From: a virus
Reading direction: 5' to 3' (one strand)
DNA: 41,072 nucleotides
Virus record (IMG/VR): IMGVR_UViG_3300009376_000034
Span: 1-41,072 of that record
Position numbers and translations under genes: made by a program. A model generated the notes under the pieces. That model was given only the letters and a program-made list of their open reading frames with translations, was not told the origin of the DNA and did not search any database. Of this stretch, positions 1 to 41,072 are shown in pieces; position 1 is the stretch's first letter, and each line of letters opens with the position of its first letter.

Positions 1-85
1 CTGTTACGTTAGCTCTCTTAACCCAGAAAGATAAAGTAAAGGTTTTTCTGTTTCCGCCTGTTTGAGTTCTTTGTATGTATGCCAT
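1..85 (-). CDS. Truncated tail protein, LamG-like N-terminus
   Basis: The first 28 codons of a leftward gene are visible before the window ends. The start is the ATG at 85-83, with a GGAGAA Shine-Dalgarno (SD) about 10 nt upstream. The peptide begins MAYIQRTQTGGNRKTFTLSF and continues WVKRANVT. The TFTLSFWVKRA segment is typical of concanavalin/LamG-like beta-sandwich domains in marine phage tail proteins, so a role in adsorption is inferred. The position downstream of the fibre genes fits. The 3' part is missing. Confidence 0.6.
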   Translation of the reverse strand, partial: MAYIQRTQTGGNRKTFTLSFWVKRANVT

Positions 86-101
86 TATTATTTATTCTCC
101 A

Positions 102-1088
102 TTAATTAAATTGTCCGCCACCTGTTGCTCCATGAGATATTGTCATTGTAAATTCTCTTGCTGCTCCAACTTGTGCTTCTGCATCTGTTGGAGTTATTTC
201 AAAAGTATAAGTTGTTGTTGCTGTACTTCCAGTTTCTGTTCCACTTATAACTCCTGTTGCACTTGCTAATGTAACACCACCAGGAAAAGTTCCAGATGTT
301 TTTGCATAAGTAACTGCACTATCTGAAGTAGCTACAACAGTTTCTGATATAGAAGCTCCTGCTGCAAAAGTTCCTAAAGAACCTGCTGCAGTTGTCCATG
401 TTGGAGCTGAACTAGCTTGTAAAATTGCGTTAGCTGACATTCCAGCATTACCATCTGGATTTTCAACTCTAACTCGGTAATCTCCAAGGGCTAAATTGAA
501 GGTTGCCGAGATAGAAGTTGAACTTGACCAAGAAACTACTGAAGCTCTTGTATATGCATTCGTTGAACTTACTGCTTCTACAATTGGTACATGAGTAGAA
601 TCAGTTGCAAAATTTGTTCCTGTAATTGTTACACTTGTTGCTACATTTGGAGGGATGATTGCACTTACTGCAGTTACAGTAGGTTTTGTTTCTACTGCAT
701 CTACCCAAGTTAATTGATTTGATGTTGTTCCATCTGTTGCTAAAACTTGTCCATCAGTTCCAACTCCTGTAGGGAGTGTTAAAGTATATCCAGCTCCTGC
801 TGAATGAGCAGGACTTTCAATATGTACTGCATGAGTATTTTGTTCACAATTTAAAGTTAACTTACCAGCAGCACTTGCACCATCACCTTTGATTTCTAAT
901 CCAGGTGTAAATTCTGTTTTAGCATTTGTAATTGCGTCTGAAGCAATTTTACCAGATGTAATATTTACATCAGTAACTTTTGCTGTAGTTACCGCATCAT
1001 CTGCTAGTTTTCCAGATGTAATTATTCCATCTGTAATATCACTAGATGTTAATGCTGCGTTAGCAGGTTTTCTGCCGACATATGCCAT
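102..1088 (-). CDS. Tail fibre/adhesin with Ig-like domains
   Basis: A 328-aa protein with three visible parts. Residues 1-60 are a low-complexity fibre-like stem with repeated SGK(L/I)A.DA(V/I)T.AK motifs. Residues about 135-225 resemble an IPT/TIG Ig-like fold (PTVTAVSAIIPPNVATSVTI). Residues about 230-320 resemble a He_PIG-type Ig domain (PGGVTLASATGVISG). Ig-like domains on phage virions usually help surface attachment. It lies 19 bp downstream of the 112-aa virion gene, probably in the transcript from the promoter at 1459-1487. The receptor is unknown. Confidence 0.7.
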   Translation of the reverse strand: MAYVGRKPANAALTSSDITDGIITSGKLADDAVTTAKVTDVNITSGKIASDAITNAKTEFTPGLEIKGDGASAAGKLTLNCEQNTHAVHIESPAHSAGAGYTLTLPTGVGTDGQVLATDGTTSNQLTWVDAVETKPTVTAVSAIIPPNVATSVTITGTNFATDSTHVPIVEAVSSTNAYTRASVVSWSSSTSISATFNLALGDYRVRVENPDGNAGMSANAILQASSAPTWTTAAGSLGTFAAGASISETVVATSDSAVTYAKTSGTFPGGVTLASATGVISGTETGSTATTTYTFEITPTDAEAQVGAAREFTMTISHGATGGGQFN

Positions 1089-1107
1089 AAGTAATTATCC
1101 TTTAATA

Positions 1108-1446
1108 TTATGCTGAGATAGTATCTACAACACTTGTAATAATATCAACTGAAGAAGCTGCTGAAGCATATGCTTTAACTGCATCTCCACTCATTAATAC
1201 AACTTTTGAACCACCATCAATTAATTCTAAACTTCCGCCTGTTGGGATGGGAGCTGATTTAATTATATGGTAATCATTAGAACTGTTCTCTACATAAACA
1301 GTAACATCAACTGATGAACCTGAAGTATTAGTACATCTTATACCAATAATTGCATCATCAGAATCTGCTGCTGCTCTTAATGTTGTAGGTGAGCCAGAGT
1401 TGTTTGATATGTTTTGTTGTAATGTTCTCTCAAAATCTTGAGCCAT
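1108..1446 (-). CDS. Small conserved virion-associated protein
   Basis: A 112-aa beta-rich protein with an IIGIRCTNTSG motif, alternating hydrophobic strands and PIPTGGSLELIDGGSKVVL. This pattern recurs in small proteins next to tail fibres of marine podo- and myoviruses. I recognise the family but no proven function; a small tail or head decoration protein is likely. The start lies only about 6 nt below the predicted transcription start, so the AGGA in front of the ATG would not be transcribed and translation may be nearly leaderless. Confidence 0.6.
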   Translation of the reverse strand: MAQDFERTLQQNISNNSGSPTTLRAAADSDDAIIGIRCTNTSGSSVDVTVYVENSSNDYHIIKSAPIPTGGSLELIDGGSKVVLMSGDAVKAYASAASSVDIITSVVDTISA

Positions 1447-1458
1447 GATTTTATCCTA

Positions 1459-1487
1459 ATTATACAAATTTCTTGCCATATTGTCAA
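1459..1487 (-). promoter_or_regulatory. Consensus sigma70 promoter of the fibre block
   Basis: On the minus strand TTGACA (1487-1482), a 17-bp spacer and TATAAT (1464-1459) match the sigma70 consensus 12 of 12. It sits between the main fibre gene and the 112-aa gene, with a predicted start near 1452. It would give extra transcription of the distal tail genes. Confidence 0.85.
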
Positions 1488-1494
1488 CCGAACA

Positions 1495-3267
1495 CTATAG
1501 GGCAATTGCCATAGCTACCGCAAAACCATTAGATGCTTTAGCATCAATCTGAGTTTGTATAGCTGAACTAACACCATTTAAATAACCAAATTCAGTATTA
1601 TCTACTGAACCATCCCCAACTAGGTTGGCATTTAACCTATTGGAAGAATCTATTGTAGCTTGTTTAGCATCTAATTGTGTTTGTGCATTAGATGATAAGC
1701 TATTAATATATTGAAATTCTGTACTTGTAACTGTACCATCTGCTATTTTCGTAGCATCTATTCCAGATGATAATGTTGTAACTCCATCTTTATCAGAAGT
1801 TATCGCACCACTTATTGCTTTATTTTTCCATACACTTGCTGCATTATCATAAATAAAATAATTAGCATCTGCCAAACTAGCAAGTGTGACATCTGTCATT
1901 TCACCTAGTTGGTCTCTTGATGCTGTTGAATTATCTACATAAGCTGTAGTTGCAAGTCTAGTTGAATTATTTCCTGCTGCTTGAGTAGGAGCTGTAGGAT
2001 TTCCAGTTAAAGCTGGAGAAGCTAAAGGTGCTTTTAAATCTATTTGGTCTTGAGCATTTGAACTTAAACTATTTATATATTGAAACTCAGTACTTGTTAC
2101 ACTACCATCTGCAATTTTAGTTGCATCAATAGCAGCACTTGCTTTAATATTTGCATCTTCAATATTTGTAATACTATTACCAGTACCATCTGCATCTATT
2201 GTTTTATTTGTAAATGTAGTTGTACTTGAATCTGTTACATCTGCATTCAAAGTTACTGAACCAGAAGTTCCACCACCAGATAAACCTGTACCAGCAACAA
2301 CTGCAGTAATATCTCCAGTTGGTATTGTAGCTACTTGAGTATCTACATATGCTTTAATAGATTGCTGAGACGCAACTGCTGTTGCAGAATCAGAAGTCAT
2401 AGTATCTTCATCTTTAAAAGCTGTACCACTAATTGCTGTATTAATTACTGGGCTTGTTAAAGTAGGAGATGTTAATGTTTTATTTGTTAAAGTATCAGTA
2501 GTTGCTCTTCCAACTAATGTATCTGTAGAGGTAGGTAATGTTACTGTTCCAGTATTTGAAATACTAGAAATGATTGGAGTTGTTAAAGTTTTGTTTGTAA
2601 GAGTTTGTGAACCTGTTAATGTTGCAACTGTAGAATCAATTGCAAATGTCATTGTCTGAGCAGAACCTGTAGTATCAATACCAGTTCCACCAGTTAATGT
2701 AAGTGATTGAGAATCTAAATCAATTGATTGTGCTCCACCACTATCACCTGAAAAATCTAAATCACTAGCTGTAACTTGAGCATCAACATAAGTTTTAATT
2801 GCTTTAGCTGAAGCTACTGTATCATCACTTGCAGAAACAGAAGTTAAATCTGTATCTACATCTGTAATTGCTGTAGCACTTCCAATAACTAATCCATCTA
2901 AAGTTACATTACCATCAAAGTATGCATCTTTAAATTCTAAAGAAGAAGTACCTAAATCAATATCATTATCTGTAATTGGAACGATTGCTCCATCTTGAAT
3001 TCTTAATTGTTCTACTGCTGAACTAGAAACATCTACATAAAATTCTATATGATTATTAGTTGAATCAATTAAAATTTTATTTAAAGGAGTTACTAAACCT
3101 GCATCTCCGAGAATAGAAATAACTGGACCTTCGGCTGCTGTGCCATCATGTTTGTGTCCAGTTGTATTTACGAATGCTGCTAAAAGTTGATTATACTCAT
3201 TATTAAATAATGAGGCATCAATTGTATTTCCATCAGCAATTGTACTTTGTCGTGTATAACCTGCCAT
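1495..3267 (-). CDS. Tail fibre protein with coil repeats
   Basis: A 590-aa protein. The N-terminal about 130 residues (SLFNNEYNQLLAAF, TGHKHDGT, DIDLGTSSLEFKDAYFDG) match the virion-anchoring heads of marine podovirus fibres. Next come repeated TNKT segments (LTNKTLTTP, LTNKTLTSP, FTNKTIDAD), common in trimeric fibres. The C-terminal third has three copies of a roughly 31-residue unit around TEFQYINSLSSNAQ and TEFGYLNGVSSAIQ. It starts 4 bp after the tail tube B gene, so the two are co-transcribed. Host binding is inferred from family and place. Confidence 0.85.
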   Translation of the reverse strand: MAGYTRQSTIADGNTIDASLFNNEYNQLLAAFVNTTGHKHDGTAAEGPVISILGDAGLVTPLNKILIDSTNNHIEFYVDVSSSAVEQLRIQDGAIVPITDNDIDLGTSSLEFKDAYFDGNVTLDGLVIGSATAITDVDTDLTSVSASDDTVASAKAIKTYVDAQVTASDLDFSGDSGGAQSIDLDSQSLTLTGGTGIDTTGSAQTMTFAIDSTVATLTGSQTLTNKTLTTPIISSISNTGTVTLPTSTDTLVGRATTDTLTNKTLTSPTLTSPVINTAISGTAFKDEDTMTSDSATAVASQQSIKAYVDTQVATIPTGDITAVVAGTGLSGGGTSGSVTLNADVTDSSTTTFTNKTIDADGTGNSITNIEDANIKASAAIDATKIADGSVTSTEFQYINSLSSNAQDQIDLKAPLASPALTGNPTAPTQAAGNNSTRLATTAYVDNSTASRDQLGEMTDVTLASLADANYFIYDNAASVWKNKAISGAITSDKDGVTTLSSGIDATKIADGTVTSTEFQYINSLSSNAQTQLDAKQATIDSSNRLNANLVGDGSVDNTEFGYLNGVSSAIQTQIDAKASNGFAVAMAIAL

Positions 3268-3271
3268 ATTA

Positions 3272-5083
3272 TTATCTTCTTCCTCCTGCTATAAATGATA
3301 CGAACATTCCATTTACAGAATATCCAGCATCAGTATCATCAGTAAAGAATCTAAAACTATTTGTAAATCCACTACCTGTTACTAAAACACTCTTACTTGG
3401 TAATGTTGTTGCACCAAATACAGATGAACCAAATTGAGAAGTAGCTGCTCCAAATAAAGATGAACTACTTAAATTACCTACAGAAAATTGTCCAGGTTGT
3501 GGTACATCTGTTGAATCAAAATCATATCTGATTCTTAGTTTTAAATTATTTTGTGTTCCTTCTGGTGAGATATTTGCTTTAACTTTATATAAACTTTTTC
3601 TTAATCCACCATCTCCATAATCCATATCTGGAGTTTGAAATCTTGCATTAATATTTGAAGTATCAAAATTGTTACCAGTATCTAATTGATAAATATAACC
3701 AGTTTCATTTGAACCAAATTTAACTTCTTCATTAGAACTATTTAAATCAGAAGCACAATGTTTAATTTCCATACCTTTAGATTCAGCCCATTCAAATGCA
3801 GGAATTCCATTTTCATCAAATTTAAATGTTCCTATAATTCCCATTTGACTTGATTTAGCTTGTCCTGAATTATGATAGAATAATCTATATTGACTTCGTT
3901 CTCTTATAACCATACTTGATAAAGTATAACTTGCTATATTATCTAGTATGTCATTAATTCTAGGGAGAATTTTTCTACTTACAGAACCAATTTCAACGTC
4001 AGCGATTCTGGCTGTACCAGCAACTGTTCTTAAACCATCAGGTGCTAGAAAGATTAAATCTCCACCAATCTCTTGGATAGTGTTTCCATCTACACATCCT
4101 ATATTCTTTGTTATAGATTTAAGTATAGGGGTAGAATCAAGACTTGTCAACTCATAAATACTATTTTTACAAAATATAACTAAAGTATTTCTAAAGACTT
4201 TAATCCCTGTAATAACATCTCCAACATCAATTGCACCTGAACCACTTGCTTCAAAATCATAAGGTTTTAAGCGGCTACTATAAGCTACTGTACTTGTTGA
4301 AGCTGTTTGTCCTGATACAACTAATCTTTCAGCATAGATAGTATTTCTTTTAGGATTAGTCGGAGCTGACCTTTCTAACTCTTCAAAGTGATAAGTATAA
4401 ACACTACCTGATTTAGTGATTTGTAATTCAGCTATTTTATTAGTTGAATCACAGATATATAAAGTTCCAAAACCACCTTCAGATTCATAATTACTAAATT
4501 GAACATTAGTTTGATTAGCTCTTGAAATTACTGTTGCACTAGATAAGTCAGCAACAAGCATTCCACTTTTATAAATATCTTGACCACTAGCAGTAGAAAC
4601 AACATCTATATCTACTGTTAGATTAGTATTATCTGTTATAGATAAAACTCTATAATTAATACTATTAATTCTTATTCTATCATCTACAGCTAATTCAGTT
4701 GTAAAAGATGTTCCAGTTCCAACAACTGCTGCTGAACTTGCAGTTACTGCAACTGTACCTGTAATAGCTTTATAAGTATCTTTATTAACTTGAGTCCAAC
4801 TTATACCATCAAGACTAAAATAAATTCCAGTACCTTGACATACTACAACTCCATCTGCATAAGGATTTAATCCTACGATAGCATCTGTAGAAGTTCCACT
4901 TGGTGTAGTTGCACTTCCAGCACCCCACTTAGTATATCCATTAATTCTTCTATAACCACCTGTTGTAGATGATTCAAAATTTTCTAATATGGTTGCAGCT
5001 CCAGGTGTTCTAAATAATGCGTGACTACTAGATACTAAATCTAAACCTCCTGCAACTGTAATGGAAGCTCCTTGTGTTGGCAT
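3272..5083 (-). CDS. Tail tubular protein B-like (nozzle)
   Basis: A 603-aa protein. The start, with SSSHALFRTPGAATILENF followed by GGYRRINGYTKW, is typical of the nozzle/stabilisation proteins of podoviruses (T7 gp12 role). The body is beta-propeller-like, with repeated hydrophobic strands. It is followed within 8 bp by the tube A gene on the upstream side and 4 bp by the fibre gene downstream, the usual podovirus order. It would form the distal nozzle of the short tail. A promoter-like sequence lies inside it at 4122-4150. Confidence 0.8.
   Translation of the reverse strand: MPTQGASITVAGGLDLVSSSHALFRTPGAATILENFESSTTGGYRRINGYTKWGAGSATTPSGTSTDAIVGLNPYADGVVVCQGTGIYFSLDGISWTQVNKDTYKAITGTVAVTASSAAVVGTGTSFTTELAVDDRIRINSINYRVLSITDNTNLTVDIDVVSTASGQDIYKSGMLVADLSSATVISRANQTNVQFSNYESEGGFGTLYICDSTNKIAELQITKSGSVYTYHFEELERSAPTNPKRNTIYAERLVVSGQTASTSTVAYSSRLKPYDFEASGSGAIDVGDVITGIKVFRNTLVIFCKNSIYELTSLDSTPILKSITKNIGCVDGNTIQEIGGDLIFLAPDGLRTVAGTARIADVEIGSVSRKILPRINDILDNIASYTLSSMVIRERSQYRLFYHNSGQAKSSQMGIIGTFKFDENGIPAFEWAESKGMEIKHCASDLNSSNEEVKFGSNETGYIYQLDTGNNFDTSNINARFQTPDMDYGDGGLRKSLYKVKANISPEGTQNNLKLRIRYDFDSTDVPQPGQFSVGNLSSSSLFGAATSQFGSSVFGATTLPSKSVLVTGSGFTNSFRFFTDDTDAGYSVNGMFVSFIAGGRR
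4122..4150 (-). promoter_or_regulatory. Possible intragenic sigma70 promoter
   Basis: TTGACA (4150-4145), 17-bp spacer and TATACT (4127-4122) on the minus strand, inside the tail tube B gene. The score equals that of the main rightward promoter, but one such match by chance is expected in an AT-rich sequence of this length. Confidence 0.35.
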
Positions 5084-5091
5084 TTATTTTC

Positions 5092-5859
5092 CTATGGTAA
5101 TAAATATGTAAATCTCACATCAGACATATAAGATGGTTGTGGAGAATTTAAGGCATCAGCCATTGACTGTAATCCTTTTTTATACTCATCTAATGCTAAT
5201 TGAGATTGTGCAATATTGTCTTTAAATTGATATATGTAATATCGTGCTCTTGCTAATAAAACAGGTTTGTATTGTTCTGGAAATAAAACTTTATCTGTAT
5301 CTGCTGATAATGCAGTTGGTCTGTTATAAGCAAAGAAATGAATTTTGTAAGCTTTGTCAGGAATTGGTGAAAGACCGAATCTTCTACCATCTGAACTTCT
5401 AAGTACTCTTAATGGAGCACCATAAACTGGACTAGCTGCTGTTGCATCTTGTTCTTCAGCTTTTGCATAACTACTTCTCCAAGCTGTTAGAGTTGTAAAT
5501 GCTAGTTTGTTAATTGTATAAGGAGGAGTTTCTCCTGATACATTTTGTGTAGACAAAGTAAACATATCCCAGTTTACTGAATCAAAATCAGAATCTATAT
5601 CTGCAGAACCTGTTTTTAATAAATACCATCTTTGACCTACAACACAATCAACAATTGTATTCCCATAATATGGGTCATCAGGTACATCTGTACTTAACCA
5701 AGACCAATCATCAACAGCATCTACTATATCAAAGTAAGCTCTGTTTACACAATTAGCAACTTGTTTTTGTACACCTACTGCACCAGAAATTGCTGTTAGT
5801 TCAGGTTCATTAATTTCAACTAACAATTCGTTAGTCATAGCTAGATAGGTCTTTGCCAT
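5092..5859 (-). CDS. Tail tubular protein A-like (tube/adaptor)
   Basis: A 255-aa protein opening TYLAMTNELLVEINEPELT and containing ANCVNRAYFDIVDAVDDWSW and RFGLSPIPDKAYKIHFFAY. These are signatures of podovirus tube A/head-completion proteins (T7 gp11 and P22 gp4 roles). It sits between the major capsid and tube B genes, as in T7-like maps. It should dock on the portal and carry the nozzle. Start ATG at 5859, with AAAGGAATTT upstream as SD. Confidence 0.8.
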   Translation of the reverse strand: MAKTYLAMTNELLVEINEPELTAISGAVGVQKQVANCVNRAYFDIVDAVDDWSWLSTDVPDDPYYGNTIVDCVVGQRWYLLKTGSADIDSDFDSVNWDMFTLSTQNVSGETPPYTINKLAFTTLTAWRSSYAKAEEQDATAASPVYGAPLRVLRSSDGRRFGLSPIPDKAYKIHFFAYNRPTALSADTDKVLFPEQYKPVLLARARYYIYQFKDNIAQSQLALDEYKKGLQSMADALNSPQPSYMSDVRFTYLLP

Positions 5860-5878
5860 TTTAAAATTCCTTTATGGA

Positions 5879-5980
5879 TTAAGTAGCGATAATAATTATA
5901 ACTATAACAACTGCTACACCAATAACCACTTTTTTGTGGTCGGTCCATAGATGTTTAATTTGTTCTTTTATTTTTTCCAT
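5879..5980 (-). CDS. 33-aa single-pass membrane protein
   Basis: A small gene between major capsid and tube A with a good SD (AAAGGA, 6 nt before ATG). The peptide starts MEKIKEQIKHLWTDHKK and then has one hydrophobic helix (VVIGVAVVIVIIIIA) to the end. Comparable tiny membrane proteins follow the capsid gene in other marine podoviruses. Function unknown; N-in topology is predicted from the charged N-terminus. Confidence 0.65.
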   Translation of the reverse strand: MEKIKEQIKHLWTDHKKVVIGVAVVIVIIIIAT

Positions 5981-6003
5981 TGTTAATCCTTTGTTAGTTT
6001 GTT

Positions 6004-6031
6004 GACAGGCGAGATATTTCACTCGCCTATC
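6004..6031 (-). other. Strong hairpin after the capsid gene
   Basis: In the minus-strand RNA GATAGGCGAG pairs with CTCGCCTGTC (10 bp, one G-U) around an 8-nt loop, 14 bp after the capsid stop. No U-run follows, so it looks like a 3'-end stabiliser or partial terminator for capsid mRNA, not a classic intrinsic terminator. Confidence 0.6.
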
Positions 6032-6044
6032 AAGTTAGTTAGTA

Positions 6045-6998
6045 TTAGTCAGCAACGTAAATTATTTTGCCTACTATGTCTGTTCTAAGTACTTTTCTTC
6101 CGAATACCATAAGACCTCTTACGATATCAGCGAAAGTTGAAGTGCTTCTTAAAGACTCAACTATTTTTAGGTTTTGTGCACAAGATACTGCACTCATCTG
6201 TCCAAATAAAGCTTCTGGAGCAGTTGCAGAACCTGCAGGTGTTGCACCAGATAAATCGTTAGTTGGTAGATTGTTAGATTTGTACATTTGGAAACCTCTT
6301 ACTAGACCAGATGCTACTAGACCATTTCTTAAAGAACCTTGACCAGCATTATAGTCAACTGATAAAAGTTTAGAAGATGTGTTAGCTAGTTCATTATACC
6401 ACTCAGGAGCACCAACGAACCATCTGCCTTCTTCTGGGCAGTTAGCTTCGTCAAGTGCTTTAGCAGCTAATGACATTTGGTTAAGAGGGTCAACTTCACC
6501 AGAAGCATGACCAACGTCAATTGGAGTACCAGTAGTACCCATTCCAGACGTAATACCAGCACCTGCTGAAATAGCTGTTAGAACATTACTGTCTAAAGCA
6601 TCTTTCAGTTTGTATGCTGCATTGTCTGAAGCAACTGATTGGAAATTGATATGAGAAAATCTTTTCTCAATATCATCTAGTTGAAATTGAAAGTATTTAG
6701 CTTGGTCTACTACGAGAACAAGCTCGTTGTCTGTTAGTGCTGTACTTGAAGTGGATGCACCTCTAGTATAATCACTTACAGTTATTTGAGGTTCTTGTAC
6801 TATGTTGACAGTATCTCCAAAGTTTTTGATTTCTCCCATGTAGTCTGTATTGCAGATTGCTTCTGCAGTAGCAGCTTTTCTAAGAGCTATCTGAACTTTT
6901 TTAGAATATATTTCAGGTACCCAAAACTGATTAGCTTGAGGAGCTGAAGGGGAATTACCACCAAAGTTAGTAGTTGAACCACCTGCGAAATGTGCCAT
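6045..6998 (-). CDS. Major capsid protein
   Basis: A 317-aa protein between scaffold and tail tube genes. Its features are FWVPEIYSKKVQIALRKAAT near residue 30, a long charged helix in KLKDALDSNVL, and a C-terminal VESLRSTSTFADIVRGLMVFGRKVLR segment, as in HK97-fold coat proteins of marine podoviruses. It has a strong SD (AAAGGAG, 6 nt before ATG), as expected for the most abundant virion protein. A hairpin follows its stop codon. The assignment rests on gene order plus family-like segments. Confidence 0.85.
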   Translation of the reverse strand: MAHFAGGSTTNFGGNSPSAPQANQFWVPEIYSKKVQIALRKAATAEAICNTDYMGEIKNFGDTVNIVQEPQITVSDYTRGASTSSTALTDNELVLVVDQAKYFQFQLDDIEKRFSHINFQSVASDNAAYKLKDALDSNVLTAISAGAGITSGMGTTGTPIDVGHASGEVDPLNQMSLAAKALDEANCPEEGRWFVGAPEWYNELANTSSKLLSVDYNAGQGSLRNGLVASGLVRGFQMYKSNNLPTNDLSGATPAGSATAPEALFGQMSAVSCAQNLKIVESLRSTSTFADIVRGLMVFGRKVLRTDIVGKIIYVAD

Positions 6999-7045
6999 AA
7001 TATATGACTCCTTTTCTATTGGTTATTGTTAATAAAACAGCAGAA

Positions 7046-7984
7046 TTATAAATCTATAACTCTACCTTCTCTTTGAGCTATTGCAATTTCTTTTTCTTTT
7101 TGCATAAACTCAACATCTGACATTTTAGCAATATCAGACCTTTTATAGATAACTCTGTTTCCAGTTGGTGGTTGAGTTTGTTCGCTAGTTTTAACGAGCA
7201 AATCTGCACCAGCTTTAACTTCATTATCCTTTTTAGGTGTTTTATCTAAACCAAGTCCTCGGTCTTTCTTATATAGGTCAACTGCTCTTGCAGCTAATTT
7301 GCCATCTGAGTTATTCTCATAAATCCATGCTTTAATTTCCATGGGTTGTGAGTCTGCCCAGCTATGAAAATCATCAGATTCTTTAATTGAATTAAAGTCT
7401 GGATGAAGTTTTGATAACTCTAATTGGGCTTCTCTTTGAGCTAATGCTTGATTAGCTTTTTTCAAAGAGCTAACTTCTTCCTGCAAATCTTTCATCTCGT
7501 TTTGAGATTGCAAGTGAGATACAGTTTCCACAACTCCATATATGTCAGGATAATCTTTTTTGAAAGAGTCTAACTCTTCCTTAGATTTTGGTGGGGTATA
7601 CTTAGGGCGATTAGTCTTAAGTTGTGACTTAAGGTCATCTTCCTTTGAATTCCACTCACCAAGTTTCCTATCATAATATCGTTTGAGGTCGTCATACCTC
7701 TTTTTATAGTCAACTTTAGTATAAGGTTTGGCTTCAACATTTAATGCTGATTCCTGTAAGACCTTATCCGAAGTAGCCGAGTCAGCTTCTGTTTTAACTT
7801 CTGGGTTGGCTGAATTGCCAGTCGCATAATTAAAACCTGTTTTCTGTTCGGTGTTTGGCATGGCTGGTCCAGTATCTGCGTGAACAAACTCTTTGGGCAT
7901 TACATCTTCTGTATGCCAAGGTTTCTTACGATTATATGGATTCGCCACAACTTCGTTAGTTTTTCCTTCGTTCTCTTTATTCAT
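7046..7984 (-). CDS. Scaffolding protein
   Basis: A 312-aa hydrophilic protein directly upstream of the capsid gene. It has a disordered N-terminal third, a charged central helical region (RYDDLKRYYDRKLGEWNSKEDDLKSQ), a coiled coil around residues 155-195 and a basic-plus-acidic tail (FMQKEKEIAIAQREGRVIDL). This composition and place are those of podovirus scaffolds, which guide procapsid assembly and then leave. It has a very strong SD (AAAGGAGG before ATG). Confidence 0.85.
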   Translation of the reverse strand: MNKENEGKTNEVVANPYNRKKPWHTEDVMPKEFVHADTGPAMPNTEQKTGFNYATGNSANPEVKTEADSATSDKVLQESALNVEAKPYTKVDYKKRYDDLKRYYDRKLGEWNSKEDDLKSQLKTNRPKYTPPKSKEELDSFKKDYPDIYGVVETVSHLQSQNEMKDLQEEVSSLKKANQALAQREAQLELSKLHPDFNSIKESDDFHSWADSQPMEIKAWIYENNSDGKLAARAVDLYKKDRGLGLDKTPKKDNEVKAGADLLVKTSEQTQPPTGNRVIYKRSDIAKMSDVEFMQKEKEIAIAQREGRVIDL

Positions 7985-8046
7985 AATATCCTCCTTTGGG
8001 CTTCTTTTACTGAAGGTAGCAAAAAAAGGTAGATTAATTTGAAACG

Positions 8047-8104
8047 AAGCTACAAGGGCTTCTATTCCTAGAAGGTAGCTTGTTTATCTAGAGTACCTAC
8101 TCTA
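8047..8104 (-). other. Two hairpins upstream of the scaffold gene
   Basis: The 127-bp gap between the 344-aa gene and the scaffold gene holds two inverted repeats. The palindrome at 8089-8104 is TAGAGTA-CC-TACTCTA. The composite stem at 8047-8081 pairs AAGCTAC with GTAGCTT and CTTCTA with TAGAAG, with a 5-nt bulge. A T7 run occurs further down on the minus strand but not next to the stem. An mRNA processing or stability element is my reading. Confidence 0.5.
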
Positions 8105-8111
8105 AATTCTG

Positions 8112-9146
8112 TTATACTATGGTTTCAGCTTCTGCTAATGCAGCAGCATCTTCTTGTTCAACCATACCAGCATCATAAGCTTCTTCAGCTTGTGTCATCA
8201 TTTTTCTTAACTTGTCAATTCCAATATGTTTCACAGCTTTTGCTGTAAATACAAATTCGCCATCTGACAATAATGCTGGGATAGAGTCTGAAGTTCCAGT
8301 ACCTGGTCCTTCTACTTCTCCATCTTCTGTAAATTCTGTTGCAACCATTTTTGGTAAAATGGCTTCTAATTCTGGATACATTTCTATAGCAGCATCCACA
8401 ACTGCTTCTTCTTCTTCACTTAACATTGAAGTATCTAAAATACTTTCTGCATCTTCCATAGCTACATCTTCTTCTATAGCTACATCATCTGCAGCAATCT
8501 CATCTTCAATCAATGGCATAGGACCTTCTTCCATTCCTACTGGAGCCATTAAAGGTTCTTCAACAATTTCTTCTTCAGCAATTACTTCATCACCTTCTGC
8601 ATAAGCTTTATAATCTCTTCTTCTGTCATATTTTTCTTTAAGAGCTGCTTGTCCACCAATACTAAATTTTGCTAAAGGTTCTTCTTGAGATATTTGGAAG
8701 TTATCCATGTAACCACCAAGAGCTGATTTATTTTTCTTTTGTTCTAATTTTTTTAATTTCTCTTTACCTTTTTTATCAAGAACTCCTGATTCATCCATAG
8801 CTTTTAATTTTTTATAAACACTTTTTTCTACAACATTTAATTTAGCTATTTTTTTAATATCACCAGGTTCTATCTCATGTTGTTCTAATTCAGGAATATC
8901 CTCTGGTAACAAAGGTTTAACACTATCACCTTTTGAATATCTAGTTCTAGATGGAGATAAACCTCTTTGAGGTAAACCTTTCCTAGCCGAAGCTGGAGTA
9001 TTTACATCATAAGGTGTAATACCTGCAGGTTCTCTTTTTAGATTTCCATCAGATGCTCTGATTTCTTTATCAGATTCATCATTAGGTCTAAGATAAGGTG
9101 GTTTAGACATTAGTCCACCTGTAGCCATGTTAATGGGTTTTGCCAT
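8112..9146 (-). CDS. Virion-associated protein between portal and scaffold
   Basis: A 344-aa protein. The N-terminal half is basic and disordered. The middle is strongly acidic (residues about 190-260, many E and D). The C-terminus carries EGPGTGTSDSIPALLSDGEF, then VFTAKAVKHIGIDKLRKMM, a segment very frequent in marine podovirus proteins at this map position. No enzymatic motif is seen. Its place suggests an ejected or head-internal virion protein, but the biochemical role is unknown. A consensus promoter begins 13 nt upstream of its start. Confidence 0.65.
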   Translation of the reverse strand: MAKPINMATGGLMSKPPYLRPNDESDKEIRASDGNLKREPAGITPYDVNTPASARKGLPQRGLSPSRTRYSKGDSVKPLLPEDIPELEQHEIEPGDIKKIAKLNVVEKSVYKKLKAMDESGVLDKKGKEKLKKLEQKKNKSALGGYMDNFQISQEEPLAKFSIGGQAALKEKYDRRRDYKAYAEGDEVIAEEEIVEEPLMAPVGMEEGPMPLIEDEIAADDVAIEEDVAMEDAESILDTSMLSEEEEAVVDAAIEMYPELEAILPKMVATEFTEDGEVEGPGTGTSDSIPALLSDGEFVFTAKAVKHIGIDKLRKMMTQAEEAYDAGMVEQEDAAALAEAETIV

Positions 9147-9165
9147 ATTTCTATCCTATATTCGT

Positions 9166-9194
9166 ATTATAACAATAATAACTTAATTAGTCAA
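9166..9194 (-). promoter_or_regulatory. Sigma70 promoter of the scaffold-capsid block
   Basis: Minus strand TTGACT (9194-9189), 17-bp spacer and TATAAT (9171-9166), in the 78-bp gap after the portal gene; predicted start near 9159. It would boost the 344-aa gene, scaffold and capsid relative to portal. Confidence 0.8.
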
Positions 9195-9224
9195 CACTAC
9201 TCTTTGACTATTTCTCTTACCTGA

Positions 9225-11417
9225 TTAGGCAGGTTCCTCAACCTGTCCAGAAAAATCCATCTCCCCTGGCATTGGTGCGTTGTCTGCACCGATTGGGATT
9301 TCGCCATTTCCAGAGACGTTTGTTCCTGCACCTTCTTGAGGTACTCCTCCATCACCACCCATTGGTCCGAGTTGACCAGGGATAGGAGCTTGAGAGCCAT
9401 TTCCTTTGTTAGCATTTTGGAATCCTATAATTTTAGCATAAATTTCTGCTTCATCTTTAGAGTTAATTATTTCATCAGGGTCTAAGTCTAGAGAGTATGC
9501 TAACTCTTTAACCACCTCTGATATTCTAACAAATGGAGCAATTGCAGGGTTTTGAATAGTTTGTAAGAACATAGTCAGTCTTTGAGAACGAACTTCTTTT
9601 CTCATCAAACTAGCACTCCCTGTGGCTTTTATTTCCAAGTCTCCTACGATTGGTAAATCACCTTCATAGAATTGCATATTCCATTGGAACATAGCTTCTC
9701 CTAAAGGTTTGATTAAACTATCATCAATATTTTTAATAACTGTTTTTATGTTTAAAGATGCAGCACCCATAAGCATTGACATACCTGATGCTGTTCTTGT
9801 CATACTTTGAACTCCTGTTTGTCCATGTGAGTATGATGGTATTCCTGTTGATTCATCTGCTAGTTGTCTGAACTTATCAAACATCTGCATATTTTCTACA
9901 GCAGTATTTGGAAACTTAATTCCATATATTGCTTGACCAGGAACTCCTGCTTGTCTTTTAAAGATTTTACCAGGATAAACTTCCATGTTCTGATTATTAA
10001 CTAAAGCTGATTCATCAATATCAAATACTAAATTACCAGCTAAGTTTAAATTATCAATAGCCATTCTTGCATGACCATTCATAATTTGTTGAGCATCATC
10101 CATATTTTCTGGAACACCTATTCCAAAGAAGTTATATGGATTCTTTTCATAAGCAAAAGCTTGGTAAGGTATTCTAAAAGGTTGAAAAGGATTTTCAACT
10201 ATTCTAATAATTTTACCCATTGAAGTCCAAACATTTACTTGTACTTGAGTTGAATCTTCTATTTCAGGGTCTAATGCTAAACCTTGTTCTCTAGCAGTCA
10301 TAGCATCTACAGTACCCCAGTATTCTAATACTTCATATCTATTTTTTTCTATATCAGAATAAGAATCTGTTTCTAATTGAATATCTGATTCCCAATATTG
10401 TTTATTATAATTAGGACCTAATTCTAAACAAGCTTCAATTTGTTCTTTACTAAAATAAGGTCTATTAATTAAATCTAAGAATTGATGTCTGTTTAATCTA
10501 TGTCTTTGAATAATAAATTCACATTCATCCATATTTCTTGCATTAGGGTCTGGATACATATCCCATAGACTTACAAATTCAACTCTTGGAACTTTTACAA
10601 ATTCAGGATGATATTCTCTTGCATTACCATTACCACTTGCTGCATACTTATGTAAAGTTTTATTATAAGTAAATGGACCTTTTAATATTCCTGTTCCTAA
10701 TAAACAAGATTCAAAGATAGCATTTCTTAAATTAACATTACCATTAGATTCATCTAATTGGTCATGGATTACTTTTTCTAATCTTCTTGCAGCAATTTGT
10801 GCTGGTTTAATTTGAGGAAATTCTGGAAGTTTAGCAGGACCTTCTGTTAGTTCTGCTTTTTCCATTTCAGATTCAAGACTACCTAGAAAACTTTCACTTA
10901 AAGAACTAAAGGTAGCTCCTTTAGGTAAAGGTTTTCCATCACCAGGAAATCCTAAATTAGAAGTAGGACTCATAGGTTGACCAGGAATATATTCTAAGTT
11001 TCCTTCAACACTAGGAGTTGGTTCCATATTACCATCACCCATTTGTTCTTTTAATGGGTTCATGTGAGCATATTCAGATATACCTTCTGGAATTTTAGTT
11101 TCTTGAATAACTAATGGAAACTTACCCATTCCAAATAAGACATCTATAATTTGTCCATAAGCTGCTAATACTTTTGTTTTAGTAACTTTAACAAATACTC
11201 TAGATTTCTCATGTTCAGTAAAATGAACATCTTTATAATATTTACCACGATAGTTATGATAAGCTTGTAACCATCTACTTTCATCATCTTGTCTAGAATC
11301 TTTACAAGCAGTAAATTTCTTATCTATCATGGAAACAAGAAGATTTATATCTTCCTGTTTATCATCTTCTTTACTCAATAGGTCTTTTTGCCTTTGAGCT
11401 GGTGGTAGTAAAGCCAT
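9225..11417 (-). CDS. Portal protein
   Basis: A 730-aa protein, close to P22 gp1 (725 aa) and longer than T7-type portals (about 535 aa). Supporting segments are RLEKVIHDQLDESNGNVNLRN, FVSLWDMYPDPNARNMDE, PFQPFRIPYQAFAYEKNPYN, and the helix-rich C-terminal core with GVQSMTRTASGMSMLMGAAS. It lies between the packaging genes and scaffold, as expected. It would form the dodecameric ring through which TerL pumps DNA. The C-terminal about 60 residues are Gly/Pro-rich and probably disordered. Confidence 0.9.
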   Translation of the reverse strand: MALLPPAQRQKDLLSKEDDKQEDINLLVSMIDKKFTACKDSRQDDESRWLQAYHNYRGKYYKDVHFTEHEKSRVFVKVTKTKVLAAYGQIIDVLFGMGKFPLVIQETKIPEGISEYAHMNPLKEQMGDGNMEPTPSVEGNLEYIPGQPMSPTSNLGFPGDGKPLPKGATFSSLSESFLGSLESEMEKAELTEGPAKLPEFPQIKPAQIAARRLEKVIHDQLDESNGNVNLRNAIFESCLLGTGILKGPFTYNKTLHKYAASGNGNAREYHPEFVKVPRVEFVSLWDMYPDPNARNMDECEFIIQRHRLNRHQFLDLINRPYFSKEQIEACLELGPNYNKQYWESDIQLETDSYSDIEKNRYEVLEYWGTVDAMTAREQGLALDPEIEDSTQVQVNVWTSMGKIIRIVENPFQPFRIPYQAFAYEKNPYNFFGIGVPENMDDAQQIMNGHARMAIDNLNLAGNLVFDIDESALVNNQNMEVYPGKIFKRQAGVPGQAIYGIKFPNTAVENMQMFDKFRQLADESTGIPSYSHGQTGVQSMTRTASGMSMLMGAASLNIKTVIKNIDDSLIKPLGEAMFQWNMQFYEGDLPIVGDLEIKATGSASLMRKEVRSQRLTMFLQTIQNPAIAPFVRISEVVKELAYSLDLDPDEIINSKDEAEIYAKIIGFQNANKGNGSQAPIPGQLGPMGGDGGVPQEGAGTNVSGNGEIPIGADNAPMPGEMDFSGQVEEPA

Positions 11418-11442
11418 AAGTAAAATACCTCTATACTATATA

Positions 11443-11471
11443 ATAATACACTAATTAACCTCGCTTGTCAA
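11443..11471 (-). promoter_or_regulatory. Sigma70 promoter of the portal gene
   Basis: Minus strand TTGACA (11471-11466), 17-bp spacer and TATTAT (11448-11443). The -35 overlaps the last codons of the 104-aa gene. The predicted start near 11436 leaves a short leader with GAGGT before the portal ATG at 11417. Confidence 0.8.
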
Positions 11472-11769
11472 CAATCTTCTTGATTTCAATAATGACAGAT
11501 GTAGGTATTAATGTTGTGTTTGCAATCTCATCAATGGTGCCTTCATCCTTTTCAGATAAAGCATAATCACCAAAAATCCTTGTTATTCCTTTCGTTTGAG
11601 ATAGAAGATGTCCTTTAGTTATACATGGAGGAAGCTTTGCTTTCTTACAAGCAGCAATACTTTGCCAATTAGAATCTGATACAATATCATACCAATGAAC
11701 TTCTACTAATGGATACCTATCAATTTCTCTTTTGGCTTTCTTATTGATTTTAACTTTTCTTCGCTTCAT
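11455..11769 (-). CDS. Conserved phage protein, function unknown
   Basis: A 104-aa protein with a basic start (MKRRKVKINKKAKREIDR), then YPLVEVHWYDIVSDSNWQSI, CITKGHLLSQTKGITRIFGD and TLIPTSVIIEIKKI. I recognise this pattern as a small family widespread in marine phages, without a proven function. It overlaps the preceding gene by 4 bp (ATGA), so translation is coupled. No catalytic motif is evident. Confidence 0.6.
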   Translation of the reverse strand: MKRRKVKINKKAKREIDRYPLVEVHWYDIVSDSNWQSIAACKKAKLPPCITKGHLLSQTKGITRIFGDYALSEKDEGTIDEIANTTLIPTSVIIEIKKIVDKRG

Positions 11770-12053
11770 AGACTAAAGTGCTTCTTATCTTTCTTTCTTT
11801 TAAAATTTTTATTATCTTGAGATGTTTTAACCTTACCATAAGGTTCAAACTTCCCATTACCTCTAATATTCTTATCTTTCATCCAAGCAGTCTCTTGGTC
11901 TTTAATACCATTGTTATCTGAATACCTATAAAGATTTATTTTAAATACTTGTTCAATATGTTCTTGTTTTATATATTCTTGTAATTCCTCATAAGTCATT
12001 ATCTCATCATATTGCTCGTTTGTCAACGTATTTCTAAAAGTATATATAGGCAT
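11766..12053 (-). CDS. MPIYTF-type small phage protein
   Basis: A 95-aa protein starting MPIYTFRNTLTNEQYDEIMT, like the FmdB-like N-terminal beta-hairpin common in cyanophages, but without the zinc-ribbon cysteines. The rest is basic and ends in a Lys-rich tail (NFKRKKDKKHFSL). I prefer the ATG at 12053 over the one three codons upstream (12062) because MPIY is the family N-terminus. Function unknown. Confidence 0.6.
   Translation of the reverse strand: MPIYTFRNTLTNEQYDEIMTYEELQEYIKQEHIEQVFKINLYRYSDNNGIKDQETAWMKDKNIRGNGKFEPYGKVKTSQDNKNFKRKKDKKHFSL
11998..12026 (-). promoter_or_regulatory. Possible intragenic sigma70 promoter
   Basis: TTGACA (12026-12021), 17-bp spacer and GATAAT (12003-11998) on the minus strand inside the MPIYTF gene. 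It may be a chance match in AT-rich coding sequence. Confidence 0.3.
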
Positions 12054-12139
12054 TATAACCATCCAAATATTTTAAATAAAAGATATATAACTATAAATAC
12101 AAATAGTAAAAATAAGTTTACTTCTTCTGGCATAAACAT
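12053..12139 (-). CDS. 28-aa membrane peptide
   Basis: A tiny gene bridging its neighbours. Its ATG (12139) overlaps the stop of the 103-aa gene as TAATG, and its end overlaps the start of the MPIYTF gene. The peptide is MFMPEEVNLFLLFVFIVIYL followed by LFKIFGWL: one transmembrane helix with an acidic N-terminus. The tight coupling on both sides supports translation. Function unknown. Confidence 0.55.
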   Translation of the reverse strand: MFMPEEVNLFLLFVFIVIYLLFKIFGWL

Positions 12140-12450
12140 TAGATTAATATATCCTTTAATTCAAACTCTAATCCTTCTAATTCATCAGGTTTCCCTTTAG
12201 GATAAGTAGGGTAAACTAAAAACTTCTCACCTGTTTCTTCATTAGTACATCCTGCAACTAACCAATCCCATTTAAAGTTAGTATCTTCAACAAACTCTCT
12301 CATCACTTCATAAGTTTGGTCAGGGTGTTGCTTTAATAAATTGGCTTGGCATTCTTGCATGGTCTTATACCATCCTTGCATTTCAAAATTCTGTTGTGTC
12401 ATTACTGGGTCTGCACCAATTAAATAAGCTAATATTAAAATCTTATACAT
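12139..12450 (-). CDS. Small protein with two cysteines, possibly exported
   Basis: A 103-aa protein with a short hydrophobic start (MYKILILAYLIGADPV), then MQGWYKTMQECQANLLKQHP and WDWLVAGCTNEE. The hydrophobic start followed by one Cys in a KTMxEC helix and a second near the end matches a group of small two-Cys proteins in marine phages (others here at 35193, 36130 and 36545). A periplasmic disulphide protein is plausible. It overlaps the oxygenase gene by 8 bp. Confidence 0.5.
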   Translation of the reverse strand: MYKILILAYLIGADPVMTQQNFEMQGWYKTMQECQANLLKQHPDQTYEVMREFVEDTNFKWDWLVAGCTNEETGEKFLVYPTYPKGKPDELEGLEFELKDILI

Positions 12451-13054
12451 TAATCCTCAATTCTGTTAATTCATTTTTAATGCCCAATGTTCCTTTAATA
12501 AAGCTATTGAAAGCTAAACTAATTCTAAGATTATCTCCTTGCTTTGGAGAAACCATATGATGTAGATGGGAAGGAAATATTACAACCTGCCCTGTTTCAA
12601 CAGGTACAAACCAACTACTAGAATTATATTCATTATACTTATCAGTATTTATTTGAATTTGATTATAATCATTTTTACTAAAATGAATCTTATCATGTTC
12701 TTTATCACCATCAAAATAAATAACTCCTGATAGATAAGAATTCGGATGGTTATGAATATGATGATAACCATTTGTTTTAGTATAGTTTAACCAAGACTGT
12801 GTTATATAACATTCAACCTTTTGGTTAGGACTAACTATCTTATCTATATAATCTTTTAAAATAACTTCTAATTCTTTTTTTAAATTTTTAAATGCTGCTT
12901 GTTCTAATATATAATTATCTTCACTAGAAGTATTACCCATATTAGGAATACATTCTATTTCACTATCCTTAACTAATTGTAATTCTTCTTTAGTAAATGC
13001 TCTATCAATATTAGTTTCATAAACAGGAGTAGGAAATAAATTATGTATTTTCAT
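12443..13054 (-). CDS. 2OG-Fe(II) oxygenase family protein
   Basis: A 203-aa protein starting MKIHNLFPTPVYETNI, typical of the phage/marine 2OG-Fe(II) oxygenase group 2OG-FeII_Oxy_5 (TIGR02466-like). The metal and cosubstrate region is seen in GYHHIHNHPNSYLSGVIYF and VVIFPSHLHHMVSP, then NLRISLAFNS (distal His and Arg). Such enzymes hydroxylate a substrate with 2-oxoglutarate and O2; the substrate here is unknown. It abuts terL by one base, so it is expressed with packaging genes. Confidence 0.8.
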   Translation of the reverse strand: MKIHNLFPTPVYETNIDRAFTKEELQLVKDSEIECIPNMGNTSSEDNYILEQAAFKNLKKELEVILKDYIDKIVSPNQKVECYITQSWLNYTKTNGYHHIHNHPNSYLSGVIYFDGDKEHDKIHFSKNDYNQIQINTDKYNEYNSSSWFVPVETGQVVIFPSHLHHMVSPKQGDNLRISLAFNSFIKGTLGIKNELTELRINV

Positions 13055-14637
13055 TAGTAACCAAACACAGGGTCAGCAGGTCTCCATTTTTTAATTTGAT
13101 TCATTTTCTCATAAGCAGTTTGACTTCTAGGTCTAGCCATGATTAAATATCTTAATGCATCATAAGCATGGTCTGATGCTTTAGTATCTACATCTTCAGG
13201 TTTGTTAGGGTCTGTAGGTATACCTTGTAATTCTCTAATAAGGTTAGGGCACGTTTTAAATATAATCATTCTAGGTCTACCCTTCTCATTTATTTTTAAT
13301 TTTTCATGTACTTGTATTTTACCTTGTATTCTATTCTTATCAGCTCTTCTAAGTTTATGTCCAGCTCTAGTTAAGACTTCTCCAACAGTTGGTCCTGTTG
13401 TTCCAGTTCTTGCCCAAGCTTGAACATCTAAAACTCCTCTAACAGAAAGCTTATCTTCTTTTTCATATTGAAAAATCTTCTTAGCTAAATCTTCTCCTGT
13501 TAAACCTTTTTGATATAGTTCTCTATAAATAATTAAGGTTTCATCTGTAGGGTCTACACAACCCCAAATAACAGCAGACTCTGATGCATAACCATAGTCA
13601 ATTCCTTTTAGTCTTTCCCAATGTTTAGGAAGAGTATAAGGAGCTACACAATGTTTATCATATTCAAATTCTGAAAATGCTGCACCTTCAGCAACATCCC
13701 AATTACCATCTAGGAGTTGTTTCTTTTGTACAGGAGGTAAGGATTCCAACATCTGTTGGTACTTACCATCTAAAGCTAAATAAGGATTATCATCTAATCT
13801 AGCTGGAATAAATTTTCTTGAAATCTTATCTTCACCTTTAAAGCTTTCATTAGGAGGTGCTGGGTCTAGATACCTTTTCTTAACCCAACTCCCTCCGACA
13901 CCTCCAGGGTTTGCTGTGCACCGAATGTAGCATTTTATTTTTTGATTAGTTGTTCTCAATCGTGACTGCAAATATTGAAGTGGGAATTCTGTTGGATACT
14001 GAGTTAGTTCGTCAATCCCTATCCAGGTATATGATTGACCTTGGTATCTATACACATCAGCATCTCTATCAAGATAACCGAACTCCAATGTTGCTCCTGA
14101 AGGAAATTTCCAAATCTTTTCTACTTCTCTAAACTTAGCACCAATGAATGCTTTAGGATAGAGTTCTCTAGATTTATCAATTAACTCTCGTAGCTCTGGC
14201 ATGGACTTTCTTAATAACAAAGCTCTATGTTCTTTAATGTGCATGAACCTTAATGGGTCAACAAGCATGGCAAAGGACTTACCACCACCTGCGGCTCCTC
14301 CATACAGAACATCCTGCTCTGGTGCAGCTAAGAATTCTGTCTGAGGACCTGTATTAGGTTTGAATACTATTCTATCTTTTTCTTCTTCTAAAAGGTCTTT
14401 AACTGACTTAGGTAAAGATTTGTAATGAGCTTCATCCATAACAGTACCAGTCTTACTTTTCTGATTGGTCTCAGCTTTATGGACAACAGCTAAAGCTTCT
14501 TTCTTAACCTTTAGTCTAGTTGTTTTATTTTCTAAATTTTTTCTTAGTCTTTGAATCTCTTTTTCTTTTTCCCTAACAGCTTTCCTTGAAGCTATCTTGG
14601 CTTTTTGTTCAAAGCTATAATTATATTGTCTCGTCAT
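13054..14637 (-). CDS. terL: Terminase large subunit
   Basis: A 527-aa packaging motor. A coiled-coil N-terminus (residues 1-60) precedes the ATPase, with Walker A GGAAGGGKS near 113-121 and Walker B YTWIGIDE near 203-210. The nuclease region contains GIDYGYASESAVIWGCVD, VRGVLDVQAW and a final acidic KASDHAYDALRY. It cuts and pumps concatemeric DNA into the procapsid through the portal. The start overlaps the upstream 89-aa gene by 17 bp. Confidence 0.95.
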   Translation of the reverse strand: MTRQYNYSFEQKAKIASRKAVREKEKEIQRLRKNLENKTTRLKVKKEALAVVHKAETNQKSKTGTVMDEAHYKSLPKSVKDLLEEEKDRIVFKPNTGPQTEFLAAPEQDVLYGGAAGGGKSFAMLVDPLRFMHIKEHRALLLRKSMPELRELIDKSRELYPKAFIGAKFREVEKIWKFPSGATLEFGYLDRDADVYRYQGQSYTWIGIDELTQYPTEFPLQYLQSRLRTTNQKIKCYIRCTANPGGVGGSWVKKRYLDPAPPNESFKGEDKISRKFIPARLDDNPYLALDGKYQQMLESLPPVQKKQLLDGNWDVAEGAAFSEFEYDKHCVAPYTLPKHWERLKGIDYGYASESAVIWGCVDPTDETLIIYRELYQKGLTGEDLAKKIFQYEKEDKLSVRGVLDVQAWARTGTTGPTVGEVLTRAGHKLRRADKNRIQGKIQVHEKLKINEKGRPRMIIFKTCPNLIRELQGIPTDPNKPEDVDTKASDHAYDALRYLIMARPRSQTAYEKMNQIKKWRPADPVFGY

Positions 14638-14890
14638 TTCTACTTAATAATCCTTTAGGTTTTTCTATATTATCTCTATCTATGATTTTCTTTAAACCCA
14701 TAGGGGATAACTTGCGACCAGTTTGATGTTCTAAAATCTCAACTGCTCCTCTTAAAGAGAAAGCTCCAGATTTAACACCATCCTTCATTTCTGATAATGC
14801 TGATATTTCTTTATCAACTTTCTCTAATGTTTTGTTATCCGCAGATAACTTATAACCAAAAGGTATAGTAGAACTATTCCTTCTTATCAT
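14621..14890 (-). CDS. Conserved small protein between terS and terL
   Basis: An 89-aa protein with SSTIPFGYKLSADNKTLEKV and SGAFSLRGAVEILEHQTGRK followed by LSPMGLKKII. The second half looks like a helix-turn-helix (SLRGAVEIL.. LSPMGLKKI). This family often lies beside terminase genes in marine phages. A DNA-binding accessory role in packaging is an inference. It overlaps both neighbours by 17 bp, so it is co-translated. Confidence 0.6.
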   Translation of the reverse strand: MIRRNSSTIPFGYKLSADNKTLEKVDKEISALSEMKDGVKSGAFSLRGAVEILEHQTGRKLSPMGLKKIIDRDNIEKPKGLLSRNDETI

Positions 14891-15320
14891 CTATTATTTC
14901 AACCTCTTCTGCTTCACCATCAATTAAAGTTTTCTTTTCAGGTAACAGAAAAATCCCACTTGTAGCAGTATGCATTACATCTAGCTTATCACGTTTGGCA
15001 ACACCCACTCTGTCTAATAAGGTTTGGGCTGCTTGAAGTTTAGCATTGACTTGTGGTATTGGGTCATCACTATTAAGTATCTCAACTAATTTCTGAGAAG
15101 CTTGTGGTGCTGACTTTGCTAAAATCTTTGTGGCGACATCTACAATTTCATCTTTCAAACTATTAATGACATTGTAGTATGAAGTCTCTTTATACCCTGC
15201 AATATTCAAAGCTTTGTTTATATCTCCTTTAGCTGATGTTGCAAGAACTGAAAGAAAGGTTTGTTGTTGTTCTGTCAATTTCCTTTTATTATCTAATGAT
15301 GGTAGAAAACTTGTACTCAT
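14874..15320 (-). CDS. Terminase small subunit-like protein
   Basis: A 148-aa protein. Residues about 12-60 (LTEQQQTFLSVLATSAKGDI, NKALNIAGYKETSYYNVINS) form the helix-turn-helix seen in small terminase subunits; a helical oligomerisation part follows (NAKLQAAQTLLDRVGVAKRD), then an acidic tail. It should recognise phage DNA and stimulate TerL. I start at the ATG at 15320, not at the GTG further upstream, because a strong promoter predicts transcription to begin at about 15321. The mRNA would be leaderless, which explains the missing SD. Confidence 0.75.
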   Translation of the reverse strand: MSTSFLPSLDNKRKLTEQQQTFLSVLATSAKGDINKALNIAGYKETSYYNVINSLKDEIVDVATKILAKSAPQASQKLVEILNSDDPIPQVNAKLQAAQTLLDRVGVAKRDKLDVMHTATSGIFLLPEKKTLIDGEAEEVEIIDDKKE

Positions 15321-15327
15321 ATAAATT

Positions 15328-15356
15328 ATTATAACAAGTTTACATCTAGTTGACAA
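15328..15356 (-). promoter_or_regulatory. Leftward late promoter PL1 (terS)
   Basis: Minus strand TTGTCA (15356-15351), 17-bp spacer and perfect TATAAT (15333-15328). The predicted start, near 15321, abuts the terS ATG. The 12-bp string TTGTCAACTAGA is repeated in PL2. Confidence 0.85.
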
Positions 15357-15385
15357 CACGATTTATAATTTATTTCTGGTAGACG

Positions 15386-15414
15386 TTGACAAATGTAAAT
15401 ATCGTGTGTATACT
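15386..15414 (+). promoter_or_regulatory. Main rightward early promoter PR
   Basis: Plus strand TTGACA (15386-15391), 17-bp spacer and TATACT (15409-15414); predicted start near 15421. It is back to back with PL1, the two -35 boxes being 29 bp apart. It would drive the whole early region from a leader of more than 500 nt. Confidence 0.85.
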
Positions 15415-15615
15415 AAGGTAACACCTCTCCAGGGGTTGAAGCATCTAAGAGACTCTCTGGGACAGTCCAGCAATATAGCTCAGTCTACAAAAGCAGGGCG
15501 AGACTATCTAGTTTACACCTAAACTACCTAAAAATGTATATGAAGTATATACATACCCCACACACCCCCCCATGCACCATATAGGGGTATCAAGTGATAT
15601 TGATAATCATTCTCA

Positions 15616-15644
15616 AATATATAAATACAACCTCTAGTTATCCC
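15616..15644 (-). promoter_or_regulatory. Degenerate leftward promoter copy
   Basis: Aligned with PL2 it keeps AACTAGA, GTTGTA and a good -10 (TATATT, 15621-15616) at a 17-bp spacing. The -35 is poor (GGGATA, 15644-15639). It looks like a diverged duplicate, perhaps kept as a binding site. Confidence 0.4.
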
Positions 15645-15656
15645 TAAATATCTCAA

Positions 15657-15685
15657 CCTATACTTGTACAACTTCTAGTTGACAA
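15657..15685 (-). promoter_or_regulatory. Leftward promoter PL2
   Basis: Minus strand TTGTCA (15685-15680), 17-bp spacer and TATAGG (15662-15657); predicted start near 15650. Its transcript would run across the PR leader in antisense and reach terS with a leader of about 330 nt. Confidence 0.6.
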
Positions 15686-15839
15686 TCTTTAGTGATATAT
15701 TTACCACACTAAAGATATCTTTTCAACCCTCAATAGAATCTCAATTATAACACAATTCAAGCTAATTCTAGCCACATTTAATCCTGTCAATATCCTGCCA
15801 TATTTCTAGCATAATTTCACCAAATTTAATGAACTGGGC

Positions 15840-15854
15840 GTTCTTGCTTTGTTC
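15840..15854 (+). promoter_or_regulatory. Candidate LexA box GTTC-N7-GTTC
   Basis: GTTCTTGCTTTGTTC is an exact match to the direct-repeat SOS box of alphaproteobacterial LexA. It lies in the early control region, 50-65 bp upstream of the promoter at 15907. The phage also encodes a LexA-type DNA-binding domain (25329-25541). Confidence 0.45.
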
Positions 15855-15856
15855 CC

Positions 15857-15871
15857 ACACGTATAAAGTGA
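15857..15871 (+). repeat. 15-bp repeat, copy 1
   Basis: ACACGTATAAAGTGA occurs here and again at 16998-17012, both times just upstream of a predicted rightward promoter and in the same orientation. It may be an activator or repressor site, or an extra -10 (TATAAA). Confidence 0.5.
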
Positions 15872-15906
15872 ATTTATTTTTTATAAATCTTATTTCTGCC
15901 TTATTC

Positions 15907-15935
15907 TTAACATCAAATTGACAAAAAACTATGTT
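15907..15935 (+). promoter_or_regulatory. Candidate promoter of first early gene
   Basis: TTAACA (15907-15912), 17-bp spacer and TATGTT (15930-15935); predicted start near 15942. It favours the ATG at 15949 as start of the first gene, because the ATG at 15931 lies inside the -10. Confidence 0.45.
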
Positions 15936-15948
15936 TCACTCCTCGCAT

Positions 15949-16164
15949 ATGCAAAAATATAAATATAACAAAAAAGAATGGCAAAAACTTTCAACTACTC
16001 ATTTGAGTAAGTTAGATAGTTTAGTAAGTCCAATTTCAAAGCATAACTATTTAGTGCAACTTGGAGTTGTTACAATTCCTACTTGCAATAAAAGATATGC
16101 TAATAATAATCAAGCTATTGCACGTGGTTTTTCTTTAAGATTGGTAAAACTAGGGCATAGATAA
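15949..16164 (+). CDS. First early gene, basic 71-aa protein
   Basis: I do not recognise this protein. It starts MQKYKYNKKEWQKLS and ends RGFSLRLVKLGHR; it is strongly basic with one cysteine, and could bind nucleic acid. No SD precedes the ATG; a promoter starting about 7 nt upstream suggests near-leaderless translation. As the first early gene it is a candidate host-takeover factor, by position only. Confidence 0.5.
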   Translation: MQKYKYNKKEWQKLSTTHLSKLDSLVSPISKHNYLVQLGVVTIPTCNKRYANNNQAIARGFSLRLVKLGHR

Positions 16165-16187
16165 AAACAACCTAAAGGAGTACAACT

Positions 16188-16409
16188 ATGAGTAGTAAAA
16201 GACTTCTAAAATGGATAGAAGAAAACAAAGCAAGAAAACAAAAAATACTAATAAATAAAATAGATGTAAAATATAGAGAAATTGAAAATTTAGATTTTCA
16301 ATATACTATAATGAGTAAGATTTTGAGTAAATTTGAAATTGAAGATTTACAAAAAATTCTCAAATCTTGTGAGATAGTACAGAAACAAGATGCATTATAT
16401 AATAAATAA
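16188..16409 (+). CDS. Small charged helical early protein
   Basis: A 73-aa, Lys/Glu-rich and probably all-helical protein (LLKWIEENKARKQKILINKI). It has a good SD (AAAGGAG, 8 nt before ATG). No family recognised. Confidence 0.6.
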   Translation: MSSKRLLKWIEENKARKQKILINKIDVKYREIENLDFQYTIMSKILSKFEIEDLQKILKSCEIVQKQDALYNK

Positions 16410-16412
16410 AAA

Positions 16413-16425
16413 CAATTGGAGGTTG
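16413..16425 (+). repeat. SD-in-loop hairpin, copy 1
   Basis: CAATT-GGA-GGTTG: a 5-bp stem (two G-U pairs) with the SD in the loop and 3' arm, 2 nt before the ATG at 16428. It belongs to a family of five such elements. Confidence 0.6.
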
Positions 16426-16427
16426 TA

Positions 16428-16568
16428 ATGAATAGTAATACACTTTTAATTGCTTCACTAATAAGCATAAGCGGTTTTTATATGTTAACTATGTTAACTG
16501 GCTCAATGCTACCATTTATTGGTACAATCATAGGTTGTATTGGTGTTGCAATTGCTTGGGAAATGTAA
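16428..16568 (+). CDS. 46-aa two-helix membrane protein
   Basis: A small gene starting right after an SD-in-loop hairpin. The peptide is very hydrophobic: NTLLIASLISISGFYMLTML, a GS.LP turn, then IGTIIGCIGVAIAW. Two transmembrane helices with both ends on the same side are predicted. Early expression suggests an inner-membrane effector, but no family is recognised. Confidence 0.65.
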   Translation: MNSNTLLIASLISISGFYMLTMLTGSMLPFIGTIIGCIGVAIAWEM

Positions 16569-16583
16569 AATAATTAATAATAA

Positions 16584-16596
16584 CAATTGGAGGTTG
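16584..16596 (+). repeat. SD-in-loop hairpin, copy 2
   Basis: CAATT-GGA-GGTTG, identical to copy 1, directly before the ATG at 16598 of the metalloprotease-like gene. Confidence 0.6.
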
Positions 16597-16597
16597 T

Positions 16598-16990
16598 ATG
16601 AGAAAAAAGAAGACTACTAAAAATTTTGTAAATTTCAAAATGAGTGACGAAGTTTACAAAAATAGACGTAAAGTTTTAAACTTCATTTATGAGTTAAAAA
16701 ATGAAGGTTTTAAACTACCAAGAATAGACGTGAGAATAGGAGAAGACAAAAAGTGTAGCGTTCTTGGAAGAGCAAGGTTAAAAGATAATATAATATGGAT
16801 AACTCAAAAAGCCATAAATAATGGTGAGATGGAGTTGCGAACAACTGTATATCATGAGTTGCTTCATGCAATCTATGGTTGCAATCATGTTAAAGGTTGC
16901 CCTATAATGAGTGCAACACAACCTGAAGTTGCAGTAAATAAAGTGAAAGCAATTGAGATATTTAAGAAGTACTACAACAAATACAACTAG
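16598..16990 (+). CDS. Putative zinc metalloprotease (HExxH)
   Basis: A 130-aa protein with a zincin motif in TVYHELLHAIYGCNHVKGCP: HELLH followed seven residues later by another His. Before it lie beta-strand-like segments (RIDVRIGEDKKCSVLGRARL, NIIWITQKAI), the usual order in minimal SprT-like and archaemetzincin-like domains. The catalytic Glu and the His ligands are present, so proteolysis is likely. The target is unknown; early expression suggests a host protein. The basic N-terminus (MRKKKTTKN) may bind DNA. Confidence 0.7.
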   Translation: MRKKKTTKNFVNFKMSDEVYKNRRKVLNFIYELKNEGFKLPRIDVRIGEDKKCSVLGRARLKDNIIWITQKAINNGEMELRTTVYHELLHAIYGCNHVKGCPIMSATQPEVAVNKVKAIEIFKKYYNKYN

Positions 16991-16997
16991 AACGAGT

Positions 16998-17012
16998 ACA
17001 CGTATAAAGTGA
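16998..17012 (+). repeat. 15-bp repeat, copy 2
   Basis: ACACGTATAAAGTGA, the same as at 15857-15871, immediately upstream of the -35 of the promoter at 17013. Confidence 0.5.
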
Positions 17013-17040
17013 TTGACTTTGACTTGAAAATGTGTATAGT
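17013..17040 (+). promoter_or_regulatory. Early sigma70 promoter
   Basis: TTGACT (17013-17018), 16-bp spacer and TATAGT (17035-17040); predicted start near 17047, inside or at the ATG at 17048. This argues that the next gene starts at 17075. Confidence 0.6.
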
Positions 17041-17074
17041 ATAAAACATGAATAACAACAAAGGATATAAACAA

Positions 17075-17275
17075 ATGATGAAAGTATATTTTAATGATGG
17101 TTCTGATAATTGGTTTTATGAATTTAAAAACCATAGCCATAAAGATAATTTAATTAATATTGAAAATTGTCTTTTTAGAAATACGTTAACAGCTAATTGG
17201 ATAACAAAAATAATATCTAATAATATAACGTATGAAAATAAAGAAATTGATAAATTTTTAGAGGGTGTATTTTAA
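17075..17275 (+). CDS. Small early protein of unknown function
   Basis: A 66-aa protein (MMKVYFNDGSDNWFYEFKNH). I place the start at 17075: it has an AAGGA SD with 9-nt spacing, while the ATG at 17048 has no SD and coincides with the predicted transcription start. Possible small alpha/beta fold. No family recognised. Confidence 0.55.
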   Translation: MMKVYFNDGSDNWFYEFKNHSHKDNLINIENCLFRNTLTANWITKIISNNITYENKEIDKFLEGVF

Positions 17276-17312
17276 AAGAATTATATTAAATAAATAATAT
17301 GATTGCCATAAT

Positions 17313-17341
17313 TTAGCCACAATTCTATGCTATGGTATAAA
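17313..17341 (+). promoter_or_regulatory. Extended -10 early promoter P1
   Basis: TGGTATAAA (extended -10, TATAAA at 17336-17341) preceded at 17-bp spacing by TTAGCC (17313-17318). GCCACAATT upstream is shared with similar sites near 18246 and 21781. An alternative pairing is TTGCCA (17303) with TATGCT (17326), also at 17 bp. Confidence 0.5.
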
Positions 17342-17369
17342 AATAATAATTGTAAATGGAGTGTAAAAA

Positions 17370-17636
17370 ATGATTAAAAACTATTTAAGAAGTACTAAAA
17401 ATTTATATAGTTGCTTTGTAAATGGGTATCAAGTTTATTACAGCTACAATACAGCTATTGGAATAAGATATCCAAACAATGACCTATATTTAAGTGAAAA
17501 TGTTTGGAGTACAACTACAGGTAGACATTTAACTTGGATAGATGGAGGAAGCAAGGAAGCTAAAAAAGAACGAATTAAATATAATGACTTACTAGATATA
17601 TTTAAAGATAAAAATATTAATAAGTATTATAATTAA
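17370..17636 (+). CDS. DUF8033-like small phage protein
   Basis: An 88-aa protein with VYYSYNTAIGIRYPNNDLYL and SENVWSTTTGRHLTWIDGGS. The (S)YxTxIxxR...SENVWSxTTGxHLxxID pattern recurs in many small phage proteins (DUF8033 to my recollection) with no known activity. A GGAGTG sequence precedes the ATG. Confidence 0.65.
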   Translation: MIKNYLRSTKNLYSCFVNGYQVYYSYNTAIGIRYPNNDLYLSENVWSTTTGRHLTWIDGGSKEAKKERIKYNDLLDIFKDKNINKYYN

Positions 17637-17642
17637 TAAACA

Positions 17643-17655
17643 CAACTGGAGGTTG
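17643..17655 (+). repeat. SD-in-loop hairpin, copy 3
   Basis: CAACT-GGA-GGTTG: 5-bp stem with a closing T-G pair, 3 nt before the ATG at 17659. Confidence 0.6.
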
Positions 17656-17658
17656 AAT

Positions 17659-17844
17659 ATGAGTAAAAAATATGGAGATTTTTCTCTTGATGAAATAAGA
17701 GAAATAAATTTTTCTGTAGGTTGTATCTTACAAGATAAAAAAGATTTAAGACCAACTGCACAAAAACATCTTGAAAATATTTTTAATAAAACTTGGAGTA
17801 CTATAAAATCTAATCAAGAACTACAAGCAACGAGAGGTTATTAA
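17659..17844 (+). CDS. Small helical early protein
   Basis: A 61-aa protein (SLDEIREINFSVGCILQDKK, AQKHLENIFNKTWSTI). The ATG at 17659 follows the hairpin SD with proper spacing; the in-frame TTG at 17653 lies inside the hairpin and is not used. Function unknown. Confidence 0.6.
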   Translation: MSKKYGDFSLDEIREINFSVGCILQDKKDLRPTAQKHLENIFNKTWSTIKSNQELQATRGY

Positions 17845-17857
17845 CAACTGGAGGTTG
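17845..17857 (+). repeat. SD-in-loop hairpin, copy 4
   Basis: CAACT-GGA-GGTTG, identical to copy 3 together with the following AATATG, before the ATG at 17861. Confidence 0.6.
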
Positions 17858-17860
17858 AAT

Positions 17861-18079
17861 ATGTTTTTAGATAATAAAGGTAAAAGATTATTTAAAAAAG
17901 AAAAAAGTATTCACGAGTTTGCAGAAGAGCCAGAAATAAAAGAATTAATTGATATGGGCTTTATGAAACTTGATGAAAGTAAATACGAGTATGATAAGAA
18001 TTGCTATTGTAAAAAGTGTAAAGAATATAGAATAGCAAATAGCTATGGCGGTTATAGTTATTCAAATATAAATAGATAA
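17861..18079 (+). CDS. Small protein with a Cys cluster
   Basis: A 72-aa protein with KNCYCKKCKEYRIANSYGGY near the end: a CxCxxC cluster that may bind zinc with one more ligand. The N-terminal part is helical and acidic (HEFAEEPEIKELIDMGFMKL). Start at the ATG after the hairpin SD. Function unknown. Confidence 0.6.
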   Translation: MFLDNKGKRLFKKEKSIHEFAEEPEIKELIDMGFMKLDESKYEYDKNCYCKKCKEYRIANSYGGYSYSNINR

Positions 18080-18092
18080 CAACTAGGAGTTG
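18080..18092 (+). repeat. SD-in-loop hairpin, copy 5
   Basis: CAACT-AGG-AGTTG: a fully Watson-Crick 5-bp stem. Compared with copies 1-4, positions 4/10 and 5/9 change but stay paired. It precedes the ATG at 18096. Confidence 0.6.
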
Positions 18093-18095
18093 AAT

Positions 18096-18179
18096 ATGAA
18101 TGAAATTATTTATCTAATCTATATTTATGTAGATGAATTAAATAATAATGCTATACAACTTACAAGTGTATGGTGTTGA
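18096..18179 (+). CDS. 27-aa peptide
   Basis: An ORF behind hairpin copy 5: NEIIYLIYIYVDELNNNAIQ then LTSVWC. It is aromatic and hydrophobic at the start. It ends on the -35 of the next promoter. Its existence rests on the RBS element only. Confidence 0.45.
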   Translation: MNEIIYLIYIYVDELNNNAIQLTSVWC

Positions 18180-18204
18180 CAACCATAGGTTGTACACTTA
18201 TAGG
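18176..18204 (+). promoter_or_regulatory. Early promoter with palindromic spacer
   Basis: TTGACA (18176-18181), 17-bp spacer and TATAGG (18199-18204). The -35 and spacer include the inverted repeat ACAACC-ATA-GGTTGT (18179-18193). The predicted start is near 18211, inside the operator-like palindrome at 18208-18225. Confidence 0.65.
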
Positions 18205-18207
18205 TTG

Positions 18208-18225
18208 TGTGACATTTATGTCACA
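18208..18225 (+). promoter_or_regulatory. Operator-like palindrome at the start site
   Basis: TGTGACAT-TT-ATGTCACA, 8-bp perfect arms, covering the predicted transcription start. This is a classical repressor position. The half sites resemble CRP (TGTGA/TCACA), but the spacing is 8, not 6. No U-run follows, so it is not a terminator. Confidence 0.55.
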
Positions 18226-18248
18226 TAATAAAATACTTATTGTTGCCA

Positions 18249-18287
18249 CAATTTAAACTTAATTGTGCCATATGAGTATGCTATAAG
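18249..18287 (+). promoter_or_regulatory. Inverted repeat plus extended -10 (P2)
   Basis: CACAATT-TAAACTT-AATTGTG (perfect 7-bp arms, about 18247-18267), then TGCTATAAG (extended -10, TATAAG at 18282-18287). The GCCACAATT and TGNTATAA pair recurs at P1 and P3. No good -35 is present, so an activator may be needed. Confidence 0.4.
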
Positions 18288-18295
18288 GAGATAAT

Positions 18296-18340
18296 ATGTT
18301 ATTAAACTTTAATTGTAAAGGAGTAGTGATTATGAAATGA
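18296..18340 (+). CDS. 14-aa leader peptide
   Basis: ATG with a good SD (AAGGAG, 5 nt) encodes MLLNFNCKGVVIMK and stops in an ATGA overlap with the next gene. The SD of the next gene lies inside it, so its translation could control the downstream gene. Confidence 0.45.
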   Translation: MLLNFNCKGVVIMK

Positions 18341-18600
18341 ATAAAAATTATTCTTTAAAAGTTAATTCAAATGAGTTAAACTTTTTGAAACAATCTATAA
18401 GAAAAAATATTCAAACATATAAAGAAACTAAAAATATGAATGATGTTTTCTTTAAGACTTGTGTTCAACAACTTGAAACTCTATTAGACAAAGTTGAAAA
18501 AGCAGATGGTAAAAAAGAAATCCATCATACTAATGTTCAAGGTAAAATGAATAAAGCTTTTAAAACTTTATTAATGAGTGCAATACCAAGTGTTAAATAA
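18337..18600 (+). CDS. Small helical early protein
   Basis: An 87-aa protein with helices NELNFLKQSIRKNIQTYKET and TCVQQLETLLDKVEKADGKK, then a basic C-terminus (NKAFKTLLMSAIPSVK). The start overlaps the stop of a 14-aa leader ORF (ATGA), suggesting translational coupling. Not recognised. Confidence 0.6.
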   Translation: MNKNYSLKVNSNELNFLKQSIRKNIQTYKETKNMNDVFFKTCVQQLETLLDKVEKADGKKEIHHTNVQGKMNKAFKTLLMSAIPSVK

Positions 18601-18607
18601 CTAACCC

Positions 18608-18644
18608 TTATACTCTTACTTACTACTATCAAGTAGGAGTATAA
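18608..18644 (+). other. Hairpin between early genes
   Basis: TTATACTC (18608-18615) pairs with GAGTATAA (18637-18644), and inner CTAC with GTAG. No U-run follows; an SD (AAAGGAG) for the next gene comes 8 nt later. It is probably an mRNA processing or control element. Confidence 0.45.
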
Positions 18645-18661
18645 ACAACAAAGGAGTAAGC

Positions 18662-18832
18662 ATGAGAAAGCTAACTAAAAAAGAAAAAGAAATCTTAAAT
18701 AACTTTAATAGTTTTTTTAAGATAGACGAAGGAAGAAATAATTTAGATACAGGTAAAGTAATTGAGCCAAAACCTACTCTAGATTATTATGATAACCTTA
18801 ACACAATGGAGGATAACTATGATAATAACTAG
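18662..18832 (+). CDS. 56-aa hydrophilic early protein
   Basis: Starts MRKLTKKEKEILNNFNSFFK and ends in an Asp/Asn-rich tail. SD AAAGGAG with 6-nt spacing makes translation very likely. It overlaps the next gene by 14 bp, whose SD (GGAGG) lies inside its tail. Function unknown. Confidence 0.6.
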   Translation: MRKLTKKEKEILNNFNSFFKIDEGRNNLDTGKVIEPKPTLDYYDNLNTMEDNYDNN

Positions 18833-18950
18833 AAACTTTGCATATACTATCTATAATTTAATTAGAAAATTATTCATAGAAAAATATGAAGAGCAGGATA
18901 GAAGAGATGCTATGAAGAGAAGAGATGAGTTAAATAGTTGGAGGAAATAA
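18819..18950 (+). CDS. 43-aa basic amphipathic protein
   Basis: A half-hydrophobic N-terminus (MIITRNFAYTIYNLIRKLFI) followed by a highly charged helix (EEQDRRDAMKRRDELNSWRK). It may sit on the membrane surface. SD GGAGG at 6 nt. Not recognised. Confidence 0.55.
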   Translation: MIITRNFAYTIYNLIRKLFIEKYEEQDRRDAMKRRDELNSWRK

Positions 18951-18952
18951 AT

Positions 18953-19048
18953 ATGTACGAAGAGATATTTTTATTTACAACTAATCCAATTTTAGACTAT
19001 GGTATATTGTTTTTAATTGGTATAATAATATTATGGTGGAAAGGATAA
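18953..19048 (+). CDS. 31-aa single-pass membrane peptide
   Basis: TTNPILDYGILFLIGIIILW then WKG: one transmembrane helix with an acidic N-terminus. SD GGAGG (within TTGGAGGAAATAAAT). It starts 2 bp after the preceding stop. Confidence 0.55.
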   Translation: MYEEIFLFTTNPILDYGILFLIGIIILWWKG

Positions 19049-19051
19049 CAT

Positions 19052-19240
19052 ATGATAACAGTTAAAGAGTTAATAAAAAGATTAAAGAAAATGCCACAAA
19101 ATAAAGAGGTATGTTTTTTTAATCATGATGATGAATATGTTTATGAATTAGATAAGGGTGTGTGGAATATACCTAATACTAATTTAAAAGGTGTAAGATA
19201 TTCTAACTGGGTTGAGATAGCTGGGAGGAGTGGAACATGA
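19052..19240 (+). CDS. Small early protein
   Basis: A 62-aa protein beginning MITVKELIKRLKKMPQNKEV, a helix-strand start common to small phage proteins of unknown role. SD AAAGGA. An ATGA overlap links it to the next gene. Confidence 0.6.
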   Translation: MITVKELIKRLKKMPQNKEVCFFNHDDEYVYELDKGVWNIPNTNLKGVRYSNWVEIAGRSGT

Positions 19241-19455
19241 AACTAAATAAATGGGTAAAAGAAAATGGTAAATGGTATGAGGCAAAATGTTTAAAGTTTT
19301 ATGCAGATAAGGGAGAGGATAAAAACTATACATCTATACTTATGAGAGCATCTAAATTAAATAATATAGATATACATTATCTTGTAAATACTTTAGAAGA
19401 TATTTTATTTGATAGAGGATATAAAAAAGATGAGGAAATAAATGAGAGCAGATAG
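19237..19455 (+). CDS. Small early protein
   Basis: A 72-aa mixed alpha/beta protein (KWVKENGKWYEAKCLKFYAD; YLVNTLEDILFDRGYKKDEE). It is coupled by ATGA to the gene before and overlaps the next by 14 bp. Not recognised. Confidence 0.55.
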   Translation: MKLNKWVKENGKWYEAKCLKFYADKGEDKNYTSILMRASKLNNIDIHYLVNTLEDILFDRGYKKDEEINESR

Positions 19456-19633
19456 ACAGAAGATAAAAAAAATAAAAAAACTTTTAGAAACATATTATGG
19501 CGAACATCATTGGCAAGTAGTGGGTGAGATTAAAGCAATTATTTATAATCTACCTAAAAGAAAATATATAGAGTGGGATGATAGATTTAAACAAGGTGAA
19601 AAATTGAAAGAGTTGCCATATGAAAACAGATAG
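19442..19633 (+). CDS. Small basic early protein
   Basis: A 63-aa protein: basic helix (RADRQKIKKIKKLLETYYGE), then HHWQVVGEIKAIIYNLPKRK. The helix with a basic patch may contact nucleic acid. It overlaps both neighbours by 14 bp. Confidence 0.55.
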   Translation: MRADRQKIKKIKKLLETYYGEHHWQVVGEIKAIIYNLPKRKYIEWDDRFKQGEKLKELPYENR

Positions 19634-19874
19634 TAAGATAATTAAAACTGAAAACAAAATACCTAAAGAAAAAGTTTATCAGTTTAAGTTAGATGACGAC
19701 ACGATTGAAGAGATTAAAAGTATGTCATTAAAGAAAGCGGTTAAATCTTTTCAAAATAAATATGATAAAGCAAAGATAGCTAAAGTTTATTATGTAAATA
19801 AAAAAGGACATAGATTATTAAGCATAATAAAGTTAAAGGTAGGTAGAAAAAAGAAACTAGGGAGGTGGAGTTAA
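19620..19874 (+). CDS. Small Lys-rich early protein
   Basis: An 84-aa protein, about a quarter lysine, with a possible beta-alpha-beta core (VYQFKLDDDTIEEIKSMSLK; AKIAKVYYVNKKGHRLLSII) and a basic tail (KVGRKKKLGRWS). The stop overlaps the next start (TAATG). Function unknown. Confidence 0.55.
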   Translation: MKTDSKIIKTENKIPKEKVYQFKLDDDTIEEIKSMSLKKAVKSFQNKYDKAKIAKVYYVNKKGHRLLSIIKLKVGRKKKLGRWS

Positions 19875-20038
19875 TGATTGATATAGAATATAAAAACTTT
19901 TGTATTTGTATAAATTATTTTAATAATGGTAAATCATATTACTATACAATATGGACTAAAGACTTTGTTGACATGGTTTGTGGTGAATTTAAGTCTATTA
20001 AATCAGCAAAGAAATATATTAGAGAGATGTTAGTATAA
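19874..20038 (+). CDS. 54-aa early protein
   Basis: CICINYFNNGKSYYYTIWTK and then CGEFKSIKSAKKYIREM: strands followed by a basic helix, three cysteines. SD GGAGGTGGAG directly upstream. The start and stop both overlap neighbours (TAATG). Not recognised. Confidence 0.6.
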   Translation: MIDIEYKNFCICINYFNNGKSYYYTIWTKDFVDMVCGEFKSIKSAKKYIREMLV

Positions 20039-20271
20039 TGCATAAGTATAATGAGAGTAGGAAGAGAGCAAGATTAAGATGGAGGCAATCTGATAAGGGT
20101 AAGGCATGGGATAAGGCATACTATCAAAGAGATTATGTTAAGAAGAAAGCCCATGAGTATTACATAGAGAAAAAAATAAGGGACTATCAAAAAGAAATGG
20201 ATGAATTAAAAAAGAATAATAATGATTTACTTCATGCACAAAATAGTATAAGGTTTACTGACTATGAATAA
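20038..20271 (+). CDS. Tyr/Arg/Lys-rich helical repeat protein
   Basis: A 77-aa protein with spaced aromatic-basic repeats (RKRARLRWRQSDKGKAWDKA, YYQRDYVKKKAHEYYIEKKI). It resembles the 54-aa product at 23290, which shares the Y(H/Y)QR..V..KK and (H)EYYI.KKI / HEWYINKKI segments, so the two are likely paralogues. Such Arg/Tyr helices often bind DNA or RNA. Function unproven. Confidence 0.55.
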   Translation: MHKYNESRKRARLRWRQSDKGKAWDKAYYQRDYVKKKAHEYYIEKKIRDYQKEMDELKKNNNDLLHAQNSIRFTDYE

Positions 20272-20458
20272 ATTAAAATTAAAAATTAAATTAAAAAAAT
20301 TACACGAAGTCATACATAAATTAAAGTTAAAGACTTTAGATAAAGAAGATATAATCTTTGAGGACTTTACAGAATTATCTAATAGGGTGGACACCTTGTT
20401 AGATATAGTTATCCACGATACAAAGCCGAAAGATGATGGGTTGTATTTGGAGAACTAA
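20264..20458 (+). CDS. Small coiled-coil early protein
   Basis: A 64-aa protein: a heptad-like Leu/Lys start (NKLKLKIKLKKLHEVIHKLK) and an acidic end. It overlaps the preceding gene by 8 bp. Not recognised. Confidence 0.5.
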   Translation: MNKLKLKIKLKKLHEVIHKLKLKTLDKEDIIFEDFTELSNRVDTLLDIVIHDTKPKDDGLYLEN

Positions 20459-20478
20459 ACAAGAACAAAGGAGGCACA

Positions 20479-20670
20479 ATGAGTGAACAGAAGATAAAGA
20501 TGGTGTTAAGAAAAGAACAGAAGTGGGGTAGAGATTTATTCTATCCTGTTAATAGAGATGATGTTTGGATACTTGGTTTGTTAAGACAAAAGTCTATGAC
20601 TAGAGAGAACATAAACTTTTTAAAGATGACTAACAGATTTGAGTTTGAATTAAAACAGGAAATAATATAA
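20479..20670 (+). CDS. Small early protein
   Basis: A 63-aa protein (MVLRKEQKWGRDLFYPVNRD; ENINFLKMTNRFEFELKQEI). Its strong SD (AAAGGAGG) indicates good expression. No family recognised. Confidence 0.6.
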   Translation: MSEQKIKMVLRKEQKWGRDLFYPVNRDDVWILGLLRQKSMTRENINFLKMTNRFEFELKQEII

Positions 20671-20679
20671 GGAGGAATA

Positions 20680-20928
20680 ATGGTTGAATGTCCACATTGT
20701 AAAAGTAAAAAGTTAGAATACTACCCAGATGTAGATAATGCAAGTTGGGTAAGACATATCTATACACAAACTAAAGATGGTTGGAAGATAAAAGTTTTTA
20801 GTGATGATGATTATGAAATTAAAAAGGATGTATCTACAATACAAACAGTTAAAATATATGATAATGATATGATGCCTTACATGTATTGCCAAGACTGTAC
20901 TGCAGAAATAGATGGAAGGTATATATAA
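20680..20928 (+). CDS. Zinc-ribbon-like small protein
   Basis: An 82-aa protein with CPHCKSKKLEYYPD at residues 4-17 and YMYCQDCTAEIDG near the end: two CxxC knuckles about 65 residues apart, a minimal zinc ribbon. SD AAGGAGG. It may bind nucleic acid or a protein partner; the role is unknown. Confidence 0.65.
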   Translation: MVECPHCKSKKLEYYPDVDNASWVRHIYTQTKDGWKIKVFSDDDYEIKKDVSTIQTVKIYDNDMMPYMYCQDCTAEIDGRYI

Positions 20929-20929
20929 T

Positions 20930-21088
20930 ATGTATTGTATATTAATTAAAGATAAAGATAATGGTAGGTATAGAATATATACTAATGAAATCTTTAATCT
21001 ATTAGAAGAGGCGATAGATTATGCGAAGAGATGTAAGATAAAAGTTAAATGGAAAGTTGTAGAGTTTGACTATAAATATTTTAATTAA
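20930..21088 (+). CDS. 52-aa early protein
   Basis: MYCILIKDKDNGRYRIYTNE, helix LLEEAIDYAKRCKIKVK, then strand WKVVEFDYKY: a compact beta-alpha-beta pattern often seen in phage microproteins. It starts 1 bp after the previous stop. Not recognised. Confidence 0.6.
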   Translation: MYCILIKDKDNGRYRIYTNEIFNLLEEAIDYAKRCKIKVKWKVVEFDYKYFN

Positions 21089-21108
21089 CCTTAACTAAAG
21101 GAGGCAGT

Positions 21109-21291
21109 ATGTCTAACAAAAAAATAACATTAACTTTAGATAAACAAATTCTAAAGGATGGGTTGCAAGGTGCTGATATGTACAAAGCAAGTGGGCAATT
21201 CATTGAGGGGAATGCTGTTCACGATTTATTCGTTCATATTGTAGAAGAATTAAAACGAATTAAAAAGATAAAGGAGAAAAAAGATGAGTGA
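21109..21291 (+). CDS. Small early protein
   Basis: A 60-aa protein (KITLTLDKQILKDGLQGADM) with a charged helical tail. Strong SD AAAGGAGG. It overlaps the next gene by 8 bp. Not recognised. Confidence 0.6.
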   Translation: MSNKKITLTLDKQILKDGLQGADMYKASGQFIEGNAVHDLFVHIVEELKRIKKIKEKKDE

Positions 21292-21601
21292 AGATAAAAT
21301 TTATGGATGGAATGAAGAGGAGTTAGATGTAATCTACTCTACTGAAGATGACCCTAACTTTGAACCTGACCCTGAAGAAATAAAGTGTAGTAATTGTGGT
21401 GAAGATATAGGTACATACGATTATAGTACTTGTACTTATGACACGAAGAGTTGGGTTGCTACTGATAGAAAACAAGATTATTATTGTGATGAAGAGTGTT
21501 ATAATAATGTGAGTGGTAGGTTAGTTAAAGGAGTATGGGTTAAAGAACCTTTAGTGTTTGGTTATAGTAAAGAGAAAGGTTTTTATAATATATATAATTA
21601 G
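21284..21601 (+). CDS. Zinc-finger-like acidic protein
   Basis: A 105-aa protein: acidic N-terminus (residues 1-33), then CSNCGEDIGTYDYSTC and YYCDEECYN, a CxxC plus CxxxC arrangement fitting one zinc site, then a basic-aromatic C-terminus. SD AAAGGAG inside the preceding gene. Protein-protein contact is the likely role; no family assigned. Confidence 0.6.
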   Translation: MSEDKIYGWNEEELDVIYSTEDDPNFEPDPEEIKCSNCGEDIGTYDYSTCTYDTKSWVATDRKQDYYCDEECYNNVSGRLVKGVWVKEPLVFGYSKEKGFYNIYN

Positions 21602-21827
21602 AAATTGTAATGATGATATGATTAATAATCCTAATCATTTATATATAATTAATATAGAAAAATTTTTATGATTATAATAGAACATAATAAATATTTTAGA
21701 AGATGCGTCAGTATGTCGCATATGTTTAATAAAAATTTTCTGTTTGGACACACAATGAACAATGTCTTAACATAAAATTGCCACAATCTTTTAGTAGTGT
21801 TGTGTTATAAAAAAACAAAAGGAGTAT
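21602..21827 (+). promoter_or_regulatory. Intergenic region with extended -10 promoter P3
   Basis: No gene is visible in these 226 bp. ATGCG-N9-CGCAT (about 21702-21720) is a weak hairpin. TTGCCACAATC (21778-21788) and TGTTATAAA (TATAAA at 21806-21811) repeat the P1/P2 motif pair, followed by SD AAAGGAG for the gene at 21828. The TTGCCA-to-TATAAA spacing is 22, so the extended -10 probably dominates. Confidence 0.45.
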
Positions 21828-22292
21828 ATGCATAGATATAATAAAGCTACAACTAAATATAAAGATGTACCTAACGCAGAAAAATTTATGGTTGCGTTAG
21901 ATAAGTTGGATACTAATGAGGCAGATAGTTTGGGTATGCTATTAAGTAATTTAAGTATGCCTCAAATGTGTTGCAGTTGGGTAAGTGAAGAACACTTTAA
22001 TAATCTATTAGAAAAATATAAAATAGACTTGACCCCTTATGTTAAAGATGATACAAGAATTACTACCTCTATTAAATCTGAAATAGCAACTGAACTATTT
22101 AGATTAATAGATAGTGATAAGTACAAGAAGAGAAACTTAATCAAAGCATTAAGACTTAAATTTCCTGATGTCAATTCAGGTGTGATATGTAGATTGATTA
22201 AGAAATATTTATCTTTAAGAATACTAGAGATAGATAGAACATATAAAACAAAACCCTTTGTAATCAAAGGTAAGTACTATATAGGAGGATAG
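21828..22292 (+). CDS. Possible winged-helix protein
   Basis: A 154-aa protein. The C-terminal half (SEIATELFRLIDSDKYKKRN, LIKALRLKFPDVNSGVICRL, then a basic strand pair ending KPFVIKGKYYIGG) looks like a winged helix. The N-terminal half is helical, with MPQMCCSWVSEEHF. It has its own promoter-like region. A transcription regulator is possible; no family is recognised. Confidence 0.5.
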   Translation: MHRYNKATTKYKDVPNAEKFMVALDKLDTNEADSLGMLLSNLSMPQMCCSWVSEEHFNNLLEKYKIDLTPYVKDDTRITTSIKSEIATELFRLIDSDKYKKRNLIKALRLKFPDVNSGVICRLIKKYLSLRILEIDRTYKTKPFVIKGKYYIGG

Positions 22293-22445
22293 ATGAATAA
22301 AACAATAGGACAATTAATAAAAGAAAATCATTGGAGTACACGAAGATTAGCAGTAGCCATAAACATAACAAAGGAGGACATACGCAAATGGGAAAAGTCA
22401 AACAAGCCATACAAGAAGTTGAAGAAGAAGTCATATCTTTGGTAA
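22293..22445 (+). CDS. 50-aa Cro/Xre-like HTH protein
   Basis: A complete but minimal helix-turn-helix: MNKTIGQLIKENHWSTRRLA then VAINITKEDIRKWEKSN, the usual order (helix 1, helix 2, turn, recognition helix, W-E). It ends in a basic tail (KKLKKKSYLW). Its start is one base after the previous stop, with SD GGAGG. A small regulator of phage or host promoters is likely. It overlaps the next gene by 58 bp in another frame. Confidence 0.6.
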   Translation: MNKTIGQLIKENHWSTRRLAVAINITKEDIRKWEKSNKPYKKLKKKSYLW

Positions 22446-22609
22446 TGGATGGGTTTAAATTGAGTGAGATTAAAGCTACATTTAATTATCAAAATGAGAT
22501 GAATAGTTTAGACAATCTTTACTTCCTTGATGATACTTTAGTTGAGAAGTATTATGACAAGGCAGTATGGCAAAAAGAAAATGATGGAGAGGAGTATCCT
22601 TATGAATAA
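22388..22609 (+). CDS. Small acidic helical protein
   Basis: A 73-aa protein (VKQAIQEVEEEVISLVMDGF, KLSEIKATFNYQNEMNSLDN), very acidic at the end. I start at the ATG at 22388, 10 nt after GGAGG, and not at the upstream TTG. The acidic helices may act as an inhibitor or DNA mimic, a guess only. Confidence 0.55.
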   Translation: MGKVKQAIQEVEEEVISLVMDGFKLSEIKATFNYQNEMNSLDNLYFLDDTLVEKYYDKAVWQKENDGEEYPYE

Positions 22610-22787
22610 GAATAAAGAATATATATACATAACAAGAACTATGAAGATAAATGTACCAGCTTTATTGTGTCAAGATGCGATTGATAAGATACAATCTATG
22701 AAAAAACAAGACTTGATACCAAAAGAAAAGGGCTTTCTTTATACAAGATGCAGAGTAAGAGATAGAGGTAATAGATATGAACTCTAA
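22602..22787 (+). CDS. Small early protein
   Basis: A 61-aa protein (EYIYITRTMKINVPALLCQD; AIDKIQSMKKQDLIPKEKGF). Start at 22602 with SD GAGGAG at 7 nt; the upstream in-frame TTG lacks an SD. It overlaps both neighbours. Not recognised. Confidence 0.55.
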   Translation: MNKNKEYIYITRTMKINVPALLCQDAIDKIQSMKKQDLIPKEKGFLYTRCRVRDRGNRYEL

Positions 22788-22929
22788 ACAATTAGAATAT
22801 GAGATAATAAAAGCATTAGATATAAATTCTAAAGTTGATTGGAATTGGGCAGAGTTAACACCTAACGAAGAGTTTAAAGAATTGAAAATCTTTTTTAGAA
22901 AATTATTTAAGGAGTATCATGGACTTTAA
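22777..22929 (+). CDS. 50-aa early protein
   Basis: Helical peptide NSKQLEYEIIKALDINSKVD, WNWAELTPNEEFKELKIFFR. It has ATG overlaps with both neighbours (11 bp each) and a weak SD (AGAGG). Not recognised. Confidence 0.5.
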   Translation: MNSKQLEYEIIKALDINSKVDWNWAELTPNEEFKELKIFFRKLFKEYHGL

Positions 22930-23290
22930 AAATTTACAATACACCTTTGAAGAGTTAGGTGATGTACCTTTTAATGTGGTTAGAATTATGAATGAATGTT
23001 GGAATGCTTATATGGATGGTGATATAACACAAGCAGGTGAGCATGGTGATTTGATGGCGAGTGGGTGGATGATAGGTAAAGAGTTTGATACCAAGATAAA
23101 TCAAATTGGTTATGATGTAGAAAAATATAAAGAGTTAAAAGAAACATTAGTGAATGATGTTGATGAACACAATCAACATTTATATTGGAAACATTATGAG
23201 CCAAGTGAAACAGAAGAAGAAGATAATGATGAGCCAAAGACTAGGTTAGAACAGATGAGTAAGCTAACTCATGACCCTATTGTAGATTGA
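22919..23290 (+). CDS. Acidic early protein
   Basis: A 123-aa protein with TFEELGDVPFNVVRIMNECW, NAYMDGDITQAGEHGDLMAS and a very acidic C-terminal stretch (SETEEEDNDEP). SD AAGGAG. It could be a regulator or inhibitor; no family recognised. The stop overlaps the next ATG (TGATG). Confidence 0.55.
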   Translation: MDFKNLQYTFEELGDVPFNVVRIMNECWNAYMDGDITQAGEHGDLMASGWMIGKEFDTKINQIGYDVEKYKELKETLVNDVDEHNQHLYWKHYEPSETEEEDNDEPKTRLEQMSKLTHDPIVD

Positions 23291-23454
23291 TGAACAGAAA
23301 AGAATATAATAAACTCTACCATCAAAGACCTGATGTGATAGAAAAGAAAAGGAAATACTTTAAAGAGTATAACGCAAGACCTGAAGTTAAACAGGCGAGG
23401 CACGAATGGTACATTAATAAGAAAATTAAGGAGGTTAATAATGCCAAGATATAA
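23290..23454 (+). CDS. 54-aa Tyr/Arg helical repeat protein
   Basis: MNRKEYNKLYHQRPDVIEKK, RKYFKEYNARPEVKQARHEW, then YINKKIKEVN: two copies of (Y)xxRP.V.....(K/Q). It is related to the protein at 20038. It is coupled by TGATG to the gene before and overlaps the next by 14 bp. A nucleic-acid-binding helix pair is plausible. Confidence 0.55.
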   Translation: MNRKEYNKLYHQRPDVIEKKRKYFKEYNARPEVKQARHEWYINKKIKEVNNAKI

Positions 23455-23674
23455 AATAACAGAACACCTAACAGGGTGGAAAATAGTAGAGAACTTTATT
23501 GATGCTAAAGATGAAGATGATGCATGGGAAAAACATAATGAGAGAGATTATGTTAATCAGGAATGGAGAGAAGCAGAAGAAGAATATAAATTAGTTGATA
23601 CAGAGATAACTAAAGAAGGAGATACACCAACAGAGGGTGTTAAGAAATGGAGAGAGCAGAATGAAAAAGTATAG
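23441..23674 (+). CDS. Small early protein
   Basis: A 77-aa protein (MPRYKITEHLTGWKIVENFI, DAKDEDDAWEKHNERDYVNQ): strand, then a DA.DEDDAW helix, a layout shared with the next gene's product (ANNKQDAHDKA). The two may be related. SD AAGGAGG. Confidence 0.55.
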   Translation: MPRYKITEHLTGWKIVENFIDAKDEDDAWEKHNERDYVNQEWREAEEEYKLVDTEITKEGDTPTEGVKKWREQNEKV

Positions 23675-23843
23675 AGTGTGGGGATATGAAACTCAAGGAT
23701 ACTACATAGAACTAAAGGCAAACAACAAACAAGATGCTCATGACAAAGCTATGGATGTTAATAGAGATGAATGGATAGAGGGTAATGATGGAGAGAGTAC
23801 TTGTTTTGATATTAATAAAAAAGATATGGAGTTAATTAAATGA
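23661..23843 (+). CDS. Small early protein
   Basis: A 60-aa protein (MKKYRVWGYETQGYYIELKA, NNKQDAHDKAMDVNRDEWIE). The start is set at the ATG at 23661, which fits the strand-strand-helix pattern of the neighbour; an upstream TTG is in frame but adds nothing conserved. Confidence 0.55.
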   Translation: MKKYRVWGYETQGYYIELKANNKQDAHDKAMDVNRDEWIEGNDGESTCFDINKKDMELIK

Positions 23844-24163
23844 AACTTGATGACAAGAGATGGGCGAGTGCTTACATAGATGGTGAAGGATATTTACAAT
23901 TTGAGAATGTAAAGTATAAAAGAAAAAGAATAGAGGTGACAGGCACAGACTTTGCACCAATAAGATTATTACATAAACTTTTTGGAGGTAGAATTTATAA
24001 GTCTAAACCTAGAATAACAGCGACAGGTAAGAAAGCTAAACCTCAAGAGATATGGGTAGCTTTAAATGAAACAGCTTACAAAGTATGTAAAACTATACTA
24101 CCTTATCTCTTAACAAAGAAGAGAATAAAAGTAGCAAAGGAGATAGTTAAATATTATGAGTAA
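23840..24163 (+). CDS. Single-motif LAGLIDADG-like endonuclease
   Basis: A 107-aa protein with RWASAYIDGEGYLQFENVKY (LAGLIDADG helix with the acidic Asp/Glu-Gly), PIRLLHKLFGGRIYKSKPRI, IWVALNETAYKVCKTILPYL and LTKKRIKVAKEI. This order matches the half-size homing endonuclease fold, which works as a homodimer. It is free-standing in a packed operon, with an ATGA overlap upstream and 8 bp downstream, not in an intron. A homing nuclease or a domesticated relative. Confidence 0.75.
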   Translation: MKLDDKRWASAYIDGEGYLQFENVKYKRKRIEVTGTDFAPIRLLHKLFGGRIYKSKPRITATGKKAKPQEIWVALNETAYKVCKTILPYLLTKKRIKVAKEIVKYYE

Positions 24164-24458
24164 GAAAATTAAAATAAAGAAAGCTATCTATGGTAAGAAG
24201 CAGTTTAATTTACCTGAAGAATTAGATTATTATAAAAGATATAAGATGATAAATATACCAGCAGATTTGGTTGATGATATACACCAAGCAGTTGGTAGAG
24301 CAGAGGGTTTCATTCCATGTAATACTATTGCTGAAGAGTTAGATGCGTGGCAATTTCTAATAGATACAGGGATTGTTTGGAAATTACATGGATGGATGGG
24401 CAGACAAGCACATTTTTTAATTGATAATAAAATATTAAAAGAAAGGGTTGTGCATTAG
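24156..24458 (+). CDS. DUF7417-like phage protein
   Basis: A 100-aa protein. The second half (EELDAWQFLIDTGIVWKLHG, WMGRQAHFLIDNKIL) is a pattern frequent in phage early regions (DUF7417 to my recollection), with no known activity. The N-terminus is basic. It overlaps the endonuclease gene by 8 bp. Confidence 0.6.
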   Translation: MSKKIKIKKAIYGKKQFNLPEELDYYKRYKMINIPADLVDDIHQAVGRAEGFIPCNTIAEELDAWQFLIDTGIVWKLHGWMGRQAHFLIDNKILKERVVH

Positions 24459-24481
24459 ATTTTAATGTGCTATAAGAACAT

Positions 24482-24622
24482 ATGTCATTAAGATTTAAAA
24501 AATTAATAGTTAGGTTGCGTATGTGGTATGCTAAAATAAGAGGACACAAAGGACATAGATGGGATTACGAACCATCTGCATGGTACATGGGTAGACATAA
24601 CAAAAAAAATAAGGAGAAATAA
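24482..24622 (+). CDS. 46-aa very basic protein
   Basis: MSLRFKKLIVRLRMWYAKIR then GHKGHRWDYEPSAWYMGRHN and a Lys-rich tail. Strongly cationic and aromatic, so nucleic-acid or membrane binding is possible. The SD is weak. It ends 2 bp before the next ATG. Not recognised. Confidence 0.5.
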   Translation: MSLRFKKLIVRLRMWYAKIRGHKGHRWDYEPSAWYMGRHNKKNKEK

Positions 24623-24624
24623 AA

Positions 24625-24855
24625 ATGATTACATATGATAATGTAAAAATAATCTCAACAAAAATTGATAAAGATTATTGGGATGAAGATAAAAGAAAAC
24701 ATATAAAGTATAAGACACCGAAGATAACAAAAAAAACTTTATTTGAGAATAATATTTTTGAGTTAGGTGAATTATATACCGCAATTAAATTTTCATTAGA
24801 ACAAGAACCTTATGATAAAGTTTCAGTTGCGTTTGATGTTAAACAAGAATATTAA
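24625..24855 (+). CDS. Small early protein
   Basis: A 76-aa protein (ITYDNVKIISTKIDKDYWDE; FELGELYTAIKFSLEQEPYD; KVSVAFDVKQEY). SD AAGGAG. Alpha/beta in appearance, not recognised. Confidence 0.55.
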   Translation: MITYDNVKIISTKIDKDYWDEDKRKHIKYKTPKITKKTLFENNIFELGELYTAIKFSLEQEPYDKVSVAFDVKQEY

Positions 24856-24867
24856 TAGGAGAAATAA

Positions 24868-25086
24868 ATGTTTGGAAAAGTTAAAGAAGCAGAGTTGAAA
24901 AGATATATAGTAATGTCTAAAGGTAAGTTTAGTGAAACTTTTTATCAAGACAGAGCATTTAAAACAGTTGAAGATGCTGATGCGTATGCAAAGTTAATGC
25001 AGAAACAAGAAGAGAAAGATGGACATCAATACTATTTGTTTGAGCAAAGCAAACACTATGGGAATGGTGAGGAGAAAAATGGGTGA
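24868..25086 (+). CDS. Small early protein
   Basis: A 72-aa protein (RYIVMSKGKFSETFYQDRAF; KTVEDADAYAKLMQKQEEKD). The strand-strand-helix plan is like the products at 23441 and 23661. SD AGGAG. Function unknown. Confidence 0.55.
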   Translation: MFGKVKEAELKRYIVMSKGKFSETFYQDRAFKTVEDADAYAKLMQKQEEKDGHQYYLFEQSKHYGNGEEKNG

Positions 25087-25339
25087 TGATATTTATTTAA
25101 CTTCTCTTAAAGAGAATGCATATAAAAAAGAAATTGCTACTCTAAAAGAGGAGATTAAAAATTTAAAAGCTGATGTTAAATATGAACGAGAGTTAAGGGT
25201 TAATGGCACAGCTTATCATCCTACTGATTATCATAGTAGATTAAGAGAGATGATTAGTAAAGTTAGGAAAGAAAAAAAATTAACTGACTTGTTTGATATA
25301 GTTGATGAAGCACAGAAGAGATTAAGAGATGCTAACTAA
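25079..25339 (+). CDS. Coiled-coil early protein
   Basis: An 86-aa protein with a long heptad region (LKENAYKKEIATLKEEIKNL, KADVKYERELRVNG), then AYHPTDYHSRLREMI. I start at 25079, just after GGAG; the ATG at 25019 would add a stretch lying wholly within the previous gene. Probably a dimer; role unknown. Confidence 0.55.
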   Translation: MGDDIYLTSLKENAYKKEIATLKEEIKNLKADVKYERELRVNGTAYHPTDYHSRLREMISKVRKEKKLTDLFDIVDEAQKRLRDAN

Positions 25340-25541
25340 AAAACAATTAAAGTTATTTAAATTTTTACAGCATTACTTTAAAGATAATGAAGTGATGCCA
25401 ACATTTAATGAGATGATGCAACATATGAATGTCAAATCAAAGAGTGTTATATGGAATATGCTTGGGTATATTGAATGGAAAGGGTACATAAAAAGGATAC
25501 CTAATTATGCACGAGCAATTCAAATTATTAAATACAACTAG
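25329..25541 (+). CDS. LexA-type DNA-binding domain protein
   Basis: A 70-aa protein that matches only the winged-helix domain of LexA: LTKKQLKLFKFLQHYFKDNE, VMPTFNEMMQHMNVKSKSVI, GYIEWKGYIKRIPNYARAIQ. The PT..E....(K)SKS....L..(I/L)E.KGYI.R.PN.ARAI core is intact. The autoprotease/dimerisation domain is absent, so RecA-triggered cleavage is impossible. It would bind SOS-type boxes and compete with host LexA, or control phage promoters such as the site at 15840. Confidence 0.85.
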   Translation: MLTKKQLKLFKFLQHYFKDNEVMPTFNEMMQHMNVKSKSVIWNMLGYIEWKGYIKRIPNYARAIQIIKYN

Positions 25542-25553
25542 AAGGAGAATATA

Positions 25554-25679
25554 TTGTCTAAACCATTGATTTTATTGAATAAAATTTATTTTTTAGGGGT
25601 GTTGGCACAGGTGGTATTGCCCTCTATAATAGGAGATACTGCCCTACTTAATAGGGTTAGTATTTCTTTTATTAAATAA
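25554..25679 (+). CDS. 41-aa hydrophobic peptide, TTG start
   Basis: A TTG start with an excellent SD (AGAAGGAGA, about 6 nt). The peptide SKPLILLNKIYFLGVLAQVV and LPSIIGDTALLNRVSISFIK is hydrophobic, possibly one membrane helix. The stretch also holds hairpins, so a regulatory role for the DNA instead of a gene remains possible. Confidence 0.4.
   Translation: MSKPLILLNKIYFLGVLAQVVLPSIIGDTALLNRVSISFIK
25642..25672 (+). terminator. Possible weak terminator
   Basis: CCCTA-CTTAA-TAGGG (25642-25656) is followed by a T-rich tract (14 nt with 9 T). The stem is only 5 bp and overlaps the end of the 41-aa ORF. Confidence 0.3.
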
Positions 25680-25698
25680 TATTTTATTGGATAGTACT

Positions 25699-25962
25699 AT
25701 GGCGAATAAATTCTTTATGAAAAAATCTTGGGTAAATGTAGATATGTGTATTGAAGATTATTACAATTCAGGTACTACTTTAGAACAAGCAACTAGAGAA
25801 TTACATTGGTCGCCTTATTCAAAAATCGTTGGTAAAGAAGTGAAGTTTAAACGTAATACTGTGGAGGAAATTGATGAAGAAACATACAAAAATAAAGTCA
25901 AGAAATCCAATAGCACAGATGTTAATGAGAAAACAGTTTCACTCAAAGATTGTAAAAAGTAA
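25699..25962 (+). CDS. Small early protein
   Basis: An 87-aa protein (MANKFFMKKSWVNVDMCIED; YYNSGTTLEQATRELHWSPY) with a charged, low-complexity C-terminus. Its last 89 bp overlap the next gene, which has a much better SD, and the C-terminus may be shaped by that overlap. SD weak. Not recognised. Confidence 0.45.
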   Translation: MANKFFMKKSWVNVDMCIEDYYNSGTTLEQATRELHWSPYSKIVGKEVKFKRNTVEEIDEETYKNKVKKSNSTDVNEKTVSLKDCKK

Positions 25963-26017
25963 AAAGCCAAAACTGATTGCAAAGTATCTAGACAATAAAA
26001 TGAAATATGATACGTAA
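25874..26017 (+). CDS. 47-aa RNPIAxxL-type phage protein
   Basis: MKKHTKIKSRNPIAQMLMRK, QFHSKIVKSKKPKLIAKYLD. The RNP(I/V)A..L....F..K(I/V)V..KK pattern is a tiny, highly basic protein found repeatedly in marine phages. Strong SD GGAGG with 6-nt spacing. It overlaps both neighbours in other frames. Function unknown. Confidence 0.65.
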   Translation: MKKHTKIKSRNPIAQMLMRKQFHSKIVKSKKPKLIAKYLDNKMKYDT

Positions 26018-26357
26018 TGGAAATACAATACCCCTTTGGAATGAGGGGAAAGGCGAAGGCAAGAAGATAACTCCACACATATTACTATGGAGGAGTGTTA
26101 TTGTCCGAGCCATCATGGATGCCCTTGATGTAGATATTCATGCATGGGGTAAACATAGATTACAGATTGTTAAGAATGCTAATGCTTGGTTCAATCCAAA
26201 TGATGAAGCATTCTGTGAGGTCTGTGAATATTCCGACTTTGACCCTTCCTTTATTACAAAAACTTTCCACAAATTAAAAATAGCAAATGCGAAAAAATTA
26301 TTTGAGCATAAGAACTTAAATAAATTTCTAACGCATTACCTATGTAGCTTTCATTAA
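26007..26357 (+). CDS. Conserved phage early protein
   Basis: A 116-aa protein with HILLWRSVIVRAIMDALDVD, NANAWFNPNDEAFCEVCEYS and DFDPSFITKTFHKL. The WR.VI..A..D...A..W....D.FC.VCE....DP pattern recurs beside replication genes of proteobacterial phages; I know no function. No clear SD. Confidence 0.55.
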   Translation: MIRNGNTIPLWNEGKGEGKKITPHILLWRSVIVRAIMDALDVDIHAWGKHRLQIVKNANAWFNPNDEAFCEVCEYSDFDPSFITKTFHKLKIANAKKLFEHKNLNKFLTHYLCSFH

Positions 26358-26359
26358 GG

Positions 26360-26755
26360 ATGGGAAATTTGAATAAGACTTCTGCATTTGATATTGATTT
26401 AAAGTATGGTCAAGTGAGAGAGAAAAGAGTTGATGAATTACTTAAAGGTGGTAATGTAGAAGTTAAAACTGAACGTAGCTGGTGGAGAAAGTCAGGGAAT
26501 ATTGCTATTGAGTATGAGTTTAGAGGTAAGCCAAGTGGTATAGCAAAGACAGAAGCTAAATGGTGGTTTCATATCCTTGAATTAAAGAACAAAGAATATA
26601 ATATGATAGTGTTCAGAGTTAATAGATTAAAAAAGATAGTAGATAAATATAAAAAGACACACACTAAAGAGATAGGAGATTACAGGGCATCTAAATGTGT
26701 AGTAATACCTATTAAAGAAATCTTTAGTGAGAGTTGTTATGCATTGTTTGATTGA
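26360..26755 (+). CDS. PD-(D/E)XK endonuclease-like protein
   Basis: A 131-aa protein with DIDLKYGQVREKRVDELLKG (acidic helix), NVEVKTERSWWRKSGNIAIE (the E-V-K catalytic strand) and YEFRGKPSGIAKTEAKWWFH. This is the layout of small phage PD-(D/E)XK nucleases related to Hjc-type resolvases (E..., ExK, SGI..T.A.WW). It could resolve branched replication DNA or degrade host DNA. It lies just upstream of the SSB and replication genes. Confidence 0.75.
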   Translation: MGNLNKTSAFDIDLKYGQVREKRVDELLKGGNVEVKTERSWWRKSGNIAIEYEFRGKPSGIAKTEAKWWFHILELKNKEYNMIVFRVNRLKKIVDKYKKTHTKEIGDYRASKCVVIPIKEIFSESCYALFD

Positions 26756-26756
26756 T

Positions 26757-26840
26757 ATGAAAGAAAAAATATATTTAATTTTATTTTATATCCTTTTATT
26801 TATTGTCACTATGGTTCTGTTAAGTTTTATAGGTAAGTAA
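26757..26840 (+). CDS. 27-aa membrane peptide
   Basis: KEKIYLILFYILLFIVTMVL then LSFIGK: one transmembrane helix flanked by lysines. It starts 1 bp after the nuclease gene and ends 1 bp before the next. No SD is obvious; coupled translation is likely. Confidence 0.5.
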   Translation: MKEKIYLILFYILLFIVTMVLLSFIGK

Positions 26841-26841
26841 T

Positions 26842-27039
26842 ATGGGTATGATGGATGGAGGAGATAACTTTAAAGACAGGTGTCATGCCTGTGATGGTAC
26901 TGCTTTGGGTGGTACTATGCTCCGAAACGTACATGATAGAAATAAAAAGATATGTAGTAATTGTCATAGTAAATTAAATGATAATGATAAGCAAACATTT
27001 GTAAGTGCATCTCAATTAAAGAGAGGATTGTTTACATGA
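26842..27039 (+). CDS. Zinc-finger-like small protein
   Basis: A 65-aa protein with RCHACDGTALGGTMLRNVHD and KKICSNCHSKL: CxxC...CxxCH, a zinc ribbon. It overlaps the next gene by ATGA. Role unknown; nucleic-acid binding is likely. Confidence 0.6.
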   Translation: MGMMDGGDNFKDRCHACDGTALGGTMLRNVHDRNKKICSNCHSKLNDNDKQTFVSASQLKRGLFT

Positions 27040-27515
27040 AAAAAATAATAGGATTGATAGTTGGTTTATTATTACTAACTGGATGTAGTAATATAGCGAT
27101 TGTATCAAGTGGGTCTAGTCTAGCTTTAAGTAATAATGCTTATGCTAAAGCATATAGTGGTATAGATTTAGCAACAACACTTACAACTAAAAAAGATATT
27201 AAAACTCATGCATATGAGTACATAGTTAAAGCAAAAGAAGTTAAGAAAACTTTTGTTGATATAGTTGCACCATCAGTAGAAAGAAAAACATTTAAAGTAG
27301 ATGAAAGTATTAAGTTAGCCAGTACTAAAAATGAAAGAGTTGTATTTACAATAGATGTATTTACTATTTGTTATCTCTCTTTTTTCCTAGCTGTATCTAT
27401 TGTTCTGTTAGCATTTAGTTTAATATACCTAGTTATACATTGTTGTAGGAAACCAAAGAAAATTAAAAAGAAAAAAATTAAAAAGAAAAAACTTAAAAGA
27501 AAAAAAAGAAAATAA
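27036..27515 (+). CDS. u-spanin-like lipoprotein with C-terminal TM
   Basis: A 159-aa protein with a lipoprotein signal (MKKIIGLIVGLLLLTGC, Cys17 as the acylated residue), an approximately 88-residue periplasmic part, a transmembrane helix near 107-136 and a 23-residue tail almost entirely Lys/Arg. Lipobox plus C-terminal TM is the topology of unimolecular spanins such as T1 gp11, which fuse outer and inner membranes in lysis. The odd point is its place in the rightward early operon, beside SSB. It might serve envelope anchoring instead. Confidence 0.6.
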   Translation: MKKIIGLIVGLLLLTGCSNIAIVSSGSSLALSNNAYAKAYSGIDLATTLTTKKDIKTHAYEYIVKAKEVKKTFVDIVAPSVERKTFKVDESIKLASTKNERVVFTIDVFTICYLSFFLAVSIVLLAFSLIYLVIHCCRKPKKIKKKKIKKKKLKRKKRK

Positions 27516-27518
27516 TAT

Positions 27519-27851
27519 ATGAGTGAACGAGATTTAATTAGAGAATATAAAAATACTATATCAGATTTAACTAAAGAAAAAGATGATGCTATTAAATTAG
27601 TTTCTCAAAAAGATTCTAAAATAAAACAATTACTTATTCAAGTTGAACAAGCAACACAAGATGTTCAGGTATTAGGTAAAAGAATTGCAGAGTTAGAAAC
27701 AAAATTAAAAAAGAAACAGAAAATTAAAAGAGTGATAGATGAAAAGATAACAGAAATCCTTGAAAATACTAGCGAAAATGAGGAAAAAAAAGATGCTTCA
27801 AGTGTTGACAAGGGGGGTGCTGATATGCTAAAAGAGTTTTATGAAAAGTAA
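27519..27851 (+). CDS. Coiled-coil protein upstream of SSB
   Basis: A 110-aa protein with a continuous heptad pattern (ISDLTKEKDDAIKLVSQKDS, KIKQLLIQVEQATQDVQVLG, KRIAELETKLKKK), then an acidic linker. Probably a dimeric rod. It starts 3 bp after the spanin-like gene. Function unknown; replication or membrane scaffolding are options. Confidence 0.55.
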   Translation: MSERDLIREYKNTISDLTKEKDDAIKLVSQKDSKIKQLLIQVEQATQDVQVLGKRIAELETKLKKKQKIKRVIDEKITEILENTSENEEKKDASSVDKGGADMLKEFYEK

Positions 27852-27878
27852 ATTAACAACAACAAAAGGAAAATACAT

Positions 27879-28328
27879 ATGGCAATAATTGAAGGCACAG
27901 CTTACTGGGCTTCTCTGACACGACCAAACGAAAAGTTTGAACCTATGTGGAGAATTGATTTAGCAGTTGATGATGCAACAGCACAGGATTTTAAATCTCA
28001 AGGATTTAATATTGGTGAAACAAAAGCTGATGATAAAGTAGTAAAGAATATCATCAGGTTTAAGAGAAAGGTTTCAAAAGCAAATGGTGATAAGAACCAA
28101 CAACCACAATTAGTGGATGCTGAAAAGAAACCTATTGAAAAAATAATCGGTAATGGCAGTAAGGTAAAGGTAATGTATAAATCTTATGACTGGAATTTCA
28201 AAGGAAAGAAGGGCAAAGGTTTAGATTTACAAGCTGTTCAGGTACTGGACTTAGTGGAATACACACCTAAAGAAGGATTTAATGTAGAAAAATCTTCTAA
28301 TGGTGTTGACATCAAGGAAGATTTTTAG
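27879..28328 (+). CDS. T7 gp2.5-like ssDNA-binding protein
   Basis: A 149-aa OB-fold protein with IIEGTAYWASLTRPNEKFEP, IIRFKRKVSKANGD, IIGNGSKVKVMYKSYDWNFK and GLDLQAVQVLDLVEY, the phage SSB pattern of the T7 gp2.5/DUF2815 type. It ends in an acidic tail with terminal Phe (DIKEDF), which in gp2.5 contacts polymerase and helicase. It protects single strands during replication and annealing. The 3' end carries the -35 of the next promoter. Confidence 0.85.
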   Translation: MAIIEGTAYWASLTRPNEKFEPMWRIDLAVDDATAQDFKSQGFNIGETKADDKVVKNIIRFKRKVSKANGDKNQQPQLVDAEKKPIEKIIGNGSKVKVMYKSYDWNFKGKKGKGLDLQAVQVLDLVEYTPKEGFNVEKSSNGVDIKEDF

Positions 28329-28334
28329 TATAAA
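28306..28334 (+). promoter_or_regulatory. Sigma70 promoter at the end of the SSB gene
   Basis: TTGACA (28306-28311), 17-bp spacer and TATAAA (28329-28334); predicted start at G 28341. Only about 43 nt separate the start from the terminator stem. Confidence 0.75.
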
Positions 28335-28340
28335 CCTCTT

Positions 28341-28423
28341 GGTTATTTAGTCATAATGCGTGACTACATTTTCTACTCCTACTGGAGAGTCGGCTTGTAA
28401 TAGGGTCGGCTCTCCTTTTTTTT
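28341..28423 (+). ncRNA. Candidate 83-nt small RNA or attenuator
   Basis: The segment has its own consensus promoter and ends in a strong intrinsic terminator. It has two hairpins: TAGTCA-TAATGCG-TGACTA (28348-28366) and the terminator stem, joined by a single-stranded pyrimidine-rich linker. No ORF fits. It would be either a free sRNA or a leader limiting primase-helicase expression. Confidence 0.65.
28384..28423 (+). terminator. Strong intrinsic terminator before primase
   Basis: GGAGAGTCGGC (28384-28394) pairs with GTCGGCTCTCC (28405-28415), 11 bp with two G-U pairs and a 10-nt loop, followed by eight T (28416-28423). This is the best rightward terminator in the window, and it stops right at an ATG. 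Confidence 0.85.
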
Positions 28424-28447
28424 ATGAACGAATTTAAAAGGGCGACA

Positions 28448-30079
28448 ATGGAAACAAAAACTGGATTTGTAAAGTATCATCTACCCTGTCCATTATGTGA
28501 CAGTACTGATGCTGTATCTGTTAATGCAGATGGTTCGGCATTTTGTTTTTCATGTCAACAATATATGAAGGAATATGATATGGAAACAAAACAAACAAAT
28601 GGTAATGGGAAACATGAATACGAAGTTAAAGATTATATGAAGTCATCTGATTATGCAGAGATAGTAGATAGAAATTTAAGTGAACCTACTTGCAGAAGAT
28701 ATGGGGTGACAATTAAGATGGATAGTATGGGTAATATAACAAATCATTATTATCCTTACCATGACAAACAAGGTGCAAAGATTGCAACTAAAACTAGATT
28801 TACAAAATTAAAAGAGTTTACTATACAAGGTAATACAAAGAACTCTGGATTATTTGGAGAACATTTATTCTCTAAAAATAAATTTGTAATAATAACTGAG
28901 GGTGAGATAGATTGTTTATCAGCTTATCAAATGTTTAAGACTGATAGATATGAAACTCCTGTGGTTAGTATTAAGAATGGTATAACTTCTGCGGTTAAAG
29001 ATATTAAAGGAAGTTTAGATTGGTTAGAACAATTTGAAAATGTTATAGTAAACTTTGACAATGACGAGCATGGTCGTGAAGGTGCATTAAAGGTAGCTGA
29101 ATTATTTAGCCCTGGGAAATGTAAGATAATGTATCTTCCAAATGAATTTAAAGATGCATCTGATTGCTTGATGAAAAATAAATTACAAGTATATCAAAAA
29201 GCATTTTGGAATGCGAAGGTCTATGCTCCTGATGGAATTATAAATGCTAACATTTTATTTGATGAGATAAGTAAACCAACACTTCAAAGCTTTGTTCAAT
29301 ATCCTTTTGAAGGATTAAATAAAATAACATATGGATTAAGACCATCTGAATTAGTGACGTTTACTTCAGGTAGTGGGTTAGGTAAGACCCAAGTTATGAG
29401 AGAGTTGGTTCATCATTTAATTAAATCTACTAAAGATAATATAGGTTTGTTAATGTTAGAAGAGACCCCTGTTATAACATCTAAAGGTATAATGAGTATT
29501 GAAGCGAATCAAAGATTACATTTACCTGATGTTCATGTACCTAAAGAAGAATTAAAAACTTATTTTGATGCAACTGTTGGTACTGGTAGAGTATTTATGT
29601 TTGACCATTTTGGTTCTAACACTATTGATAATATAGTTTCAAGAGTTAGATATTTAGCTAAAGGTTTAGATTGTAAATATATTATTATAGACCACGTTAG
29701 TATTATTGTATCTGACCAAAGTCATGGTGATGAGAGAAGAGCATTGGATGAAATCATGACTAGATTAAGAACACTTGTACAAGAAACAGGTATAGCTATG
29801 ATAGTTGTATCACATTTAAGACGACCTGATGGTAAAGGACATGAAGAGGGTGCGGCAACTTCTCTATCTCAATTAAGAGGTAGTGCTAGTATAGGACAGT
29901 TAAGTGATATGGTTATCGGATTGGAAAGAGATGCACAAAATGATGACCCTGATATTAGAAATACAACAAAGGTTAGAGTATTAAAGAATAGATTTGCAGG
30001 ATTAACTGGACCATGTTGTGATTTAAAATATGATAATGATACAGGAAGATTAACTGAAGTTAAAGCAAATGACTTTTGA
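28448..30079 (+). CDS. DNA primase-helicase (T7 gp4-like)
   Basis: A 543-aa protein. Zinc-binding domain: CPLCDSTDA...CFSC (Cys 14, 17, 33 and 36). TOPRIM: VIITEGEIDCLSAYQMF and NVIVNFDNDEHGREGALKVA. The RecA-like helicase has Walker A FTSGSGLGKTQVMREL, motif 2 KYIIIDHVSIIVSDQ and VVSHLRRPDGKGHEEG. It primes and unwinds for the polymerase. I prefer the ATG at 28448 (AAAAGGG, 5 nt spacing); the ATG at 28424 follows the terminator U-run directly and has no SD. T7 gene 4 also uses two starts, so both remain possible. Confidence 0.9.
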   Translation: METKTGFVKYHLPCPLCDSTDAVSVNADGSAFCFSCQQYMKEYDMETKQTNGNGKHEYEVKDYMKSSDYAEIVDRNLSEPTCRRYGVTIKMDSMGNITNHYYPYHDKQGAKIATKTRFTKLKEFTIQGNTKNSGLFGEHLFSKNKFVIITEGEIDCLSAYQMFKTDRYETPVVSIKNGITSAVKDIKGSLDWLEQFENVIVNFDNDEHGREGALKVAELFSPGKCKIMYLPNEFKDASDCLMKNKLQVYQKAFWNAKVYAPDGIINANILFDEISKPTLQSFVQYPFEGLNKITYGLRPSELVTFTSGSGLGKTQVMRELVHHLIKSTKDNIGLLMLEETPVITSKGIMSIEANQRLHLPDVHVPKEELKTYFDATVGTGRVFMFDHFGSNTIDNIVSRVRYLAKGLDCKYIIIDHVSIIVSDQSHGDERRALDEIMTRLRTLVQETGIAMIVVSHLRRPDGKGHEEGAATSLSQLRGSASIGQLSDMVIGLERDAQNDDPDIRNTTKVRVLKNRFAGLTGPCCDLKYDNDTGRLTEVKANDF

Positions 30080-31751
30080 TAAAGTAATATTTGATATTGA
30101 AACAACTCTTAATGCAGATAAAATTTGGTGTATTGTTTGTAAACATAAAGGTACTTACTATCAATTCAGACAAGATAAATTACATAGGTTTGAAGAGTTT
30201 ATAAAACAAACTGATGAAGTAATAGGACATAATATTATAGGGTTTGATATACCAGTACTCAATAGATTTTTTGGTTATGATTTATTTAAGAAGTGTAAGA
30301 TAACTGATACATTAATCTTATCAAGATTACTTAATCCTATGTTAGAGGGTGGTCATTCATTAAGAAACTGGGGAGAAAAACTTTATAAAAAGAAATATGA
30401 GTTTGACCAGTTTGATTATTTTAGTGAAGAGATGTTAAGGTATTGTAGAAATGATGTTGACTTAACAGAAAAGTTATACAACTTCCTTTCTAAAAAGATG
30501 ACAGACTTTGGTAAGTCAATTGATTTAGAACATAAGGTTGCACATATAATACAACGACAACATGAACGAGGATTTATGATTGATGTAGTAGGTGCACATA
30601 TGCTTCAAGCTAAATTTAAAGAGGACATGAATACTCTTCAAGATAAAGTTAGAGAAACTTTTCCTCCTTTAAAAATTGAAACAGAATTTATTCCAAAGGT
30701 TAATAACAAAGCTAAAGGATATGTAAAGGGAAAACCTTTTACTAAAGTTAAGTTTAAAGAATTTAATTTAGGTTCACGACAACAGATTGGAGAACGATTA
30801 ATTATGTTGGGGTGGAAACCTAAAAAGAAAACAGATAAAGGACATATAATAGTTGATGAAAAAGTTTTATCAGAGATTAAAAATATTCCTGAAGCTGAAT
30901 TAATTAAAGAGTTTCTAATGCTTCAGAAAAGAATTGCTCAAGTCAGTTCTTGGATTGAAGCAACTAGAGAGGATGGTAGAGTACATGGCAAAGTAATTAC
31001 AAATGGTACTGTTACTGGAAGGATGAGCCATCAATCGCCCAATATGGCACAAGTTCCTGCTGTGTACTCGCCCTATGGTAAGGAATGTAGGGCATTATGG
31101 GTGGCAAAGAAGGGCTATAAATTAGTAGGTGTTGATGCTTCAGGACTTGAGTTGAGGATGTTAGCACATTACATGAACGATAAGGAATACACAAATGAAA
31201 TCATTAATGGAGATATACACACAGCAAATAAAAATTCTGCTGGTTTGGGGTCAAGAGATGAGGCGAAGACTTTTATTTACGCATTCATCTATGGAGCAGG
31301 GGATAAAAAAATCGGAAGTATCCTCGGAAGGTCTGAAGCAGATGGAAGAAGAGTTAAAGAAAAATTTCTCAGACATACACCAAGTCTTAGAAGCTTACGA
31401 GAAAAAGTGGATGGAGTGGCTAAAAAAAGATGGCTCAAAGGACTTGACCAAAGAAAAATCCTCATAAGACACCCCCATGCGGCTTTAAATACCCTATTAC
31501 AGGGTGCTGGTGCGTGTGTTATGAAGTATGCGTTGACATTACTAGAAGAATATGTTATAAAGAAACGAATCAAAGCTTATCCTGTAGTAAATGTACATGA
31601 TGAGTTTCAATATGAAGTTGAAGAAAGTAAAACAAAAGAGTTTGGAGAGTTGGCAGTACAGTCAATCATCCAAGCTGGAAAGGATTTAAAAATAAGGTGT
31701 CCATTAGATGGCGAATATAAAATCGGAAACAACTGGGCAGAAACGCATTGA
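30069..31751 (+). CDS. DNA polymerase, family A with 3'-5' exonuclease
   Basis: A 560-aa replicative polymerase. Exonuclease motifs: Exo I VIFDIETT (Asp9, Glu11), Exo II GHNIIGFDIPVLNRFF, Exo III YCRNDVDLTEKLY. Polymerase motifs: A KLVGVDASGLELRMLAHYM, B RDEAKTFIYAFIYGAGDKKI, C VNVHDEFQYEVEE. It is shorter than T7 gp5 (704 aa); there seems to be little room for the thioredoxin-binding insertion. It overlaps the primase by 11 bp and the exonuclease by 44 bp. A promoter-like sequence lies inside at 31533. Confidence 0.95.
   Translation: MTFDKVIFDIETTLNADKIWCIVCKHKGTYYQFRQDKLHRFEEFIKQTDEVIGHNIIGFDIPVLNRFFGYDLFKKCKITDTLILSRLLNPMLEGGHSLRNWGEKLYKKKYEFDQFDYFSEEMLRYCRNDVDLTEKLYNFLSKKMTDFGKSIDLEHKVAHIIQRQHERGFMIDVVGAHMLQAKFKEDMNTLQDKVRETFPPLKIETEFIPKVNNKAKGYVKGKPFTKVKFKEFNLGSRQQIGERLIMLGWKPKKKTDKGHIIVDEKVLSEIKNIPEAELIKEFLMLQKRIAQVSSWIEATREDGRVHGKVITNGTVTGRMSHQSPNMAQVPAVYSPYGKECRALWVAKKGYKLVGVDASGLELRMLAHYMNDKEYTNEIINGDIHTANKNSAGLGSRDEAKTFIYAFIYGAGDKKIGSILGRSEADGRRVKEKFLRHTPSLRSLREKVDGVAKKRWLKGLDQRKILIRHPHAALNTLLQGAGACVMKYALTLLEEYVIKKRIKAYPVVNVHDEFQYEVEESKTKEFGELAVQSIIQAGKDLKIRCPLDGEYKIGNNWAETH
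31533..31561 (+). promoter_or_regulatory. Possible intragenic promoter in polymerase gene
   Basis: TTGACA (31533-31538), 17-bp spacer and TATAAA (31556-31561), also an extended -10 (TGT before it). It lies 150 bp before the exonuclease gene and could boost exonuclease, SpeD and SET. It may be coincidence. Confidence 0.4.
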
Positions 31752-32637
31752 TACAATAGCTACTGATATTAAAAATTTAGTAGCTGGAATATCTAATGGT
31801 AAACCTGCAAAAGTAACAGAGGAAAACATGGAGAGATTCCTTAATAATATTAAGGAAGCTTTTAATGCATGGAATAATCCTGTCAGAGAAAAGGATGGGA
31901 AATTAAGAATGAGTGTACTAGGTAAACCACCTAGACAATTATGGTATGATAGATTTAGTCCAAAGAAAACTAAAGACTATGATGCTAGTTTAAATATTAA
32001 ATTTTTATATGGACATATATTAGAACATTTATTATTATATCTAGCAGAATTAACTGGACATAAAATTGGAGACCAACAAAAGAAAGTAGAGATAGATAAT
32101 ATTAAAGGACATATAGATGCAACAGTAGATGGTGAAGTATGTGATGTTAAGTCTGCATCATCATTTAGTTTTAAGAAATTTAAAACAGGTGAGTTAGTTA
32201 ATGATGACCCATTTGGTTATCATGCCCAGCTATCAGGATATGAAACAGGTATGGGTACAAAGGCAGGTGGCTTCTTGGTTATGGATAAATCAAGTGGAGA
32301 TGTTTGTTTCTATAAACCTGATGAGTTAGCTAAACCTAATGTTACAACTTTAATTAAAACATTACAAGATACATTAAAGAGTAATGCACCACCTGAAAGA
32401 TGTTATGAATTATCTGAAACTAAAGGTGGAAATAAATCTTTACCTATTGGTTGTCAGTTTTGTGCACATAAATGGGAGTGTTATAAAGATGCAAATGGTG
32501 GTAAAGGATTAAGAGTATTTAAATATTCTAATAAGTTTGTTTATTTAGCTGAAGTAAATAGACAACCAAATGTTGAAGAGATAACTAAAAACTTTTCTGA
32601 AGAATTAAAAACATATGGAAAGCGAATTAAAACATAA
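31708..32637 (+). CDS. PD-(D/E)XK exonuclease, Cas4/RecB-like
   Basis: A 309-aa protein. Nuclease core: IKGHIDATVDGEVCDVKSAS (Asp, then DVK) around residues 130-150, then FGYHAQLSGYE (the QxxxY motif). A C-terminal cysteine set CYELSETKGG...IGCQFCAHKWECYKD resembles the Fe-S cluster ligands of Cas4/AddB-like nucleases. It probably does the T7 gp6 job: end resection, host DNA breakdown and recombination. It overlaps the polymerase by 44 bp and SpeD by 23 bp. Confidence 0.85.
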   Translation: MANIKSETTGQKRIDTIATDIKNLVAGISNGKPAKVTEENMERFLNNIKEAFNAWNNPVREKDGKLRMSVLGKPPRQLWYDRFSPKKTKDYDASLNIKFLYGHILEHLLLYLAELTGHKIGDQQKKVEIDNIKGHIDATVDGEVCDVKSASSFSFKKFKTGELVNDDPFGYHAQLSGYETGMGTKAGGFLVMDKSSGDVCFYKPDELAKPNVTTLIKTLQDTLKSNAPPERCYELSETKGGNKSLPIGCQFCAHKWECYKDANGGKGLRVFKYSNKFVYLAEVNRQPNVEEITKNFSEELKTYGKRIKT

Positions 32638-33007
32638 ACATTTATTAGTTAGAGCAGAAACTTTAGAACCACCTAAAGATTTAAAAGCTATTAAGAAGTG
32701 GATGAGGTCTTTAATAAAAGATATTGGTATGAAAGTATTAGGTGGACCTTATGCAAAGTATTGTGAGGTACAAGGTAATAGAGGATTAACTTGTGTTACT
32801 ATTATAGAAACCTCACATATAACTTTACACTCATGGGATGAACTGAACCCTGCTTTAGTACAGTTAGATGTGTATAGTTGTAAAGAGTTAGATGAAAAGA
32901 TTGTGTTTGATTATGTTTATAAGTTTCAACCTGTTAGGATGAGTTATAGATATTTTGATAGAGAAAAGAATTTTAAATTATTAAAGTTAGATAAAGATGG
33001 AAACTAA
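32615..33007 (+). CDS. speD: S-adenosylmethionine decarboxylase-like (SpeD)
   Basis: A 130-aa protein of the usual length for bacterial/phage SpeD. Key stretch: CVTIIETSHITLHSWDELNP then ALVQLDVYSC. Ser67 corresponds to the Ser converted to pyruvoyl, His72 to the processing His and Cys89 to the proton-donor Cys. The residue before the cleaved Ser is Thr66 where the usual motif has Glu (SESH becomes ETSH). It would make decarboxylated SAM for spermidine synthesis, which helps DNA condensation. It overlaps the nuclease and SET genes. Confidence 0.75.
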   Translation: MESELKHKHLLVRAETLEPPKDLKAIKKWMRSLIKDIGMKVLGGPYAKYCEVQGNRGLTCVTIIETSHITLHSWDELNPALVQLDVYSCKELDEKIVFDYVYKFQPVRMSYRYFDREKNFKLLKLDKDGN

Positions 33008-33326
33008 AAATAAAGAATTATATAAACCATTACCTAATAATGAATGTATTAAACTTACAATTGATAAGAGTAAGATACAAGGTCTAGGATTATTCACCCA
33101 ATTGTTTGTACCAAAGGGTGTTAATTTTGGTATAAGTCATTACAAAATTAAAGATGAACTTATTCGTACACCTTTAGGTGGATTTATAAATCATTCTGAT
33201 GACCCTAATTGTGAGAAAGTAAAAACACATGATGCAAATTATAGTAAATATAATTTAGTTTCTATAAAAGATATTACAGGAGGAGATGAACTAACTGTTA
33301 AATATACTTTTTATAATATAACATGA
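32997..33326 (+). CDS. SET-domain protein (putative lysine methyltransferase)
   Basis: A 109-aa minimal SET domain: SKIQGLGLFTQLFVPKG (residues 25-41), GGFINHSDDPNCEKV with the NHS motif at 65-67 and C72, and SIKDITGGDELTVKYTFY (residues 89-106) with the catalytic-type Tyr. All three conserved blocks are present in order; pre- and post-SET parts are missing. It would methylate a lysine with SAM; the target is unknown. It overlaps speD by 11 bp. Confidence 0.8.
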   Translation: METKNKELYKPLPNNECIKLTIDKSKIQGLGLFTQLFVPKGVNFGISHYKIKDELIRTPLGGFINHSDDPNCEKVKTHDANYSKYNLVSIKDITGGDELTVKYTFYNIT

Positions 33327-33508
33327 AAAAATATCTATTAAAACTTACACAAAAAATCACAACTTGGCATGAAAAGATGTTTAAATATCTTACTCGCAAA
33401 TCTAAAACGAGTGTGTTTTTTACTTGGCTTTTAGTTTTTATTTGTTTGTATGAAATTTTTGAACATATTATTATACCTATCATTTTAATTTGGTGGGGAT
33501 TAAGTTGA
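33323..33508 (+). CDS. Small membrane protein
   Basis: A 61-aa protein: basic N-terminus (KKYLLKLTQKITTWHEKMFK), then hydrophobic VFFTWLLVFICLYEIFEHII and IPIILIWWG. One or two membrane helices, N-in. ATGA overlap with the SET gene. Function unknown. Confidence 0.55.
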   Translation: MKKYLLKLTQKITTWHEKMFKYLTRKSKTSVFFTWLLVFICLYEIFEHIIIPIILIWWGLS

Positions 33509-33768
33509 ACACTAAACAAATGAGTAAGATAAATAAATATGAAATAAAAGAACCGATTTGGAAAGATAAGAGTATAGGAATTGCTGACTTTAGATTAAAA
33601 AATGATTTACAAGTTGATATAACTTATAAAAATAAAAACAATGAAAGGATTTTTCCAGATACTTATATTATAAAAAATCCTAATTTGATAAATAGAGACT
33701 ATCAAATTATCCATGGTAATAAAATATATAAATTTTTAATAAGTGAATTAGAGGTTTATGAACACTAA
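33505..33768 (+). CDS. Small protein, TTG start, repeated N-terminus
   Basis: An 87-aa protein (after the initiator, NTKQMSKINKYEIKEPIWKD). I set the start at the TTG at 33505: GGGGA lies 5 nt upstream, and the following residues NTKQMSKI equal those of the next gene. An in-frame TTG at 33490 is also possible. It is beta-rich in the middle (LQVDITYKNKNNERIFPDTY). Not recognised. Confidence 0.5.
   Translation: MNTKQMSKINKYEIKEPIWKDKSIGIADFRLKNDLQVDITYKNKNNERIFPDTYIIKNPNLINRDYQIIHGNKIYKFLISELEVYEH
33506..33532 (+). repeat. 27-bp direct repeat, copy 1
   Basis: This 27-bp string begins TGAACACTAAACAAATGAG and recurs exactly at 33759-33785. It holds the stop of the previous gene and the first codons of the next (NTKQMSKI). 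Confidence 0.8.
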
Positions 33769-34069
33769 ACAAATGAGTAAGATAAGGAATAAAGCTAAAC
33801 ATATAATGGTTGAATGGCTTAAAGGATTATTAAATCCTGAAGAGCAAAAGAAAGTTAATGTTAAGAATGTATTAACTTTAATGCCTAATCAAACTCATTA
33901 TTGGCATGGTACTACATTACGTTTACAACCTTGGTCTTATAAATGGATAGTAAAGAAATTAAAAAAGAATCCTCATTGGACTATAGATGATTTAAATGAA
34001 AGTTTAGAACCAAGTGAGAAAGATAAACGTAGACAAAAATATATGGAGAAAGGACCAATGGTTCTGTAA
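33758..34069 (+). CDS. Conserved small phage protein
   Basis: A 103-aa protein (MNTKQMSKIRNKAKHIMVEW; VLTLMPNQTHYWHGTTLRLQ; PWSYKWIVKKLKKNPHWTID). The NQ.HYWHG.TLRLQPWSYKWI block looks like a conserved domain of marine phages, function unknown. The first nine residues are encoded by the 27-bp repeat. The stop overlaps the next start (TAATG). Confidence 0.55.
   Translation: MNTKQMSKIRNKAKHIMVEWLKGLLNPEEQKKVNVKNVLTLMPNQTHYWHGTTLRLQPWSYKWIVKKLKKNPHWTIDDLNESLEPSEKDKRRQKYMEKGPMVL
33759..33785 (+). repeat. 27-bp direct repeat, copy 2
   Basis: Exact copy of 33506-33532, starting inside the ATG of the following gene. Confidence 0.8.
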
Positions 34070-34308
34070 TGACAGATAAAGGAATGTTTAAAGGTATGAC
34101 ATATGAATCGTTAAATAAACAAGTAGATGGAAATCATTATAGTAATATGAAGATTCAACCAGCAGAATTTATTAATGAAAATAACTTACTCTTTGCTGAG
34201 GGTAATGCTATTAAGTATATATGCAGACATCAGAAAAAGGGTAAGAGAAAGGATATAGAAAAAGCCATACACTATTTAGAAATGATATTGGAAAGGGATT
34301 ATGAATAG
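34069..34308 (+). CDS. DUF3310 family protein
   Basis: A 79-aa protein with NKQVDGNHYSNMKIQPAEFI, FAEGNAIKYICRHQKKGKRK and DIEKAIHYLEMIL, a clear DUF3310 pattern (QVxGxHY..M.IQP..F; GNAIKY..R...K....DI.KA..YL). The family is common in phage early regions, sometimes called nucleotide kinase-like, without proven activity. ATG overlaps both neighbours. Confidence 0.85.
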   Translation: MTDKGMFKGMTYESLNKQVDGNHYSNMKIQPAEFINENNLLFAEGNAIKYICRHQKKGKRKDIEKAIHYLEMILERDYE

Positions 34309-34654
34309 CGAAGCACAAATAAGACAACTAGAAAAAAGAGCAAGAGGTTTTCGTATACTGATTGCAGCATTAAATGATTTATCTATGTATGGTATTAATC
34401 CTACCATAGATAAGATGTTGTTTGTTAGAATTGGTGAACTTAAAGAACACTTAAAGAAAAAAATAACAAGGAATAATGAAAAGTTAAATGAACATTATAC
34501 CACAAGTGTTGATAGTTTAATTGATGATGATGGACAATCAGGTGAGTTAGGAGTTGAAAAATATTTAGTTAAAGGATATGATACTTTAGAACATAAAACT
34601 TCTTCTGATGCTGAAGATTTAAGTTACGAAAATGACACGAGAAAAGATAGTTGA
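34301..34654 (+). CDS. Helical protein of unknown function
   Basis: A 117-aa protein: helical N-terminal half (AQIRQLEKRARGFRILIAAL; RIGELKEHLKKKITRNNEKL) and an acidic, unstructured C-terminal half. It overlaps neighbours by 8 and 23 bp. Not recognised. Confidence 0.55.
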   Translation: MNSEAQIRQLEKRARGFRILIAALNDLSMYGINPTIDKMLFVRIGELKEHLKKKITRNNEKLNEHYTTSVDSLIDDDGQSGELGVEKYLVKGYDTLEHKTSSDAEDLSYENDTRKDS

Positions 34655-34964
34655 TTTAAAAGGTAATCCAATTAAAGGTAAACCTGATGTATATAACATG
34701 AGGTTATGTTTAGTTGGCTTAGATGATATTGATATAAAGAATGTCCAAACATTTGGAATTGCTGATGATGGATTCTTTATGGTTAAAAGTTTTAACAACA
34801 CAAGACTACCAGTCTTTATGACTAATCCTATTAGAGTTAGAAGTGTAGAGATATATAAAGATGGTACTAAACCCCTAACAAAATTAAGAAAAGACAAAGC
34901 TGATGATGACTTCTTTGTTGATTTAATGAGGAAAGCTAGTGCAACCCAACCGAAAGTTAAGTAG
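34632..34964 (+). CDS. Small protein of unknown function
   Basis: A 110-aa beta-rich protein (NMRLCLVGLDDIDIKNVQTF; GIADDGFFMVKSFNNTRLPV), then a basic end. No family recognised. It overlaps the next gene by 26 bp. Confidence 0.55.
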   Translation: MTREKIVDLKGNPIKGKPDVYNMRLCLVGLDDIDIKNVQTFGIADDGFFMVKSFNNTRLPVFMTNPIRVRSVEIYKDGTKPLTKLRKDKADDDFFVDLMRKASATQPKVK

Positions 34965-35196
34965 AAAGAAACGAGTCAAGCGAAAGGAAGCTGACTTGAT
35001 GGGCTTTAAATTGATTATTAATAATCAAGGACAGTTTATTACTGAACTTAAAACATATCCTATGGATAAGATTCCTCTACATTTTAAGAAAGAAAATGCA
35101 GGAGTGATAGCTTCTATGTTGAGGGAATGTAAAACTAATTTTTCAGATTTGCATGACTACCTTGAGAAGATAGCCCAAGATACTTTTTATTCTTAA
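34939..35196 (+). CDS. Last rightward gene, basic N-terminus
   Basis: An 85-aa protein if it starts at the GTG at 34939 (GAGGAAAG SD upstream): NRKLSRKKRVKRKEADLMGF then LIINNQGQFITELKTYPMDK. The ATG at 34999 is an alternative that drops the basic tail. Its stop overlaps the stop of the convergent gene within CTTAAG. Function unknown. Confidence 0.55.
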   Translation: MQPNRKLSRKKRVKRKEADLMGFKLIINNQGQFITELKTYPMDKIPLHFKKENAGVIASMLRECKTNFSDLHDYLEKIAQDTFYS

Positions 35197-35447
35197 GTCG
35201 GTGTACCTGAAGGTGTTACTCCTTCAAATACTTTATCAGCAGGGAAACAATTATACATCATTTTAATTTCTTGTTTTTTAAAAGCTTCTATCCCTATAGA
35301 CTTCATATAATTTTCAGCGACTTCAGCTATATGATAATACCCTTTATAATAACATTGTTCTTCTGTTTCAAATCTCCAATCATTATGAGTTAATGGAGGC
35401 ATACAACCCATGACTCCACATATTGTTATTACCAAAGCTATTTTCAT
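35193..35447 (-). CDS. Small putative lipoprotein with cysteine pair
   Basis: An 84-aa protein with a short signal (MKIALVITICGVMGC, lipobox-like VMGC), then WRFETEEQCYYKGYYHIAEV and KMMYNCFPADKVFEG. The EEQC...NCFP pair resembles the two-Cys secreted proteins of this block. It is the last gene of the leftward unit and meets the rightward operon tail to tail. Function unknown; periplasmic. Confidence 0.6.
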   Translation of the reverse strand: MKIALVITICGVMGCMPPLTHNDWRFETEEQCYYKGYYHIAEVAENYMKSIGIEAFKKQEIKMMYNCFPADKVFEGVTPSGTPT

Positions 35448-35510
35448 CTTTTCTTTTTTCTTCTTTTCTTTTTAATTGCTCTTCTTTTTTTAAGGAAATA
35501 AGCATAAAGT

Positions 35511-35714
35511 TTATTCGTCAGTATCTTCCTTCGGTCTAACTTTTCCAAAAATTATTTTATAATTCATTTTAATATTTTGTTCCATGTCAGTACTTAAGGG
35601 CTTACCTGATATACCTATAGAGTGTCTTGTATTTTCACATCCTGATATTAAAAGAAATAAAATACTGAAAAGGAATATAGTTATATAGCGGACCAACGCA
35701 TTAATCATCCTCAT
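35511..35714 (-). CDS. Small lipoprotein, o-spanin candidate
   Basis: A 67-aa protein: VRYITIFLFSILFLLISGC is a lipoprotein signal (Cys26 in this frame), followed by about 40 mostly polar residues. Its start (ATG 35714 or 35708) overlaps the stop of the upstream TM/coiled-coil gene. An overlapping small lipoprotein after a TM-coil protein is the Rz/Rz1 (i-/o-spanin) layout. It is not proline-rich, so the assignment is tentative. Confidence 0.55.
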   Translation of the reverse strand: MRMINALVRYITIFLFSILFLLISGCENTRHSIGISGKPLSTDMEQNIKMNYKIIFGKVRPKEDTDE

Positions 35715-35898
35715 TTTTTTTCTTGCGTTTCTTCTTCTTCTTAATAGTTTTAAAGTCCGATACTTCATTTTGAATAGTCGCCACCTTTTCCTTAATCAAA
35801 ACCATATCTTTAGATATGCTATAAGTTTCCTTTAAATTCCAACCGCCCAATGCTAATAGTATAGCAATCAGGATTGTTATAAGTTTATCATTAACCAT
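35701..35898 (-). CDS. TM plus coiled-coil protein, i-spanin-like
   Basis: A 65-aa protein: NDKLITILIAILLALGGWNL is the membrane anchor, then a helical stretch (KDMVLIKEKVATIQNEVSDF) and a Lys-rich end (KKKKRKKKNEDD). Its first 20 residues closely match those of the protein at 36768 (DKLMTLLVGLLIALGGWSL), so they are paralogues. With the overlapping lipoprotein it could form a spanin pair. Confidence 0.55.
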   Translation of the reverse strand: MVNDKLITILIAILLALGGWNLKETYSISKDMVLIKEKVATIQNEVSDFKTIKKKKKRKKKNEDD

Positions 35899-35906
35899 TA
35901 ATTATA

Positions 35907-35975
35907 TTATCTTTTCTTTTTCTTTTTATTTTTTTTGTTTTTCTTTTTGCCTTTTTTCTTTTTCTTTTTTGCCAT
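35907..35975 (-). CDS. 22-aa polylysine peptide
   Basis: An excellent SD (AAAGGAG, 5 nt before the ATG), placed directly after the stop of the Cys-rich gene, leads a 22-codon ORF whose product is Met-Ala followed by 16 Lys, one Gly, two Asn and a C-terminal Arg. It is the most cationic product possible at this size. Codons are almost all AAA/AAG, so the A-rich DNA could be chance, but the RBS quality and operon spacing support translation. It may bind nucleic acid, LPS or membranes. Confidence 0.6.
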   Translation of the reverse strand: MAKKKKKKGKKKNKKNKKKKKR

Positions 35976-35987
35976 TGTTTCTCCTTT

Positions 35988-36137
35988 CTATTGACAGCTT
36001 AAGCATTCGTTTGAATCATCAACGACTACTTCTTTTTCTTTACATTTACAATTGGTGCAAGGACATACTCCATATAAGTCAGAGTGTTCCTTACTAGAAC
36101 AATGACAATTGCAATTGCATGATTCACATTTATTCAT
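35988..36137 (-). CDS. Cys-rich metallothionein-like peptide
   Basis: A 49-aa protein with 11 cysteines and 2 histidines: MNKCESCNCNCHCSSKEHSD, then CPCTNCKCKEKE, and near the end NECLSC. The CxxCxCxCxC, CxCxxCxC and CxxC clusters and the lack of aromatic residues except one Tyr are typical of metallothioneins. Its ATG overlaps the stop of the upstream exported-protein gene by 8 bp, so translation is coupled. No signal peptide, so it is cytoplasmic. Metal binding is inferred. Confidence 0.6.
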   Translation of the reverse strand: MNKCESCNCNCHCSSKEHSDLYGVCPCTNCKCKEKEVVVDDSNECLSCQ

Positions 36138-36552
36138 AGCTTTTCTTTTTCTTATAAGCTGCTTTATGTTTACCTAATATTTTTAAAATTTTCCAATCTC
36201 CATTTTCTTGTATCTCTACTAAGGCATCTACCTTATCACAAGCAAAAACAAATCTTGTACCACCCATTAATTTTCTATGTTCAGGGTCTCTATATTTTAA
36301 TTCTGCTTTTCTTTTTTCTTTAAGACAATGACCCATATTAACTGCGGCTCTATGGTCTACTAGATATTTAGTTCCATCTTCACCCACAGCAAATATACAT
36401 ACTGCAAAAACAATACCTTTTTCAGGAGCTGAAGGACTTAAATCAACTAATCCTTTTTTCTTTGCAACATCTTCAGCTTCGCCTCCGAATGCTACACATA
36501 CCCCAAAGAATAATATTAATAATGTTAATAAAATAATTTTAAATTTACTCAT
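36130..36552 (-). CDS. Exported protein with disulphide-type cysteines
   Basis: A 140-aa protein with a clear signal peptide (SKFKIILLTLLILFFGVCVA, cleavage near AFG-GE). The mature part holds FAVCIFAVGEDG, GHCLKEKRKAE, RFVFACDKVDALVEI and ends KAAYKKKKSYE. The CLKxKRxAE...FxC(D/K)...A.(V/I)E core is shared with the upstream gene product, so they are paralogues. A periplasmic role late in infection is inferred. Confidence 0.6.
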   Translation of the reverse strand: MSKFKIILLTLLILFFGVCVAFGGEAEDVAKKKGLVDLSPSAPEKGIVFAVCIFAVGEDGTKYLVDHRAAVNMGHCLKEKRKAELKYRDPEHRKLMGGTRFVFACDKVDALVEIQENGDWKILKILGKHKAAYKKKKSYE

Positions 36553-36766
36553 CTAACACCTTCAAAATTCTTTTTCCATATTGTGCTTGTTCATCTAATT
36601 CAATTTTAGCTTTAATAATTTTACATTTAAAAACAACTCGTTCAGGATTTAATTCACGAGAAGCTATACGTTTGGACTTAAGACATGAACCTAGGTCAGG
36701 TTTATAAACGTGCTCAATCATAGTTCCATTTAAAAATAATAATAATGCTGTAACTGTTTCTATCAT
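36545..36766 (-). CDS. Small exported or membrane two-Cys protein
   Basis: A 73-aa protein: hydrophobic start (MIETVTALLLFLNGTMIEHV), then GSCLKSKRIASRELNPERVV and FKCKIIKAKIELDE. This CLK.KR.A.R......FKC..(I/V).A.IE pattern is a small family common in marine phages. It overlaps the next gene by 8 bp. Function unknown. Confidence 0.6.
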   Translation of the reverse strand: MIETVTALLLFLNGTMIEHVYKPDLGSCLKSKRIASRELNPERVVFKCKIIKAKIELDEQAQYGKRILKVLDE

Positions 36767-36767
36767 A

Positions 36768-37025
36768 TTAGTAATTATAACTCCCTGTTGTACTGTTTTC
36801 TGATTCTAATTTTTCAAATAATTTTTTATGTTGGTCCATAATTTCTTCATCTGAATCCATCATCTTATCCATTTTATCTTCTAATTTTAAAACTTGTCTC
36901 TCTAATTTATCCACTTTATCTTCATGTACTGCTTGAATTGTAGAGAGTTCAAATGTACGACTAAGACTCCAGCCACCTAGGGCTATGAGCAATCCGACTA
37001 ATAATGTCATTAACTTGTCAGCCAT
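36768..37025 (-). CDS. TM plus coiled-coil protein, i-spanin-like paralogue
   Basis: An 85-aa protein: DKLMTLLVGLLIALGGWSLS anchor, then a heptad coil (AVHEDKVDKLERQVLKLEDK) and an acidic tail. The N-terminal anchor is nearly the same as in the protein at 35701, but the tails differ (acidic here, polylysine there). It overlaps the upstream gene by one base. i-spanin or membrane scaffold. Confidence 0.55.
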   Translation of the reverse strand: MADKLMTLLVGLLIALGGWSLSRTFELSTIQAVHEDKVDKLERQVLKLEDKMDKMMDSDEEIMDQHKKLFEKLESENSTTGSYNY

Positions 37026-37426
37026 TAATGTTGTCCTCCATTTGCAAATGTTCTTTGTTTGTCTTTTAATTTTTCAATATCCGCTAAAACTTTTTCCATA
37101 TCTTTTTGAAGTCTATTTATATTAACTTCATTATGCATCATGTTTGACATAGCATCTTCAATTTTAGTAACCTGTCCTGCCATGTGTTCCACTAACATGA
37201 AAAGCTCTGCTTCCCCTGCTGATGTACCCAACTCACCTCTAGGATATTTAATTCTAAATTCACTATTAGCTTCTAAATCTTTAGCCATTAATTCTAAAGT
37301 TGTGCTATGTTTGTTTAGAGTTTCTTGGATACCAAAAAAAGCATACACCCCTACTGCGACAGCCGAGATAATTCCCAGCAAGTTACGCATAGGCATAGAA
37401 ATTGCAGTCTTGTCTGATATTTTCAT
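37025..37426 (-). CDS. Membrane-anchored coiled-coil protein
   Basis: A 133-aa protein with one TM helix (RNLLGIISAVAVGVYAFFGI, residues about 14-33), then a periplasmic-type part with EFRIKYPRGELGTSAGEAEL and a long coil (EVNINRLQKDMEKVLADIEK). The R(I)K(Y/W)PRGELG block recurs in marine podoviruses. A lysis-related or structural envelope protein is likely. ATGA overlap with the tiny gene upstream. Confidence 0.6.
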   Translation of the reverse strand: MKISDKTAISMPMRNLLGIISAVAVGVYAFFGIQETLNKHSTTLELMAKDLEANSEFRIKYPRGELGTSAGEAELFMLVEHMAGQVTKIEDAMSNMMHNEVNINRLQKDMEKVLADIEKLKDKQRTFANGGQH

Positions 37427-37488
37427 TTATATAAGTCTTTGAATAACCACTCCAAATACTTGTGCCATAGTTTTTTCAACCATTTCAT
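37423..37488 (-). CDS. 21-aa cationic amphipathic peptide
   Basis: Strong SD (GAGGAG, 6 nt before ATG) and an ATGA overlap with the next gene. The peptide is MKWLKKLWHKYLEWLFKDL plus Tyr-Lys: three Trp, Leu/Phe/Tyr on one helical face and six Lys on the other. This is the look of a cationic antimicrobial helix. It lies right after the holin-like gene, so a membrane-disrupting lysis role (like the phage disruptin idea) or a small holin regulator is possible. Confidence 0.6.
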   Translation of the reverse strand: MKWLKKLWHKYLEWLFKDLYK

Positions 37489-37502
37489 AAGTACTCCTCA
37501 TT

Positions 37503-37868
37503 TTATTTTTTTCTATTTTTTAATAAACTCGTAACTGATATTCCATAATTTCCACCGACTACTATAAACACTAAGTAAAGGTAGACTTCAGGAATTTCTT
37601 TTAGTCTGTTAAAATAAAATTCAGTTCTTTGTAATATCATTTCATCACCGAAGTAAGAACCATAAGCTAGTACTCCAAGTGGTGCTAATATAAATGCACC
37701 GAGAATTAAATCTAAAAATAAAGAACCATTTCTTTTAGCTCTTTCATTTCCAGTAGCCATCTCTTGCATAGCTATTGCGTGTGCTCTGTCAGACTTTTCT
37801 TTTCTTCTTGTCATAAAAGTACCGACAGCTTTTGAACCAAGTTTAAATAATATATTGTATGGTATCAT
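37503..37868 (-). CDS. Holin-like membrane protein
   Basis: A 121-aa protein: basic cytoplasmic N-terminus (RRKEKSDRAH), TM1 LFLDLILGAFILAPLGVLAY (residues about 51-70) and TM2 EVYLYLVFIVVGGNYGISVT (about 93-112), ending KNRKK. This matches the 3TM/GTA-type holin family common in alphaproteobacterial phages, with GNYGIS near the end. It would permeabilise the inner membrane. No clear SD before the ATG. Confidence 0.65.
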   Translation of the reverse strand: MIPYNILFKLGSKAVGTFMTRRKEKSDRAHAIAMQEMATGNERAKRNGSLFLDLILGAFILAPLGVLAYGSYFGDEMILQRTEFYFNRLKEIPEVYLYLVFIVVGGNYGISVTSLLKNRKK

Positions 37869-37879
37869 AATAATTTTTC

Positions 37880-37915
37880 ATGGCGGCAGAGCAACTCACA
37901 GGTTGTTACCGCCAT
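37880..37915 (-). other. Hairpin between hsp20 and holin genes
   Basis: ATGGCGG pairs with CCGCCAT (7 bp), and inner AGCAAC with GTTGTT (6 bp with one G-U). It is GC-rich for this genome. No U-run on either strand. It may be an mRNA end or a gate limiting holin expression. Confidence 0.55.
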
Positions 37916-37926
37916 CACAGTAAAGA

Positions 37927-38346
37927 TTACTTAATCTTTATTGTCTTAGGTTTTTTCTCTTCAGGTAAGTCTTGATAGAGTTTGATTTTAAGCATTCCAT
38001 CTTTAAAATCAGCATCTTCTACCTTCATATACTCTGATAGAGTAAACTTCCTTAACACACTTCTAGAAGCAATCCCTTGATGAATCAAGTTATCACTATC
38101 CTTTTGTTCTTTCTTTGCTACAACTGTAAGTATGCCATCTTGCAACTCACACTTGATGTCAGACTTAGAGAACCCAGCTAATGCCATCTCTACCTGATAC
38201 TTACCATCCTTTATCTTTCTGATATTATATGGTGGAAAGTTTGAAGTGTTTATCTTAGAGACCTCATTCAATGAATCAAACATTCTATCAAAACCGATAG
38301 AGAAGTTTTTAAATGGGTCAAAGTTTATTAAATCGTAATGTGTCAT
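37927..38346 (-). CDS. Small heat-shock protein (Hsp20/IbpA-like)
   Basis: A 139-aa protein with DRMFDSLNEV at the start, the alpha-crystallin domain YNIRKIKDGKYQVEMALAGF and SKSDIKCELQDGILTVVAKK, then the GMLKIKLYQDLPEE block and a basic KPKTIKIK end. Phage Hsp20s are frequent in marine phages and are thought to assist folding of virion proteins. SD AAAGGA. It is first in the unit driven by the promoter at 38411. Confidence 0.9.
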   Translation of the reverse strand: MTHYDLINFDPFKNFSIGFDRMFDSLNEVSKINTSNFPPYNIRKIKDGKYQVEMALAGFSKSDIKCELQDGILTVVAKKEQKDSDNLIHQGIASRSVLRKFTLSEYMKVEDADFKDGMLKIKLYQDLPEEKKPKTIKIK

Positions 38347-38410
38347 ATTAATCCTTTCGTTAAGCGATTTAAATTGAGTAACCCCACAATGGGCATTACT
38401 TCATTCCTAT

Positions 38411-38439
38411 ATTATAGTAGGAATTTCTTTACTTGTCAA
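38411..38439 (-). promoter_or_regulatory. Consensus sigma70 promoter of hsp20/lysis block
   Basis: Minus strand TTGACA (38439-38434), 17-bp spacer and TATAAT (38416-38411), 12 of 12; predicted start near 38404. The -35 overlaps the 3' end of the internal virion gene. The leader holds a hairpin (GTAA/TTAC plus CCC/GGG, near 38376-38397). Confidence 0.85.
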
Positions 38440-41072
38440 CAAAGAAGTACTTGAAAAAATCCTTATTTCTTCCAGTTAATTGTTTAAATTCTCCCTGTTC
38501 ATTTGTAAATCCTCTTTCATATTCTTTTTTCATTTTGTTTATATCATTAGAAAAAAGACCTTCTTTAAAATTTTTAAATTTATTTAATCCTACACTACCC
38601 ATATTATATTGAAAATCAATAAGCATTTGTTTTCTGTTTTTATCTAACTTATTATATTTTTCTCCATAATCTGCCTGTAATTGTTCATCTGCTTTTTGTA
38701 AATCTAATAGTAATATATGTTTTGCATTTTCTTTAGTTAAGTTATTTAAGTCATAACCATAAACTTTGTTATCTTTTATTTCTTTATCTGTAAGTTTATG
38801 TCCAAATGCTATTGTATCATTACCACCTTCAATAGATTTATGTATCATTCCATGTTTAAGATTAGGGTTTTCTACTTTTTCTATATATTTTAAAAATTTT
38901 TCTTCAGCATAAATAGGTTTTGCTTCAGGTAAAATTTGTTTTTCTTCTATAGGAGGAGGTACTATTTTATTTTCTACAGCTTTATTTATCTCTGCATCTA
39001 CTCCTGTTGTAGCTATTGTTGCTGCAGCAGCGACACTTGCTAAATCTTTTATATTCATATCTTCCTGTTGGTTTAAGTTTATATCTTCCATAGCAGCAGC
39101 TTCTACTACATCTCCTTTTTTAAATTTCTTTCTAAGAACTAAACCACCTAATTCAAAAGGCATAAGTTCCCCACCTATTGTACCTGAACCTTTTAATTTC
39201 AGAGGTTTTGGAATCTGAAATAAATCCCATAATCTTCTTCTCCAATTAGGAAGTGGTAATAATCTTTCATTAATAATTCTTATAGCTCTGTCGGTATTTC
39301 CATCCCATGCTTGTTTAATAGCTTGTCCAGGTGCTGATATAATTTGAAAAAAGGGAGCAAATAAGTACCATGGTTCTCTAGAACCTGGTCCAATAAATCT
39401 ATTAGCAACTAATTCTGGTAAGAAACCAAACATACCTGAAAGTCTTGCACCCTCTGCCCACCATCTATTATTATTTGCATCATAGTCAGTTACTACTTCA
39501 CCATGTTTTGCTAATTCTCTTAATGATTGAATTCCACTATAAACTGGTAATACTGCTAAAGTTTTAACTAAAGTTTTTGCACTTCCATTTTCTATTCTTT
39601 GTAATATTTTATTTGTTTGTGCAGACTTTGCTTGTGCCCATGATAAAAACTGACCCATTAATCTAACCCATTGATTATTACTTTGAGTAAATAATAATCT
39701 ATTAGATACTTGAGGAATCAATGCGTCTCTATTAGAAGTTATTACACCTGCTTGTTCTATAACTTTTTTATTAGCATTATTTAAAATAGCATCATCAAAA
39801 TTTTTAGCTGCACCTATTTGTAAAGCTTGTCTATTATTTATTCCATAATTATTTTCTAAAAAATATTTAATTCGTTTTGCTCTACCACTATTATCTAATC
39901 CTTTTTTTGTTAATTGATTTAAAGTTTTGGATAAATAAAAAGCATCAGCATTTCCAACATTATAAGCAAATCTTCTAGCATAACCAGTCAACCATTCTAA
40001 TCCTAAAAATTTAAACATTATATTATTAATTTTTTGATTTGGTGTTTGACCCATAAAACTATTACCCATTACTACGTTTTTACTTTCCATTCCAGCAGAT
40101 TTAATTAGACCTTGTTGAATTTCATTACTAATATCATAGTTTAAATTTCTAGCTAAACCTGATTCTTTTTTTCCTCGTAAAGCAGTCTTTCTCCAACCTT
40201 GAACAATTGCTCTAAAGCTACTAGAATTTTGAAAAGGTTGAACTAAATCACCTAAAGATGTTATAGTAACTCTACCTAACATATTAGCATTACCTAATGT
40301 AGCAATAATACCTGCTGCTGATTTTGATGCACCTGTCATAGCTACACCATGTCTATCAAAATATGCATCAATAGTATTAGCTACTAATTTCATTTCTTGA
40401 TTTGCTGCACTTAAAGCTTTATCAGTTTCTAATCCTGATTTTAAATATTTATCTCGTATTTGTTTAAAGAAAGGTTGTAATAATTCTCCATGAGTTCCAA
40501 ACTGTCTAGCAAACGCAATAGATTTTACTGAATCATTTGCAATTCTACTTAATATAAATCTAGCATCATTTACTAAGTATCCTTTTTTTTCTAATACTTC
40601 TTCTACTAATTTATATGGACCTTTTAAAGCTCTTTCTTTAGTAATATGTTCACTAACTGGAGTGATAATAAATTTGTTACCTTCTTTTGAAACACCTGAT
40701 GTAGATTTTGCAAACATTTCTTTTAATACTAAAGCATTAAATACACTATCACCAGAAGTTTTATGTCCATTATAATAATTTAAAGCAGCTTTTTCTGGAT
40801 TTTTATGTCCTAAACTTTTATAAATACCTTCAACAGTTTTTAAGAAAGCTTTTTCATCTCTTTTAATTAAATCAAAATTTAAAACTCTAGGAAAATAATT
40901 ATCTATTTCTTTTTTAGAAAAGAATCCTGCTGAATTATATAAATCTTTAAACTCATCTAGATAAGTTTTAATATTTTTTGATAATTCCTCTACTCTTTTA
41001 GGAGTTTCTTTTGTTATTTGTTTTCCTCTAAGAAGTGAAATAGCTTCAGCTTGTTCAGCAGCAGTATAACCT
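38429..41072 (-). CDS. Internal virion protein with C-terminal lysozyme domain (5' cut)
   Basis: The reading frame stays open to the window edge, so about 880 codons are seen and the start is missing; the Met at 40717 is internal. Most of it is helical, Asn/Lys/Ala-rich and typical of podovirus ejection (internal core) proteins. The last about 150 residues are T4-lysozyme-like (GH24): a Glu in YIEKVEN, then NDTIAFGHKLT, YNKLDKNRKQMLIDFQYNMG and LTGRNKDFFKYF. It probably opens peptidoglycan during DNA entry and may also assist lysis, since no other muramidase is seen. Confidence 0.8.
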   Translation of the reverse strand, partial: GYTAAEQAEAISLLRGKQITKETPKRVEELSKNIKTYLDEFKDLYNSAGFFSKKEIDNYFPRVLNFDLIKRDEKAFLKTVEGIYKSLGHKNPEKAALNYYNGHKTSGDSVFNALVLKEMFAKSTSGVSKEGNKFIITPVSEHITKERALKGPYKLVEEVLEKKGYLVNDARFILSRIANDSVKSIAFARQFGTHGELLQPFFKQIRDKYLKSGLETDKALSAANQEMKLVANTIDAYFDRHGVAMTGASKSAAGIIATLGNANMLGRVTITSLGDLVQPFQNSSSFRAIVQGWRKTALRGKKESGLARNLNYDISNEIQQGLIKSAGMESKNVVMGNSFMGQTPNQKINNIMFKFLGLEWLTGYARRFAYNVGNADAFYLSKTLNQLTKKGLDNSGRAKRIKYFLENNYGINNRQALQIGAAKNFDDAILNNANKKVIEQAGVITSNRDALIPQVSNRLLFTQSNNQWVRLMGQFLSWAQAKSAQTNKILQRIENGSAKTLVKTLAVLPVYSGIQSLRELAKHGEVVTDYDANNNRWWAEGARLSGMFGFLPELVANRFIGPGSREPWYLFAPFFQIISAPGQAIKQAWDGNTDRAIRIINERLLPLPNWRRRLWDLFQIPKPLKLKGSGTIGGELMPFELGGLVLRKKFKKGDVVEAAAMEDINLNQQEDMNIKDLASVAAAATIATTGVDAEINKAVENKIVPPPIEEKQILPEAKPIYAEEKFLKYIEKVENPNLKHGMIHKSIEGGNDTIAFGHKLTDKEIKDNKVYGYDLNNLTKENAKHILLLDLQKADEQLQADYGEKYNKLDKNRKQMLIDFQYNMGSVGLNKFKNFKEGLFSNDINKMKKEYERGFTNEQGEFKQLTGRNKDFFKYFFVDK

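Follow-up and report, generated by a model that had tools for sequence, protein, structure and literature searches.

A conserved one-way array of three sites at the early/late junction of HTVC103P-type pelagiphages: a candidate terminase recognition region overlapping the late promoter

The divergent junction and its promoters

The window, i.e., the whole stretch of 41,072 nucleotides that we analyzed, belongs to a pelagiphage of the HTVC103P type: it carries the terminase, portal, primase-helicase and DNA polymerase genes of the HTVC103P group, and its junction region matches those of the Pelagibacter phages HTVC104P, HTVC103P and HTVC115P. Phages of this type, an abundant group that infects SAR11, are widespread in the ocean, as are those of the HMO-2011 type. 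The morphogenesis and packaging genes of the two types are related (PMC8528129). In the literature that we searched, no promoter, packaging site or switch is described for the HTVC103P group. In the window, terS heads the leftward late genes, while the rightward early genes begin at about position 15931; these divergent operons have a late promoter (PL) and an early promoter (PR), respectively, and the array of sites described below lies in the intergenic region between them (Table 1). An element of about 500 bp that combines the late promoter, the early promoter and the three-site array is conserved in dozens of contigs, and the junction offers a definite place at which the control of late expression and of packaging in SAR11 phages can be tested.

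Table 1. Features of the junction and the adjoining terminase genes, in window coordinates
Feature	Position	Strand	Details or basis
terL, terminase large subunit	13054..14637	-	PHROG 979, E 2.9e-63
ORF89, 89-aa helix-turn-helix protein overlapping the end of terS and the start of terL	14621..14890	-	candidate site reader
terS, terminase small subunit, first gene of the late operon	14874..15320	-	PHROG 2538
PL, late promoter	15328..15356	-	-35 TTGTCA (15351-15356), 17 nt, -10 TATAAT (15328-15333); promoter scan
Half-copy of site 1, TGTAAACTTG, 11 bp downstream of it	15335-15344	-	present in most relatives
Site 1, TTGTCAACTAGA, holding the PL -35	15345..15356	-	exact match search
PR, rightward early promoter, back-to-back with PL	15386..15414	+	TTGACA-17-TATACT; promoter scan
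Conserved early-leader boxes CTCTCCAGGGGTTGAAGCA / TCTGGGACAGTCCAGCAATATAGC / GCAGGGCGA	15425-15443 / 15456-15479 / 15493-15501	+	alignment
Site 2, TGTAAACTAGA, without a -10 downstream	15507..15518	-	exact in 62/66 relatives
AT palindrome TGTATATGAAGTATATACA, then C-rich tract	15535-15553, 15556-15571		alignment
Degenerate copy ("middle copy" of the initial annotation)	15633..15642	-	alignment rows L006, L011, L013, L021, L024, L026
Site 3, TTGTCAACTAGA ("PL2" of the initial annotation)	15674..15685	-	exact in 45/66 relatives

Comparison with relatives supports PL as the sole leftward promoter at the junction, with conserved sigma-70-type -35 and -10 hexamers whose spacing lies within the 16-18 nt of such promoters. 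The relatives were gathered by similarity to terS, to a leader box or to the PL word, which builds some of the PL conservation into the larger set; the set selected by TerS similarity alone is free of this effect, and in it TTG[AT]CAACTAG lies upstream of terS in 80 of 80 loci. When both promoter words were required and any spacing of 14-23 nt was allowed, the spacing was 17 nt in all 70 unique relatives. The entire PL element is a single 29-bp word, TTGTCAACTAGNTGTAAACTTGTTATAAT, in 56 of 62 unique sequences, and this word was also found in 89 viral stretches. In 81 of 84 sequences a TATAAT precedes the terS ATG by 6 or 7 nt (7 nt in the window), and three others have TATACT at this place; given this proximity, transcription should begin at the start codon or right beside it, and the terS mRNA is predicted to be leaderless. 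PR is also preserved, with at least 11 of the 12 consensus bases (TTGACA, 16-17 nt, TATAAT or TATACT) in 62 of 62 relatives.

The initial annotation had instead proposed three related leftward promoters, namely PL (its PL1), PL2 and the middle copy, with antisense RNA from the latter two interfering with the early leader. The observation from which this proceeds is correct: the -35 regions of PL1 and PL2 are identical over 12 bp, and TTGTCAACTAGA occurs exactly at these two places and nowhere else in the window. Only PL1, however, retains a conserved -10. At site 3 the window has TATAGG, and no -10 at 16-18 nt is conserved in the 43 relatives compared, where the most frequent hexamer, GATAAT at 19 nt, is shared by just 7. 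At site 2 likewise no -10 is conserved across 70 relatives, the best hexamer at 15-19 nt matching merely one to three of the six -10 bases in 69 of them. The middle copy has no -35/-10 pair conserved in relatives and is itself not conserved across the group, being confined in the alignment to the subgroup of the window; the promoter scanner reports neither it nor PL2 in the window. As the other copies are devoid of a conserved -10, and as PL1 stands back-to-back with PR so that its transcript does not cover the leader, antisense transcription over the early leader is unsupported, and we consider three active leftward promoters to be highly improbable.

A repeated, conserved and nearly unique word

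The non-palindromic word TGTNAACTAG has three copies in the junction (15345, 15507 and 15674), all of them in the sense of terS, and none elsewhere in the window; in shuffled versions of the junction GTNAACTAG occurs with a mean of 0.03 copies and a maximum of one. The initial annotation had drawn attention to the shorter AACTAGA as the shared motif of the 15345, 15633 and 15674 copies. It is indeed present in all three (at 15633-15639 on the minus strand for the middle one) and also at 15507-15513 on the same strand; on its own it is unremarkable, with 17 occurrences in the window versus 11.5 expected. The trio conserved across relatives is 15345/15507/15674, i.e., the earlier list of copies had overlooked the second-best conserved one (15507) and used the subgroup-specific one (15633) in its place.

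Sites 2 and 3 played no part in the gathering of relatives. Among 66 unique relatives, site 2 is exact in 62 and has a single mismatch in the remaining 4, while site 3 is exact in 45 and has one or two mismatches in 21. By comparison, the 195 best matches in control windows taken from these sequences include no exact one and only two with one mismatch. It is this conservation, together with that in the 80 TerS-selected loci, that carries the case for the shared word. The distance between sites 1 and 2 is 159-182 bp in nearly all relatives and that between sites 2 and 3 is about 163-171 bp. The 29-bp PL word includes the half-copy 11 bp downstream of site 1; in six variants of the PL spacer this half-copy is gone and TTGTCAACTAGA is retained, indicating that the 11-12-bp word is the conserved unit.

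HTVC104P has exactly three copies of TGTNAACTAG, all in its junction, with none elsewhere in the genome outside an unread segment of 640 bp (50001-50640). HTVC115P, whose TerS is about 60% identical, has three in the junction and one elsewhere in the genome minus 1,404 unread bp; its form of the word is TGTTAACTAG, found three times. As a pure within-genome repeat the array is not extreme, since 8 of 129 background windows score equally high: the evidence for the array is its conservation and not within-genome repeat statistics. As far as sequence goes, the sites have the form of a pac or cosB array, in that they are repeated, essentially unique in the genome and adjoin terS.

Packaging, regulation or replication

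The reading that we prefer, albeit with somewhat less than even confidence, is that the array represents pac-like recognition sites for the terminase (TerS and/or ORF89), which overlap PL and serve in its autoregulation, as in phage SPP1. What points to packaging is that three near-unique, non-palindromic sites in the same orientation lie directly upstream of terS, and that there are again three in the junction of HTVC115P. Under this model, the junction would comprise one late promoter and a one-way array of three TTGTNAACTAG recognition words over about 340 bp, the most likely reader of which would be the terminase, in the form of TerS and/or the co-encoded helix-turn-helix (HTH) protein ORF89. 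Once bound by it, the three sites would designate where packaging begins on the DNA; since site 1 doubles as the PL -35, occupancy there would also repress this promoter of the terminase/late operon, shutting it down or throttling it. Late transcription would thereby be coupled to packaging, as the terminase does at the pac/PL1 region of SPP1. The sites with their orientation, conservation and near-uniqueness, the promoters PL and PR and the gene order are read directly from the sequence; the reader protein, the initiation of packaging, the cleavage position and the repression of PL are inferred.

The pac region of SPP1 shares DNA with the late promoters PL1/PL2 and with gene 1; pacL and pacR, on either side of the cut, are bound by TerS, and the terminase represses its own synthesis (PMC6316719). 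The pelagiphage junction similarly has a late promoter directly upstream of terS (the counterpart of SPP1 gene 1), and its candidate recognition region overlaps the terS promoter; on the packaging reading, sites on both sides of the cut and self-repression by the terminase would be further common traits. In contrast to SPP1, a single clear word recurs three times at intervals of about 165 bp as its candidate sites, the array spans a divergent early promoter and the terS mRNA is predicted to be leaderless. If the packaging reading is true, the pelagiphages would show the SPP1 pac/late-promoter design in a novel version. With the R sites of lambda cosB (PMC4856287) it shares the threefold occurrence of a recognition sequence in the (here candidate) terminase recognition region; it differs in that no cohesive-end site was found, in its larger spacing and in its TerS family, which by profile resembles the PaP3-type TerS (structures 7joq/6w7t, E 6.5e-8).

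A further comparison is afforded by the related Sinorhizobium phage phiM6, for which PhageTerm predicted a pac cut that was set as position 1 (PMC6256558). Here too a late operon led by terS is found at a divergent early/late junction with a one-way repeat, and the cut position lies 600 bp upstream of terS, within that junction. The 4 copies of the repeat, TTCAAGTTA, all lie on the terS-sense strand and flank the cut, and the remainder of the 68 kb has none; likewise, seven copies of TTCAAGT form two clusters on both sides of the cut. The choice of TTCAAGTTA was post hoc, and its score is statistically unexceptional, with 4 of 131 background windows scoring equally high. A repeat in the HMO-2011 junction was rejected, as it does not rise above background (23 of 221 windows). 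Unlike the pelagiphages, phiM6 has a different repeat word and a longer junction of about 2.5 kb.

The ends of viral contigs that bear PL (L088-L187) were also considered: 45 of 65 ends fall at most 900 bp away on the early side of PL, as against 9.4 expected, and none on the late side. As evidence for packaging this bias is only suggestive, since both packaging ends and a hypervariable early region could cause it. A sharp genome terminus was rejected on these data, in that the ends, though close to the junction, scatter over about 700 bp.

Besides the different word and post hoc choice of the phiM6 repeat, other observations speak against packaging. In HMO-2011, terS lies away from the junction. 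Further, site 1 coincides with the PL -35 throughout the relatives, and an operator would show likewise; for this reason a phage transcription regulator acting on an operator array explains the junction almost equally well, and we regard it as possible, if somewhat doubtful. Such a regulator would repress PL from site 1 (or, at its edge, activate it), and sites 2 and 3, inside the PR leader, would act as a road-block or loop that controls early transcription. In line with this, the half-copy of site 1 lies one helical turn downstream in most relatives, the PR transcript would include sites 2 and 3, at about +87 and +253, and no phage RNA polymerase was recognized among the proteins searched (a subset of the window ORFs), so that a switch acting on the host polymerase would be needed. 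Against it, the word is non-palindromic, each distal site is single, and the inter-site distances given above are not helically constant. The suggestion in the initial annotation of related copies that possibly share an operator stands insofar as the word is conserved in three one-way copies, one of them in the late promoter.

The operator reading also falls short in respect of a regulator. The obvious HTH regulator is a LexA-like protein (ORF 25329-25541; Pfam LexA_DNA_bind, E 4e-13), which the initial annotation had named as a reader; no homologue of it was detected in HTVC115P (searched minus 1,404 unread bp), which retains the sites. It is therefore an unlikely reader, and an operator for a LexA-like repressor was rejected, as the cognate repressor should accompany the conserved sites. 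Moreover, no other regulator common to the window, HTVC104P and HTVC115P was recognized among the proteins searched. A box for a host regulator or other host factor was rejected too: 1 Mb of a Pelagibacteraceae (SAR11) genome has 2 hits of the site word versus 9 of a reversed-pattern control. This lack of enrichment makes a phage protein the likely reader.

Returning to the terminase, the proteins common to the window, HTVC104P (minus 640 bp) and HTVC115P (minus 1,404 bp) include TerS and ORF89. The recognition-helix segment of TerS, placed by alignment, varies (SYYNV, ASYAV, SKSNV, SQSNV) while the word is constant, which weakens TerS as a base-specific reader. The HTH segment of ORF89, FSLRGAVEILEHQTGRKLS(A/P)MGLKKI, is nearly invariant in the phages that retain the word, in favour of the packaging reading with ORF89 as a candidate reader. 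In alignments, its counterparts are stand-alone proteins encoded between the two terminase genes of HMO-2011 and several CRP phages, and the N-terminal extension of TerL in CRP-3, CRP-212, CRP-235, CRP-738 and phiM6. Its predicted fold has three helices (mean pLDDT 78), with large serine integrases as the best Foldseek matches (probability 0.97, but a weak E of 0.11); the Pfam Recombinase model gives a weak hit in 2 of 12 members of the ORF89 family (best E 0.0066). These matches suggest that ORF89 may be related to the DNA-binding part of large serine recombinases. That the sites are read by this serine-recombinase-related HTH, fused to TerL in relatives, and not by the HTH of TerS seems to us unlikely; were it so, the packaging site would be chosen by a motor-borne domain of recombinase origin, whose contact with the sites would also govern the late promoter.

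Direct repeats in one orientation, AT-rich DNA and a conserved palindrome with a G/C tract are also what a replication origin might display, with the sites as initiator iterons and with PR transcription and the AT-rich and G/C-tract DNA helping to open the helix. In addition, the GC skew switches sign at the junction. The other turning point of the skew, however, is at a convergent gene junction, about 17 kb one way and 37 kb the other in HTVC104P (minus 640 bp); the skew thus tracks gene orientation rather than two equal replichores, and an origin deduced from it was rejected. Nor was an initiator recognized among the proteins searched, whose replication functions comprise a primase-helicase, a DNA polymerase and an SSB. 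We accordingly rate an origin as improbable.

Other elements of the early leader and junction

The leader boxes between 15425 and 15501 (CTCTCCAGGGG..GAAGCA, CTGGGNCAGTCCAGC and GCAGGGCGA) are strongly conserved and have no known match, including in Rfam. Pairing of the leader arms is only weakly better than that of swapped arms (218 of 5000 permutations are equally good) and the folding energy fails to beat shuffles in four of five sequences; with no Rfam match besides, a structured leader RNA was not accepted as a proven element.

The tract at 15556-15571 is conserved with either strand G-rich: it is C-rich in the window, G-rich in HTVC115P and mixed in two other relatives (L006, L013), and it could possibly form a quadruplex. 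A leftward intrinsic terminator at 15565-15536 was rejected, its T-run not being retained in most relatives. Further along, at 15600-15616, lies an imperfect palindrome, TTGATAATCATTCTCAA, which we take to resemble a Fur-type box; HTVC104P has TTAGAATCAATCTAA at the corresponding place. HTVC115P shows an apparent intrinsic terminator (AACCCTGCC..GGTGGGGTTTTTTT; L005:2900-3010) about 100 nt after PR, and its PR may therefore make a short RNA.

Finally, a leader box is found exactly in four genome contigs (L147-L150) filed under SAR86, Pelagibacteraceae, Flavobacteriales and Bacillota. Further elements of the junction are present in two of these (L147 and L149), and in the Pelagibacteraceae contig the site word occurs close by; at least three of them hence look like phage DNA that was binned with cells.
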